A stretch of 53,487 nucleotides of DNA from an uncultured Thermoguttaceae bacterium (GTDB taxonomy: Bacteria > Planctomycetota > Planctomycetia > Pirellulales > Thermoguttaceae), in assembly GCA_937951625.1 (NCBI GenBank), contig CALFBP010000030.1:1-53487 (forward strand), written 5' to 3'. Shown here one piece after another: positions 1-53,487 of this stretch. The notes below the pieces were generated by a model. That model saw only the letters and a program-made list of their open reading frames with translations. It did not search any database and had not been told where the DNA came from. Position 1 is the first letter of the stretch, and every line of letters begins with the position of its first letter. The position numbers and the translations under genes were made by a program.

Positions 1-5
1 CTTGC

Positions 6-473
6 TCACTGCGGCGTGGCCGGGACAGGATACGGGACGGGCAGCCACGGAAACCACGTCGGGTTCGGCAGACGCCCGAGGCCATAAGGATTGCTCCACG
101 CCCCAAACGGTAGGGTCCAAGGGCCCTGGGGATTCCCCCAAGGACCATAGGGCGTGGCCCCGGCTCGATAGGGAAACAGCCATTCGCCATACGGTCGGAT
201 GGACTCGCCTTGCCCCCAGGTCTGCACCGTGTGGGTAAAGTCATACGTCCCGCCAACCTCGAAACCGCTCCGGCTGTGCCGGTAAACGCTTTCTTGGAAC
301 GTAGGATCGGTGCGGACATAGGCCGTTTTCTCGGCGGCGAATTGGTTTACCCGGCTGCCCGTCGCAGGGTCGTGCGTGAAGTAAGACGCTCGGAAAATCC
401 AACTCTCGGCCGCCAGCAAACTGGCCGGGCCGAGCGTTGCTAAGGCGACAGCCAGAACCACACGCCGCATCAT
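6..473 (-). CDS. small secreted protein rich in Pro, Gly, Trp and Tyr, function unknown
   Basis: The product is 155 residues long. I chose the ATG at 473 because an AGGAGGG ribosome-binding site lies 8 bases upstream and the protein then opens with MMRR followed by a hydrophobic stretch ending in LLAAES, a typical Sec signal peptide. The longer reading from 548 lacks that logic. The mature part has a short region containing FRASYFTHDPATG and then a C-terminal half made of imperfect repeats around P-Y/F-G-x-W and W-x-N-P. This suggests an extended surface or envelope protein. It follows the lipoprotein gene by 19 bases and is probably cotranscribed with it. I do not recognise a named family. 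The stop codon lies five bases inside the window edge, so the gene is complete. Confidence 0.7.
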   Translation of the reverse strand: MMRRVVLAVALATLGPASLLAAESWIFRASYFTHDPATGSRVNQFAAEKTAYVRTDPTFQESVYRHSRSGFEVGGTYDFTHTVQTWGQGESIRPYGEWLFPYRAGATPYGPWGNPQGPWTLPFGAWSNPYGLGRLPNPTWFPWLPVPYPVPATPQ

Positions 474-492
474 CCGACTTGCCCTCCTCGAT

Positions 493-1098
493 TCATTGCC
501 TTTGCGTGTGTTCCACGCACAATTGTTCCTGTTCCGGAATGTACACATAGCGGTCGCCTGGCGGCAGGTCCGGCAATTTGATCCGGTTCTCCTTAATGAT
601 CTTCTCCATGAACTCCTCGTGCGACTTGGGCGCGGAGCCGTTCATCGCCTTGTACAACCGCATCGCGTCGGCGACCTGGATATCGAACGTGATCCGGTCC
701 CTGGCCTGAAAGTACGTTTGAACGGGCACCGTGACCGGGGCCATGATCGCCCCGCCGCCGTAATCGCGTCCCTGTTTTCCTACGCCGGCCTGGGCTTTTT
801 CGAGATTCGGTTTCGGCGAGGATGCCGCTGGGGCAGGCGAGGCCGGTTGAACCCCTTGGGGCCCGGCCATCAAATCCATCGGCGCCACGCCCGCGGCCGC
901 CGATGCCGCGGCCATGTTGGTGGTCATCCCCGATTGCGTCGGTGCGGACGGCTGCCCGGGCGTAAGCGAGGATTTTGACGCGGGTACGGTGGCAGCTTGA
1001 GGATTGCCCGATGCCGCCGGCGGCGGGGGAGCGGGCTCATAACCACAACCCAAAATCAACCCCAATTGCAACACTGCCAAAATGATCAAGGCTCGCAT
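493..1098 (-). CDS. putative lipoprotein with Pro/Ala-rich linker
   Basis: The product is 201 residues long. It begins with a hydrophobic signal and a lipobox (LILGC), so the Cys at residue 18 is the predicted lipidation site. A low-complexity Pro/Ala/Ser/Gln segment occupies roughly residues 22-100 and should be a flexible linker. A compact C-terminal domain follows (about residues 125-195, containing KSHEEFMEKIIKEN and PPGDRYVYIPE). The start is supported by an AAAGGAGA site just upstream. Lipoproteins with a disordered linker and a small C-terminal domain are common in planctomycete envelopes, but I cannot name a function. It lies between surE and the small secreted protein on the same strand. 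Confidence 0.75.
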   Translation of the reverse strand: MRALIILAVLQLGLILGCGYEPAPPPPAASGNPQAATVPASKSSLTPGQPSAPTQSGMTTNMAAASAAAGVAPMDLMAGPQGVQPASPAPAASSPKPNLEKAQAGVGKQGRDYGGGAIMAPVTVPVQTYFQARDRITFDIQVADAMRLYKAMNGSAPKSHEEFMEKIIKENRIKLPDLPPGDRYVYIPEQEQLCVEHTQRQ

Positions 1099-1154
1099 CG
1101 CGAATCTCCTTTCCCACCCCGCGAGTGTGGCAACTTGCCCTAACTACCGCGGCC

Positions 1155-1172
1155 CTGACGGAGCGCCGTCAG
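1155..1172 (-). terminator. stem-loop between surE and the lipoprotein gene
   Basis: A perfect 7-bp inverted repeat (CTGACGG / CCGTCAG) with a 4-base loop lies in the 112-base gap. On the minus strand it can be extended by GCGG/CCGC across a 2-base bulge. No T-tract follows on the minus strand, so it is at best a weak terminator or a processing/attenuation hairpin. Confidence 0.3.
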
Positions 1173-1210
1173 CCGCCACACCCCCGATTTTTTTGTACGG
1201 ATTGGCTCAA

Positions 1211-2068
1211 TCACTCAGTCCCCGACTTCTGCGGTCTTCGCAGCAAGGGACGCCGCGCGGCGATCGTCTTGGGGTCCGACTGGCCGCCGTCCGCGGCGGT
1301 TTGCGTTGCCCCCAGGCGAAAGTTCCATCCCTGCATTTCCGCCAGCACCGCGTTCTTTGTCATGTTGTAATCCAAGGGCGTCACCGTGATGACCCCTTGC
1401 TTGAGCGCGGTCAGGTCGGTCTGCTGCTGGCCCAAGCGAGGCGGTGGCTCGCCTGTTGCCCAGTAATACGGCCTCCCCCACGGATCGACTCTCCGCTCGA
1501 ATCGGTCGCCATAATGTGTCACATCCATGGGCACGGCGCGGACTTCCGGGTTGCCGGTCAAAGCCACTGTGGGAATGTTGATGTTGTACAGTTGGGGACC
1601 AAGAGTGCTGTGCTCGAGAATTTGAGCAATCAGAGCTCGCGCAACAGCGGCGGCCTTGTCGAACCGGGCGTGCTCGTTGAATTCCAGCGAAACCGCCACG
1701 CTGGTAATCCCGAAAAAAGCCCCCTCGATGGCCGCGGCGACCGTCCCCGAATACAACACGTTGATTCCCGCGTTCAGGCCACTGTTGATTCCACTGACCA
1801 CCAATTGGGGCCGCTGAGGGCACAATTCCGCGATCGCGATACGCACGCAGTCGGCCGGGCTGCCCTCCACTGCCCATCCCCAGCGCTGGTCATTTTCCCA
1901 GACCTCCTTCACAATCAGCGGCGTCAGATAGGTAATTGCGTGCCCTACGCCACTTTGTTCCGTGGCGGGAGCCACGACGTATACCTCTCCCAGTTCGCGC
2001 AGCTCCCCGTACATCGCCGCCAAACCGGGCGCGTAAATCCCGTCGTCGTTCGTGAGTAAGATTTGCAC
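1211..2068 (-). CDS. surE: 5'/3'-nucleotidase SurE
   Basis: SurE removes phosphate from nucleoside 5'- and 3'-monophosphates using a divalent metal and is linked to stationary-phase survival. The protein shows the N-terminal ILLTNDDG motif with its metal-binding Asp pair, then SGVGHAITY, GSPADCVRIA and the long glycine-rich stretch VVSGINSGLNAG with the conserved Asn, all in the family order. I placed the start at the GTG at 2068 because SurE proteins normally begin two or three residues before ILLTNDDG, giving 285 residues. An alternative start at 2161 would add 31 residues with no family counterpart. The C-terminus after about residue 250 is longer and less conserved than in short SurE proteins. 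Confidence 0.93.
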   Translation of the reverse strand: MQILLTNDDGIYAPGLAAMYGELRELGEVYVVAPATEQSGVGHAITYLTPLIVKEVWENDQRWGWAVEGSPADCVRIAIAELCPQRPQLVVSGINSGLNAGINVLYSGTVAAAIEGAFFGITSVAVSLEFNEHARFDKAAAVARALIAQILEHSTLGPQLYNINIPTVALTGNPEVRAVPMDVTHYGDRFERRVDPWGRPYYWATGEPPPRLGQQQTDLTALKQGVITVTPLDYNMTKNAVLAEMQGWNFRLGATQTAADGGQSDPKTIAARRPLLRRPQKSGTE

Positions 2069-2161
2069 TCGAGTTCCGTCTTCCCGAAACGATCCGAGGC
2101 GGCCCCGGAGATCTTCCCTGCGCCCCAACTCCACTATAACCACGAAGGTTTCTGTATTCAA

Positions 2162-2880
2162 TTCCCGACACCGCCGCCGGCCTGCAAGACAAGCTCACGC
2201 TCTGAAGCTGAACTTGAAACGTGAATTTTCAATCATGTCGAGCGCCGGCCGACACCGGCCAAGATGCACAGACACCCAAACTCGACGGCGTTCACGTTGC
2301 GAAATCCGCGGAGGCGGAGGCCGCCCAGTTGCGCCGACTGTCCCTCAAGTCGCGTACCTGTGGAACACGACTCACCACAGCCGGGGACCGCGCGTCCTGC
2401 CTGAGCCGCCAGCACCGGGCGGGAGGACCAGCCGTCCGAAAGCCGGCGGGCTCCTCCAAGCAAACGCCCTGCAAACGCTCCGTCGCGGAGAAAAGCGGAT
2501 CTACCCCTCGGGGCAGATCGTGCGCTGGCCAAGAGAACGGTTTAAGATGCGGAGATTAGCAAAGCCCGCTTGACTAAACCGATCGAACATGATTGGTCGT
2601 TCAATGCTAAGCCAACCGGCCTGCTAACGATTTGGCAGTGCGACGAGTTGCCATGACGACCCGCCGACCAAGCGGAAGAGATCCTATCGGGTGACTACTA
2701 TCCACCCAATCAAGCGGAATGTGGGGATCCTGATCGGTGACGCGCCGGTATCACAAACTCCGACGCAGCAAACGGCAGAGTGGCACAGCATCTTGCGGAA
2801 ATTTCCAAGTCAACCTATTCCGCAATGCTTTTCCTTGAAAAATCTTGCGATTCCATTCCGAGGTATAAACCCCCCAAAGG
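2162..2880. other. gene-free region with a candidate structured RNA
   Basis: No convincing protein gene lies here. Open frames on both strands between about 2230 and 2570 have no recognisable domains and look like GC-rich chance frames. The stretch 2340-2388 can form an H-type pseudoknot: CTGTGG pairs with CCACAG, AGTCG pairs with CGACT in interleaved order, and GTCCC/GGGAC encloses both. A neighbouring strong hairpin closes with GGAGGA/TCCTCC at 2422-2457. Either strand could carry the RNA. I could not match it to tmRNA, RNase P, SRP, 6S or a known riboswitch from memory. The part from 2580 to 2880 is AT-richer and shows nothing further. Confidence 0.25.
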
Positions 2881-2954
2881 TAGCGGCGGTAGGACTCGAA
2901 CCTACGACACGCGGATTATGATTCCGCTGCTCTAACCAACTGAGCTACGCCGCC
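2881..2954 (-). tRNA. tRNA-Met (CAU), probably elongator
   Basis: The 74-base cloverleaf reads clearly on the minus strand: acceptor GGCGGCG with CGCCGCT (G1 pairs with U72 as a wobble), D-arm GCTC/GAGC, anticodon stem GCGGA/TCCGC around loop ATCATAA with anticodon CAT, and T-arm GTAGG/CCTAC around TTCGAGT. The discriminator is A, and the 3' CCA is not encoded (ACCT follows). The anticodon stem lacks the three G-C pairs of initiator tRNA. A CAU tRNA could also be the lysidine-modified tRNA-Ile2, but the overall sequence resembles elongator tRNA-Met. Confidence 0.93.
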
Positions 2955-3300
2955 TAAGTTTTTTTATGTTAACCTGAGTGCGAAGTTATATCGACAAATC
3001 CTGCCTTCGTCTCTCCCGGAGTGATGGGAGCGAGAGAATGGCTGGTATCGTGCCTCCGCTTCAATATAGTAGCGTAGTCGCGGCACCTCTACAATGGCCG
3101 GGCCCACCGAAACTGTGTCGTAACATTGTCCATCGCCAGTCAGCCAGGATTGGTCATTTGCGGTTCGTTGAGCTGCACCCGGCTCGGCACGCTTGGTTCT
3201 ACTGAACAGCTCATTTGCCTTCAACGTGGACGAATCCGTAGACTTTTTCAATCGAAAACATCCTTGACAACCTGGCTAGGATTTTAGTAGTCTGCAACTC
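2955..3300. other. intergenic region upstream of the TetR regulator
   Basis: I see no protein gene. A TTGACA hexamer at 3264-3269 with a possible TAGTCT at 3288-3293 (18-base spacer) could be the promoter of the efflux operon. The start of the palindromic operator lies directly downstream. The match of the -10 element is weak. Confidence 0.25.
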
Positions 3301-3333
3301 AAGCAAACGTTTGATTAAAACGTTTGTTTGCTT
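3301..3333 (+). promoter_or_regulatory. predicted CecR/TetR operator upstream of the efflux operon
   Basis: The sequence contains the perfect palindrome CAAACGTTTG at 3304-3313 and a near-identical copy AAAACGTTTG at 3317-3326, 13 bases apart, framed by AAGCAAAC at the left and GTTTGCTT at the right. The element sits 34 bases before the TetR start codon and just downstream of a possible promoter. This is where an autoregulating TetR-type repressor would bind. Assignment to this regulator is inference. Confidence 0.6.
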
Positions 3334-3366
3334 CGCGTGATTGATTTATTAAGCGATGAAGGCTTG

Positions 3367-4023
3367 ATGTCTGAGCGTTTGGACGATACGCGGGTGCGTC
3401 TAATCGAGGCCGCCGGTGAAGTGTTCGCGGAGCGAGGCTTCCGGGCGGCTACGGTGCGCGAGATCTGTCGTCGCGCAAAGGCTAACGTGGCGGCGGTAAA
3501 CTACTACTTTGGCGACAAGCAGCGATTGTACGAAGAAGTCTTGCGGTACGCGCATCGGAGCCTTGTCGAGCGGGACTTGCCGGAGTGGCCGCCAGGCACC
3601 TCGGCGGAGGACAAACTGCGCGGTTTCGTCGAATTGATGTTGGCCGACATGGACTACGAGGGCTCGCCAACTTGGAAGCGGCGGTTGATGATGCGTGAAA
3701 TGACGGATCGCACCGAGGCCTGTCTCAACGCCATGCATGACTTCATCCAGCCGCGAAAGGAGGCGCTGGGGGCCATCCTGGGTGAGCTCCTCCCTCCGAG
3801 TGTTTCGGAGGCAGATCAGAACTTGATTGCATTGAGCATCATCAGCCAATGTATGCTGCACCGGATTCATTGGCCGGTGGTGAAATTGATGGTCGGCGAT
3901 GCCATGTTCCAGTCGTTCGACCAGGCAAGGCTGACTGACCACATCACCCGGTTCTCGTTGGCGGCCTTGGGGTGTGGGCCGCCAGTGATCGAGCTTGCCG
4001 CAGCGGAAAGGGCGACGGTATGA
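3367..4023 (+). CDS. TetR-family transcriptional regulator, CecR (YbiH) type
   Basis: The 218-residue protein has the TetR N-terminal helix-turn-helix at roughly residues 10-55 (RLIEAAGEVFAERGF, then TVREICRRA and NVAAVNYYFGDK). Its C-terminal domain (HDFIQPRKEALGAILGELL, ending in HRIHWPVVKLM) resembles the ligand domain of the CecR/YbiH subfamily. I chose the ATG at 3367, preceded by GAAGG, rather than a TTG at 3328 that overlaps the operator. Its stop overlaps the next gene by four bases (ATGA), so the regulator heads the operon. In E. coli, CecR controls an HlyD-type adaptor and ABC-exporter operon, the same partner types as here. The inducer is unknown. Confidence 0.9.
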   Translation: MSERLDDTRVRLIEAAGEVFAERGFRAATVREICRRAKANVAAVNYYFGDKQRLYEEVLRYAHRSLVERDLPEWPPGTSAEDKLRGFVELMLADMDYEGSPTWKRRLMMREMTDRTEACLNAMHDFIQPRKEALGAILGELLPPSVSEADQNLIALSIISQCMLHRIHWPVVKLMVGDAMFQSFDQARLTDHITRFSLAALGCGPPVIELAAAERATV

Positions 4024-5207
4024 GCATGATTCAGGATCGATTGGACTCTCGGCCCAACACATCGAATATATTGAGTGAACGTGTTCAGTCGCTTCGCTTG
4101 CCGAAAGAAAGCGAAATGCGCCGGGGACAGGGAACGTGGCTCCCCTGGACTTTCTGCTTCTTGTTTGCGGGGGCCACCGCGGTGTTGGCGTTTCTCCTTG
4201 TAAGTCGCCAGCCAGCCGAGGCGCGGGTACCGGCCACAGAAATCCAAGGCCAGCCCGCATCTCAAGATAAGGCATCGCAAACCGCCCCGTCCGGCAATAT
4301 TGTCCTGGACTCCAAGGGCTATATCGTGCCGGTCCGGCAGATTCTCGTCAGCCCGAAGGTCAGCGGGATGATCGTCAAGTCGTACATTTTGGAAGGGCGT
4401 CGGGTGAATAAGGGCGACGTGCTGGCGGAGCTGGAGGACGTGGACTACCAGGCCGATGTCCGCCGGGCTCAGGCCACTTTGGAGCTGGCGCGTCACCGGC
4501 TTTCTGAAATCGAGACCAATCGCCCGAAAGAGGTGGGCGCGGCGGAGGCCGAGTTGGAGGAGGCCCGGGCCCAATTCGCTCAGGCCCAATCCGATTTCGA
4601 ACGCAGCAAGGAACTCGTGAAGAGCCGGACCGCGATCTCGCAACAGGAATTTGAACTGGCTCAAAGCAAGTACCTCGCGCAGCAGCAACGCGTCAAACGC
4701 CTGGAGTATGCCTTGCAGCTCATGGAAAGCTCGCGGCTGAAGCGGATTGCCGCGGCCCAGGCCGAGGTCCGACAGGCCGAGGCCGAGTTGGCCAAGGCCC
4801 AATGGCGTTTGGAAAACTGCACGATTCGGGCCCCGATCACCGGTACAATCCTCAAGAAGAACGCCGAAGAAGGCAACATCGTCAATCCCATCGCCTTCAA
4901 CGGCTCCTTCAGCCTTTGCGACTTGGCCGACTTGTCCGATTTGGAGGTCGAGCTGACGATCCAGGAACGCGACATCTCCAAGGTCCGGGTCGGTCAAAAG
5001 TGCAAGGTCCGGGCCGAGGCGTTTCCTGATCGGGTTTATGATGGCGTCGTATCGCGCCTCATGCCGATTGCCGACCGAGCCAAGGGCGCCATCCCGGTTC
5101 GTGTCAAAGTCACGGTTCCCCGCGAAGAAGAAGGAGTGTACCTCAAACCCGAGATGGGCGCGCTGGTCTCCTTCCTGAACGATCCCAACCAAGAGGAAAT
5201 TAAATAG
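4020..5207 (+). CDS. HlyD/AcrA-family periplasmic adaptor subunit
   Basis: The 395-residue protein has one membrane anchor at about residues 41-62, a biotinyl-lipoyl-like half-motif around residues 95-130 (SPKVSGMIVKSYILEG), and a long alpha-helical coiled-coil hairpin rich in Ala, Glu and Arg. The second lipoyl half (CTIRAPITGTIL) and a beta-barrel region (VELTIQERDISKVRVGQ) follow. This is the standard layout of adaptors that join an inner-membrane transporter to an outer-membrane channel or hand substrates across the periplasm. The ATG overlaps the TetR stop, so the two are translationally coupled. It resembles E. coli YbhG in size, layout and company. No outer-membrane TolC-type gene is in the window. 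Confidence 0.9.
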   Translation: MSMIQDRLDSRPNTSNILSERVQSLRLPKESEMRRGQGTWLPWTFCFLFAGATAVLAFLLVSRQPAEARVPATEIQGQPASQDKASQTAPSGNIVLDSKGYIVPVRQILVSPKVSGMIVKSYILEGRRVNKGDVLAELEDVDYQADVRRAQATLELARHRLSEIETNRPKEVGAAEAELEEARAQFAQAQSDFERSKELVKSRTAISQQEFELAQSKYLAQQQRVKRLEYALQLMESSRLKRIAAAQAEVRQAEAELAKAQWRLENCTIRAPITGTILKKNAEEGNIVNPIAFNGSFSLCDLADLSDLEVELTIQERDISKVRVGQKCKVRAEAFPDRVYDGVVSRLMPIADRAKGAIPVRVKVTVPREEEGVYLKPEMGALVSFLNDPNQEEIK

Positions 5208-5370
5208 CATCGGAGCACGAGGCAGGATCGAAACGACTGATTGGCAGCAAGATGCAAGGCGGGAGACGGATGGGCGACAGGAGTCGATCGTGTGGCGACG
5301 AGCGTTTTCGGCCAACACGCAACCCGACTCTCGCATTCTTTTTGAACCTCTACAATCCTGAAGCTTGACT

Positions 5371-6066
5371 ATGGCTGAAACGAATGGAGCGATCGTTCGC
5401 GTTCGTGGTGTCCACAAGTATTTCCGCCGCGGAAGCGAGCGCTTGGACGTGCTTCAAGACCTGACCTTGGAGGTGCCCGAGGGCGAGTATCTAGGCCTGA
5501 TGGGGCCGAGCGGCTCAGGCAAGACCACGCTGTTGAACCTGATTGCCGGATTGGATCGTCCGAGCGAGGGCGAGGTCTGGGTCGGCGGGCAATTGATCTC
5601 CGCGATGTCCGAGGCGCAATTGGCGCGATGGCGGACCAGGAATATCGGCTTCATTTTCCAGTTTTATCACTTGCTGCCGGTGCTCTCCGCTTACGAGAAC
5701 GTCGAATTGCCGCTGTTGCTTTTGGGGCTTTCGCGCAGCGAGCGGCGGCGGCAGGTAATGACCGCCTTGGAGTTGGTCGGTCTGGCCGATCGCATCCACC
5801 ATCGGCCTGGCCAGCTCTCCGGCGGCCAGCAGCAGCGGGTGGGCATCGCCCGGGCGATTGTCACCGATCCGACCCTGATTGTGGCCGACGAGCCTACCGG
5901 CGACCTCGACGCTCGAAGCGCTGAAGAGATTCTCAATCTCTTGGACGAACTTCGTCGATCGCTGCACAAGACGATCCTGCTCGTGACGCACGATCCCCGC
6001 GCGGCGGAACGTGCCGACCGCGTCTTGCATCTGCACAAAGGCCAATTGGTGGAGCAAGCCCAATGA
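5371..6066 (+). CDS. ABC transporter ATP-binding protein, MacB/LolD type
   Basis: The 231-residue ATPase carries Walker A (GPSGSGKTT, about residues 45-53), a Q-loop (FIFQFYHLLP), the signature LSGGQQQR (about 149-156), Walker B LIVADEPTGDLD (about 169-180) and an H-loop VTHDPR. The LLPVLSAYENVELPLLL segment is typical of the LolD/MacB/FtsE branch. It follows the adaptor after a 163-base gap and overlaps the first permease by four bases. It should energise the two FtsX-type permeases that follow. The ATG at 5371 gives the usual family N-terminus; a TTG two codons earlier is possible. Confidence 0.95.
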   Translation: MAETNGAIVRVRGVHKYFRRGSERLDVLQDLTLEVPEGEYLGLMGPSGSGKTTLLNLIAGLDRPSEGEVWVGGQLISAMSEAQLARWRTRNIGFIFQFYHLLPVLSAYENVELPLLLLGLSRSERRRQVMTALELVGLADRIHHRPGQLSGGQQQRVGIARAIVTDPTLIVADEPTGDLDARSAEEILNLLDELRRSLHKTILLVTHDPRAAERADRVLHLHKGQLVEQAQ

Positions 6067-7373
6067 AGATTCTCGGATTGATCCTGAAGAACATCGGGCG
6101 CAACCCGTTGCGATCGATCCTCACCGCTTTGGGCACGATGGTGCTGGTCTTCGTGGTGACCATGGTTTGGTCGGTCCTTTGGGTCTTGGATCTGATTACC
6201 GCGGAGAAGCAAGAGAACCTCAAGGCGATCGTGACGGAGCGTTGGTCCATTCCAAGCCGGTTGCCGTTCGCCTATGCTGCGCCGATCAGCGACGGAGCGG
6301 TCCGCCAGCCTGGCGACATCCGTCCTGACGATTCTATGACCTGGCAGTTCTACCTCGGCTCGCTCGATCCGAAAAACCTTACCCGCGATAGTTTCATTTT
6401 CGCCATCGCCTGCGAACCGGACAAATTGGGCAGAATCGAAAACGGCAAGTTCGTCACGATGATGGACGGTTTGGAATCGCTCTCCCCGAAGGATCAGGCG
6501 GCCCTCTTGGAGGCAATCGACCGGCTAAAGGCGAATCGGCAGGGCATCATCTTGGGTTACAACCACTTGGCGAATATCAATCGGATGACTGGCGACGTGC
6601 GCGACGTGAACATCGACCAACTCATGGGAAAACGGATCAAGTTGTTCGGCATCGGCGGATACAAGGGACTGGACCTGGAATTCGAGATCGTGGGCGTTTT
6701 CCCAGCCGGGCGGTATGACAACCTCGGGGCGTTCCACCGCGACTATTTCAACAATGCCTTAGACCAATATCCGCAAACGCACGGCGGTCGGAAACACCTC
6801 CTGGCGGATCGAAACCTGAACCTGGTCTGGCTCAAAGTGCCAAATATGGCGGCTTATAACCGCGTAAGCGCCCAGATCGACCAGTCGCCCTCCTTCCAGG
6901 ACCCGGCCGTGAAATGCGAGACCGCCTCGTCGGGGATGGCCGCCTTTTTGGAACCACTGCGCGACTTGATCTGGGGGGCAAGATACGTCTTGGCTCCCGC
7001 CTGCCTCATCACCCTATCGCTGGTCATTGCCAATGCGATCAGCATCAGTGTCCGGGAGCGGCGACCTGAGCTGGCTGTAATGAAAGTTCTGGGCTTTCGG
7101 CCGGCCCAAATCCTTTGGCTGGTGCTCGGCGAATCCCTGCTATTGGGTGCTGGGGCGGGACTGGCCAGCGCGGCCTTGACCTACGGGGTGATCAACTGGT
7201 ACTTCGACGGTTTGCGATTTCCTATCGGCTTCCTCGACCGATTCTACATCCCAATCAACGCGCTGGGATGGGGGGCAATGATTGGGGCTGTGGCTGCCCT
7301 TGTCGGGAGTTTCGTCCCAGCCTGGACTGCCCGAAGCGTGAAACCTGCCGAAGTCTTCGCTAAGGTAGCCTAG
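6063..7373 (+). CDS. ABC transporter permease, MacB/FtsX type (first)
   Basis: The 436-residue protein has a transmembrane helix near residues 18-42, a large extracytoplasmic domain, then three helices in the C-terminal FtsX domain. The loop ISVRERRPELAVMKVLGFRPAQ between the second and third helices is the diagnostic segment of MacB/LolC/FtsX permeases. The start overlaps the ATPase stop (ATGA). It probably pairs with the next permease as a heterodimer driven by the preceding ATPase, with the HlyD protein as periplasmic partner. The substrate is unknown; members of this class move lipoproteins, peptides, macrolides or siderophores. Confidence 0.92.
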   Translation: MKILGLILKNIGRNPLRSILTALGTMVLVFVVTMVWSVLWVLDLITAEKQENLKAIVTERWSIPSRLPFAYAAPISDGAVRQPGDIRPDDSMTWQFYLGSLDPKNLTRDSFIFAIACEPDKLGRIENGKFVTMMDGLESLSPKDQAALLEAIDRLKANRQGIILGYNHLANINRMTGDVRDVNIDQLMGKRIKLFGIGGYKGLDLEFEIVGVFPAGRYDNLGAFHRDYFNNALDQYPQTHGGRKHLLADRNLNLVWLKVPNMAAYNRVSAQIDQSPSFQDPAVKCETASSGMAAFLEPLRDLIWGARYVLAPACLITLSLVIANAISISVRERRPELAVMKVLGFRPAQILWLVLGESLLLGAGAGLASAALTYGVINWYFDGLRFPIGFLDRFYIPINALGWGAMIGAVAALVGSFVPAWTARSVKPAEVFAKVA

Positions 7374-7382
7374 GGAGCGATC

Positions 7383-8708
7383 ATGGTTTGGAAACTACTC
7401 GCGGTTGCAGTCATCGTGGTGGGAATTCTGGCGGCGTTCAACCGCGTCCCCCTCAAGTACACCTTGCGCAACTTAACTGTGCGCTGGAAAACCATCGTCC
7501 TCACCGCCTTGGCCTTCACGCTCGTCATCGGCGTGTTGGTCGTGATGTTGGCCTTTGTCAACGGAATGCGGAAGATGACGGAGGGGACGGGTCGCACGGA
7601 TAACGTCTTGGTGTTGGCGGATGGGGCGACCGATGAATCGTTCAGCAATCTCAACGCGGGCGATCTAGCCGAAATGGAGGCCCTACCCGAGGTCCAACGC
7701 GATCCGGAGACGGGTCGGCCGTTGGCCAGTCGGGAGACCTACCTCATTGTCAATCAACCCCTACCCAATGCCCCGTCAAAAGGCCCCCAGCGCCGTTTTC
7801 TTCAGACGCGCGGCATCGAAGACCCCCGCATTGCCGCGAAGGTGCATGGGGTAGAACTGTTGCCGGGCGGAAGCTGGTTCTCCGAGGCTGGTGTCCAAGA
7901 AATGCCCGACGGTGGCCCCCCAGCCATTCAAGCAGTGCTGGGCGAAGGCGTGGCCCGAGAGTTGGCTTCGGATCGGACGCCGCAGCAGCGTGCCGCGGCG
8001 AAAACGCCCCACCGTTTGGACGTGGGCGAAACGTTTAAAATCGGCGATCGAACTTGGGTGGTGACCGGGATCATGAAATCCTCGGGCACGACTTTTGGGT
8101 CCGAAATCTGGGCCAAACAGTCGCTCATCGGACCACTGTTCGGAAAAAGCGGCTACACGACCCTCCTCCTCCGCGCCAAGGACGCCGACACCGCCAAAAA
8201 ACTCAAAGACTTCCTGACCAATGATTACGCCAAGGTGGCGGTCAATGCCCGGATCGAGCGGGAACACTACGCCGATATGTCCGAGACCAGCGCCCAGTTC
8301 GCTTGGGCCATCGGGTTTGTGACTGTGATCATGGCCATCGGCGGCGTGTTTGGCGTGATGAACACCATGTTCGCGGCCATTAGCCAACGAATCAAAGATA
8401 TCGGCGTCCTCCGCCTTCTAGGCTACGCTCGCCGGCATATTCTCGTCTCCTTTTTACTCGAGTCCCTCGTCATTGCCTTGGTTGGCGGCCTGCTCGGCTG
8501 TGCGTTGGGGTCGCTCGCCGACGGAGTGACCGCCTCTAGCATGGTGACCGGACATTCCGGCGGCGGGAAGTTCGTGGTCATGGAATTGGCCGTGGACGCC
8601 TGGGTCTGGGCCGTGGGCATCTTTCTGACGCTGGTGATGGGAGTGATCGGCGGTCTAGCGCCGGCCCTGTCCGCGATGCGTTTGCGCCCCCTCGAGGCCC
8701 TCCGCTGA
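7383..8708 (+). CDS. ABC transporter permease, MacB/FtsX type (second)
   Basis: The 441-residue protein begins with a short hydrophobic helix (residues about 3-19) followed by a second one at about 37-60. It then has a large periplasmic domain and the C-terminal FtsX domain with the conserved loop RIKDIGVLRLLGYARRHI and the final SAMRLRPLEALR. It starts nine bases after the first permease stops and is clearly in the same operon. The extra N-terminal helix distinguishes it from the first permease. The two are diverged paralogues, consistent with a heterodimeric transporter. Confidence 0.92.
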   Translation: MVWKLLAVAVIVVGILAAFNRVPLKYTLRNLTVRWKTIVLTALAFTLVIGVLVVMLAFVNGMRKMTEGTGRTDNVLVLADGATDESFSNLNAGDLAEMEALPEVQRDPETGRPLASRETYLIVNQPLPNAPSKGPQRRFLQTRGIEDPRIAAKVHGVELLPGGSWFSEAGVQEMPDGGPPAIQAVLGEGVARELASDRTPQQRAAAKTPHRLDVGETFKIGDRTWVVTGIMKSSGTTFGSEIWAKQSLIGPLFGKSGYTTLLLRAKDADTAKKLKDFLTNDYAKVAVNARIEREHYADMSETSAQFAWAIGFVTVIMAIGGVFGVMNTMFAAISQRIKDIGVLRLLGYARRHILVSFLLESLVIALVGGLLGCALGSLADGVTASSMVTGHSGGGKFVVMELAVDAWVWAVGIFLTLVMGVIGGLAPALSAMRLRPLEALR

Positions 8709-8735
8709 TCGCCAGGCCCCGAAGGCTGCCATGTT

Positions 8736-8761
8736 CCTCCGGCAAACCGATTTTCCGGAGG
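8736..8761 (+). terminator. hairpin after the efflux operon
   Basis: CCTCCGG and CCGGAGG form a 7-bp stem, extended inside by AAA/TTT across one mismatch, 27 bases after the last permease stop. There is no clear T-tract, so terminator function is only suggested by position. Confidence 0.35.
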
Positions 8762-8997
8762 TTGGCTGTCAGACATCCGAGTTGCCAGTTTTTAGGCAAC
8801 TCTATCTACACCAGAAAGGGGGGGGCGGAATCCGCGGGCGAACTTGATCTACCCAAACACCGATTTCACAGGGTGCTTTCGGACCACGTGCCGACACCGC
8901 CATAGTTCGCTCCGCAGCATCTGCATCCCCGCTCGTTGATGGCGCACGAGGCGAGCGTAATTATTCCCCTCGGGCGGATCAATCTATGGCCTAAATC

Positions 8998-9014
8998 TGC
9001 ACGAATTGCATGCA
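8998..9014 (+). promoter_or_regulatory. NtrC-like enhancer site upstream of glnA
   Basis: TGCACGAATTGCATGCA matches the NtrC operator form TGCAC-N7-GTGCA at every defined position except one. It lies about 120 bases before the sigma-54 promoter, the usual enhancer distance. No second full site was seen between it and the promoter. Confidence 0.45.
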
Positions 9015-9135
9015 CAGGATGCCCAATCATTCATCAACCGGACCGCCGCAATTTTAAATTGGTGATCCCAAAGCTTGTTTATAAGTCGAACTCATACAGC
9101 TATTTGCAACTCGATGGGGGGTGGAAATGCCCGAC

Positions 9136-9152
9136 CTGGCACGGAGTTTGCA
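9136..9152 (+). promoter_or_regulatory. sigma-54 promoter of glnA
   Basis: CTGGCACGGAGTTTGCA fits the -24/-12 consensus (TGGCAC-N5-TTGCW) at every fixed position, on the coding strand and 111 bases before the glnA start codon. Nitrogen control of glutamine synthetase by RpoN and an NtrC-type activator is well established in other bacteria. The rest of the gap 8709-9262 shows no gene. Confidence 0.75.
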
Positions 9153-9262
9153 AACCGAACTCGGCAAAGGATGGTCGCACGGCGCTTCGGCTGAGTTCCG
9201 CCATGGGTTGGCGCCCGTCCAGTGAGAATAGGTTTCTGCTCGCGTGACGAAAGGAGAGATTT

Positions 9263-10675
9263 GTGACTCCCAAAGAGGTTTTGGCGTTGTGTCGGGAAAA
9301 GGACGTGAGGTCGGTGGATTTGCGGTTCATGGATTTTCCCGGGCTGTGGCAGCATTTCACCATCCCCGTCAACAAGCTGGACGAGGACGTTTTCGAGGAC
9401 GGTCTGGGGTTCGACGGATCCAGCATCCGGGGCTGGCAGCGGATCAACGAGAGCGACATGCTGGTGGTGCCGCAGCCAGAGACCGCGGTGATCGACCCGT
9501 TCTGCACGATCAAGACCTTATCCATGATCTGCAATATCCAGGATCCGGTGACCCGCGAAGACTACAGCCGCGATCCACGCAACGTTGCCCGCAAAGCGGT
9601 CAATTACCTCAAGAGCACCGGTATCGCCGATACGTGCTACGTCGGCCCGGAAGCCGAGTTCTTCATTTTCGACAACGTCCGCTACGAACAGACCAGCAAC
9701 TGCGGCTATTACTTTTTGGACAGCGTTGAGGGGCAATGGAACCGAGGCAAGGACGAGCCGACCAATCTTGGCTACAAGCTCCGCTACAAGGAAGGCTACT
9801 TCCCGGTTCCCCCGTCCGATCAGTTGATGAACATCCGCAACGAGATCATGCACACGCTGATCGAGTGCGGCATCGAGGTCGAGGCCCAGCACCACGAAGT
9901 GGCCACCGGCGGCCAGGCCGAGATCGACATGAAGTATTGCGACTTAGTGCGCATGGCCGACCAGATGATGATGTACAAATACATCTGCAAGAACGTCGCC
10001 TGGAAATACAACAAGACGGTGACGTTCATGCCCAAGCCGCTGTTTGGCGACAACGGGTCGGGAATGCACTGCCACTTATCGCTGTGGAAGGGATCGGAGC
10101 CGTTGTTTGCAGGGAGCGGATACGCCGGGCTTTCGGACATTGCCTTGTACGCGATCGGCGGCCTGTTGAAACATGCCCCTTCGCTTTGCGCGTTCACCAA
10201 TCCGACGACCAACAGTTACAAGCGGCTCGTTCCAGGCTTCGAGGCCCCGGTCAATCTCGCCTATTCGCAGAGGAACCGTTCCGCGGCCTGCCGCATCCCG
10301 ATGTACAGCCCCAATCCCAAGGCCAAACGGGTCGAGTACCGCTGCCCGGACCCAAGCTGCAATCCCTACCTCGCTTTTTCGGCTTTGCTGATGGCGATGA
10401 TCGACGGGATCCAGAACAAGATCGATCCGGGCGAGCCGTTGGACAAGGACATCTACGACCTCTCGCCGGAGGAGCTGAAGGGGGTGCCAACAACCCCGGG
10501 CTCGCTGGCCGAGGCCCTCGCCGCGCTCCGCAAGGACCACGATTACTTGCTCCGCGGCGAAGTCTTCACCGCCGATGTGATCGACACCTGGATCTGGTAC
10601 AAGACCGAGAACGAAGTCGACGCCCTCCGCTTGCGTCCCCATCCCTACGAGTTCTGCTTGTACTTCGATCAATAG
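9263..10675 (+). CDS. glnA: glutamine synthetase, type I
   Basis: This enzyme joins ammonia to glutamate using ATP and forms a dodecamer in the cytoplasm. The 470-residue length matches GSI proteins of the E. coli type. Visible signatures are the N-terminal [10 protein letters not shown], the metal and substrate loop EAEFFIFD, the [18 protein letters not shown] block, the ATP/ammonia-site region NRSAACRIP, and the segment IYDLSPEE. Tyr398 in that segment corresponds to the adenylylation site of GSI-beta enzymes, implying control by a GlnE-type adenylyltransferase. The start is a GTG with an AAAGGAGA ribosome-binding site 5 bases away. A sigma-54 promoter lies upstream and a REP-like hairpin immediately downstream. 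Confidence 0.98.
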
Positions 10676-10682
10676 AAAGGCT

Positions 10683-10779
10683 GGAAATTCCGGGGACACG
10701 CTGCCAGTCTGGGGATTTGCGAAATTCTTGGGCGTTCACCCTTCAACCCCATGAGGCACGCGTGTCTCCGGAATTCCGG
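10683..10779. repeat. REP/MITE-like long hairpin after glnA
   Basis: Two arms of about 30 bases form an imperfect inverted repeat. The left arm contains AATTCCGGGGACACGC and the right arm, read in reverse, AATTCCGGAGACACGC; both continue through TGCC to GGGG. The loop is about 35 bases. Starting seven bases after the glnA stop, it can act as a 3'-end hairpin. The AATTCCGG-GACAC ends recall REP elements associated with REP-type tyrosine transposases, which is inference. Confidence 0.55.
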
Positions 10780-10825
10780 AAGAATAAGGATTGCTCATCA
10801 GCCCGGCTTCTTCGCTCCAGCTTTG

Positions 10826-11362
10826 TCAGCGTGAAGGAGGCTGGGGGCCGAGGGGCGGGCCATCGCCAAGGTCCGAGGGAACGAGCTTTCGGTACATCGC
10901 CTCGACGATCCCGCGGATCAGCTCGGCGTGGCTGGTTTCGAGAAGGACCGCGAGTTGTTCGTGGGTGGTCCGGTTGCGATTCATGGCGGCCGCTGCGGCC
11001 AGGGCGCCTTCTTCGGTAAGCGGCCCGCCCGTGCCAAAACGGCTGTGAAGCTCGTCGAAATCGGCTTCCGTCCAACCACGGAAGAGTTCAGGGTGGTTTT
11101 GAACCGCCTCGGCCACGACCGGGTTGGTGTCGCGATCAAAACAACGGTAGACCAACTGGGCCGGATCGACGAAGAACTCGTCCGGCAAGACGCCCAAGCC
11201 GGCCGCCAGCCGTTGGAGGGTGCGGGCGTGCGGGCGATGCTCGCCGGCAAGAAGGGCGCGGATCGTCCGTCGATCGACGCGGGCGCGGGCCGCGAGGTCG
11301 TCGATCGTTAGCCCCAGCCGGGTCATCAACCGCCGGAGATTCGTGCCCACGTGATCGGCCAT
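10826..11362 (-). CDS. XRE-family helix-turn-helix transcriptional regulator
   Basis: The 178-residue protein begins with a classic five-helix XRE/Cro-type HTH over residues 6-58 (NLRRLMTRLGLTIDDLAARA, then RRTIRALLAGEHRPHARTLQRLA). The C-terminal part, about 110 residues, contains HPELFRGWTEADFDELHSRF and a segment with NRNRTTHEQLAVLLETSHAELI. I recognise no ligand-binding domain. The ATG at 11362 is supported by an AGGGA upstream and by placement of the HTH near the N-terminus. Its neighbours point away from it or are separate, so its targets cannot be inferred. Confidence 0.85.
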   Translation of the reverse strand: MADHVGTNLRRLMTRLGLTIDDLAARARVDRRTIRALLAGEHRPHARTLQRLAAGLGVLPDEFFVDPAQLVYRCFDRDTNPVVAEAVQNHPELFRGWTEADFDELHSRFGTGGPLTEEGALAAAAAMNRNRTTHEQLAVLLETSHAELIRGIVEAMYRKLVPSDLGDGPPLGPQPPSR

Positions 11363-11508
11363 ATTATGATTCCCTGACAGCTTCCCCAGCCAATATACTG
11401 ATGTATAGAAACCGCTCGACCGAGTCAAGAGAGGCGTTCGGTGTTACAAGGACGCCGCTGGCATTCCCGCCCCAGAGGCCTTGAAAAACAAGGCGGTCGT
11501 GCGGTCGG

Positions 11509-12324
11509 CTATTTCCAAGGATTGGGCCAGTCGCCCCAGTGCTCCAGGTAGAGTCGATAGGCCGCGCACTGAGCGGACCGCTCCTCGATCCATTGTTTGG
11601 TCCGCGCGATCAATGCCTGCTCGGCTTCCAGCGTGAGTTGACCCAAAAGGACCCGGGTTCGCAGAAACACGAAATACGTGTCCAACACGTCACAGCGACA
11701 GTAATCGTTGATCTCGGCCAAGCGGCCGGCGTCGTACATGTCCTGAACCATGGCGCCCTGCACGTCCATTTTGCCAGGCTTGCCAAGAATGTTGGCCGCC
11801 AGGCTCAAGCCCCCGGTGAACCGCGTCGAGCCGAAATTCGTGAGCAGCTCGCAAAGGTCGAGGTGCGACTGGACGTTGTAGCGTCCGCGCGGCTGCTCGA
11901 ACGACTTGGCGGCAGCGTTGAACCAGCCCGGCACGCTCAACCCATACCGAAACGCCGCCAACTCCAGCAACGGAATGTCGAACGAGCGGCCGTTGAAACT
12001 GACCAGTGTCGGGCGGCGATAGGCCTCCCAGCCGCGCCAGAATTTTTCGACGATGACGTGCGGGCGGAAGTCGGGCTCGTCCAGAAGCACGAGGTCGAGC
12101 AATTCAAAATCCTCCGCCACCTTGGCGGCGGCCACACAAATGGGAATCTGGAACGTGTACGGGATGAAGTCGCTCTCGTACTTGTCGATCAGCTCCGCCC
12201 GATAACGCCGCAACGCCTCGGCCGGCTCGATCGATTCATGCGGATAGCGAATCTTCGCCACCAAAGCGGCGTCGGCCACGCTTTCCACATCGAACACGAG
12301 ATAGCCAATCCCGCCAGCAGCCAT
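11509..12324 (-). CDS. PolB-like 3'-5' exonuclease (DnaQ fold)
   Basis: The 271-residue protein shows the three exonuclease motifs of the DEDD family: FDVES at residues 11-15 (Exo I, Asp12 and Glu14), [12 protein letters not shown] in the middle (Exo II with its Asp) and [11 protein letters not shown] near residue 215 (Exo III with Tyr and Asp). The arrangement matches the family of predicted exonucleases related to the proofreading domain of DNA polymerase B, which occur without a polymerase domain. The likely role is trimming single-stranded or mismatched DNA 3' ends. It is monocistronic. The upstream gap of about 200 bases lies between it and the divergent pepT. Confidence 0.85.
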
Positions 12325-12533
12325 CGGGGCATCTCCTTTTCGCCCAGCCTACCAAATCGGAACGGGATCGGGGAAGATGGGAGCATACGCTGGGCCTAAT
12401 CGAACGAATCCCGTAATCAATAAAATCCGAAACGAGTGAAGTCCCCAGCTACCAGAGCAAATGGCATCCGCCCTCGCCCTGCTGGAGGTTCGTTGGCAGG
12501 CTCGGCATTCCCGGATGTTTTTTTGGAGATGCA

Positions 12534-13793
12534 ATGAATCGGAATCGTTTACTCGATCGCTTTTTGCGTTACGTTCAAATCGACACCACGGCGGTCGCCG
12601 ACACTAATCAATATCCAAGCTCGCCCGGGCAACTTTATTTGGGCGCCTTGCTGGTTGATGAGCTTCGCAAGACGGGCGTGGCCGATGCGCGGCAGGACCC
12701 GAACGGAATTGTCTTCGCTACGCTGCCACCGACGGTCTCGCACCCGGTGCCGACCATTGCCTTCTGCGCCCACCTCGACACCTCGCCGGAAACGAGCGGG
12801 AGCAACGTGAAACCGCAGGTGATCGAGAACTACTCGGGCGGGGATTTGCCGCTGCCCGGCAACCCACATCGCGTGATCCGCGTGGCCGAGCATCCGGAAC
12901 TGGCCGCAATGAGAGGCCGAACGTTGATCACTTCGGATGGCACGACGTTGCTCGGGGCCGACGACAAGGCCGGCGTGGCGGTGATCATGGAAGCAGCAAC
13001 CTGGCTGATGGAACACCCCGAAATCCCGCGCGGACCCGTGCGACTCTGCTTCACGTGCGACGAGGAGATCGGTCGTGGCGTGGAATACCTCCGGCCCGAA
13101 ATGCTTGCCTCCGAGGTTTGTTACACGCTCGACGGTCAAGGGACCGATACCATCGACGTGGAGACCTTTTCCGCGGATCTGGCCGTACTGAGGATCCAAG
13201 GCGTCAACATTCACCCCGGAATCGCGAAGGGGCGGATGGTCAATGCCCTCCGCGTGGCCGCGGATTTCATCGCCCGGCTGCCGCGAACCACCGCCTGTCC
13301 GGAAGCTACCGAGGGCCGCGAAGGGTTTATCCATCCCTTCGAGCTCCGCGGCGGCGTCGCCGAAGCTAGGCTGGAACTCTTGCTTCGGGATTTCGACACG
13401 GCGACCTTGGCCCGTTGGGCCGATTTGTTGCGGCAGACCGCCGCCGCCACCCAAGCGGCCTTCCCACAAGCCAAGTTCGAACTCACCATCACAAAGCAAT
13501 ACCGCAACATGTCGGAGGGCTTGGCTCGGGACCCACGCGCTGTGGCCTATGCCCAGCGGGCCTTGGAGCGAATCGGCCGCAAAGCTTCCCTTGCCAGCGT
13601 GCGGGGAGGAACGGACGGCTCGCGTCTGACCGAGATGGGGCTTCCCACCCCGAATCTGGCTACCGGCGAACACTCGCCCCACTCGCCCTTGGAGTGGACG
13701 TGCCTTGAAGAGTTGATCGCAACGGTGCAATGGGTGATCGCTTTGGTGGAAACCTGGGCCGATTCGGGACAAAGCAATGAATGTGCGGAATAG
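12534..13793 (+). CDS. pepT: peptidase T (tripeptide aminopeptidase, M20B)
   Basis: Peptidase T removes N-terminal residues from tripeptides in the cytoplasm using two zinc ions. The 419-residue protein has the M20 metal ligands in order: FCAHLDTSPE (His80, Asp82), GADDKAGVA (Asp143), TCDEEIGRG (catalytic Glu177 and ligand Glu178) and the late VRGGTDGSRLTEMGLPTPNL segment. The insert domain contains NIHPGIAKGRMVNA, characteristic of PepT. The ATG is preceded by TTGGAGA. Length and motif spacing match characterised peptidase T enzymes of about 410 residues. Confidence 0.95.
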   Translation: MNRNRLLDRFLRYVQIDTTAVADTNQYPSSPGQLYLGALLVDELRKTGVADARQDPNGIVFATLPPTVSHPVPTIAFCAHLDTSPETSGSNVKPQVIENYSGGDLPLPGNPHRVIRVAEHPELAAMRGRTLITSDGTTLLGADDKAGVAVIMEAATWLMEHPEIPRGPVRLCFTCDEEIGRGVEYLRPEMLASEVCYTLDGQGTDTIDVETFSADLAVLRIQGVNIHPGIAKGRMVNALRVAADFIARLPRTTACPEATEGREGFIHPFELRGGVAEARLELLLRDFDTATLARWADLLRQTAAATQAAFPQAKFELTITKQYRNMSEGLARDPRAVAYAQRALERIGRKASLASVRGGTDGSRLTEMGLPTPNLATGEHSPHSPLEWTCLEELIATVQWVIALVETWADSGQSNECAE

Positions 13794-14024
13794 CAACTTT
13801 AGGTGCTTTGCGTGAACTGGGAAGGGGTGGAGATTACGGCCTTCAGCCGAGAGGCAGGACAGGGGTTCGAATAAACTTGGGTGCCCGTTTGAACCGACAT
13901 ATATTCACGCGGGAGGGCGCCTTCGCCAAAGTCGCGTAAATCCGTAGTTTTTGTTAAGGTTTCCTAAAAGCGGCTGTCGTACTAGTCTCGCGCTCCCTGT
14001 AGACCCTCGATCAGGCGATCTACT

Positions 14025-14945
14025 GTGGCCCGGCTGGCGATCATAATTCCCCACACAGGGGATGTTTCCGCGCTCGAGGACACATTGGCCTCTGTTTTGG
14101 CCAATCGACCGAACGACTGCGAGATTATTGTCGTTCTGTCGCAGCCGTATGAGGACCCCTACGACGTGAAGGGGGAGGTCGAGTTCGTGGCGGGGAACCC
14201 CGACTGCGGGCCGGTGGGTGCGATCAATTTAGGGATTCAGCGGAGTAAGTCCCCGTTGGTTCACGTGTTGCGCTGCGGTGTGGAGGTCGAGGAAGGCTGG
14301 GCGGATGCGGCGATAAAGCGTTTGCGCGATCCGCGCATCTCCGCCGTGGCCCCGCTGGTACTTGATGCGGGCAACCCCCGCCGCATTCTGGCAGCGGGCG
14401 TGTCCTATCATATTGGTGGATCGGTCGTTCCGTTAGCGGCGGGCAAGGCAATGGACGTGGTTGGGGATCACTGCCGCCGGGTGTTGGCGCCGCATCCCGC
14501 GGCCGCTTTTTACCGAAAGTCCACCTGGGAGTCGCTTGGCGGTTTCGACCCCGCTTTGGGTGATCAACTCACTTGGGTCGATGCAGGGCTAGCCTTGGAA
14601 TCCTGCGGATTGCTCACCGTGTTGGAGCCTCGGTGTCGGGTGCGGGCATCAAGAGCCTGGCTGGCGGCGACCTCTGCCTTTCGCCAAGCCGTGGAGTCGG
14701 AGCAGCTTTTCTGGCGTTGGGCAGGACGTCTCGGTCGCGGCCGCTCCCTTGTTGCCCATGCTCTCATGATCCTTGGCGAAGCCGCACGCGGCGTGTGGAA
14801 CTTCTCCGTCGCGACGCGTGCCATCGGCCGACTAGTTGGCGCTTGGTTGGCAATGAGCCGACGCACTGACTCGCGGGGCGAGCTGCGGAGGATTCTGCCT
14901 GGGCCGTCGGCCAGCGGCTCGATGGCATCGTCCCGGGCCGCCTGA
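14025..14945 (+). CDS. glycosyltransferase family 2-like protein
   Basis: The 306-residue protein starts at a GTG (MARLAIIIPHTGDV) and has the Rossmann-like GT-A start AIIIPHTGDVSALEDTLASVLANRP, followed by CEIIVVLSQ and GPVGAINLGIQRSKSPLVHVL. The last segment occupies the position of the nucleotide-sugar site. The usual DxD appears replaced by RCGVEVEEGW. A C-terminal stretch (WESLGGFDPALGDQLTWVDAGLAL) fits the GT2 acceptor region. The missing DxD makes catalysis uncertain; it could be a degenerate or specialised enzyme. It ends 12 bases from the convergent next gene. The ribosome-binding site is weak, so the start is tentative. Confidence 0.7.
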   Translation: MARLAIIIPHTGDVSALEDTLASVLANRPNDCEIIVVLSQPYEDPYDVKGEVEFVAGNPDCGPVGAINLGIQRSKSPLVHVLRCGVEVEEGWADAAIKRLRDPRISAVAPLVLDAGNPRRILAAGVSYHIGGSVVPLAAGKAMDVVGDHCRRVLAPHPAAAFYRKSTWESLGGFDPALGDQLTWVDAGLALESCGLLTVLEPRCRVRASRAWLAATSAFRQAVESEQLFWRWAGRLGRGRSLVAHALMILGEAARGVWNFSVATRAIGRLVGAWLAMSRRTDSRGELRRILPGPSASGSMASSRAA

Positions 14946-14957
14946 CACTCGGGCGTG

Positions 14958-16148
14958 TCATCTGGGAAGCGTCGCCCGCGCGAAAGCTGGCGCGGCAAAC
15001 CGGCCCGCTGCTTCCGCTTGGGCAAAACCTTTCCCCGGTGAGCCTAAGGAGCTATTCCGGGCGTCGCGCTCCGAGTGACCGACTGCTTCTCGATGCAGGG
15101 AAGGAAAAAACAACTCCACTGCGGCCAGAAACGGTTCCAAGTCCGCGCCCTGCTCGCCGCCCTCGCAGTCTGAAAGGAACTTCTTGCGAAGCTCGCCAAC
15201 TTGGCATCGACCGAGCGGCCAGCGCACGGAGATGATGGCGTGGATTTCGCTGAGCAACTGGTAGATGCGGGCGCGGGTAAGGCCCAATCCATGTGCCGCC
15301 TGACGCACGCTGGCAACCGGTCCATGGATTCCCAATCGGCTCTCCGCCAGTTGTACGATCTGCCGCGAGGCGTCGCAGCGGATTTGTTCCACGAGCGGCC
15401 GAAGGAATTTGTCGCAGATTTCCTCACGGGAGGGGACGTCGGGCCGTCGCATCGCAACGCGAACCCATGTTTCCGCCGCATCGATTTGGCGCGGCGCGAG
15501 TCGAATCGCCAGATGGTCTTGAGGGCCAACATGGGCAATCACCGCGTGAATCCCATGGAAGACTTCCAAGATTGCCCCCACGCGCTTCTCGCCGTGCGTT
15601 TTCATCGCCCGCATTTGGGCCAACGTCTTGCCCGCGTAATACTCCAACGGCGTGTCCCAGATCGCGCGGCTGATGTCTTTCAAGCTCAACGCCAATCGCC
15701 CGAGCGGTTCCTTGCCCAAACCGTGCCGCACCACGCTTGCCCGCCACTGGTCCCACACCAACTCGGAGACATTGGATGCATCGAAGCCGTTGCGCGAAGG
15801 CTCGCGAACCATCGGACCGCCTCCCTTTTCGGTCGAAGGCGAGAGATCCTCGGGCAGGTCGGCGGCATCGGTGTGTGCCGCGCGATCCAGCAGCTTCATC
15901 AGCGAGCACATTTTCTTCCGGCCAATGCCCGGCGTGGCGGCCAGTTCCGCGTAGGGCGTGTTCACGATGTCGCGTAAAGTTCGCCCAAGGAAAGCCACCG
16001 GGAGACGCCGATCCGAGGGTAAAGCCCAATACGCCAGAGGCCGTTCCAAATGTCTGTTGAACTGCTCAGTCGATAGGAGGCGGCGCAATGTCTCGAAACG
16101 GTTAATTAATTGGAGCTGCTCCAACGAGGCTGTTGGCAAGAAGTTCAT
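14958..16148 (-). CDS. predicted DNA-binding protein with two helix-hairpin-helix modules and a sigma-4-like HTH
   Basis: The 396-residue protein is not a family I can name. Residues about 55-90 (LRDIVNTPYAELAATPGIGR, then KKMCSLMKLL) and about 155-197 (LKDISRAIWDTPLEYYAGKT, then MKTHGEKRVGAILEVF) both resemble the helix-hairpin-helix of the RNA polymerase alpha C-terminal domain. Residues about 278-301 (ASVRQAAHGLGLTRARIYQLL) form a good helix-turn-helix like sigma region 4. The start at 16148 drops a poor 20-residue N-terminal extension. The combination suggests a transcription factor or polymerase-associated protein. It stands alone, tail to tail with the GT2 gene. Confidence 0.65.
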   Translation of the reverse strand: MNFLPTASLEQLQLINRFETLRRLLSTEQFNRHLERPLAYWALPSDRRLPVAFLGRTLRDIVNTPYAELAATPGIGRKKMCSLMKLLDRAAHTDAADLPEDLSPSTEKGGGPMVREPSRNGFDASNVSELVWDQWRASVVRHGLGKEPLGRLALSLKDISRAIWDTPLEYYAGKTLAQMRAMKTHGEKRVGAILEVFHGIHAVIAHVGPQDHLAIRLAPRQIDAAETWVRVAMRRPDVPSREEICDKFLRPLVEQIRCDASRQIVQLAESRLGIHGPVASVRQAAHGLGLTRARIYQLLSEIHAIISVRWPLGRCQVGELRKKFLSDCEGGEQGADLEPFLAAVELFFPSLHREAVGHSERDARNSSLGSPGKGFAQAEAAGRFAAPAFARATLPR

Positions 16149-16208
16149 GGAGTATGTCCTTTGGCGAAGGCAGCTTCCCCCCACGCCCAAATGCTCCCGG
16201 GGCGCCAA

Positions 16209-16527
16209 GTTGTCGCGTGCTATTGTTGCTTGGCCTAAAATGGCTGGTCAAGTTGCTAAATCCCAAAAAGTAACCGTATTTTTACTGGCTTTACTAATAC
16301 CATTAAGTTACCTATTCATTCTAAGCTGTTAATTTAGACTACCCCAGAAGGTGGGTATTTAGGGCGGGAATGGTTCCGCCAAACTGACCCCCATCCGGTT
16401 TTGCGACGATCCGCGAGGGAGTCGTTGTCAGCGGCTTGGTTGCAGAAAACGGATTGAGTGACTGTTGGCCGTCAGCGGATGAGATTGCCGATCGTCCAGT
16501 GATGATCCGGCGGGGCGGTCCCTCGCG
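16209..16527. other. AT-rich intergenic region
   Basis: No gene is visible. The AT-rich part at about 16250-16340 probably holds the promoter of the helix-hairpin-helix protein. A weak hairpin GGCGG/CCGCC near 16361-16380 lies downstream of uppP on the minus strand. Confidence 0.3.
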
Positions 16528-17373
16528 TCAGCTTTCCCAGCGGAGCATGCCCAGCAATGCTAGGGCCCACACCAACGCGGCAACGGCCAAGCGGTACCAG
16601 CCAAACGGTTCAAGCGTGTGGCGGCTGAGGAATCGGACGAAAAATTTCACCGCGGCCCACGCCGCGACGAACGAGACGACGAAACCGATCGCAAAGACCG
16701 GGGCGTGATCCGCCGCAAGCAGATTGCGGCTCTTGTAGAGTTCGTAGAGCGTGGCCGCGCTCAACAACGGCACGGCGGCGAAAAAGGAAAATTCGGTGGC
16801 GGTCTTCCGCTCCACGCCAAGCATCATGCCGCCGAGGATGGTGGACGAAGACCGCGACATGCCCGGCCAAAGCGCCAAACACTGAAACAACCCGATGCAA
16901 AAAGCGTCTTTCCAACCGAGGGTATCGATCCCTTCGCAACGCGTGCGGGGCAATTGCCGCTCGACGGCCAGAATCCAAAGTGCCCCGACCGCCAGCCCCA
17001 CGGCCACGGTGATGGGTTGAAACAGGTAGGCCTTAATCATTCCCCCCGCCAGAAATCCAAGCACTCCCCCTGGTAGCGACACGACCGCCAGCAAACCGAT
17101 TCCTCTCAACCCTGAAAACCCGCGGTTATCGTCCACCCGGAGCAAACGGACAAACCGGCTGGGATAGGCTACTACGACGGCCAGAATCGCCCCGAGTTGA
17201 ATAAAGATCTCGAAGGTCTTGGCCGCCTCTGCGCCCACGAGTTCGTTGAACCGCAGGAGGTGGCCGGCCAGGATCAAGTGCCCAGTCGAGGATACCGGGA
17301 GGAATTCCGTAAGCCCTTCCACGAGTCCCATAGCCACGGCAGCTAACAGCAAAGCATTAGGGAAAACCGGCAT
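16528..17373 (-). CDS. uppP: undecaprenyl-diphosphatase
   Basis: UppP (BacA) is an inner-membrane enzyme that dephosphorylates undecaprenyl diphosphate, recycling the lipid carrier for peptidoglycan and surface polysaccharides. The 281-residue protein contains the two hallmark motifs: EGLTEFLPVSSTGHL (residues 19-33, catalytic Glu and Ser) and PGMSRSSST (about 172-180, catalytic Arg). Multiple hydrophobic helices lie between and after them, as in the family. The carrier it regenerates is the one the Wzx/Wzy cluster later in the window would use, but the two loci are 20 kb apart. Confidence 0.96.
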   Translation of the reverse strand: MPVFPNALLLAAVAMGLVEGLTEFLPVSSTGHLILAGHLLRFNELVGAEAAKTFEIFIQLGAILAVVVAYPSRFVRLLRVDDNRGFSGLRGIGLLAVVSLPGGVLGFLAGGMIKAYLFQPITVAVGLAVGALWILAVERQLPRTRCEGIDTLGWKDAFCIGLFQCLALWPGMSRSSSTILGGMMLGVERKTATEFSFFAAVPLLSAATLYELYKSRNLLAADHAPVFAIGFVVSFVAAWAAVKFFVRFLSRHTLEPFGWYRLAVAALVWALALLGMLRWES

Positions 17374-17840
17374 ATAGATCAGAGGCCCGACAACGTGTTG
17401 CTTACCGACGCAAGAAACCCAATCATTGGCAAATCAAGCCCGGGTGAAGGCTGAAAGCCGCTACCACAGTCTCCCCTTTCTACTCGCCGGGAGCAGGGCC
17501 AAGCGTGCGGGCGGCTACAATCTTTGCCGGTTCTCCGGCTCGAGGTAAGGTGACGTCCACCGCGCCCCAAAATCTTCACCCATCTCTCGGAGGGACATGA
17601 CACCTTGGCGATAGGCTCTAAGCGTAATAATGTACCGTGGCTCGTCCGCTCGTGCACAGCTTAAATTGCCGAAACGGTGATTTGGCGAAAGAGGGGGGGC
17701 TCTCCCACTGCATTCGGGTGGATGGCCGTAATACCTTTTTTCGAAATGAGGGTTCACCCCTAGCAAATGTTCCTTCAGGCGGTGACAATCATGGCGCCGC
17801 GGGTGGATCAGGTGATCGAGTCTTCACGAGGAGACATGCT
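17374..17840. other. intergenic region upstream of rhaA
   Basis: Divergent promoters for uppP and rhaA should lie here, but I see no clear sigma-70 element. A 25-codon reading frame (ATG 17767 to TGA 17844) overlaps the rhaA start codon as TTGA and could couple translation, but it has no good ribosome-binding site. No operator for a rhamnose regulator was recognised. Confidence 0.3.
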
Positions 17841-19103
17841 TTGAACGAGGCGACCATCGAAAGAGCCTACCAATTGGCCAAGGAACAATATGCCGCCTGG
17901 GGCGTGGACCCAGACCAGGCTATCGAACGGCTAGCCAAGATCCCGATCTCCATGCACTGTTGGCAGGGGGATGACGTGGGCGGGTTCGAGAACGAGGCGG
18001 GCCTGACCGGGGGCGGGATCATGGCCACCGGCAACTATCCCGGCAAGGCCCGCTCCGCCGACGAACTCCGCGCCGACGCCGCCAAGGCCTTCAGCCTGAT
18101 TCCCGGCAAGCACCGCTTCAATATCCATGCCATTTATCTGGAGCCGGGCGGCACACCGGTGGAGCGCGACCAGATCGAACCCAGGCATTTCGCGCGATGG
18201 ATCGACTGGGCCAAGGACTTGGGCATCGGCATGGATTTCAATCCCACCTATTTCTCCCATCCCAAGGCGGCCGATGGCATGACACTGGCTCACGCGGATG
18301 AGGGCATCCGCAAGTTCTGGGTCCAGCACGGCATCTGTTGCCGCAAGATCGGCGAGGCCATCGGTCGCGAGCTCGGCACGCCCTGTGTAACCAACGTCTG
18401 GATCCCCGACGGCATGAAGGACGTGACGATCGACCGCAAGGGCCCGCGCGAGCGGCTCCGCAAATCGCTCGACGAGATCTTCGCTCCGCCCATCGACCCG
18501 CGGTACAACCTCGACGCCGTCGAGGCCAAGCTCTTCGGGATTGGTTCGGAAACCTACGTGGTCGGATCGCACGAGTTTTATTTGGGATACGCGGCGAAGA
18601 CCGGCAAGCTGTTGACGTTGGACGCGGGCCACTTTCACCCCACGGAGACGATTGCCGACAAGATTTCTTCGGTCTTGATGTTCGTGCCGGAACTACTGTT
18701 GCACGTCAGCCGAGGCATCCGCTGGGACAGCGACCACGTGGTGATCCTGAACGACGACCTGAAGGCGATCGCCGAAGAGTTGGTCCGCGGCGCTTTTTTG
18801 GAGCGGACGCACATCGGGTTGGATTTCTTCGACGCCAGCATCAATCGCATCGCGGCCTGGGTGACCGGCATGAGGGCGATGCTCAAGGCCCTGCTTTGGG
18901 CCCTGCTGGAGCCGACAGCCAAACTCCGCGAGGCCGAGGAAGCGGGCAATTTCTCGGCCCGACTCGCAATGGTCGAAGAAATCAAAACGCTGCCGATGGG
19001 CGCGGTGTGGGACTACTATTGCTTGAAACACGACGTACCCGTCGGCCCGGCTTGGTTCGACGAAGTCAAAAAATACGAAGCCGAAGTGACGAGCAAGCGC
19101 TAA
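17841..19103 (+). CDS. rhaA: L-rhamnose isomerase
   Basis: RhaA converts L-rhamnose to L-rhamnulose, the first cytoplasmic step of rhamnose use, with Mn2+ or Zn2+. The start is a TTG at 17841 with a strong GAGGAG seven bases upstream. This gives 420 residues, close to the 419 of E. coli RhaA, and the family N-terminus ([18 protein letters not shown]). Highly conserved blocks include [64 protein letters not shown] and [11 protein letters not shown] with the metal-binding acids and His. It leads a plus-strand series with rhaT, a permease and a GH78 rhamnosidase. Confidence 0.97.
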
Positions 19104-19235
19104 ACGCACGCGAGGCCGCGAAGGCGGGAGGCGCGGTGGTAGCCGAGTCCTCGAACCTCCCTGCCCCACTCGAAGGACCGTGAGCCTGCTGCCTCAAACT
19201 TCAAGCTTCGAGCCCGTGGACCAAGGAACGCACCT

Positions 19236-20306
19236 ATGGACGCAACACCATTCTTGGGCGTAGTGCTCTACATCGTCGGCGGCCTGTCGGGGGCAAGTTT
19301 CTATTTGCCTTTCAAGGGCGTAAGGCGCTGGGCGTGGGAGAGCTACTGGCTGGTCTATTGCATCGCCGCGCTGCTCGTCGTGCCGTGGGCCCTGGCTTTG
19401 GCCATGTCGCCTAACGTAGTTTCCGTGCTCCGCGCCACGCCGTGGCAGACGCTCGGGCTTTGCTATCTGTTCGGGGCGATGTGGGGAGCGGGCGGGTTGA
19501 CCTGGGGCCTGATGATCCGCTATCTCGGCGTTGGGCTCGGCGTGGCCATTGGCTGCGGACTGTGCGCCGCGGTCGGCACGCTGGTGCCCCCCTTGGTGCA
19601 AGGCGATTTCCAAGAGATGGTTGCCAAACCGGGCGGAATTCCGGCCCTCGTCGCCCTATTGGCCGGTGTGGCCATCAGCCTAGTGGGCATCGTCGTCACC
19701 GGCGCGGCGGGCATGTCCAAGGAACGCGAGATGTCCGAGGAGCAGAAAAAGGCCGCCGTCGCCGAATTCAATTTCACGAAAGGCATTCTCGTGGCGATTT
19801 TTTCCGGCGTGATGAGCGCTGGGATGTCGTTCGGCGTGCGGACCGCCGATGGGGTGATCACCCCGCTGGCCAAGACGACCGCCCCGGCCACGCCCGACCT
19901 CTGGAGCGGCTTGCCCGGCCTGGTCGTGATCCTCTTCGGCGGTTTCACGGTGAACGTCGTCTGGACGCTCTTTTTGAACTTCAAGAACCGCACCACCGGC
20001 GATTACGCCAAGCCTGAAGCCCCGCTGGTCCTGAATTACCTGCTCTCGGCCTTTGCCGGGGTGCTTTGGTACTTGCAAATGGTGTTCTACACCATGGGCG
20101 ACTCGAAGATCGGCGACTACAAGTTCTCGGGGTGGTCGGTCTTCATGTCGGCCCAAATCATTTTCAGCACGCTCTGGGGAATTGTTTTACTCGAATGGAA
20201 GGGGGCCAGCCCGCGGACGCAAAAATTGCTTGCCGCTGGGCTGGCCATTTTGGTGCTCTCGCTGGTAGTGATCGGATATGGCAATTATTTGAAGCCGGCG
20301 GGTTAG
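19236..20306 (+). CDS. rhaT: L-rhamnose/H+ symporter RhaT
   Basis: This inner-membrane protein of 356 residues has about ten predicted transmembrane helices and imports L-rhamnose with protons. Characteristic segments are GGLSGASFYLPFKGVRRWAW at the N-terminus, WGAGGLTWGLMIRYLGVGLG and AIFSGVMSAGMSFG, as in the RhaT branch of the drug/metabolite transporter superfamily. An AAGGAA ribosome-binding site precedes the ATG. It lies 132 bases after rhaA, which supports the substrate assignment. Confidence 0.95.
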   Translation: MDATPFLGVVLYIVGGLSGASFYLPFKGVRRWAWESYWLVYCIAALLVVPWALALAMSPNVVSVLRATPWQTLGLCYLFGAMWGAGGLTWGLMIRYLGVGLGVAIGCGLCAAVGTLVPPLVQGDFQEMVAKPGGIPALVALLAGVAISLVGIVVTGAAGMSKEREMSEEQKKAAVAEFNFTKGILVAIFSGVMSAGMSFGVRTADGVITPLAKTTAPATPDLWSGLPGLVVILFGGFTVNVVWTLFLNFKNRTTGDYAKPEAPLVLNYLLSAFAGVLWYLQMVFYTMGDSKIGDYKFSGWSVFMSAQIIFSTLWGIVLLEWKGASPRTQKLLAAGLAILVLSLVVIGYGNYLKPAG

Positions 20307-20429
20307 CACGGCCTGGAGGGCCTGAGGCAGCGGATGCGTCTCCCAAGGAGGCAAGACGCCACTTGTTGTTTCCGTTTGGTGTTCATCCGTTTTTTCGTTT
20401 CGACCTTATTTTTATACTGAAGACGTTCC

Positions 20430-22358
20430 ATGCCGGAAGTCTTTGAGGGTACCCGGGAAGGCCTCCTCGCCCGGCTCGACAGGCTCTACGAGTTCGAGCG
20501 CGAGCCGGTCACCAACGACAAGCTCCAACCCGGGGCATATTTCGCCGCGGTCTATGCCGGGGAACACATCGCCGCTACGGAGTTTGTGATTGGGGCGGCC
20601 TTCGTGAGCTTTGGAGCCACGGCCACCGATGTTCTCGCGGGCCTTTTGGTGGGGAACTTGCTGGCGGTGCTCTCCTGGGCCCTGGTCTGCGCGCCGATCG
20701 CCTATCAGACCCGGCTGACGCTCTACTGGTACCTCCGCAAGATCGCCGGGCCTGCGGTGACGATCGCCTACAACCTCCTCAACGCGGTCTTGCACTGCAT
20801 CCTGGCCGGGGCGATGTTCACCGTTGCGGCCTCGGCCGTGCGGATCTTCTTCAAGATCCCGCCGCAGACCGGCTGGCTGCCCAGCGATTATCGCTTTGTC
20901 CTCGTGGTGCTCGCGGTCGGGGCGGTGGTGGTCACCTTGGCGATCCTGGGATTCAAGCGTTTAGCTCAGTTCGCCACGGTTTGCGCTCCTTGGATGGTCT
21001 TGATGTTCGTGGTAGGGGCCTTGGTAGCGCTTCCCAGGCTAGGAAACATCTCCAGTGTGAGCAAACTTTGGGAAGTGGCCCAGACCAAGGTCTGGATCGG
21101 CCCTCAAGCAGGTCAGCAGCATTCGCTGGGATTCTGGCACATCGCGGCCTTTGCTTGGGTCTGCAACCTGGCCGCGCACCTGGGGCTCTCGGACATGGCC
21201 CTGTTCCGGTTCGCCAGGCGTCCTTGGTATGGGGTTTATTCCGCGTTCGGCATGTACCTCGGCCATTTTGTGGCTTGGATTTGCGCTGGAATCATGGGCG
21301 CGGCGGCCGCCGCGGTGGCCCGGCAGCCGCTGCGGGAACTCGATTCGGGCGCAGTGGCCTATTCGGCGCTCGGGGTGATGGGGGCGGTATGTGTGGTCTT
21401 GGCAGGTTGGAGCACGGCGAATCCCACGCTCTACCGCGCGGGGTTGGCATTCCAGGCGGTGACGCCTAACTGGCCGCGATGGTTGGTGACGCTTGTGGCC
21501 GGCGCGGTAACGACCCTTATCGCCTGTTCGCCGTTTGTTTTTCTCCGTCTGCTGGATTTCGTGGCGCTCTACGGGATCCTGCTCTTCCCGATCGGCGCGA
21601 TCGTGATTGCCGAGCACTGGATTTTTCCTTGGTTCGGGCTTAGCCAGTTTTGGAGCACGCGCAAGGGCCAAGTTGTGAATTGGCCCGCCTTGGTGGCGTG
21701 GTTGGCTGGCGTGGGGATCGCGGCCGAGGCGTGGCTTTCTAAAACTGTCTTCGGCCATGAGGTTCTCCACGAATTCTTTTTGGCTTTGCCCGTGTGGATC
21801 GTCACCACGGCGACCTACCTGATTCTCGCGGCCTTGGCCGGGGCCAGGGAGCCGGCGCCCGCCCCATCGGTCGCCGACACAGTACCTGTGATCGTTCGAA
21901 CCCCGCACTCCGATCTCGACAGGGCCGGACCCTTAAGCAGGATTGAGTATGCCCTTTATTACGCCTCGGGGTTGGCCGCGATCGGCATTCTGGGCTTTTG
22001 GGTGGTGGGGGATTTTGTTCGCACGGTGCTGTCGGCTGGAAAAGAGGCTGTGGCCGAAGCCCCTTCAACGACGCCCACGTTTGGCCCTCTCCAGCTCGCC
22101 TTCTTCGCTGCGGCGGCGATTTGGTTCCATTTCCGTGAAAAAGCGCTGGCTTGGGACTGGACCCTGGCCTTGGGAACCGGCGTGTTGGCCCTGGCCAGTC
22201 TGATCCTCTGCCTGGGCTATGGCGTCAGCGTATTCCTCGGATTTACCGCAGCCGAGGCGTTCCGGAGCCATCTGATCGTATTGAGTATCGTGTACTTTAT
22301 TGCCAGTGTCGTTTGGCTTCGCCAATGGGAGAAACGCCCCAAGCGGCGGACCTTGTAG
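20430..22358 (+). CDS. NCS1-like (cytosine/purine/hydantoin family) permease
   Basis: The 642-residue integral membrane protein has about fourteen hydrophobic helices. Its N-terminal part (EREPVTNDKLQPGAYFAAVY, GATATDVLAGLLVGNLLAVL) resembles NCS1 nucleobase and hydantoin permeases with the LeuT-like fold, and the repeat with NPTLYRAGLAFQAVTPNWPR fits their sixth to eighth helices. It is longer than the usual 420-500 residues because of an extra C-terminal set of helices and a hydrophilic loop at about residues 475-505. Its place between rhaT and the GH78 gene suggests a sugar- or glycoside-linked role, but the family suggests nitrogen-containing bases. The substrate is unknown. Confidence 0.7.
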   Translation: MPEVFEGTREGLLARLDRLYEFEREPVTNDKLQPGAYFAAVYAGEHIAATEFVIGAAFVSFGATATDVLAGLLVGNLLAVLSWALVCAPIAYQTRLTLYWYLRKIAGPAVTIAYNLLNAVLHCILAGAMFTVAASAVRIFFKIPPQTGWLPSDYRFVLVVLAVGAVVVTLAILGFKRLAQFATVCAPWMVLMFVVGALVALPRLGNISSVSKLWEVAQTKVWIGPQAGQQHSLGFWHIAAFAWVCNLAAHLGLSDMALFRFARRPWYGVYSAFGMYLGHFVAWICAGIMGAAAAAVARQPLRELDSGAVAYSALGVMGAVCVVLAGWSTANPTLYRAGLAFQAVTPNWPRWLVTLVAGAVTTLIACSPFVFLRLLDFVALYGILLFPIGAIVIAEHWIFPWFGLSQFWSTRKGQVVNWPALVAWLAGVGIAAEAWLSKTVFGHEVLHEFFLALPVWIVTTATYLILAALAGAREPAPAPSVADTVPVIVRTPHSDLDRAGPLSRIEYALYYASGLAAIGILGFWVVGDFVRTVLSAGKEAVAEAPSTTPTFGPLQLAFFAAAAIWFHFREKALAWDWTLALGTGVLALASLILCLGYGVSVFLGFTAAEAFRSHLIVLSIVYFIASVVWLRQWEKRPKRRTL

Positions 22359-22533
22359 GGCCTTCCGCCGATCGTCGGCAGGGCCTGCGAGGCGCCGCAA
22401 GCGAATACATGCATAGAAAATCCCACAATCTTCCTCCCGCAAGTGTGAGAGTAAGAGTGGGTTGAGGGTGAGGGCAGCGATAACGGACGCGTTTTTTCCT
22501 GTCGTTTGCAAAAGTTTTTGGCCCTCCCCCTGA

Positions 22534-22554
22534 CCCTCTCCCAGTGGGAGAGGG
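22534..22554. repeat. perfect palindromic hairpin, dispersed-repeat type
   Basis: CCCTCTCCC and GGGAGAGGG form a perfect 9-bp stem with a 3-base loop in the 232-base gap before the rhamnosidase gene, followed by GATTTT. It may act as a terminator for the permease. Sequences of this type occur as dispersed intergenic elements in many bacterial genomes (recalled, not searched). Confidence 0.5.
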
Positions 22555-22590
22555 GATTTTGGGGATAGGCTTGTACGAGGAGAACGACCC

Positions 22591-25500
22591 ATGCATTGCT
22601 TGGCAGCAGTCTGTTGTTACGTTTTGATGGCTCCGCTTGCCGAAAGTCCGGCCGCCGCGACCTATCTGCGCTGTGAATACCGCGTGGATCCCCTGGGAAT
22701 CGACGTCCTCCAACCCCGGCTATCGTGGGAAATGCACGACGAGCGGCGCGGGGCGGCCCAGACGGCCTATCAAGTGCTCGTCGCCTCGGACCCGGAAAAA
22801 CTAGCTGCCGATCAGGGCGACCTTTGGGACAGCGGCAAAGTCTCGTCCGATCAATCGTCTCATATCGTTTACGCGGGCAAGCCGTTGAAATCACGGATGC
22901 GCTGCCACTGGAAGGTCCGCCTCTGGGACGCCGAGGGTAAGCCGACCGCTTTCAGCAAGCCTGCGTTGTGGACCATGGGGCTTCTCGAACCGGCTGACCG
23001 TAAGGCCCAATGGATCGGTTTAAAGGAACCCATGATCTATCCCGGCAGGGGACCAGCACTGTCCTTCGAGGGCTGTCCTTGGGTCTGGTATCCCGAACCC
23101 GGCAAGAACGCCCAACAATCGGTTCCCAAGGGCACGCGGGTCTTCCGCCACACGTTGGCCCTGCCCTCCGACCGCGTGGTGCATCGGGCCCGATTCCTCC
23201 TCACCGCCGACGACGGTTTCGAATTGTTCGTCAACGGCAAACCTGCCGGGCGGGGGGCAGGCTACAACCAGCCCCAAGTGGCTGAAATCACCAACCATCT
23301 CGTGCCGGGCAAGAATACCTTGGCAATTTCCGCCACGAACGGCTCGGACGGGCCCGCGGGGCTTGTCGGCCGCTTGGCCATCGAACTCGACAGTGGCCAG
23401 ACCATGACGCAGTGCATCGACGCCGCCTGGAAATCGTTCGATAAGACCGTACCCAACTGGAACCGACCCGACTTCGACGATTCCGCTTGGCCCAAGGCCG
23501 TGGTCATCGCCACGATGGGCGATCAGCCTTGGGGCAAGTTAGAGGCCAAGGCCATCGACGTGCTCGGCTGCCCCTTGTTCCGCAAGGAATTTCGCCTCGA
23601 AAAGCCGCTACGCCGGGCAACCGTGTATGCAAGCGCCTTGGGAAATTTCATCTTGCACCTCAACGGGCGCCGCGTGGGCAACGACTATTTCAGCCCCGGT
23701 TGGACCGACTACAACAAGCGGGTCTACTACAACACCTACGACGTCACCGAGTTTATCAACAAGGACGGCCCGAATGCCATCGGCGGAATCCTGGCCGCGG
23801 GCTGGTACGCGGGCGCCATTGGCTGGAAGGCCGACCGCTTCATCTACGGGACCGATCCCCGGCTTTGGGTCCAATTGGAACTCGAGGCCGAGGACGGCTC
23901 GATCCAGACCGTGGCCAGCGACGCTTCGTGGAAGGCCGCCTGGGGGCCCTGGATCGAGGGGGAGTTCCTCGCCGGCGAGACCTACGACGCCCGAAAGGAA
24001 ATCCCCGGCTGGGACCGCCCTGGATTGAACGATGCCGACTGGTTGCCCGTCGCCGTGACCGAAGCGATCCACGCCAAGCTGGAAGCCCAGCCCAGCGTGT
24101 TGGTCGAGGCCACCGGCGAACTCAGGCCGGTAAAAATCACCGAGCAGCGGCCGGGAGTGTTCATCTTCGACATGGGCCAGAACTACGCCGGCGTGGTGCG
24201 GCTGAAGGCCAAGGGGCCTGCGGGCACGAAAATCGTGCTCCGCTTCGCCGAGATGCTCAACCCCGATGGTTCGATCTACACTACCAATCTCCGCGGCGCC
24301 CGAGCAACGGACACGTATATTCTCAAGGGCGAGGGCGAAGAGGTCTGGCAGCCAGGCTTCACCTTCCACGGCTTCCGCTACGTCGAGGTGACCGGCTATC
24401 CTGGCACGCCAACAGCCGAGGCGATCACGGGCATTGCCCTGAACTCGGCCACCCCGCTGGTCGGTACTTTCGAGTGCTCCAGCCCGATGGTCAATCGGCT
24501 GTATCAGAACATCGTCTGGACACAGCGGGCAAACTTCATCTCCATTCCCACCGACTGCCCCCAGCGGGACGAACGCCTCGGTTGGACCGGGGACGCCGAG
24601 GTGTTCATCCGCGCCGCGACCTACAACGCCGACGTGGCCGCGTTTTTCACCAAGTGGCTGGTGGACCTGGAGGACGCCCAGCGACCAAACGGGGCCGTGC
24701 CCGACGTGGCCCCCGACGTGCTCGGCCTGGGCGCCGGCACCGCGGCCTGGGCCGACGCCGCCACCATTTGCCCCTGGACCATCTATCACGTCTACGCCGA
24801 CAAGCGGCTTTTGGCCAAACACTACGGCATGATGTGCCGTTTGGTGGAGTTTTATCGGGCGAATAGCAAGGGCTTGCTGCGTCCTGCGGCGGGCTACGGC
24901 GATTGGCTTTCCGTCAACGCCGACACGCCCAAGGACGTGATCGCCACCGCCTTCTTCGCCTATAGTGCGAAGCTCACGGCCCAAGCGGCCCGCGTGCTCG
25001 GCAAGGAAGACGACGCGCGCAAGTATGAAACGCTCTTCGAGGACATCAAGAAGGCGTTCAACGCGGCTTACGTAGCCGCCGACGGCCGCATCCAAGGCGA
25101 CACGCAGACGTGCTACGTGATGGCCCTCTATTTCGACCTTTTGCCGCCCGAAAAACGCAAGGCCGCCGCAACCTATCTCGTCCGCGACATCGAGACCCGG
25201 AAGTGGCACCTGTCGACGGGCTTCGTCGGCACCAGCATGTTGATGCCAGTCCTGGCCGAGACCGGCAACCAGGCCGTCGCCTATCGGTTGCTCCTGAACG
25301 ATACGTATCCCTCCTGGGGCTACTCGATCAAGCACGGGGCCACCAGCATCTGGGAACGCTGGGACGGCTGGACCGCCGAAAAGGGGTTCCAGGACCCAGG
25401 CATGAATTCCTTCGCCCACTACTCCTTCGGCGCCGTGGCCCGATGGATGTTTCAAAGCGTTGCCGGCATCGACACGGATCGGCCGGGCTTCAAGCGGCTG

Positions 25501-25881
25501 TTGGTCCGCCCGCGTCCGGGCAAGGGGCTCACCTGGGTCAAGGCGAGTTACCGGTCGCTGCACGGGCAGATCGCCTCGGAATGGAAGATCGACGAAGGCC
25601 AAGCGGGTGCGCCGCGAAAGTGGACATTCCGGCTCACCATTCCCGCCAACACCAAGGCTTCCGTTTACCTCCCGGCAAATGATCCGCTGAAAGTCGAGAT
25701 CGACGGCCAGAAGCTCCTCGTTGCGGATGAGGCAAATCCACGCGCCGAAAATCAAGCCGTTCCTCCGGTGAAGTTGCTCCGTAGGGAGGCCGGGGAGTTG
25801 GTTCTGGAAGTGGGGGCGGGCACCTACGAATTCGTCATCCACGGCGATGTTTGGGCCGACGTCGCCGGGCTCGTGAGATGA
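22591..25881 (+). CDS. alpha-L-rhamnosidase, GH78
   Basis: The 1,096-residue enzyme removes terminal alpha-L-rhamnose from plant or algal glycans or glycosides. It has a short signal-like hydrophobic N-terminus, then beta-sandwich domains including WKVRLWDAEGKP and the carbohydrate-binding-like FELFVNGKPAGRG region. A (alpha/alpha)6 catalytic domain and a C-terminal beta-sandwich follow. The catalytic signature DCPQRDERLGWTGD starts at residue 655, and Glu661 is the predicted general acid. SIWERWDGWT supplies the predicted base Glu922; the 261-residue separation fits the family. GAGGAG precedes the ATG. It feeds rhamnose to RhaT and RhaA upstream. Confidence 0.95.
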   Translation: MHCLAAVCCYVLMAPLAESPAAATYLRCEYRVDPLGIDVLQPRLSWEMHDERRGAAQTAYQVLVASDPEKLAADQGDLWDSGKVSSDQSSHIVYAGKPLKSRMRCHWKVRLWDAEGKPTAFSKPALWTMGLLEPADRKAQWIGLKEPMIYPGRGPALSFEGCPWVWYPEPGKNAQQSVPKGTRVFRHTLALPSDRVVHRARFLLTADDGFELFVNGKPAGRGAGYNQPQVAEITNHLVPGKNTLAISATNGSDGPAGLVGRLAIELDSGQTMTQCIDAAWKSFDKTVPNWNRPDFDDSAWPKAVVIATMGDQPWGKLEAKAIDVLGCPLFRKEFRLEKPLRRATVYASALGNFILHLNGRRVGNDYFSPGWTDYNKRVYYNTYDVTEFINKDGPNAIGGILAAGWYAGAIGWKADRFIYGTDPRLWVQLELEAEDGSIQTVASDASWKAAWGPWIEGEFLAGETYDARKEIPGWDRPGLNDADWLPVAVTEAIHAKLEAQPSVLVEATGELRPVKITEQRPGVFIFDMGQNYAGVVRLKAKGPAGTKIVLRFAEMLNPDGSIYTTNLRGARATDTYILKGEGEEVWQPGFTFHGFRYVEVTGYPGTPTAEAITGIALNSATPLVGTFECSSPMVNRLYQNIVWTQRANFISIPTDCPQRDERLGWTGDAEVFIRAATYNADVAAFFTKWLVDLEDAQRPNGAVPDVAPDVLGLGAGTAAWADAATICPWTIYHVYADKRLLAKHYGMMCRLVEFYRANSKGLLRPAAGYGDWLSVNADTPKDVIATAFFAYSAKLTAQAARVLGKEDDARKYETLFEDIKKAFNAAYVAADGRIQGDTQTCYVMALYFDLLPPEKRKAAATYLVRDIETRKWHLSTGFVGTSMLMPVLAETGNQAVAYRLLLNDTYPSWGYSIKHGATSIWERWDGWTAEKGFQDPGMNSFAHYSFGAVARWMFQSVAGIDTDRPGFKRLLVRPRPGKGLTWVKASYRSLHGQIASEWKIDEGQAGAPRKWTFRLTIPANTKASVYLPANDPLKVEIDGQKLLVADEANPRAENQAVPPVKLLRREAGELVLEVGAGTYEFVIHGDVWADVAGLVR

Positions 25882-26199
25882 GCTTTCTGCGGCAGACAGG
25901 CTAGCCGAATGACTTCATACGCTCGGGTAAGTCGCACATAGCCAAGGTGATCAGGGCCGGCGAGAAGGAAGTGGCCAAGGTGTATCACTACATGCGGCAA
26001 GTCGCCTGCCCAGCCCGAAATGTGCTACTGGCGCAAGATGAGTAGGCTTCCGCCGCAGTCGCTCCGGCCTTGATTTCCCAAGCCACGCGACGTGCTTGTC
26101 GCATTCGCGTTGGCTGTGATGGTTGTCCGGTGAGGTGGCTTGTGGCATTCGGGACTCGTCAAGTAGCCAGTTTGGTCCGTGATTCCTCTGGCGATAGGG
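25882..26199. other. intergenic region after the rhamnosidase
   Basis: I see no complete gene. A short frame near 25950-26040 (containing IRAGEKEVAKVYHYMRQV) has no start of quality and no family I recognise; it could be a gene remnant or chance. Confidence 0.25.
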
Positions 26200-26205
26200 T
26201 ATAAT
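26200..26205 (+). promoter_or_regulatory. possible -10 element (TATAAT) of the DapA-family gene
   Basis: A perfect TATAAT lies 25 bases before the ATG. No good -35 hexamer stands 16-18 bases upstream; TTGGTC at 26172 is too far away at 22 bases. The resulting leader would be only about 20 bases. Confidence 0.35.
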
Positions 26206-26230
26206 CTTGAAGGGATGTTGGGAGCCAACC

Positions 26231-27250
26231 ATGCCGCCGACCCCGTTGCCGCAACCTTTGCGAGGAATCGTTCCCCCCATGGTCACGCCCTTGGCGGACC
26301 CGGAATCTCTGGATATTTCGGGCGTCGAGAGGCTGATCGATCACATCCTTTCCGCGGAAGTCTCGGGGCTGTTCATCCTGGGCACGACCGGCGAGGGCCC
26401 GAGCCTTGGCTACCGCTTGCGTCAGGAGCTGATCGAAGTCGTCAGCGAGCGCGTCCGTGGCCGTGTGCCAGTCCTGGTGGGCGTGACCGATTCAGCCTTT
26501 GCCGAGTCGTTGGCTTTGACCGAGTTTGCGGCCGACGCCGGGGCCTCGGCCGTCGTGCTAGCCCCGCCATACTACTACGCGGCGAGGCAAGAGGAGCTGG
26601 TTGGCTACGTCCAGCGTTTCGCGGCCGAGTCCCCCCTGCCGGTCTTCCTCTACAATCTGCCTAGCCTCACTAAAACAACTTTCGAGTTCGATACACTGCG
26701 ACGGCTGATCGAAACGCCGAACATCGTGGGGCTGAAGGATAGTTCGGGCAACATGATCTACTTCCACGGCGTGCGGCGTTTGGCCAGCGCGCGGCCTGGC
26801 TGGTCGTTGCTCGTCGGCCCCGAGGAATTGCTGGCCGAATCCGTCCTTTTCGGTGGGGATGGTGGAGTGTGTGGCGGGGCGAATCTGTTTCCCGAGCTTT
26901 ATGTTGATCTCTACCGCGCGGCCCGCGATGGCGACCTGGCCCAGGTGCGAAGGCTCCATAACGACGTGATCCGGATCGCTGCCGCCTTGTATGCGATTCC
27001 GGGCCATGGAGCGCCAGTAACCGCTGGGATCAAAGGTGTGCTGGCCCGCTGGGGCATTTGCCGCGACGTGCTGGCCGAACCGTTTGGGCCGCTCTCCGAG
27101 ACCCAGCGTCGGCAAATCCGTGAGCGGTTGGAAGGCTTGGGCGAGTCTTGGGCCTCGTTGAGCGGCTATGCCGCGACGCGCCGCAGCCGCCCCGTTCGCT
27201 CGATGCCTGATCGCGGGGCGTTGGCCGCCAGCGACCCCAAGTCCAACTGA
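26231..27250 (+). CDS. dihydrodipicolinate synthase (DapA)-family aldolase/lyase
   Basis: The 339-residue protein is a class I aldolase-like TIM barrel. GTTGEGPSL (residues 51-59) is the carboxylate-binding loop, Tyr141 in LYNLPSLT is the proton-relay tyrosine, and Lys169 in GLKDSSGN forms the Schiff base with an oxoacid. A GGGG-like site appears as FGGDGGVCGGANLFPELYV. The family includes DapA, N-acetylneuraminate lyase and aldolases or dehydratases for 2-keto-3-deoxy sugar acids. Context beside rhamnose genes favours a sugar-acid substrate over lysine synthesis, but this is inference. The C-terminus is longer than in DapA. The ATG has a GGGAG site. Confidence 0.85.
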   Translation: MPPTPLPQPLRGIVPPMVTPLADPESLDISGVERLIDHILSAEVSGLFILGTTGEGPSLGYRLRQELIEVVSERVRGRVPVLVGVTDSAFAESLALTEFAADAGASAVVLAPPYYYAARQEELVGYVQRFAAESPLPVFLYNLPSLTKTTFEFDTLRRLIETPNIVGLKDSSGNMIYFHGVRRLASARPGWSLLVGPEELLAESVLFGGDGGVCGGANLFPELYVDLYRAARDGDLAQVRRLHNDVIRIAAALYAIPGHGAPVTAGIKGVLARWGICRDVLAEPFGPLSETQRRQIRERLEGLGESWASLSGYAATRRSRPVRSMPDRGALAASDPKSN

Positions 27251-27454
27251 CTCGAACGCCTGTTTGGAACCGGCGTAGCGGCGCGGGCCTCGCCGCAGAG
27301 ATGGAAACGCTCTGTGAATGGCGACAAGGCTTTCAGGCAACGGGTGTCCCATGGACGGGCTTTTTTGTTCGCCGGGCTGGAATCCTGATCGACGGCGGGG
27401 TATACAAGGCGGCGGAGCAACTCTTTCAACCCGCTTTTAGAGGAGACGTCAGGC

Positions 27455-28381
27455 ATGTCCCGATCGAGTGGCACGACGCGGCGCGAGTTTCTCGGCCGTG
27501 CGGCAGCGTTAGGCTCGGTGGCTTTGGCTTCGGCTGTAGTATCGCCGCGCGCGACGCCGGGCATCGCGGCCCAAGACTCCGGCGGTTGGCAGATCGGCAT
27601 CTACACGCGGCCTTGGGCCAAATTCGAATATCCCGTGGCCTTGGACGCGATCGCCGAGGCGGGCTACAAGTTCCTCGGTCTGATGACCATCAAGGCCAAA
27701 AACAACGTGGTGATTTCGGCAGATTCCTCTCCCGACGAGGCCCATCGCGCCGGTGAGGAGGCTCGCAAGCGGGGGTTGACGATCGTCTCCGTTTACGGCG
27801 GCACATTTCCGGCTGACCGAAAGTCGCTGCTGCCGGGAATTCGCGGGCTTCAGCGTTTGATCGACAATACGGCGGCCTGCGGCTGCGGCAGCCTGTTGTT
27901 GGGCGGCATTGGCCGGGCGGAACAAGAAGACGCCTATTATAAGATCATCCGGGAGTGCTGCGATTACGCGGCGGAAAAGAAGGTGTTGATCACTCTCAAG
28001 CCGCACGGTCCACTCAATGCCACCGGACCCGAGTGCCGCGCGCGTTGCGAAAAGGTGGGCAACAAGCAGTTCCGCATCTGGTACGACCCGGGCAACATCC
28101 TTTACTATTCCGACGGCAAGCTCGACCCCGTGCAGGACGCCGCCTCGGTCGATGGATTGGTCTGCGGCATGTCGGTCAAGGACTACGCTGAACCGAAGCG
28201 GGTGGACGTGACGCCGGGCACGGGCAAGGTCAACTTCCCTGCCGTCATGGCCCGGCTGCGGCAGGGGGGATTCACTTCCGGGCCGCTGGTCATCGAGTGC
28301 CTCAGCCCTGGCGATCTCCCCGCTTTGGTGGCCGAAGCCCGAAAAGCCAAAAAGTTCGTGGAGGACTTGGTGCGAAATTAA
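27455..28381 (+). CDS. Tat-exported sugar phosphate isomerase/epimerase-like TIM-barrel protein
   Basis: The 308-residue protein has a twin-arginine signal (TTRREFLGRAAALG, Arg9-Arg10) followed by a hydrophobic core and a likely cleavage site near AAQD. The mature part is a xylose-isomerase-like TIM barrel: IGIYTRPWAKFEYPVALDAIAE, then LITLKPHGPLNATG, IWYDPGNILYYSDG, and GPLVIECLSPGD with the metal-binding Glu. Such proteins are greatly expanded in planctomycetes and often stand beside Gfo/Idh/MocA oxidoreductases, as here. The true substrate is not known. GAGGAGA precedes the ATG. Confidence 0.88.
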   Translation: MSRSSGTTRREFLGRAAALGSVALASAVVSPRATPGIAAQDSGGWQIGIYTRPWAKFEYPVALDAIAEAGYKFLGLMTIKAKNNVVISADSSPDEAHRAGEEARKRGLTIVSVYGGTFPADRKSLLPGIRGLQRLIDNTAACGCGSLLLGGIGRAEQEDAYYKIIRECCDYAAEKKVLITLKPHGPLNATGPECRARCEKVGNKQFRIWYDPGNILYYSDGKLDPVQDAASVDGLVCGMSVKDYAEPKRVDVTPGTGKVNFPAVMARLRQGGFTSGPLVIECLSPGDLPALVAEARKAKKFVEDLVRN

Positions 28382-28481
28382 CCGAGCGGCGTTCCCGCGA
28401 CATCGCGGTCCATGAATATCGTCCTTGCGATAGTTTCCACGCTCACCCGAAACCGTAACGAGCAACCATGAGGAGCCTTCG

Positions 28482-29843
28482 ATGACACGATCCCAAAAAG
28501 ACTCACCAACCACACGACGGCAGTTTCTCCAGCAATCCAGCGCCCTGGCCGCGGGCAGCACTTTGGTCGCCGGGCTGGCCCGAACCGTCCATGCCGCCGA
28601 GGACAACACCATCCGCTTGGCGCTGATTGGTTGCGGTGGCCGAGGCAACGGGGCGGTCGGGGATGCGCTTTCCGTTAAGGGCGAAGGGCCGGTCAAGCTC
28701 TACGCCATGGCCGATCTGAGCGAGAAGCGAATCGCCCAATCGTATAATGCCCTGCGAAAGCAGTTCGAAGACAAAATCGACGTTTCCGAGGACCGCAAAT
28801 TCGTGGGCTTCGACGCCTATCGCAAGGCCATCGATCTCCTTCGCCCCGGCGACATCGCCATGTGTACCACGCGGGCCTATATCCGTCCCATTCATGTCGA
28901 ATACGCCGTGAAAAAAGGGATCAACGTCTTCATGGAGAAGCCGTTCGCCTCGGACCCCGGCGGCCTGCACCGGCTTCTGGCCGCCGGCGAAGAGGCGGAA
29001 AAGAAAGGCGTGAAGATCCTCGCCGGACTCCAGTGCCGCCACTCGCCCGCCCGCCAGGCCCTGATCGACCAGATCCGCGATGGCGCGATGGGCGAAATCA
29101 CGCTCATTCGGGCAAACCGGCTGGGAGGCGCGGGCTGGCTCAACAATCAGGGTCCCGCCGCGAACCACCTCCTCAGCCAGTTAGAATTCGGCCGCATTCA
29201 TCTGTATTGGGTTGGGTCCGGCCACATGGTCGATTACCTGATCCATCAGATCGACGAATGCTGTTGGATCAAGGACGCCTGGCCGGTCGAGGCGGTGGGG
29301 TTCGGCGGCCGCGTGCCTGGCAGCACCGACTGCGGACAGAACCTCGACGTCTACTCGATCGAGTACACCTTCGCCGACGGCACGAAGGCCTTCTGCGGCT
29401 TCCGCCGCATCAACAACACCCGAACCGACTTCGCCACCTACATCCACGGGACGAAGTGCGCGGCCCAGTTTTCAGGCAACGTCCACGCAGCCACCGTCCA
29501 CCGCTTCAAAGACCAGCGGATCGGCAAGGACTTCATTGCTTGGACACCCAAGGCCGACGAGTTCAGCCCGTGGCAATACGAGTGGAACCATTTCCTCCAC
29601 AACATTCGCCACGACCTGCCGCACAACGAGTGCAAGCGGGCCGTGTATTCGGACCTGACGACGTTGATGGGGCGTGCGGCCTGTCACACCGGCCAGACCG
29701 TCACTTGGGACGAGATGATGAAATCCAGGTTCCAGTTCTGCAAGGATTTGGATCACCTCAGCGCTGAAACTCCCGTGCCCGTGCAGGCCGATGCCCAAGG
29801 CCAGTTCCCCGTGCCGATCCCCGGCCAATGGAAAGAAGTCTGA
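28482..29843 (+). CDS. Tat-exported Gfo/Idh/MocA-family oxidoreductase
   Basis: The 453-residue protein has a Tat signal (TTRRQFLQQSSALAAG, Arg12-Arg13). The NAD(P)-binding Rossmann motif is LIGCGGRGNGAVGDAL, the catalytic EKPFA motif lies in the next block, and the C-terminal half is the substrate domain, with DYLIHQIDECCWI in the position of the conserved D-x-x-x-H. Exported members bind their cofactor tightly before Tat transport. They are frequent in planctomycetes, where they act on sugars or glycosides. It follows the TIM-barrel protein by 100 bases and ends 16 bases from the convergent ceramidase-family gene. GAGGAG lies upstream of the start. Confidence 0.92.
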   Translation: MTRSQKDSPTTRRQFLQQSSALAAGSTLVAGLARTVHAAEDNTIRLALIGCGGRGNGAVGDALSVKGEGPVKLYAMADLSEKRIAQSYNALRKQFEDKIDVSEDRKFVGFDAYRKAIDLLRPGDIAMCTTRAYIRPIHVEYAVKKGINVFMEKPFASDPGGLHRLLAAGEEAEKKGVKILAGLQCRHSPARQALIDQIRDGAMGEITLIRANRLGGAGWLNNQGPAANHLLSQLEFGRIHLYWVGSGHMVDYLIHQIDECCWIKDAWPVEAVGFGGRVPGSTDCGQNLDVYSIEYTFADGTKAFCGFRRINNTRTDFATYIHGTKCAAQFSGNVHAATVHRFKDQRIGKDFIAWTPKADEFSPWQYEWNHFLHNIRHDLPHNECKRAVYSDLTTLMGRAACHTGQTVTWDEMMKSRFQFCKDLDHLSAETPVPVQADAQGQFPVPIPGQWKEV

Positions 29844-29859
29844 GCCGCGCCCGGCCGTA

Positions 29860-31263
29860 CTACGCGATCGCCTTCAACATTTCCACGGTCGCGGCGGTGA
29901 ACTCGCGCGCGGCCGTGGGAACGAAAGGTGGATAGTCGAGTATCCTCGGCACCACGACCGCCGCGTATTCGCCGGCCTTGTACGCGTTGGGATCCGGCAG
30001 GTAGCCGATCATGTCGTCGGCGTAGCCCACCACCAACGTGTCGGCAAAGGGCGAATCGCGGCGAATTGCCAGCCCGTAAAAACTGTATAGCTCGGCTGGA
30101 TGGAATGCCATGCCGATGGGCCCCAAAGCGATGCCACTCGCGGTGGTCGGCAGATGGGTCTCGGTGAGCGCACGTTTCGCGTTGCCGCGGTACCAGTCCG
30201 CGGCGAACTCGGCATCGACCCACTCGCCTCCGGTGCATCCCGCTGGATTCTTCTCGTACCGCGCCAACCATTCCCGAAACAGCGCGATATCCAGGGGAAC
30301 GCGGACCTCGCGACGCACCGTCTGGAGCCTGTCGATCTTGACCGGCTTAGCCGCCTGAATGGCCTGCTGCAAGGCGGGATAGATGGCCTGGACCGTCTGC
30401 TTGATCTCGCCCCGCCAGTCGCGGCCGTCGCCCGGATTCACGTCGCCAATGTGGCCCTGAAGAAACGAGGCTTCCAACTTTTCATTCTTTCGCACCAGAT
30501 CGGCCACCTCGCCCGGCCAGTCTGGTCCGGCCAACTCATCGGCGTAACAAACGCTATGGGCCGAAAAGTGGTACCAGAGCAACGTCCTTTTCCCGCCCGG
30601 GCGATGGAAGAGCAGGGCATGGACGGTCGTATCCAGCCAGCGCTCGTTGTCGTCCGAGTCTTTGCCGAAGTGTTCGTCGGTCTTGAATGTCTTGGTGGTG
30701 CGGTTGTGGTTCCCACCCTTGGCCCGGCTCTTACCAAGCGCAACCTCGGCGGGCGCTAAATCGGCCTTAGCCAAACGAACCGCTTCCACGGTCTTCTTTT
30801 CGACGGTGGCCATGTAATCCTCGGGTACACGGCCCCATTGGCGAAGGAAGCAGAGAGTGGGCATCGAATGCGTGTGCGTGGTGCAGACGCGGACGTTGTC
30901 GGCGGGAATCCCTACCTGTTTGGCCACCTGCTCGCGAATCCGCGCGGACACTTCCTTGGAAACGGCGAGCATGTCAAGCGAACAAATGGCCACTTCCGTT
31001 TCGCCGAATCGCAGCACAAGGGCGCGGGTAGCTGCGGGCTGACGTATGCCTTTGATGCGTCGCTCGTTGCCCGGTTTGCGGTGAAATCCTCCCATTTCGA
31101 TACCCAACGGTGGAGTGATATCCACCACGCCTTCGCCGGCCAGAAGTGACCCGGCGCTTTCCGAGGCCACCGTCCACTTCGGCGTCGTGGCCATCGCCGC
31201 CGCACTCACTGCCGAAACCAAAAAATCCCGCCGCCGTAAAATAACACCATGTTGCCTCGCCAT
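29860..31263 (-). CDS. Tat-exported neutral/alkaline ceramidase-family protein
   Basis: The 467-residue protein carries a Tat signal (LRRRDFLVSAVSAAAM) and then the N-terminal domain of the neutral/alkaline non-lysosomal ceramidase family: GEGVVDITPPLG near the start and TTHTHSMP (His130, His132), the zinc-site motif. The histidine in HFSAHSVCY and the segments GHIGDVNPGDG and YADDMIGYLPDP also match the family. True ceramidases have an additional C-terminal immunoglobulin-like domain of about 140 residues that is absent here. The substrate may be an amide or ester other than ceramide. AGGAGA precedes the ATG. It opposes the Gfo/Idh gene. Confidence 0.85.
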   Translation of the reverse strand: MARQHGVILRRRDFLVSAVSAAAMATTPKWTVASESAGSLLAGEGVVDITPPLGIEMGGFHRKPGNERRIKGIRQPAATRALVLRFGETEVAICSLDMLAVSKEVSARIREQVAKQVGIPADNVRVCTTHTHSMPTLCFLRQWGRVPEDYMATVEKKTVEAVRLAKADLAPAEVALGKSRAKGGNHNRTTKTFKTDEHFGKDSDDNERWLDTTVHALLFHRPGGKRTLLWYHFSAHSVCYADELAGPDWPGEVADLVRKNEKLEASFLQGHIGDVNPGDGRDWRGEIKQTVQAIYPALQQAIQAAKPVKIDRLQTVRREVRVPLDIALFREWLARYEKNPAGCTGGEWVDAEFAADWYRGNAKRALTETHLPTTASGIALGPIGMAFHPAELYSFYGLAIRRDSPFADTLVVGYADDMIGYLPDPNAYKAGEYAAVVVPRILDYPPFVPTAAREFTAATVEMLKAIA

Positions 31264-31912
31264 GATTCGATCTCCTGGGGAATCGTTCTTAATGGGGTGT
31301 AAGCGATGGGGCAGACTCGCCCCATGCGCGGATGCTTGGTTGCCGATCTGTAGCTGGGAAATCGAGAATGCCTACCTAACCTTGATGTGAAGTCCGTTCG
31401 GGGCTCGGAGCTCCGGTCCTGCCCGCCTGGCGAATCAGGCAACTCATCATATTCTTGTGTTGGATCGATTTCCAGACGCCGCGAATTGTCACCACCACGC
31501 CCGTGAAGGACAGTTTCAGACGAGCGATCGGGAAAACCGACCCGCCGAGCAAGGGGCCAGGCGGCCCCTGAGACATCGCGACCACCCAAAAAAAACCAAA
31601 CCATTCAACGATTCCACCTAGCCAAAAAGTTTCCCAAAAGCATCAAAATGCTAGCGTCGGCAGGCGGGCAAAAAACGCAGTGGTGCAAGCGGCCAAGTGG
31701 CCTGGATTGGCAAATCGGTCTACCGGCCGCTTGGCAAAATACGTAGAATGCAGATTCAAAGACGAGGCGTCTAGTGGGGAATAACTCGTTGGGGAGGCTC
31801 GACTTTGGCAATTGAAACTGGCTTGCTCGGCTGGACAAGCACCGTGAATCGAGGCCACTGAAGACTTAGCAAGAATCGGGAAAAATATTTAGTTTACGGA
31901 TGGCGCATTGCT
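31264..31912. other. intergenic region between the ceramidase-family gene and aroC
   Basis: These 650 bases hold no gene I can support. A 60-odd-codon frame on the minus strand at 31376-31585 has no family signature and a poor ribosome-binding site. Promoters for both divergent genes should lie here. The AT-rich stretch at 31850-31905 is the likely aroC promoter area. Confidence 0.3.
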
Positions 31913-33052
31913 ATGCTGCGTTTTTGGACGGCGGGTGAATCCCACGGCCAAGCTCTGATTGGCATCTTAGATGGGTTCCCGGCTGGGGTTACGGTCTCGA
32001 CCGACGAGATCGACGCCGAACTTGCCCGGCGGCAAGGGGGGTATGGCCGTGGGGGCCGTCAGAGGCTCGAACAGGACAAGGTCGAAATCCTCAGCGGCCT
32101 GTGGCGAAGCAAGACGACCGGTAGCCCTATCGCTTTGGTGGTCCGCAACCGAGACTACAAAATCGAGAAGATGGAGGACTTGGATCGTCCTCGACCGGGC
32201 CACGCCGACTTGAGCGGCGCCATCAAGTATCTGGCACCCATTCGGGTGATCCTGGAGCGGGCCAGCGCTCGGGAGACCGCCGTTCGGGTGGCGGCCGGGG
32301 CCTTGGCCAAACAACTCTTGAATGCATTCGGCGTGACCGCCTTCGCCTATGTCGCCGAGGTCGGGCCCATCCGTATCAACCCCAAACCAGGCCCGTTGGC
32401 CGAACAGCGTGCCTTGCGCGACGCCAGTATCCTTTACACCTTGAATCCCGACCAAGACCAAGAAATCAAGACACTCATCGACCAATGCCAGAAGGCAGGC
32501 GACACGCTCGGCGGGGTGATCGAAGTCCGCGTGGAGGGCGTGCCCTTCGGCCTCGGCTCCCACACCCAATGGGACAAAAAACTCGATGGACGCTTGGCCC
32601 AGGCCGTCATGTCGGTCCAAGCGATCAAGGGCGTGGAGATCGGCCTGGGCTTCGAGGCGGCCCGACGCCGCGGCTCTCAGGTCCACGATCCGATCCAATT
32701 CGATCCCTCGCAGGTCAATACGCATACTCTGGGGTATGTGCGGCCAACGAATCATGCTGGCGGCATCGAGGGTGGAATGAGCAATGCGCAACCGATTGTG
32801 CTCCGCGCGGCCATGAAGCCGATCAGCACCCTGGCGCGTCCCTTGGAATCGATCAACCTCAAGACGAAACAGCCCGAGGCCGCCGCCTATGAGCGGAGCG
32901 ACGTCTGTGCAGTCGCGGCGGCTTCCGTGATCGTTGAAAACGTCGTGGCCTTGGAGATTGCCCGGGCCATGGTCGAGAAGTTCGGAGGCGACAGCCTCGC
33001 CGAAATGCAGGCGCGGTGGACGTTGTTCCATCAAATGGCGGCGGAGCGATGA
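31913..33052 (+). CDS. aroC: chorismate synthase
   Basis: AroC makes chorismate from EPSP with reduced FMN as cofactor, the last step of the shikimate pathway. The 379-residue protein starts LRFWTAGESHGQAL, the first signature of the family. It also has RRQGGYGRGGRQRLEQDKVE, PRPGHADLSGAIKY, RASARETAVRVAAGALA (third signature) and GGIEGGMSNAQPI. Residue order and length match bacterial enzymes of 360-390 residues. The TGA overlaps the ATG of the following membrane-protein gene by four bases. Confidence 0.97.
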   Translation: MLRFWTAGESHGQALIGILDGFPAGVTVSTDEIDAELARRQGGYGRGGRQRLEQDKVEILSGLWRSKTTGSPIALVVRNRDYKIEKMEDLDRPRPGHADLSGAIKYLAPIRVILERASARETAVRVAAGALAKQLLNAFGVTAFAYVAEVGPIRINPKPGPLAEQRALRDASILYTLNPDQDQEIKTLIDQCQKAGDTLGGVIEVRVEGVPFGLGSHTQWDKKLDGRLAQAVMSVQAIKGVEIGLGFEAARRRGSQVHDPIQFDPSQVNTHTLGYVRPTNHAGGIEGGMSNAQPIVLRAAMKPISTLARPLESINLKTKQPEAAAYERSDVCAVAAASVIVENVVALEIARAMVEKFGGDSLAEMQARWTLFHQMAAER

Positions 33053-34386
33053 TCCGACTCCACGACAGAACGCGGCGACGGATCGCCGTGACGATTTTTC
33101 TTACCTTGGGCCTTGCTCCCTCGCTGGCCATTGCGGCGTGGGGATTGTGGTGGCGATCCGCGTGGTACGTCGCCAGCGAGGCCCAACGACTGGGCTGGCG
33201 CTTCGGCTTGATTGCGACGTTGGGCGACGTGCGCCATCCAGCTCCCGGCGAGGTGATTTACGAAGACGTTGCGTTCTCCGAGCCGGAGGGACGTCAGCCC
33301 GTATTCCGCTGCCGCAACCTCGTGGCCCGATGGGAAGGCTCGCCGTCCAAGGCTGGGGGACGATTGCTCCGCGTCACCCTCTCGCGGGCGGAGATCCTCG
33401 CCGCCCAATGGCCGGAGATCTGGCAACTTGTGAATCGCGTGCTGACGGGCCGCTGCCACTTGGAAAACTTCTCCGCTCAGATCGTGGCGGAGCAACTTCG
33501 GGTCATCGGCTGCCGAGCTCCGCAGGAGTTAGAGCGCGTCGAAATGCTGCTCGATGCCCGGCCCGAGGGGGCGTGGTTGGATGCGGCCTTCCGAGTGGCT
33601 GGCGAGGGCCGCGGCGAGCCCGCTCGGCTGCTGGTGACGCGCAACCGTCAACGCACGCCCGCCGCCACCCGATTCGAGTTGGACACGGCCAACGGGGCCT
33701 TGCCGTGCGGACTGCTGGCCGTGGCGTTGCCCGGCTGGGACGCCGTGGGTCCGGGCAGTTTGTTTCATGGCATCTTGCGGGTCGAACTCTCACCTGAAGG
33801 CCCGGGTGGCGAACTCGCAGGCCAGTTCCTTGGCGTGAATTTGGAAACTTTGATCGGGGACCGCTCGCCGCACCGAGTGAGCGGGATCGCCGACTTGGCC
33901 ATCGAACAGGCCCGCTTCCGCGACGGCCGCCTCGTCGAAGCGGCAGGCTCGCTGGTGGGCGGACCAGGCATGGTCAGCCGTTCGTTGTTGGAGGTCGCTA
34001 TCCAAAGGCTTGGTATGTCAGGTGGAACGGGGATCGATCGGCCCGACCGATTGGTACCCTATGAGCGACTGGCATTCTGGTTCGCGTGCGATGCCAACGG
34101 CATCCGCCTCCGCGGACTGTCGCCCGGTGGAACGCCTGGTGCCCTGCTTTCCGGCCGCACGGGCGCGATCCTCATCGAACCCGATGCCTCGCAACCTCCC
34201 CTGCCGATCGCCGCCTTGGTGCAGGCCCTCGCCCCGGAGGCTGAATTTTTTCCCATCGCCCGACAACAGGATTGGCTGCTTGACGCCCTCCCGCAAGTTA
34301 CCGAATCATCCCGAAGTTTCCGCGACTCTTCCCTGCCATCTTCCCGCTTTCACGCTCTACCAGACACAGACAACCCCTTACGTTGA
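33049..34386 (+). CDS. membrane-anchored protein of unknown function
   Basis: The 445-residue protein has a single N-terminal transmembrane helix at about residues 11-35 and a large hydrophilic remainder with alternating beta-type segments. It includes EVIYEDVAFSEPEGRQPVF and GSLFHGILRVELSPEGPGGE. The general pattern, an anchor followed by repeated strands with phrases like GIADLAIEQARFRDGRLVEAAGSLV, recalls AsmA/TamB-type envelope proteins, but the likeness is loose. The ATGA overlap with aroC and a GGCGGAG site imply translational coupling. The last 30 or so residues are Ser/Pro-rich and look disordered. Confidence 0.75.
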   Translation: MIRLHDRTRRRIAVTIFLTLGLAPSLAIAAWGLWWRSAWYVASEAQRLGWRFGLIATLGDVRHPAPGEVIYEDVAFSEPEGRQPVFRCRNLVARWEGSPSKAGGRLLRVTLSRAEILAAQWPEIWQLVNRVLTGRCHLENFSAQIVAEQLRVIGCRAPQELERVEMLLDARPEGAWLDAAFRVAGEGRGEPARLLVTRNRQRTPAATRFELDTANGALPCGLLAVALPGWDAVGPGSLFHGILRVELSPEGPGGELAGQFLGVNLETLIGDRSPHRVSGIADLAIEQARFRDGRLVEAAGSLVGGPGMVSRSLLEVAIQRLGMSGGTGIDRPDRLVPYERLAFWFACDANGIRLRGLSPGGTPGALLSGRTGAILIEPDASQPPLPIAALVQALAPEAEFFPIARQQDWLLDALPQVTESSRSFRDSSLPSSRFHALPDTDNPLR

Positions 34387-34599
34387 ACTGTGCGGTAATC
34401 GGCCTCCTTGAGGCGACGAAACCTCAAATCATTCAGGGTCCCGTTGGGAGAAGGTTGCTCCTGAGCACCCGTAAGGAAACCGTTCTCGATCACACGCGAG
34501 GCTCGCCGAGAGGAAGTTTTTGGCGTAGCCAAGCAAGTTCGTCGCAGGGGTCTGATAAAGAGCTCGTCCCCTAATTGCGGGTGCAAGAAGGTTTAGAGG

Positions 34600-35637
34600 T
34601 CAGTCGAAAACGATTCGGCCGGGCAATTCCGCCGTCGGCCGATGATCGTGGATTGAGGGATCGGAGCGTACCAACCACGAGGCCGCCGTGGCGATCGTGT
34701 TGGCATTCGGGTAGTAGGCTTGTTCCAAGGTCCGGCTGGTAGGAGCGGGAGTATCAGGTAAGCAGACCCGAACTGGAGCAGCCTTGAGATGTCGGAACAC
34801 TCGGCTCACCACGGCGGCCACGATCTCCGCGGCCACTCCGCCGGTGGCCCACGTTCCATCGGCAACAAGCAATCGACCCGTTTTGATGACCGAATTGCAC
34901 ACCGTATCTTTGTCCCACGGCTTGATCGTGCGCAAGTCGATCACTTCTGCTTCGATGCCTTGCTCCTTCAGCCGATCCGCGGCGTGTAAAGCGACTTGAA
35001 CCATGTAGGAGCTTGCGACCACGGTGATGTCGTTCCCTCTGCGTCGCACGGCTGCGACCCCAAGGGGGGTCATGTACATGTGCCTGGGTACAGGGCCGGT
35101 GATTCCGTAAAGCCAACGATCGTCGATATAAAGGACCGGATTGCCATCGTAGACCGCGGCGACGAGGAGGCCTTTTGCGTCCTCTGGGGTGGCTGGCATC
35201 ACGACTTTGACCCCAGGTACGTGCATGAAAAACGCCTGGAGGGCTTGGGAGTGCTGAGCCCCTTGTTCGCCGCCACGGTTGATGATTGGTCGAACCACGA
35301 GCGGTACGCCGATCTGCCCGGCGAATAAGTAAGACCAATTGGCGGCTTGGTTTACGATGGGATCGACCGCCAGCGTCATGAAATCCATGCGGGGATGGAC
35401 CACGATCGGTCGCATCCCAGAAAGTGCCGCCCCAACGGCCGCGCCCGTGGTCGCGTTCTCCGAAACCGGACAGTCGATGATTCGGTTCCGTCCGAACTCC
35501 TTTTCCAAGTCGGTCATCGTGTTGCCCACATACCAAGGGCTCCAAAGCCCCTGGCCAATCACAAACACACGATCATCCTCAGAGAGCAATTGTTGATGGG
35601 CTTCGCGGATGGCCGCGGCGTAACTCAACTCTCGCAT
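34600..35637 (-). CDS. 2-oxoacid dehydrogenase E1-type beta subunit (TPP enzyme), polysaccharide-locus paralogue
   Basis: The 345-residue protein is the pyrimidine-binding half of a heterotetrameric thiamin-diphosphate enzyme. It has the catalytic Glu60 in PVSENATTGAAVGAA, the QAANWSYLFAG helix, VVRPIINRGGEQGAQHSQ with His129, and a transketolase C-terminal domain (DITVVASSYMVQVALHAADR, then IDLRTIKPWD). The ATG at 35637 has a GGAGGAA site. It follows the alpha gene by 85 bases. No E2 (lipoyl acyltransferase) or E3 gene is present. Context in a glycan cluster suggests a sugar-modifying C2 transfer instead of acyl-CoA synthesis (inference). Confidence 0.9.
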   Translation of the reverse strand: MRELSYAAAIREAHQQLLSEDDRVFVIGQGLWSPWYVGNTMTDLEKEFGRNRIIDCPVSENATTGAAVGAALSGMRPIVVHPRMDFMTLAVDPIVNQAANWSYLFAGQIGVPLVVRPIINRGGEQGAQHSQALQAFFMHVPGVKVVMPATPEDAKGLLVAAVYDGNPVLYIDDRWLYGITGPVPRHMYMTPLGVAAVRRRGNDITVVASSYMVQVALHAADRLKEQGIEAEVIDLRTIKPWDKDTVCNSVIKTGRLLVADGTWATGGVAAEIVAAVVSRVFRHLKAAPVRVCLPDTPAPTSRTLEQAYYPNANTIATAASWLVRSDPSIHDHRPTAELPGRIVFD

Positions 35638-35722
35638 TGACGTTCCTCCGAATCGCAAGGAAGGCAGGCCGTAAGGCGCAATCGGGGGTGATGGATGGCC
35701 CACCGGCTTGAAGGAGCCCTTT

Positions 35723-36736
35723 TCACGCTGCTTCGCGGATCGACGGCATGAACCACGGCAAGTCCAGCGGCGCTGCGGCACAGTAGACGTGGTGCAGGAG
35801 CTCCCCTTCATCAGGCCAGGGGGCGGCTCGGGCCTCGGCTTCGGCCTGGGCGATGCTGTCCTGGACCGACTGCTCGATGGCCGAGAGCTCTGCCTCGGTA
35901 ACCCCCAGCTTTCGAAGTCGCTCCTTCGCACGGCGAATGGGGCATCGCGCAAGCCAGTCGTGGAGTTCGTCGCGTCGTTTGAGGCCCACGTCGATGTCCC
36001 AGCGGGGCCCCACGTGTCCCCGCCAGCGATAGGTCCGACACTCTAAAAACGACGGACCGGCTCCGGCACGGGCCCGCTCCATAGCCCGGAGCGATGCCTC
36101 GTGGACGGCTTCTACATCGTTTCCATCCAGGCAAATGCCGGGAATCCGGTAGAGTGATCCGACTTCATGGAGGTTGGCAGCAGGCCGACGCTCGCTCCAA
36201 TGCAAATGACTGGCATATTGATTGTTTTCGCAAACGAAGATCACCGGCAGCTTGTACACCGCGGCCAGGTTGAGGGACTCATGGAAGTGGCCCTCCTCCG
36301 TGGCCCCGTCGCCGAAGAACGCCACGCTCACGCAGCCGTCGCGCCGCAGGCTCGAAGCAAGCGCGGCGCCGACCGCCAAGGGAATCGTCGCCGCCACGAT
36401 CGGTACGGTACCCAAAATTCCTTGATCCTTGGCGATCAGGTGCATCGAACCACCGCGACCGTGAGCGCAGCCCGTCGCTTTCCCGAGGATTTCCGCGAAC
36501 AGACCCGTGAGACTTGCCTCTCGGGCTAAATAGTGGCCGTGCGAGCGATGGTTCCCCCACAGCGTGTCGCCAGCCCGCATCGCCGTGCCAACACCAACGG
36601 CAATGGCCTCTTGACCAATGTAAAGATGGCAAGGACACCGCGCCTCACCCCTTTCCACCCAATCGCCGATCTTCTCCTCGGCAGAGCGGATGAGTAGCAT
36701 CAGGCGATAGCATTGGCACAATGTCTCGCGATTCAT
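35723..36736 (-). CDS. 2-oxoacid dehydrogenase E1-type alpha subunit (TPP enzyme), polysaccharide-locus paralogue
   Basis: The 337-residue protein carries the thiamin-diphosphate motif FGDGATEEG (GDG at 142-144) ending in the Asn pair at 171-172, and NHRSHGHYLA with the active-site histidines. Near residue 240, where pyruvate dehydrogenase alpha subunits have a GHSMSDP-type loop, it reads GHVGPRWD, a clear departure. Its ATG overlaps the stop of the aminotransferase gene (ATGA) and GGAGGG lies upstream, so the two are coupled. The alpha and beta chains should form one enzyme. Its role is probably in nucleotide-sugar chemistry, as argued in the findings. Confidence 0.9.
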   Translation of the reverse strand: MNRETLCQCYRLMLLIRSAEEKIGDWVERGEARCPCHLYIGQEAIAVGVGTAMRAGDTLWGNHRSHGHYLAREASLTGLFAEILGKATGCAHGRGGSMHLIAKDQGILGTVPIVAATIPLAVGAALASSLRRDGCVSVAFFGDGATEEGHFHESLNLAAVYKLPVIFVCENNQYASHLHWSERRPAANLHEVGSLYRIPGICLDGNDVEAVHEASLRAMERARAGAGPSFLECRTYRWRGHVGPRWDIDVGLKRRDELHDWLARCPIRRAKERLRKLGVTEAELSAIEQSVQDSIAQAEAEARAAPWPDEGELLHHVYCAAAPLDLPWFMPSIREAA

Positions 36737-37866
36737 CCTTGCCCTCCGGAGAGATAGAACTCCCGAATGCAATCGCTTACGTAGGCGACATCGTCGTCAG
36801 TCAAGAACGCATGCATCGGAAGCAACAGCAGCCGTGTGAACAAGCTTTCAATGTACGGCAAACGTTGGGTAAAACCGAGCTTCGGAAATTGATGGACTGC
36901 CTTGCCGCCCCATTGGATCAGCGTCCCGATGCCTCGTTCGCGCAAATACGCTCGAAGGGCGTCGCGGTCTTCGGCCTCGATTTCGTAGTTTTGGAATACA
37001 TCGAAGTGGTCGGGGTCGGAATCGGGAGCCGGCGGCAGACGCAGTTGGGGTAAGTCGCCAAGCCGCTCCTGATACAGGGAGGCGATCTCACGGCGACGGG
37101 CCACGACCTGGTCGTACTGTTTTAATTTGAAATCCAGGATCGCGGCTTGGAGATTATCGAGCCGGGAATTGAGCCCCCACACCACGACCTCGCCGGATGC
37201 GTCGCGTCCGTGATCGTGCAGCAACAGGAGTTTGTCGTAGACCGCCGGATCGTTGGTCATCACACATCCACCGTCGCCGAGGCAACCGAGCGTTTTGGCG
37301 GGATAGAAACTGACGGCCCCGGCCACGCCGAAGGTCCCTGCCGCCTTCCCGCGGAATCGCGAGCCCAGCGCCTGAGCGGCATCCTCGACGATCATCAAAC
37401 CATGCTTCTCCGCAATGGCACCCAATGCCGCCATGTTGGCAGTTCGACCGTTGAGCTGCGTGGGCAAGATCGCCTTCGTACGAGGCGTGATGGCTGCTTC
37501 TACCGCCGCAGGATCGATCAAATGGTCGGCGCCGCACTCCACGGGCACGGGTGTGGCGCCCGAAAAATGAATCGCGGCGGCGGTAGCGACCATGGTGTGC
37601 GAACAGAAAATCACTTCGTCACCCGGCCCGATCCCCGCGGCACGCAACGCTAAAAGCAATCCATCGGTAGCGTTTGCCACACCGACGACGTATTTCACTC
37701 CCAGATAGCGTGCCAGATTCTCCTCGAATTGAGCCAAGTCGCGCTGCAAAATGAAGGCCCCGCGACGTCCAACGTCGGTGATCACGGCCAAAAGTTCTGC
37801 CTCTTGCGACGTAAATACCTTGGGATAGTCGAAGAAGGGGACCGTCTTTCGTGTAATGGTCTGCAT
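36733..37866 (-). CDS. DegT/DnrJ/EryC1/StrS-family sugar aminotransferase
   Basis: The 377-residue protein is a PLP enzyme that normally aminates keto groups of nucleotide sugars. It shows GVANATDGLLLALRAAGIGP, the GDEVIFCSHTMVAT block, IVEDAAQALGS with the PLP-binding Asp, and SFYPAKTLGCLGDGG with the Schiff-base Lys191. The C-terminal part is unusual: DVFQNYEIEAEDRDALRAYL and IQWGGKAVHQFPKLGF replace the more common H-x-Y segment before the R-D-x-L. Some family members are dehydratases that lack the lysine, but it is present here. Four-base overlap with the E1 alpha gene ties the two functions together. Confidence 0.92.
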   Translation of the reverse strand: MQTITRKTVPFFDYPKVFTSQEAELLAVITDVGRRGAFILQRDLAQFEENLARYLGVKYVVGVANATDGLLLALRAAGIGPGDEVIFCSHTMVATAAAIHFSGATPVPVECGADHLIDPAAVEAAITPRTKAILPTQLNGRTANMAALGAIAEKHGLMIVEDAAQALGSRFRGKAAGTFGVAGAVSFYPAKTLGCLGDGGCVMTNDPAVYDKLLLLHDHGRDASGEVVVWGLNSRLDNLQAAILDFKLKQYDQVVARRREIASLYQERLGDLPQLRLPPAPDSDPDHFDVFQNYEIEAEDRDALRAYLRERGIGTLIQWGGKAVHQFPKLGFTQRLPYIESLFTRLLLLPMHAFLTDDDVAYVSDCIREFYLSGGQG

Positions 37867-37912
37867 TCAAACTGCCTTTCTTTTCAGGAATTGGTCATCC
37901 GTTCATCCAAGA

Positions 37913-38632
37913 CTACGCAGCGGCGGAAAACTGGAACGAATCGCCACGCCGCTGCGCCGCCTCTTCCGCGATAATCTTTTCCACCTCGGCTCGCATTTCG
38001 GCAAACGTGGGATAGCCTTTCAGCTCTTTGGGCACCCAATCCTTGCGGAAAATCTTGACGATGGTGTAGAGGATGATCTTCAAGTCGCCCCAAAAGCTCC
38101 GAGTGTCGTAGTAGAGCATTTGCAGTCGAAGCTTGGTCGGCCGAATCACCGCTTCATAGACTGCATCGGGATCCGCCGTGCCCTCGAGTAGTCTCCCCTC
38201 ATCGGCGTTCCAGATCGACGCCCAATCCGTGATTCCGGGCCGCAATTCGAGGATCTTCCGCTGCTCGCCCCGGAGCGTCTCGATCTTGTCGACCACCTCC
38301 GGACGCGGCCCCACAAGGCTCATGTCTCCCAAAATGACATTGAAGAGCTGACTCAGTTCATCGAGCTTGAAACGTCGGATGAAGCGGCCGCTTCGGGTAA
38401 CTCGGGGATCGTCTCCCGAAGTCGACGGTCCACCAAGGCGATCGGCGTTCATCACCATCGACCGAAACTTGAAAATGCGAAATGGCCTGCCGTGGCGTCC
38501 TGCCCTTCGTCCGCGATAGAAAACCGGCCCAGGCGAATCCAATTTGATCCACAGTGCAATTCCTAGTAGCAACGGCGAAAAAACGATCAATCCGACCAAC
38601 GCCACCGTCAAATCAAACAGCCGCTTTAGCAT
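37913..38632 (-). CDS. undecaprenyl-phosphate sugar-1-phosphate transferase (initiating glycosyltransferase)
   Basis: The 239-residue protein belongs to the bacterial sugar transferase (PHPT) family that loads the first sugar-1-phosphate onto undecaprenyl phosphate at the membrane. It has one N-terminal hydrophobic helix (residues about 5-30, the re-entrant helix), then SPGPVFYRGRRAGRHGRPF, the diagnostic KFRSM, and DELSQLFNVILGDMSLVGPR with the catalytic Asp-Glu. This is the short single-domain form, as in PglC or the C-terminal part of WbaP. The ATG at 38632 is preferred to one three codons earlier because GGAGG then lies nine bases upstream. It overlaps the methyltransferase gene by 20 bases. 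Confidence 0.94.
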   Translation of the reverse strand: MLKRLFDLTVALVGLIVFSPLLLGIALWIKLDSPGPVFYRGRRAGRHGRPFRIFKFRSMVMNADRLGGPSTSGDDPRVTRSGRFIRRFKLDELSQLFNVILGDMSLVGPRPEVVDKIETLRGEQRKILELRPGITDWASIWNADEGRLLEGTADPDAVYEAVIRPTKLRLQMLYYDTRSFWGDLKIILYTIVKIFRKDWVPKELKGYPTFAEMRAEVEKIIAEEAAQRRGDSFQFSAAA

Positions 38633-39410
38633 ACACGTCATCCTCCGTGAACTCCGATAACATTGTTGGTTGGTCGTGGTCGGAAGCTGCCAAAGAAGTC
38701 GAATGGCCCGACTTCCGCAAAAGGTACGCTACTTGCCCCACAAGGAAGGGGCAAACACGACGGACCAGGAAATACATGCTGGGTGCGAAGCGGGAAAGGA
38801 ATCGCCCCACTGGAGGCACCAACGCGCCCCGCTGTGTCTTTAAAAGTTCGACGTCCGAACCAGAAAAGAACAGGCGTCGCAGTCGGTCCCGAGTCAAAGC
38901 CTTATACGCGGGATCCCCGGGCCGCGGCATCCACCAGTCGACCAAGAGCAAATATCCGCCCGGCCGGCAGACGCGAATCATTTCTCGGGCAATGCCGGCG
39001 CATAAAGCATCGTCGGGCAGCGTGGCGAACATGGTCGATTCGAAGACCAGGTCAAACGTCCCATCGGGGAAGTCCATGCAACTGGCGTCCCCTTGCACGA
39101 ATCGGATCTGAGGATAGAGCCGCCGAGCCGCCGCGATCCGTTCAGCTAAGATGTCGATCCCCACCACGTTCTCAGGCGCATAGCCCAGTCGAAGCAACTG
39201 AAAAAGATCGGCGCCGCTACCGCAACCAACGTCCAACAGCTTCGCCTGAGCCGGGTCGTGCTGGATAGCGTAGCACGCTTGGACGACGGACCCCTCCATC
39301 GCAAGCGCTTGGAATAGCACGCCGCGATTCGTCCGCAGGTCATTGCGGTTCGCGCATCGCTTCCCATAATAGGTGCGATACCACTCCCTGGTACTCCCCT
39401 CCCGACTCAT
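38613..39410 (-). CDS. class I SAM-dependent methyltransferase
   Basis: The 265-residue protein has the SAM-binding motif LLDVGCGSG (residues 58-66), an acidic second strand VVGIDILAERI, QGDASCMDFPDGTFDLVFES and VCRPGGYLLLVDWW. This is a Methyltransf_11-type Rossmann domain. It lies between glycosyltransferase genes and likely methylates a sugar or glycan chain, perhaps as chain terminator. The acceptor is unknown. The gene overlaps its upstream GT4 neighbour by four bases and the downstream transferase gene by 20. Confidence 0.88.
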   Translation of the reverse strand: MSREGSTREWYRTYYGKRCANRNDLRTNRGVLFQALAMEGSVVQACYAIQHDPAQAKLLDVGCGSGADLFQLLRLGYAPENVVGIDILAERIAAARRLYPQIRFVQGDASCMDFPDGTFDLVFESTMFATLPDDALCAGIAREMIRVCRPGGYLLLVDWWMPRPGDPAYKALTRDRLRRLFFSGSDVELLKTQRGALVPPVGRFLSRFAPSMYFLVRRVCPFLVGQVAYLLRKSGHSTSLAASDHDQPTMLSEFTEDDVYAKAAV

Positions 39411-40705
39411 GCCGCCTTTTCCTCCATCCTGGAACGACCCGAAAGGTTAATCGCGATACTTTCTACGTAAGCCATCATTTCGCCATAGACGCGTTCCGCG
39501 GAAAACTTTTCGCGGAACACGCGCTGTGCATTTTGAGACAGTTCACGAAGCTGAGTCGGCGTCTCCTGCAAGCGAAGCAAATGATTAGCCAAGGACTCGG
39601 CATCACCGTTTTCATAGCTCAGACCGCACTCTTCTTGGGCGAGTAGTTCGGCGAGCAAGCCGCGTTGGGGGCTAGAGAGAACCGGCAAGCCTGCGCTAAG
39701 ATATTCGATGGCCTTATTGTTGATTGTCGCCAAAAAGTCGTAACGATCCGGCAGCGGGTCCAGGCCGATCCCCGAGCGTCGCAGCAAAACATAGATTGCT
39801 GCCCGATCCACCCAACCAGGCAGAAGGACGTTGTGTAAATCGGCAGCGGCCCGCCGAAACTGCTCCAACCGATCCCCAGCGCCGCAGAGTACGAATCGAA
39901 TCGGTTTGTCATGAGACTGCAAGATTCGGGCCGCTTGCAACACCGTACTCAAGTCCAACTGACGTCCAAAAGTCCCAAAAAAGCAGACAACGAAATGGGG
40001 GGCGTGGGCGACGACTCCCAAGCTATCCCAATACTTCTCGGCCGATCGGATCGCTTCCACGGCTGGCGGCGTCGAGATGTATCCCAGCGGAAAGCTTCGA
40101 TCCCAAACGGAACGCTCGCGCTGTCCACGACGGAGCCCCCACTCGAGGAACGGGTCCGTAATTCCGACAATCGCGGTGGCGTTGGAACATGCCCTTTTGG
40201 CCCGACGAAAAAGGGGAAGCAACAGCAAGCGAGCGGCAGGGCGGGCAAACCGGGGTACGCAGTCTACGAAGATGTCGGGCCACATATCCCGCATGTCTAG
40301 AATGACGGGACATCCGCGCTCTCGACCATAGGCGACCGCTTCGTCGCAGAGTTCGATGGTGGGCAAAGCCGAGAGAATCACGTCCGGGATTTCCTGCTGC
40401 TGGCGGGATTGAACCGCGAACTTTCTAGCGATTCGGCAATGGTCCCGAAAGCGGGCCCACGAAACATTGGACCGATACCCCCCGCCATGAAGCATGCGAA
40501 TCTCGAGCCATTCGTTAACGTGAAGATGGTGGTCGTTCGGGAACCAATGTTTCTTCCGAAAGTGATCGAACGTCGACGTCCACCACGTCACCCTGTGGCC
40601 ATGCTCCGCCAAATAATGCGCCAAGTACCCTGTACGGTGGAGTCGATCTTTACCGCCCTCGTTCACAGGAACAGGCTCGCCAACCGTGACCAACCAAATC
40701 TTCAT
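39407..40705 (-). CDS. glycosyltransferase family 4 (GT-B)
   Basis: The 432-residue protein begins MKIWLVTVGEPVPVNEGGKD, the WbuB-like GT4 opening in which the acceptor domain carries a glycine-rich loop, followed by RTGYLAHYLAEHGHRVTWWT. The C-terminal domain has VVCFFGTFGRQLDLSTVLQA, RFVLCGAGDRLEQF and NNKAIEYLSAGLPVLSSPQR, the nucleotide-sugar binding region (its E-x7-E counterpart is partly altered). It transfers one sugar to the lipid-linked repeat unit on the cytoplasmic side. ATGA overlaps exist at both ends. Similarity to WbuB suggests an N-acetyl amino sugar donor, but this is weak. Confidence 0.9.
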   Translation of the reverse strand: MKIWLVTVGEPVPVNEGGKDRLHRTGYLAHYLAEHGHRVTWWTSTFDHFRKKHWFPNDHHLHVNEWLEIRMLHGGGYRSNVSWARFRDHCRIARKFAVQSRQQQEIPDVILSALPTIELCDEAVAYGRERGCPVILDMRDMWPDIFVDCVPRFARPAARLLLLPLFRRAKRACSNATAIVGITDPFLEWGLRRGQRERSVWDRSFPLGYISTPPAVEAIRSAEKYWDSLGVVAHAPHFVVCFFGTFGRQLDLSTVLQAARILQSHDKPIRFVLCGAGDRLEQFRRAAADLHNVLLPGWVDRAAIYVLLRRSGIGLDPLPDRYDFLATINNKAIEYLSAGLPVLSSPQRGLLAELLAQEECGLSYENGDAESLANHLLRLQETPTQLRELSQNAQRVFREKFSAERVYGEMMAYVESIAINLSGRSRMEEKAA

Positions 40706-41295
40706 GCGAGCTTCTCTCTGTTGACCTCCATCGCGGAGTCGGCAACCAGTTCAAATGTCCCCCACAATCGTAATCCTAAACGCTTGGTGCGGCGTGCTTT
40801 TCCCACTAACTTAAACCCAGCCTTTTGGCATACCGCCACCGACGGCTTATTGTTCGCCCTGGCGAGATACCAGAAAGTTCGCTTCGGTCTATTGAGAACG
40901 GTTATCAAGTGGCCGATCGCGATAGTTGCCAGACCCTGTCCCCGACAGGAATCCTCGGTCCACGTACTCGATATTTGAATATCCATTTCGTCCATGAACG
41001 GCCAGCGAAAACAGGCCGGGATGGCGCACGATCGGTGAATGAATCTGTCGCCGTCCTTGATGAGCAATACTGAATAGTCACGGTTACGAAAGACGTGGCA
41101 GTAATGAGCCAACCAGCAAAGGGCAGCCCTACGGCCAAGTGTTGGAGGCGTAATCTGTGATAGCGAGGGGCGCCAGAGATTAAACACCCGACCCCCTTCT
41201 AAACTTTGCATCAAATGAGGGGAACCGGATCGGCTGAAAACCAAGAATTCTTCTGTGCCGGTAGCCGAGTCGCTCCTGTTGGTTGTTTCCAGCAA
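40702..41295 (-). CDS. GNAT-family N-acyltransferase
   Basis: The protein of up to 197 residues has the GNAT acyl-CoA motif SCRGQGLATIAIGHLI (R-x-x-G-x-A type) and the following ARANNKPSVAVCQKAGFKLV, the common beta5-alpha4 block. Its N-terminal 90 residues are less conserved. The reading begins at a TTG with AAGGA upstream; an ATG at 41211 would shorten it by 28 residues. In this cluster it probably acylates an amino sugar made by the DegT aminotransferase. It overlaps the following GT4 gene by four bases. Confidence 0.8.
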   Translation of the reverse strand: MLETTNRSDSATGTEEFLVFSRSGSPHLMQSLEGGRVFNLWRPSLSQITPPTLGRRAALCWLAHYCHVFRNRDYSVLLIKDGDRFIHRSCAIPACFRWPFMDEMDIQISSTWTEDSCRGQGLATIAIGHLITVLNRPKRTFWYLARANNKPSVAVCQKAGFKLVGKARRTKRLGLRLWGTFELVADSAMEVNREKLA

Positions 41296-41455
41296 CGGTC
41301 TCGAATCCTTTGCTGATCGATGAAAGGTACCAAGTAGAGGCTGTTTGGCAAAGTATTGGCTGCAATTAAATACGGTTTCACGGGGGGACGGTCAAGATCG
41401 ATTTGCGGAAATGTCTGGCATTTTTGTCCTTTGGCTGTGTTGCAGGGAAACTAAT

Positions 41456-42754
41456 TTAGGCGGCCTTGTGGCGGCGCCCGGACTCAGGTCGTTGCACCGT
41501 GACTTTAACACGATTCGAGTCAACTGCGGCAATTCGTTGCAGCAGGGCTTTCACGGTCGAACGGACGGAAAATTGTGCTTCCACTCGCTGCCTGCCGAGG
41601 TCAGATAATTTGGATCGTAGGCGGGGATCATGAAGAACACTGCCGATGGCGTCGGCGAGCGCTGCTGCGTCGGCCGGCGGAACCAAAATGCCAGCACCCC
41701 GAAGAAGTTCCGGTATCCCCCCGGTGGTGGTCGAAATCGTGGGAACACCGAAGGCCATTGCCTCGATTAGAGTTACCGGAATGCCCTCATGCACGTGGCC
41801 CCCCAAATCCACGCTGGGCAATACCACCGCGTCTACTTGATGATTGCGATAAAAGGCGAGGATTTCTTCGTGAGGAAGCTGCCCGACAAGGCTTACGCGG
41901 TCCGTAATCTGATCCGTCCGCACTTGCTGCTCGATTGCATGACGCAAAGGGCCCTCGCCGGCAATAATCAGGTGGCACGGCACTCCTGCTCGTTTCAAGA
42001 TCGAAATCGCCTGGAGCAAATAACGATGGCCCTTCACGGGCAAAAGATTCGCAGGACACAGGATGCGGCCAAGTGGTCGTTCAGACGGTTCCCCTACGAC
42101 GTGTTGCTCCGTGGCCACGCCCATATGGATGACGCAGACGTTCCGAATCGCATCGCGGCCGGCGATCGTTGCGATTAAGCGTCGTCCACTCTCCGAAATG
42201 ACGCGAACAAACGAGGCATCCAGGGCCTTGGCCCGCAAAAGGTTGTTATCAACGATGTCTCCGCGATGCGCTGTGAAACTCCAAGCAATGCCGGATACGC
42301 GACTCGCAATCATGGCCATCGTCGCGGTCGTCGACGCCCAATGAGCGTGAATATGACTTACCCCGCGAAGCTGCACCAAGTCGGCCAACCAGAGCGCCTT
42401 CGGCACGACCAAGAGATTTTTGGCGAGTACCCACGGGTCTCTACTTTTTCTCAGCACAGCGATTGCCGCAGAGATGGGATATCGACGTTCCGAACAAACT
42501 TTTGCCGCGGCGCGGAGGATGCACCTCGAAAACAACGGCTCGGCGACCGTCCGCTCGAGAAGCGGCCTTGCGTCCTGATGGATCACGCTGCCGCGGCAAC
42601 TTCGGGGAATGAGCAGAACTTCCGCCCCTTGACGCCCGTATTCTAAAACTTCCGGAATAAGGAAAGCCTCTTGTGGGCCAAAGGGCATGCCCGCCGTGAT
42701 GCAGGCCACTTTTACCAAGCCCCGCTGCCGCGCCAGACAATCGATGGCATTCAT
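41456..42754 (-). CDS. glycosyltransferase family 4 (GT-B), colanic-acid type
   Basis: The 432-residue protein shows VKVACITAGMPFGPQEAFLIPEV in its acceptor domain, SHIHAHWASTTATMAMIAS (as in WcaL/AmsK-like enzymes), and in the donor domain RILCPANLLPVKGHRYLLQA, HLIIAGEGPLR and HEGIPVTLIEAMAFGVPTIS with the E-x7-E pair. It should add a sugar to the growing repeat unit. The ATG at 42754 overlaps the Wzy stop by four bases, which fixes the start better than the TTG at 42787. A gap of about 160 bases separates it from the GNAT gene. Confidence 0.93.
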   Translation of the reverse strand: MNAIDCLARQRGLVKVACITAGMPFGPQEAFLIPEVLEYGRQGAEVLLIPRSCRGSVIHQDARPLLERTVAEPLFSRCILRAAAKVCSERRYPISAAIAVLRKSRDPWVLAKNLLVVPKALWLADLVQLRGVSHIHAHWASTTATMAMIASRVSGIAWSFTAHRGDIVDNNLLRAKALDASFVRVISESGRRLIATIAGRDAIRNVCVIHMGVATEQHVVGEPSERPLGRILCPANLLPVKGHRYLLQAISILKRAGVPCHLIIAGEGPLRHAIEQQVRTDQITDRVSLVGQLPHEEILAFYRNHQVDAVVLPSVDLGGHVHEGIPVTLIEAMAFGVPTISTTTGGIPELLRGAGILVPPADAAALADAIGSVLHDPRLRSKLSDLGRQRVEAQFSVRSTVKALLQRIAAVDSNRVKVTVQRPESGRRHKAA

Positions 42755-44265
42755 GCGTGGGAGGCTCCCGACTTGTTGCCGTTCCAACCTGCGTGAAACT
42801 CGTGCCGCAAGAAACTTCGCAGTCGAGGTAGGTAGCCCAGAACTACAAAAGGAAGTGTAAGCATCAGTCCAGTCTTAAATTGTCCGACGATTCCTGAGCG
42901 AACAGAAGCCGCAGCCACGCTCAACATCGCTCCATAGGCCAAAAGGACGATGTCATAGCGGATAAAGCCCATAAACCACTGATAAAGCCGCTCTAAAATC
43001 CATCCGGTAGTCGCCATCATGATGAATACTCCGGGCAGGCCATAGATCCAATAACCCTCCTGCAAAATAAAGAATGCGTACCCCTTACCCAAGGAGAGCG
43101 CCCCAGGCTCCATGATCTCAGTAAATTGCTCAGCTAACGAAAGAGGCCGTTGGGAAAAGAAAACCCGCGGGATGAACACCAGCAGCTCAGAGAGAATCGA
43201 GGCGCCATAAGTAAAGGTCGTTTCGCCATCTTCAATGAAACGGATCTGCGCCATCAGGTTTTGGGCGGTTAAGAATTCGGAGGAGCGCGTCAAGCCGAAA
43301 ATAGCAAAACTTTCAGCCTCCCATTCAGCAACAACGAGCTTAATCATCTCCACCGGATTATTAGTGAATCGGGCGATCGACATGGCCGTGACAAAAACAT
43401 ACCCGGCGCCCAAGCAGAGAACGATCGTTTTGAGATTCAAGGATCTGATGCGGTAATGATAGTAGGCCACCACCATGATCACTGCACCGATCACCTCTCC
43501 ACGAAATCCGCCGCGAAGCGGTACCATAAGATACGCCACGATCGTGACGAGTCCGATCATGGCGAGCACGGGGTGCCTTGCTCGGAAAAGTTCGAGAATG
43601 GCGGCCCCGTAAAGACCTTGCGCGGGCACGCGTGCGAGCACACTCTGAAATACCGCCGCTGGATCATCTGCCCATTGAAGGCGAACCTCACACGCGACTT
43701 CTGAATAAGCTGCCACGCCGAAAGGGTTGAAAAATCCGATCACATATCTCCACAGCGGGATGCCAAGAAGCAAGCCATATGACCAAAGATGATCGAGACA
43801 CTCGCCATTCGGCATCACCCATTGCGGCGGGGCCAGCCGCGCAAGGCGTCGCGATCGCAACTGCCTGATCCAGGACCCAAGAATCAAACCTGTCAATCCA
43901 ACGATGCTGCACGAATAAAACGTGTGAAGGATATCATCATTGATCAGCACCCCATGATAGGTGACGTCTTCCTGCCGTGCCGCCGCAGCAGAACTTGTCG
44001 TGTAAAGATAGAGCAGAACGCAAATCAAGATCAACGGATGAAGCCAATCGCCGTTGCCCTCTCTTACGTGCTGCGTGACAAAAATCGTGATCAATGCCCA
44101 AGATGTAATTTGGAACGCTGACCAGCGCCAAGCTTCTTCAGAGGCCGCATAACAGGAAGCGACGTAGAAAAGCAGAACAATTGCCAAGCTTGCCCAGTAA
44201 ATCGGGGATGGGCCGAGGGGATGTTTTCGACTATGCTCGGAAAGTACTGGACGAACATTCGTCAT
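42751..44265 (-). CDS. Wzy-like polysaccharide (O-antigen) polymerase
   Basis: The 504-residue integral membrane protein has about eleven to twelve hydrophobic helices and a large loop in the C-terminal half (GDETTF-like region with TYGASILSELLVFIPRVFF and the SLGKGYAFFILQEGYW segment). This pattern is typical of O-antigen/exopolysaccharide polymerases, which show little sequence conservation. Adjacent Wzx and glycosyltransferases support the assignment. It is translationally coupled to the following GT4 gene. Local base composition is lower in GC than the rest of the window. Confidence 0.8.
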   Translation of the reverse strand: MTNVRPVLSEHSRKHPLGPSPIYWASLAIVLLFYVASCYAASEEAWRWSAFQITSWALITIFVTQHVREGNGDWLHPLILICVLLYLYTTSSAAAARQEDVTYHGVLINDDILHTFYSCSIVGLTGLILGSWIRQLRSRRLARLAPPQWVMPNGECLDHLWSYGLLLGIPLWRYVIGFFNPFGVAAYSEVACEVRLQWADDPAAVFQSVLARVPAQGLYGAAILELFRARHPVLAMIGLVTIVAYLMVPLRGGFRGEVIGAVIMVVAYYHYRIRSLNLKTIVLCLGAGYVFVTAMSIARFTNNPVEMIKLVVAEWEAESFAIFGLTRSSEFLTAQNLMAQIRFIEDGETTFTYGASILSELLVFIPRVFFSQRPLSLAEQFTEIMEPGALSLGKGYAFFILQEGYWIYGLPGVFIMMATTGWILERLYQWFMGFIRYDIVLLAYGAMLSVAAASVRSGIVGQFKTGLMLTLPFVVLGYLPRLRSFLRHEFHAGWNGNKSGASHA

Positions 44266-44597
44266 GGTAGTGTCCGGTCTTGGAAATCAGCGTTTTATCA
44301 CGCCGCAAAAATGCCAGTTATTGCATTTCACAACCTGACGCCGCATGTCGTGAAGAAAGGCATAGCAGACCGTTTTCGAGGAGTATGCTCGTGCGACCCG
44401 ACCAACCCCCGAAAAGGCCGACGCAAACGTGCCACCACGGCTACGTCCGGCGGAGAAATTGGGACAAGCGGACATGGCCCAAGTACCCTTTCCGTGGCTG
44501 GCTCGCGCAGTAGCGACTTGTAAAGCGATGCCGACCTGCGCTTGCCTCTTCGACGGACCGCTACGAAGGGTTGAGCAACGGAAACAGCTTAGGCGGC
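44266..44597. other. intergenic region between wzx-like and wzy-like genes
   Basis: No protein gene is recognisable in these 332 bases. They break the otherwise tight operon, so the Wzy-like gene may have its own promoter here, but I see no clear elements. Confidence 0.3.
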
Positions 44598-46283
44598 TCA
44601 TGAGTGCGCTTGACTTCCCCCGCTGCATTCGACACTACGAAGAGGCTGGACAGAGCAGGGACGCTTTGGAAACTCAGGCTTCGAAACGAAAAAGGTGTGA
44701 GCGGCTCTCAGCAGGTGAGAGATCATTTGGGCGGGCATGGGGGTGGTCGCAATTGCGACCAGGGTGAGCGCTCCCCAAAGAAGTCCTAGAAGCGCAAGTC
44801 CACCAAAAAGGGAATGGGGCCAAACGACAAGAGATCGCAGAATTAGAGTGATCGTAGCTACCACGCACAACGGCTGGATAACGGAATAGCGAAGCCATTT
44901 CTTGAATTGGCAGGAGAGGAACCGCTGATGCATGCGCCACATGAGCAGTAAGGAGATCATAACGCGCACCACGACCCAGGCAGTTGCTGCGCCGACCCCG
45001 CTGGCATGGAGTACCGCAAAATAAAGAGCAGCGATCAGGATCGGTATACCGAGGAGATGCGCTTCGAGGACGAGTCGGGTGGAGCCGTAAGCCCACTGGA
45101 CGATGATGGGCACGTAGGTAATTGCACCAATCAATGCACCGCATGTCACGATCGAGAGAAGGGGAGAGACATGCCGCGCCAACACAGGATCACGGAGCCA
45201 TAGCTGGAGAAGTTCGGGCGCAAAGAGGATGCAAACCGCGGCCAAAGGGATTACTGTTACCGCGACCCACTGCGATGCCTGGTGGTAAAGAAGACTAATT
45301 CCGCGGGTATCGCCAAGGGCGGCCTTTCTCACAAAGCCGGGGAATGTACCGGTTGCGATCGGGTGATAGAACAAATAAAGACTGCCTGCCAAGGTCCAAG
45401 CAAGGTTATAATGAGCGAACTCTTCTAAGGGGAGCCATTTACTCAAGACAATCTTGTCTAACTGAACGAAAGCTAGAGTAGCTAGGGTGGCGCAGGTTAG
45501 CCCGGTGGTGAAACGCCCAACGCGATGAAGGATCGCCATGCGGAACACCGGCGGTTTTTTGTCTCGGGGCAGCACGTGCCATAACGTAAAAGCCGTTCCT
45601 GACACATGCAGCAGATTCGCTAAAACTTGCCAAGAAAAAAAAGCAAGAATGGAGGAATCTGCGAAAACAAGTACACAAGCAGCCCCCCCGTATCGGAAGG
45701 CTAGAAACGCGCTATTGAGCGCGTTGCAGAGGACGTGTCTTTCAAGTCCGAACAGTCCGCTCGTGTAAAACGTTACCGGCCATTGAAGGGCGATACTAAT
45801 ACCCATCAAGGCAACGGCCACGTGAATGGTTTGGCTCCGAAGACTTACGGCGTTGATCCAGTGACTGGCAATGAATCCGGATAGGCTTGCAATGGTCGCA
45901 CCAATGGTCGCAGCTATTAGCCAATAAATGATTTCGAGCGTGCGAACCGTGTCGCGCATGTCGCCCGCTTCATTTGGGATCCCAGAGCGCCGGGCCAGTT
46001 CACGATTCAGCGTGGTGCTGAAGCCGAAATCAAAAACGAAGAAGGCTGCCTGAAGCGTGGCATAAAATGCAAAGAGTCCGAACGCTTCGACCCCTAACCA
46101 TCGGACATAGAGGGGAATAACGGCCAAATTCAGCAGAGCCGCCCAACTTTTGCCGAAAAAGTTGGCTAACGTGTTTACCCAAATGCCGCCTAGTGCGAGC
46201 TGGTTCCCCGCAGCCACTGTGGTCGAAGCTCCTGCTTTTCCCGCCTGATGGGATTGCATGTGCGACGGGCTGCTTTCCGTCAT
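44598..46283 (-). CDS. Wzx-like polysaccharide flippase (MOP superfamily)
   Basis: The 561-residue membrane protein has about twelve to fourteen helices. The N-terminal block NTLANFFGKSWAALLNLAVI followed by PLYVRWLGVEAFGLFAFYAT is characteristic of Wzx/RfbX flippases that turn lipid-linked repeat units across the inner membrane. It heads the minus-strand polysaccharide cluster, with the polymerase 330 bases downstream. The first 25 residues are polar. The C-terminus after about residue 520 is an unusual hydrophilic tail. Base composition is strikingly AT-rich locally (for example 24 G+C of 60 at 45421-45480, counted by hand). Confidence 0.9.
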   Translation of the reverse strand: MTESSPSHMQSHQAGKAGASTTVAAGNQLALGGIWVNTLANFFGKSWAALLNLAVIPLYVRWLGVEAFGLFAFYATLQAAFFVFDFGFSTTLNRELARRSGIPNEAGDMRDTVRTLEIIYWLIAATIGATIASLSGFIASHWINAVSLRSQTIHVAVALMGISIALQWPVTFYTSGLFGLERHVLCNALNSAFLAFRYGGAACVLVFADSSILAFFSWQVLANLLHVSGTAFTLWHVLPRDKKPPVFRMAILHRVGRFTTGLTCATLATLAFVQLDKIVLSKWLPLEEFAHYNLAWTLAGSLYLFYHPIATGTFPGFVRKAALGDTRGISLLYHQASQWVAVTVIPLAAVCILFAPELLQLWLRDPVLARHVSPLLSIVTCGALIGAITYVPIIVQWAYGSTRLVLEAHLLGIPILIAALYFAVLHASGVGAATAWVVVRVMISLLLMWRMHQRFLSCQFKKWLRYSVIQPLCVVATITLILRSLVVWPHSLFGGLALLGLLWGALTLVAIATTPMPAQMISHLLRAAHTFFVSKPEFPKRPCSVQPLRSVECSGGSQAHS

Positions 46284-46446
46284 GAGCGATCACTCGGCCT
46301 AAGGCACTTGGTGGTACGTGAAGCCAACTGCATTGCTCGGGAAGTTCCGCCTCATTAAGGGAACCGACTCCGCTCAACGAACTACTCAAAAAGTGCGGTA
46401 CTCTAGCAAACCAATTGAACGCACGCAAGGCCAAGAGGTTCCATAC
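46284..46446. other. upstream region of the polysaccharide cluster
   Basis: This is where the promoter for the wzx-headed cluster should lie. No gene is seen, and no clear promoter hexamers were found by eye. Confidence 0.25.
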
Positions 46447-46526
46447 GGGAAACAGGGAAACAGGGAAACACGGGAAAAATACGGGAGCATGGGAGCATCG
46501 GAGCATCTGAGAGCATGCGGGGGCAT
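46447..46526. repeat. short tandem octamer repeats
   Basis: GGGAAACA is repeated three times without change (46447-46470), followed by a degenerate copy. After a short break, GGGAGCAT occurs twice exactly (46483-46498), then CGGAGCAT and two longer degenerate units ending in GCAT. The array lies between aceE and the wzx-like gene. The remainder to 46984 shows no gene. Confidence 0.8.
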
Positions 46527-46984
46527 GGGAGGCACGCCGGGACATTAACGGCATTTGGAGGCATGCCTGATTGCAAGGGTGTGCTAGGAGCTAAGTTGGG
46601 GACTTGGGGCCGGCGATCACCCCGAGCATCATGTCCCCTAGAAGGTTTTGTCAAGCTAGGGAGGAAGTCTTCGGGGTATCGTATGTGCGCTCCGTACCTG
46701 CAACCCGAGATTGGATGGCTCAAAGTTGGGTAGCAAGCGCAAGATGCGTTGAAAGGACAATGTCCGATATTCCTGCGGGAGCCCGCCAGGCCAACTGATG
46801 CCAGAATCCCCGTCGCTTCCTGCCCAAGGTCCGAGCGGCTTTAGCAGGGCCCGGTGAGTGGCTATTTCAACCAAAAAGAGCACTCTTTCGCCCACCGCGA
46901 GAAGTGAGCGGTTAGACAAATTGCGTAGAAAGCGTAGGGTGCGGGAGATTTTGGAACGGCATCGCCAGGCAGGTGTTGGGAGAT

Positions 46985-49690
46985 TCACACCCTTGCGGGA
47001 TTAGGTTTCTCGGGATCGAGGCCCAGTTGTCGCGCCGCGGCGTGAACGTTGGATTTGTTATAACGCCCTTGTTCGGCCAGGGCATTCAACGCCGCCAAGG
47101 CGATGTTTTCCGCGTCGACCTCGAAAAATCGCCGCAAGCGAGCCCGATCCTCGCTGCGGCCGAAGCCGTCGGTCCCGAGCACCGTGTACGGTTGGGGAAC
47201 CCAGGGCGCGATGGAGAGGCCGAGTGCGGCGACGTAATCCAGGGCAGCTACGACGGGGCCGTCGCGCCCTTTCAAGACCTGCGTCACGTAGGGCGTGCGG
47301 GGCGGTTCTTCCGGATGGAGGCGGTTCCAACGCTGACAGTCCCGGGCATCCTCGTAAAGGGCTTTGTAGCTGGTCACACTGAACACGGTACTGGAGACGC
47401 CGAACTGTGATTCCAAGAGATCTTGGGCCCGGAGCGCCTCGCGCAAGATCGCCCCGCTGCCGAACAATTGCACCTTGGGCTTTTGGGAGCCTAGGTCGCG
47501 ATCCGACAGGGGGTAGATGCCGCGGCAGATGCCTTCTGTGGAGCCCATCGGCAGGACGGGATGTTCGTAGTTTTCATTCATCAAGGTGACGTAGTAGAAC
47601 ACGTCTTCCTTCTCGTAATACATCCGGCGGATACCGTCGAGGATGATGACGGACATTTCGTAGGCATAGCAGGGGTCGTAGGCCTGGACCGTGGGGTAGG
47701 ACAGGGCGGTCAGGTGGCTGTTTCCGTCCTGGTGCTGGAGGCCCTCGCCGGCCAAGGTCGTGCGCCCCGCCGTACCGCCGAGCAGGAATCCCCGGCAACG
47801 CATGTCGCCCGCGGCCCAAATCAAGTCGCCGATCCGCTGGAAACCGAACATCGAGTAGTAAATGAAGAAGGGGATCATCGGCACGCCATGACTCGAGTGG
47901 GCACTGGCGGCGGCGATGAACGAGGCCATGGAGCCCGCTTCGGTGATCCCTTCTTCGAGGATCTGCCCATCCCTCGCCTCTCGGTAATACAGCACGGTGT
48001 CCGAATCCACCGGTTCGTAGAGTTGGCCCACGTGCGAGTAAATGCCGAATTGGCGGAATAGGGCCTCCATGCCGAAGGTGCGGGCCTCATCCGGGACGAT
48101 GGGGACGACGTAGCGACCGATATTCTTGTCGCGCATCAGTCTAGCCAACAAGCGGACGAAGGCCATGGTGGTGGAGACCGGGCGTCCCTCGCTGCCCGCA
48201 AAAAACTCCGCGTAGTCCTCCCATTTCGGCGGTTTGAGCACGATCTTCGCCCGGCCGCGACTGGGGACGGGACCGCCGAGTTCCTTGCGGCGGGCGCGGA
48301 GGTACTGGATTTCGGGACTATTGTCGGGCGGCCGATAGAACGGAGCCTCGGCCACCTGATCTTCTGGAATGGGGATGTCGAAGCGGGCCCGGAATTCCCG
48401 TAGCTCGTCTTCGTTGAGCTTTTTCTGCTGGTGCGTGACGTTGCGTCCCTCCCCGGCCTCGCCCATACCGTAACCCTTGATCGTCTTGGCGAGGATTACG
48501 GTGGGAGCGTCCCGGCATTCGACCGCGGCTTTGTAGGCCGCGTAGACCTTCACGGGATCGTGGCCGCCGCGTTTGAGCCGTCGGATCTGTTCATCGGTCA
48601 GATCGGCGACGAGCGATTCCAGCCGAGGGTCCACGCCGAAAAAGTGTTTGCGGATGTAGCTGCCTGGCATGACCGTGTATTTTTGATATTGACCATCAAC
48701 CACTTCGGTCATGCGGCGGACGAGCACGCCATCGGCGTCCTTGGCCAATAGGGGGTCCCAATCCGAACCCCAGATGACTTTGATCACGTTCCAGCCCGCG
48801 CCGCGAAACGCCCCTTCCAGCTCTTGGATGATCTTACCGTTGCCGCGGACCGGCCCGTCCAGACGTTGGAGATTGCAGTTGACCACGAAGATCAGATTGT
48901 TGAGTTTCTCGCGTCCGGCGAGGGTGATGGCACCCAGGGTTTCTGGTTCATCGCATTCGCCGTCGCCGAGGAATGCCCACACGCGCGACTCGGCGGCGTC
49001 GGGCTTGATCCCCCGGTCGGCCAGATAATGATTGAACCGGGCTTGATAGATGGCCATGATCGGCCCCAGGCCCATGGACACGGTGGGAAACTCCCAGAAG
49101 TCGGGCATGAGCCACGGGTGCGGGTAGGAAGAGAGGCCGCCGCCGGGCGCAAGTTCGCGGCGGAAGTTCCTCAGTTGCTCCTCGGTGATGCGTCCTTCGA
49201 GGAACGCCCGAGCGTAAATCCCCGGCGCGGCGTGCCCTTGCACGTAAACCTGGTCGGGCGGCCTAGTCCCCTGTTTTCCCCGGAAGAAGTGGTTGAAAGC
49301 CACTTCATACAGCGTGGCTGCCGAGGCGAAGGTCGAAATGTGACCGCCAATTCCCGAGCTTTCCCGATTCGCCCGAACCACCATCGCCATGGCGTTCCAT
49401 CGAATGAGGCTTTTGATCCGGCGCTCCAAAGCACGATCGCCAGGATAGGGTGGTTCTTGGTCCGCCGGAATGGTGTTGACATACGGGGTCGTGGCGACGG
49501 ATGCACATCGTACCCCCCGGTTGAACGCAGTTTCCTGCACTCGTTGCAAAAGAAACGCTGCCCGTTCCGGTCCGGCGGTCTGAATCACCGACGCGATGGC
49601 GTCCTGCCATTCGGCGGTCTCTTGAGGATCGACATCTACTTGCGGAGCAATCAAGTCGCTTGCCAACTCCGATGCGGATTCTGGAGCCAT
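46985..49690 (-). CDS. aceE: pyruvate dehydrogenase E1 component, homodimeric
   Basis: AceE decarboxylates pyruvate with thiamin diphosphate and hands the acetyl group to the lipoyl E2 of the pyruvate dehydrogenase complex. The 901-residue product matches the single-chain E1 of about 890 residues. Visible features are ESSGIGGHISTFASAATLYE with the catalytic His region, FLGDGECDEPETLGAI ending in VVNCNLQRLDGPVRGN (thiamin motif), KTIKGYGMGEAGEGRNVTHQ, the pyrimidine domain with GITEAGSMASF (catalytic Glu), and the transketolase C-terminal domain. The ATG at 49690 is preferred over a GTG at 49741. No aceF or lpd gene is adjacent. It is separate from the E1 alpha/beta pair in the polysaccharide cluster. 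Confidence 0.96.
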   Translation of the reverse strand: MAPESASELASDLIAPQVDVDPQETAEWQDAIASVIQTAGPERAAFLLQRVQETAFNRGVRCASVATTPYVNTIPADQEPPYPGDRALERRIKSLIRWNAMAMVVRANRESSGIGGHISTFASAATLYEVAFNHFFRGKQGTRPPDQVYVQGHAAPGIYARAFLEGRITEEQLRNFRRELAPGGGLSSYPHPWLMPDFWEFPTVSMGLGPIMAIYQARFNHYLADRGIKPDAAESRVWAFLGDGECDEPETLGAITLAGREKLNNLIFVVNCNLQRLDGPVRGNGKIIQELEGAFRGAGWNVIKVIWGSDWDPLLAKDADGVLVRRMTEVVDGQYQKYTVMPGSYIRKHFFGVDPRLESLVADLTDEQIRRLKRGGHDPVKVYAAYKAAVECRDAPTVILAKTIKGYGMGEAGEGRNVTHQQKKLNEDELREFRARFDIPIPEDQVAEAPFYRPPDNSPEIQYLRARRKELGGPVPSRGRAKIVLKPPKWEDYAEFFAGSEGRPVSTTMAFVRLLARLMRDKNIGRYVVPIVPDEARTFGMEALFRQFGIYSHVGQLYEPVDSDTVLYYREARDGQILEEGITEAGSMASFIAAASAHSSHGVPMIPFFIYYSMFGFQRIGDLIWAAGDMRCRGFLLGGTAGRTTLAGEGLQHQDGNSHLTALSYPTVQAYDPCYAYEMSVIILDGIRRMYYEKEDVFYYVTLMNENYEHPVLPMGSTEGICRGIYPLSDRDLGSQKPKVQLFGSGAILREALRAQDLLESQFGVSSTVFSVTSYKALYEDARDCQRWNRLHPEEPPRTPYVTQVLKGRDGPVVAALDYVAALGLSIAPWVPQPYTVLGTDGFGRSEDRARLRRFFEVDAENIALAALNALAEQGRYNKSNVHAAARQLGLDPEKPNPARV

Positions 49691-50100
49691 GGTTGCACCT
49701 GAGCCTTGGTGTTCGAGAATCGAGGCAACGGGTTCGATCACGCCGGGCGGCCTTCGGCATGCGTGTTCTCAGGACGTCGCCCGCCGCGGCAATCTGGACC
49801 ATAATAGGGGTGCTGGACCGGAGCGTCAAACCCTCTTGATTTCTGTCCTACGGACGGGACCGTTGCAAGACGGCCTGCAATAAACTGTCGGCTGCGTCAA
49901 GTTTTTACTCCCATGCGAAGATGGACAGCGAAAGGTGGCCTTTGTTGCAAAAAAGACTGCGGTTGCCCAAATGTATTCGCGGGAAATATACTTCGAGCGA
50001 GTGGGAGTCAGTTTCTCACGAAAGCGACCTTGTCGCCACCGCAGCGGACCAAACAAAGGGTTCGTCGTGCTGGCGAGTTTTCGAAGGCGGAGACAATACG
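49691..50100. other. intergenic region between divergent aceE and a ceramidase-family gene
   Basis: The 410 bases hold divergent promoters but no gene I can support. An in-frame extension of the downstream gene back to 49921 is open, but its residues look random and lack a signal peptide. Confidence 0.35.
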
Positions 50101-51528
50101 ATGCGATGGGCGCTGGCGACCCTCCTTGTTCTCGTGAGCTTTGCTTGGTTTGGGGCGGCGGATGAGCCGGGCTGGCAGGCCGGCATTGGCCGCCGCGTGA
50201 TCACGCCGCAAACCCCGGTGTGGTTGGCTGGCTACGCGACGCGACGCGTGCCGGACGGGAAACTGCACGACCTTTGGGTCAAGGTTCTCGCCCTCCGCGA
50301 CGCCGACGGCAAGCGCGTCGTCTTGGCGACCACGGATCACATGGGGATGTCGAAGACCATCTATGAGAGCCTGGTGGCCAAGGTCCAGCGCGATTTCGGT
50401 CTGAGTCGCGCTGATTTCATGCTCACGTTCTCGCACAACCATTGCGGACCTGTGCTCAAAGACGACCTGGTCGATTACTATCCCTTGGATGAGGAGCAGC
50501 GGCGGCTGGTCGCGGAATACTCGGACTGGATGGAGGATCAGATCGTGCAGGCAGTTGGCGAGGCCTTGAACGGCCTCCAGCCTGCGCGGCTTTTCATGGG
50601 GAACGGAAAATGCACATTCGCCGTCAATCGGCGCGACAACGTGGAGGCCGAGGTACCGAAGTTGCGGGCCGAAGGTAAGCCGCTTCGGGGCGTGGTGGAT
50701 CACGATGTTCCCGTTTTGGCGATCCGTGATGTCCAAGGCAAGCTGCTGGGCGTTGTGTTTGGGTACGCCTGCCATCCCACGACCCTCGCTTGGAACACTT
50801 GGTGCGGCGACTACCCTGGCTTTGCCCAGCTCAATTTGGAGGGCCGCCATCCGGGCTGCTCGGCCATGTTCTTCAACGCCTGCGGCGGCGATCAGAACCC
50901 CATCCCACGGCGGAGCGTGGAACTCTGCGCGCGGTACGGCAACATGCTTGCCGACGCCGTGGAAGAGGTGCTCGCCCGGCCCATGCAGCCGCTATCCGGC
51001 AAGCTTCGATCGGCATTCGAGTTCGTGGACCTGCCCTACGAGGAACTTGTGACTCGCGAAAAGCTGCTGCCTATCGCCGCAGGCCCGAGCCCGCTCCATG
51101 CCCGCTGGGCGCAGCGGATGTTGAAGTTGATCGAGGCCAACGTCGCCTTCCCCACCTCGTACCCCTATCCCGTGCAAGCGTGGCGCCTCGGAGAGGGGCT
51201 ATTGCTGATTGGGCTTGGGGGCGAAGCGGTGGTGGACTACTCGCTTCGGTTCAAGCGGGAATTCGGGCCGGGGGTTTGGGTCTGTGGCTACGCGAACGAT
51301 CTGGTGGCGTACATCCCTTCGCGCCGGGTTTGGAACGAGGGCGGCTACGAGGGCGGTCCGCATCTGGATGAGTATGGTCGCCCGGCTTGGCGGTGGACTG
51401 GCGACGTCGAGGACCGCATTGCCGCGGCCGTGCGCCGGGTCGTTCAAAGCGTGCGCTGGACTCCGGCTGCGCCGCCGGGCGGCCCTTCAGCAGCGAAGGC
51501 AGCCCCCGAAGTTGTTCCCGCGCGGTAG
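50101..51528 (+). CDS. Sec-exported neutral/alkaline ceramidase-family protein
   Basis: The 475-residue protein has a Sec signal peptide (MRWALATLLVLVSFAWFGAA) and the ceramidase-family N-terminal domain. GIGRRVITPQTPVWLAGY is the first strand, TTDHMGM the acidic site, FSHNHCGP (His112, His114) the zinc-site motif, and FGYACHPTTL and FFNACGGDQNP the later conserved blocks. Like its paralogue at 29860-31263 it lacks the C-terminal domain of true ceramidases. The start is fixed by the signal peptide and GGAGA upstream. The 3' end overlaps the convergent membrane-protein gene by 85 bases. Confidence 0.88.
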   Translation: MRWALATLLVLVSFAWFGAADEPGWQAGIGRRVITPQTPVWLAGYATRRVPDGKLHDLWVKVLALRDADGKRVVLATTDHMGMSKTIYESLVAKVQRDFGLSRADFMLTFSHNHCGPVLKDDLVDYYPLDEEQRRLVAEYSDWMEDQIVQAVGEALNGLQPARLFMGNGKCTFAVNRRDNVEAEVPKLRAEGKPLRGVVDHDVPVLAIRDVQGKLLGVVFGYACHPTTLAWNTWCGDYPGFAQLNLEGRHPGCSAMFFNACGGDQNPIPRRSVELCARYGNMLADAVEEVLARPMQPLSGKLRSAFEFVDLPYEELVTREKLLPIAAGPSPLHARWAQRMLKLIEANVAFPTSYPYPVQAWRLGEGLLLIGLGGEAVVDYSLRFKREFGPGVWVCGYANDLVAYIPSRRVWNEGGYEGGPHLDEYGRPAWRWTGDVEDRIAAAVRRVVQSVRWTPAAPPGGPSAAKAAPEVVPAR

Positions 51529-52994
51529 TAGATTTGAGCATTGTCGTCGCGATAGACTTGCTTCCAGCCGGGCAAGGTAGGCATGTGCTTGCTGACGGGC
51601 AGGGCGTTGGGCACGAGCACTGCGTCTGGCTGCTCGACCGCCAGTACGGCCTGCCAACCGTCCAGGGCCCGATAGAAGATCGAGTTGCGTTCCAGGCTGC
51701 CCGGCGGATAGGCCACCTCGTAGCGGCTGTCGATCGACACTTTCACGTCGGGATAGAGCCGCCAACTCACGTAAGCACCCCAGTCGAAGGGGACCATGAG
51801 CTTGCCACGGAAGCCGGTTCGGGCCAGAAAGTCCACGGCGCCGAGGGGATAGATCGGGTGATTGCCAAACCTGGGGATGGGTTGGTCGGGGACTCGCAGT
51901 AGCCACGGTTTGCTCAATAGGAGCGGTGGGGCGGAGACTGCCAGCATGGCAACATAGAACGCTGCGAGTGGCCTCGCCCTCTCTAGATATTTTCGGCGGA
52001 GGACCTGTCCGAGAGGCGTCGCTTCGAAGCTGGCTGGCAGGTAACAAAGCCAGGCGATCGCGTAAAAGTTCAACAGTCGCGTCGATTTCACCGCAAAGGC
52101 GGCGCAGACGAGGATCGTGAGCAACCCGCGCACATTGCGGAACCCGACGTGCCGAACAGTGTAGCCCAACAGCAGGAGCGACAGGAGGAAAAGTCCGATC
52201 TGGTGCGGCTCGCCATTGCGCCATAGCGGCCCCCATTCGTCAATCAACGGCCGCGGCATGAGGGCCGCTGAGGCGAGATAGTCATAGTAGTGGAGCCCGT
52301 ACGGGTTGACGGCGATCAACCCGAGCATCGCCCCCCCGGCCAGCAGCAGGTGAACATGCGGCTCGCGGCGTGCCATCTGTTCCAGCCAGTAGAGGAAGAA
52401 GATGCCCGAGCCGACGAGGAATCCCGCGTGGACGTTGAGCCAAACAACGTAGAGCGGCATCCAGACAAGCAACCACTTGCGGTCGCCCTGTCGGTCGCGG
52501 TCCAGCCAGTAGAGCAGGCACGCTGTCAAGAGATAGGAGTACACCTGCGCGCGGAGGGTCGAGAAACCTCGGTCGGCTAGGAGCACGGCCATTGCCGCAA
52601 GAAGACCGAAGACTCCCAGACTGGCCCCCCGTCGCGACGCACAGAGCCAGCACACCGCGCCCAACCCGAAAGCCAGCACATACTTGATCAGCACGATACT
52701 AGGCTCTCCGAGGGAGTTCACCGCGCAAAACGCCACTATGCCGGCGCCCCATTCGTGATGCACCACCGGATAGTTGGTCGGAGTGTAGGCGAATCGGTCT
52801 TCTCGAGGGATGCGGCCACTGGCGAAAATCTCGCGAGCCAGGGCCATCTCGTGCCAAAGGTCCACGTCGGCCACGTTATTCGAGATGCGGTAAGCAAAAC
52901 TGATCCCCAAGGCAAGCAGGATCAACACCGGCAGGAACCGGTGCCGCGGTGTCGCACAAGCGCCGGGGAAACTGGTCTCACACACAGGTCGCAT
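51444..52994 (-). CDS. multi-pass membrane protein, GT-C-like
   Basis: The 516-residue protein has about ten hydrophobic helices and a C-terminal soluble region. After the first helix comes ADVDLWHEMALAREI, acidic residues (Asp43, Asp45) in the first extracytoplasmic loop, a position used by GT-C glycosyltransferases such as PMT and STT3. The region ending PFDWGAYVSWRLYPDVKVSI with DSRYEVAYP resembles large planctomycete membrane proteins of this kind. Transfer of a lipid-linked sugar to a protein or lipid is plausible but unproven. The last 25 residues (Gly/Ala/Pro-rich) are encoded opposite the ceramidase-family gene. Confidence 0.75.
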   Translation of the reverse strand: MRPVCETSFPGACATPRHRFLPVLILLALGISFAYRISNNVADVDLWHEMALAREIFASGRIPREDRFAYTPTNYPVVHHEWGAGIVAFCAVNSLGEPSIVLIKYVLAFGLGAVCWLCASRRGASLGVFGLLAAMAVLLADRGFSTLRAQVYSYLLTACLLYWLDRDRQGDRKWLLVWMPLYVVWLNVHAGFLVGSGIFFLYWLEQMARREPHVHLLLAGGAMLGLIAVNPYGLHYYDYLASAALMPRPLIDEWGPLWRNGEPHQIGLFLLSLLLLGYTVRHVGFRNVRGLLTILVCAAFAVKSTRLLNFYAIAWLCYLPASFEATPLGQVLRRKYLERARPLAAFYVAMLAVSAPPLLLSKPWLLRVPDQPIPRFGNHPIYPLGAVDFLARTGFRGKLMVPFDWGAYVSWRLYPDVKVSIDSRYEVAYPPGSLERNSIFYRALDGWQAVLAVEQPDAVLVPNALPVSKHMPTLPGWKQVYRDDNAQIYYRAGTTSGAAFAAEGPPGGAAGVQRTL

Positions 52995-53272
52995 CGTCGC
53001 GAGGTGATGTGGAGCGGAGCGAAACCAATCGACCTCTTGGAAAGCCTAGCTTACCGCCCACGTTTGAGGTGCTCAGCACTTCGCACCGCCGACAGAATCC
53101 GCTTTCCAGCTTTGAGTTAGAACGATCCGCTCACAAACAGCGTGCCGCTGAGCGATCCACGAGCGAAAGGCTGTCGGGCAAGCGAGGGCCTTTCATCGCC
53201 GCGCCGCTTTGGGGGTTGAAAGGACTGGCGCCTTTTGCCGGAACGGCTGTTCGGGTGCTTTGCACAAAAGTG
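52995..53272. other. intergenic region
   Basis: No gene is recognised. A 100-codon minus-strand frame covering this area and part of the next gene in another frame has no family features. Confidence 0.3.
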
Positions 53273-53302
53273 CCCATCCCCTTTTCCATCGAACGGGATG
53301 GG
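53273..53302 (-). terminator. intrinsic terminator-like hairpin after the partial membrane protein gene
   Basis: CCCATCCC and GGGATGGG form a perfect 8-bp stem with a 14-base loop, eight bases downstream of the stop codon on the minus strand, followed by CACTTTTG. The T-tract is short, so termination is probable rather than certain. Confidence 0.5.
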
Positions 53303-53310
53303 ATTTCGCG

Positions 53311-53487
53311 TCACGGCTCTGCCTGCGGATTCGGAGCCATCGCCGAAGCCTCGGCCGTCGAAGGCGGCAAGTCGCTTCGCCGTGCGGAAAGCAGCCGTGC
53401 GGTGACGACCACGTATTGCCAACCCCAAATCACGGCGACCATCAGACTGATCGCCGCCGCCGGGACCGCAAGGCTCGCGTTTTTACC
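53311..53487 (-). CDS. C-terminal fragment of a membrane protein, cut by the window end
   Basis: Fifty-eight codons plus a TGA read open to the window edge in one frame on the minus strand. The peptide has a clear hydrophobic helix (AVPAAAISLMVAVIWGWQYV) followed by VVVTARLLSARRSDLP and a Pro/Ala/Glu-rich tail, a typical cytoplasmic end of a membrane protein. The terminator-like hairpin just after the stop supports this frame. The family cannot be named from the fragment. Confidence 0.65.
   Translation of the reverse strand, partial: GKNASLAVPAAAISLMVAVIWGWQYVVVTARLLSARRSDLPPSTAEASAMAPNPQAEP

Follow-up and report, generated by a model that had tools for sequence, protein, structure and literature searches.

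We analysed a 53,487-nucleotide stretch of DNA from an uncultured Thermoguttaceae bacterium (the window), in which a Wzx/Wzy cluster ends on the minus strand with the genes for a DegT aminotransferase, E1 alpha and E1 beta. We believe that the E1 pair is probably an E2-independent ThDP carboligase that branches a keto-sugar nucleotide, that the DegT, or an aldo-keto reductase (AKR) in related clusters, processes the ketone of the branch, and that the phosphoglycosyl transferase (PGT) uses the product. The proposal starts from what is read directly in the sequences: the genes, the clade of the pair, its linkages, no E2 detected nearby, and the exchange of E1 with transketolase. The exchange is new; judged by sequence, a split transketolase pair stands in for the E1 pair in close relatives. 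The genes of the cluster are as follows.

34600..35637, minus strand: E1 beta-type ThDP subunit, carboligase candidate (345 aa; Transket_pyr and Transketolase_C)
35723..36736, minus strand: E1 alpha-type ThDP subunit (337 aa; E1_dh, GDG-X26-NN)
35996..36019, minus strand: E1 alpha loop GHVGPRWD (the loop type of the E2-less clade)
36733..37866, minus strand: DegT/DnrJ/EryC1/StrS aminotransferase (377 aa; Pfam, DegT tree)
37913..38641, minus strand: Bac_transf phosphoglycosyl transferase (PGT), initiating enzyme (Pfam)
38613..39410, minus strand: SAM methyltransferase (68% identity to its counterpart in the transketolase version, L257)
39407..40705, minus strand: GT4 glycosyltransferase (61% identity to L257)
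40702..41295, minus strand: GNAT-type acetyltransferase (weak Pfam match)
41456..42787, minus strand: second GT4 glycosyltransferase (Pfam)
42751..44265, minus strand: Wzy-type O-antigen polymerase (Pfam)
44598..46283, minus strand: Wzx-type flippase (Pfam)

The sequence-only reading had placed complete E1 alpha and beta genes with thiamin motifs at the end of this cluster, and the coordinates, the Pfam domains and the motif agree with it. E1 alpha matched E1_dh (3.6e-67), E1 beta matched Transket_pyr (9e-30) and Transketolase_C (9.8e-39), and the DegT matched Pfam DegT (1.8e-94). The ATG of E1 alpha overlaps the TGA of the DegT gene (ATGA, 36733-36736), and a separate AceE lies at 46985-49741, about 10 kb from E1 alpha, both as noted earlier. 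The gap between alpha and beta is 85 bp.

In a 106-row E1 tree (a quick tree without bootstrap, with support given as SH-aLRT), the 89 pairs without a detected E2 formed one clade (SH-aLRT 100), in a sample skewed towards that clade because 80 of its loci were the top-ranking ones among 580 relatives retrieved with an alignment of E2-less pairs. Absences of this kind hold at the sensitivity of profiles built from the sequences of this analysis and within flanks, several of which were short. The 17 PDH-type rows, 15 of them with E2, fell outside the clade. The sequence-only reading had asked whether the chains belong inside PDH or BCKDH with an E2 partner; with E2-linked pairs used for this comparison, they were not placed there. 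The tree was built without L026, L035, L039, L045 and L062, from which no pair was obtained. The loop GHVGPRWD, pointed out earlier as differing from that of PDH, proved to be a hallmark of the clade. An HxG-type loop of this kind was counted in 85 of the 106 rows, none of them with an E2 within 5 kb; in this count L018, L063 and L109 (loop outside the matched stretch) and L099 (divergent) were scored as PDH-type by the script, and the tree places all four in the E2-less clade. Two rows with PDH-type loops, L162 and L163, gave no E2 match; both are labelled E2 in the tree. By eye, a lipoyl-type gene was seen downstream of L162 and none at L163. Among 30 loci of another genus, two have the HVGP loop with no E2 in the flank, and 28 have another loop and an E2. 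The Actinomycetota search matched 214 of 396 genomes, and three regions (G383, G275 and G342) were used; Streptomyces-type searches yielded two relatives of L028 and otherwise PDH pairs.

Within the clade, the window belongs to a PGT-linked subclade of 23 rows (SH-aLRT 100) from 11 named phyla, tied to the PGT plus DegT or AKR. DegT was found in 21 of its loci, and the remaining two (L016 and L036) have an AKR adjoining the PGT. A PglF-type dehydratase, its identity given by Pfam/NCBIfam in two representatives, was present in 14 of 25 PGT-linked loci (one partial) compared with 0 of 76 others. In this sample, association with DegT, PGT and 4,6-dehydratase is specific to the clade, and the dehydratase together with the PGT indicates a keto-sugar nucleotide. 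The window itself gave no 4,6-dehydratase; at E 1e-20 its genome has a single match, 40% identical, on contig C9. Within the DNA fetched, none was found at the seven transketolase loci or at L289, and L292, a PGT-DegT locus without a ThDP pair, gave a partial match. The cassette is also carried by Prochlorococcus marinus MIT 9302, Sphingomonas changbaiensis NBRC 104936 and Peristeroidobacter agariperforans KA5-B.

The exchange was seen beside DegT, with the E1 pair in the window and a split transketolase in G079, and beside AKR within one genus (G091 and G107). DegT relatives were found at 24 places, of which 23 were fetched and G123 C34 was left out. All six next-best DegT relatives of the order have a split transketolase, either adjoining DegT (three) or one gene off (three), and its domains (a Transketolase_N half and a pyr/C half) were confirmed by Pfam in L257, L258 and L262. 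Besides the methyltransferase and GT4, the window and L257 share DegT (70% identity) and PGT (71%). L016 and L289, of the same genus, share AKR (61%), PGT (62%), GT4 (49%) and a flanking gene (61%). In a tree of 61 DegTs, the 29-row clade of the window consists exclusively of DegTs linked to a ThDP pair; it mixes E1-linked and transketolase-linked members, and 15 background DegTs of the order fall outside it. A single clade of E1-linked DegTs was rejected (p-AU 1.1e-17). The exchange argues for C2 transfer, and since the E1 pair and transketolase both move C2 units, carboligation is supported.

A C2-branched sugar for a surface polysaccharide had been proposed from the sequence alone, and the clade-level loop, the clade-specific linkage and the transketolase exchange all support it; we infer the donor, acceptor, branch position, order of steps and product as follows. 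The E1 pair would decarboxylate an alpha-keto acid (pyruvate is the likeliest) and hand the resulting two-carbon acyl anion on to a nucleotide sugar at its ketone; the likeliest acceptor is UDP-4-keto-6-deoxy-GlcNAc, supplied by a PglF-type 4,6-dehydratase. The expected sugar carries an acetyl branch and a tertiary alcohol. DegT would then, most likely, turn the ketone of this branch into 1-aminoethyl by amination, and in the sister clusters the AKR that replaces DegT would reduce this ketone to 1-hydroxyethyl. The adjacent PGT would load the branched sugar onto undecaprenyl phosphate as the first sugar of the Wzx/Wzy repeat unit. In the relatives, the split transketolase would add hydroxyacetyl rather than acetyl. 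N-acylation of the amino group by the GNAT is possible; this step is weak because the GNATs of the window and of the transketolase cluster L259 have no detectable similarity, and a shared GNAT was rejected as evidence for it.

The pair may also be read as the E1 of a 2-oxoacid dehydrogenase complex, encoded as an orphan and acting in trans with the E2 of the genome. E1_dh and Transket domains with the GDG-X26-NN motif are those of a 2-oxoacid dehydrogenase E1, and the nearest solved sequences are the E1 of PDH/BCKDH, but the scores stay under the curated NCBIfam PDH cut-offs (312 vs 394 bits required for TIGR03182; 288 vs 321 for NF006667). The clade also stands apart from the 17 PDH-type rows, the loop is changed, and the pair is exchanged with transketolase. 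The earlier statement that no lipoyl E2 lies near the pair held when the window was searched with an E2 profile built from sequences gathered in this analysis, which found none. The genome assembly (97.9% complete) has one Pfam 2-oxoacid_dh (E2) match, on contig C4, separate from that of the window, and AceE is present as well. A lipoyl protein on C72 was rejected as an E2, since Pfam shows a lipoyl domain and KAS III. The tree, the loop and the single E2 on another contig led us to reject a PDH/BCKDH E1 working in a complex; a dehydrogenase E1 is an unlikely identity for the window pair, and action in trans is very improbable.

Two other readings keep the C2 transfer and change its target or what follows. 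DegT could act on the ring instead, aminating C3 or C4 either ahead of branching by the same carboligase or after it, which would give a ring-amino, C2-branched sugar. The best solved matches of the window DegT and three cassette DegTs are DesV 2oga, QdtB, WbpE and 7b0d; we take DesV, QdtB and WbpE to be ring C3-aminotransferases, and DegT is retained when the ThDP enzyme changes. These matches also led us to reject a plain C4-aminotransferase of the PglE/PseC type; NCBIfam ranks PseC first for the window DegT, with a score far under the cut-off. However, the cassette DegTs form a clade of their own apart from the background DegTs, and the two E1 clusters that lack DegT have a likely ketone-reducing AKR beside the PGT, in keeping with a branch ketone as shared substrate. 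We consider ring amination doubtful. Transfer of the C2 unit to an open-chain acceptor or an aldehyde (chain extension, acyloin) instead of to a ring ketone is still less probable. Some members of the wider clade adjoin SIS, GHMP kinase and nucleotidyltransferase genes, and L028 sits on a plasmid, in a natural-product region whose displayed stretch, incompletely annotated by design, has no sugar genes marked; the subclade of the window, however, goes with the PGT and, in the 14 loci counted above, the 4,6-dehydratase.

More tentatively than carboligation itself, we suggest a widespread pathway to a C2-branched, undecaprenyl-linked first sugar with two exchangeable slots. The ThDP slot would set acetyl (E1 pair) or hydroxyacetyl (split transketolase) and the ketone slot amine (DegT) or alcohol (AKR), giving up to four branch types. 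If true, C2 branching of the E1 type extends from antibiotic sugars to the surface polysaccharides of many phyla, branched amino sugars are predicted in the three named strains, and the name "pyruvate dehydrogenase" is questionable for such pairs. Aminoethyl-branched sugars in surface polysaccharides were not found among the full-text matches listed in a search outside which most subscription papers lie. The clusters offer natural pairs that differ mainly in the carboligase, and the E1/transketolase swap makes these little-studied branched surface sugars testable.

The Pgl pathway to bacillosamine includes PglF, PglE and PglC. The likeness lies in the PglF-type dehydratase of related loci, the DegT and the Bac_transf PGT, whereas the window has an extra ThDP pair and a DegT more like DesV/QdtB/WbpE. 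No PglD-type acetyltransferase was found among the window cluster proteins scanned.

C2 branching from pyruvate is attributed to alpha-KADH2 pairs, and activity of KbDH-alpha/beta on ketones was shown in vitro (PMC12247030). The window has an E2-less pair in a sugar cluster that also encodes a candidate modifier of the branch ketone (an aminotransferase; in related loci an AKR). AviB1/AviB2, Pau11/Pau12 and KbDH-alpha/beta are, like it, E1 alpha/beta pairs in sugar pathways, likened here by description, with trees built without AviB, Pau11/12, KbDH and TxnB sequences. The antibiotic pairs differ in setting from the window clade, with its PGT-bearing surface polysaccharide clusters. For the C2 branch of kibdelomycin, transamination is described (PMC12247030), and the AKR Pau7 reduces a C2 branch of this kind (PMC4753412); the window aminotransferase and the sister-cluster AKR may be compared with these. 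Kibdelomycin is a closer precedent than avilamycin. For paulomycin, branching is proposed by the authors to follow glycosyl transfer (PMC4425429), whereas a nucleotide sugar is the probable acceptor in the window. The split transketolases proposed for the branched sugars of miharamycin and amipurimycin (PMC12247030) are likewise two-subunit ThDP enzymes with a proposed C2 addition to a keto sugar; the window pair differs in being of the E1 type, with E1_dh and not Transketolase_N in alpha, and would give acetyl, not hydroxyacetyl. YerE, for the O-antigen sugar yersiniose, is a ThDP enzyme that uses pyruvate to attach a C2 unit to a 4-keto sugar (same source), as proposed here for a surface polysaccharide, but it is a single-chain ThDP flavoprotein of the decarboxylase superfamily acting on a CDP sugar, whereas the window has two chains of the E1/transketolase type.

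The DegT-type aminotransferase, E1 alpha and E1 beta genes lie where the sequence-only reading had placed them, and the overlap that it described is also present, with an ATGA common to the DegT stop and the alpha start. The genes concerned are as follows:

34600-35637, minus strand, E1 beta
35723-36736, minus strand, E1 alpha
36733-37866, minus strand, DegT-type aminotransferase
46985-49741, AceE, in the window

The gene order on the minus strand is Wzx, Wzy, GT4, GNAT, GT4, methyltransferase, phosphoglycosyl transferase (PGT, Bac_transf), DegT, E1 alpha and E1 beta. The genome (105 contigs, 97.9% complete) contains a single 2-oxoacid_dh E2 match, on contig C4. Its other E1-like genes are a fused gene on C72 and a weaker match on C90. 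On C72 (locus L026, 7213-10515), the fused E1 alpha/beta-like gene adjoins a lipoyl plus KAS III (FabH-type) protein; this layout suggests acyl transfer from E1 straight into a ketoacyl synthase.

When the window's DegT was used as the query, 24 places were matched in 22 of the 146 genomes of the order. The next six places after the window (G079, G135, G123, G099, G083 and G018; 50-71% identity) each carried a split transketolase pair. In G079, G123 and G099 it immediately follows DegT, and in the other three it lies one gene off. Pfam confirmed the transketolase domains in loci L257, L258 and L262, and the split halves (seven aligned of each kind) carry an SDG or GDG motif and GVAEQ. G084 (L015) carries the E1 pair. 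Neither pair was present at 15 further DegT places retrieved, one of the 24 being left out. G079, from the window's family, is 61% identical to the window in GT4, 68% in the methyltransferase, 71% in PGT and 70% in DegT, and has three other genes between PGT and DegT. G091 and G107, two genomes of one genus, both have PGT and then an aldo-keto reductase (AKR). Next comes E1 alpha-beta in G091 and split transketolase in G107; the two loci also share a related GT4 on the upstream side and, beyond the ThDP genes, one long gene (61%).

The PGT search matched 69 of the 146 genomes. The top nine ranks (window, G079, G123, G099, G084, G135, G083, G006 and G018) were all in clusters with one of the two pairs (ThDP pairs), and G091 ranked twelfth. 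Among 16 lower-ranked PGT loci retrieved, one (L289, in G107) had a ThDP pair and one (L290) had an AKR at the contig end. Both kinds of pair occur together in L070, L086, L087 and L110.

In a quick DegT tree of 61 rows, with two long branches, the DegTs adjoining PGT-linked E1 (23) or transketolase (6) formed one clade (SH-aLRT 100), which held none of the 15 background DegTs and none of the 17 from other E1 clusters. In a careful 35-row tree, a single clade of E1-linked DegTs was rejected (p-AU 1.1e-17). These tests support an exchange between the E1 pair and transketolase, as judged from sequence comparison. A clade of the five nearest transketolase DegTs without the window was not rejected (p-AU 0.19); the window's branch may lie inside or beside the transketolase group.

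With a threshold of E 1e-70, the E1 search of the order matched 10 of 146 genomes, among them the window's own, and their neighbourhoods were retrieved. The genome_contigs scan with alignment A1 retained the best 80 of 580 relatives, and loci were mapped with profiles built for 17 gene families. In the tree of E1 alpha plus beta (106 rows, 638 columns, loop columns taken out; quick method, no bootstrap), a single clade (SH-aLRT 100) gathered 89 rows for which no E2 was detected; the PDH-type rows, 17 in number (L162, L163 and 15 that have an E2 match), all fell outside it. Within this clade, a 23-row subclade (100) consisted of 22 PGT-linked rows and L056, whose contig stops 194 bases past the E1 pair. 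Its named phyla are Planctomycetota, Nitrospirota, Acidobacteriota, Bacteroidota, Omnitrophota, Myxococcota, Pseudomonadota, Gemmatimonadota, Verrucomicrobiota, Bdellovibrionota and Cyanobacteriota. DegT was present in 21 of the 23 loci; in L016 (G091) and L036, an AKR adjoins PGT instead.

The alpha loop H[VCA][GD] was found in 85 of the 106 aligned E1 alphas, none with E2 inside 5 kb. A PDH-type loop with E2 was found in 15 pairs, L162 and L163 had this loop and no E2 match, and four alphas were unclassed (loop divergent or absent from the matched stretch). Because this sample was drawn with sequences without E2, the loop rule was tested on a second draw from a Streptomyces-type genus (76 of 246 genomes matched, 30 loci returned). 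In two loci the loop was HVGP and the short flank (~1.5 kb) contained no E2; the other 28 had other loops, and all 28 had an E2 match. L028 (10989-13035) is an HVGP-type pair in a natural-product region of Streptomyces griseofuscus plasmid pSGRIFU1, with no sugar genes annotated in the stretch shown.

Other layouts were also seen. E2-less E1 pairs with SDR and methyltransferase genes occur in L058, L063, L069, L071, L077, L080, L105 and L170; this group also has a separate acetolactate-synthase-like enzyme, giving two ThDP enzymes per cluster, and several of its loci have SIS or nucleotidyltransferase genes. In a third layout (L020, L022, L027, L072, L076, L091, L097 and L101), the E1 pair stands with GHMP kinase, DegT and SDR, often with nucleotidyltransferase and radical SAM genes, an arrangement that would suit a heptose-type sugar as substrate.

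As a clue to the substrate, a PglF/CapD-type 4,6-dehydratase was found in 14 of 25 PGT-linked loci (window left out, short contigs taken in; the L040 match is partial) and in none of the 76 other loci with E1 beta, E2-linked loci among them. Its domain is Polysacc_synt_2, and the top NCBIfam match, PseB, was under the cut-off. The window's genome has a single match at E 1e-20, on C9. Two observations count against the clue: the dehydratase was absent from the retrieved stretches of all seven transketolase loci and of L289, and a partial match occurs in L292, where PGT and DegT stand together with no ThDP pair. Compared with solved enzymes, the DegTs of the window and related cassettes resemble DesV, QdtB and WbpE, which are specific for C3, so the DegT may instead aminate the ring.

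Among the papers listed by targeted full-text searches of an open-licence library, judged by title and abstract opening, we found no description of E1-like pairs in surface-polysaccharide clusters or of the E1-transketolase exchange. The known gene clusters with alpha-KADH2 genes, numbering about 120 in a count that the review PMC12247030 credits to Krug et al. 2024, may include some surface-polysaccharide cases. According to the same review, alpha-KADH2 pairs add C2 branches from pyruvate onto sugar ketones, KbDH-alpha/beta coupled sugar analogues to pyruvate in vitro, and in kibdelomycin the branch undergoes transamination. For miharamycin and amipurimycin, hydroxyacetyl addition is proposed there for split transketolases, without in vitro proof. 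Pau11/Pau12, the AviB1/AviB2 homologues, are proposed for paulomycose (PMC4425429), whose branch ketone is reduced by the AKR Pau7 (PMC4753412). We infer that a ThDP pair, a DegT or AKR and a PGT would together yield a C2-branched sugar linked to undecaprenyl. The window and its relatives unite the features of these precedents: a ThDP slot filled by E1 or transketolase, a ketone slot filled by DegT or AKR, and a PGT.
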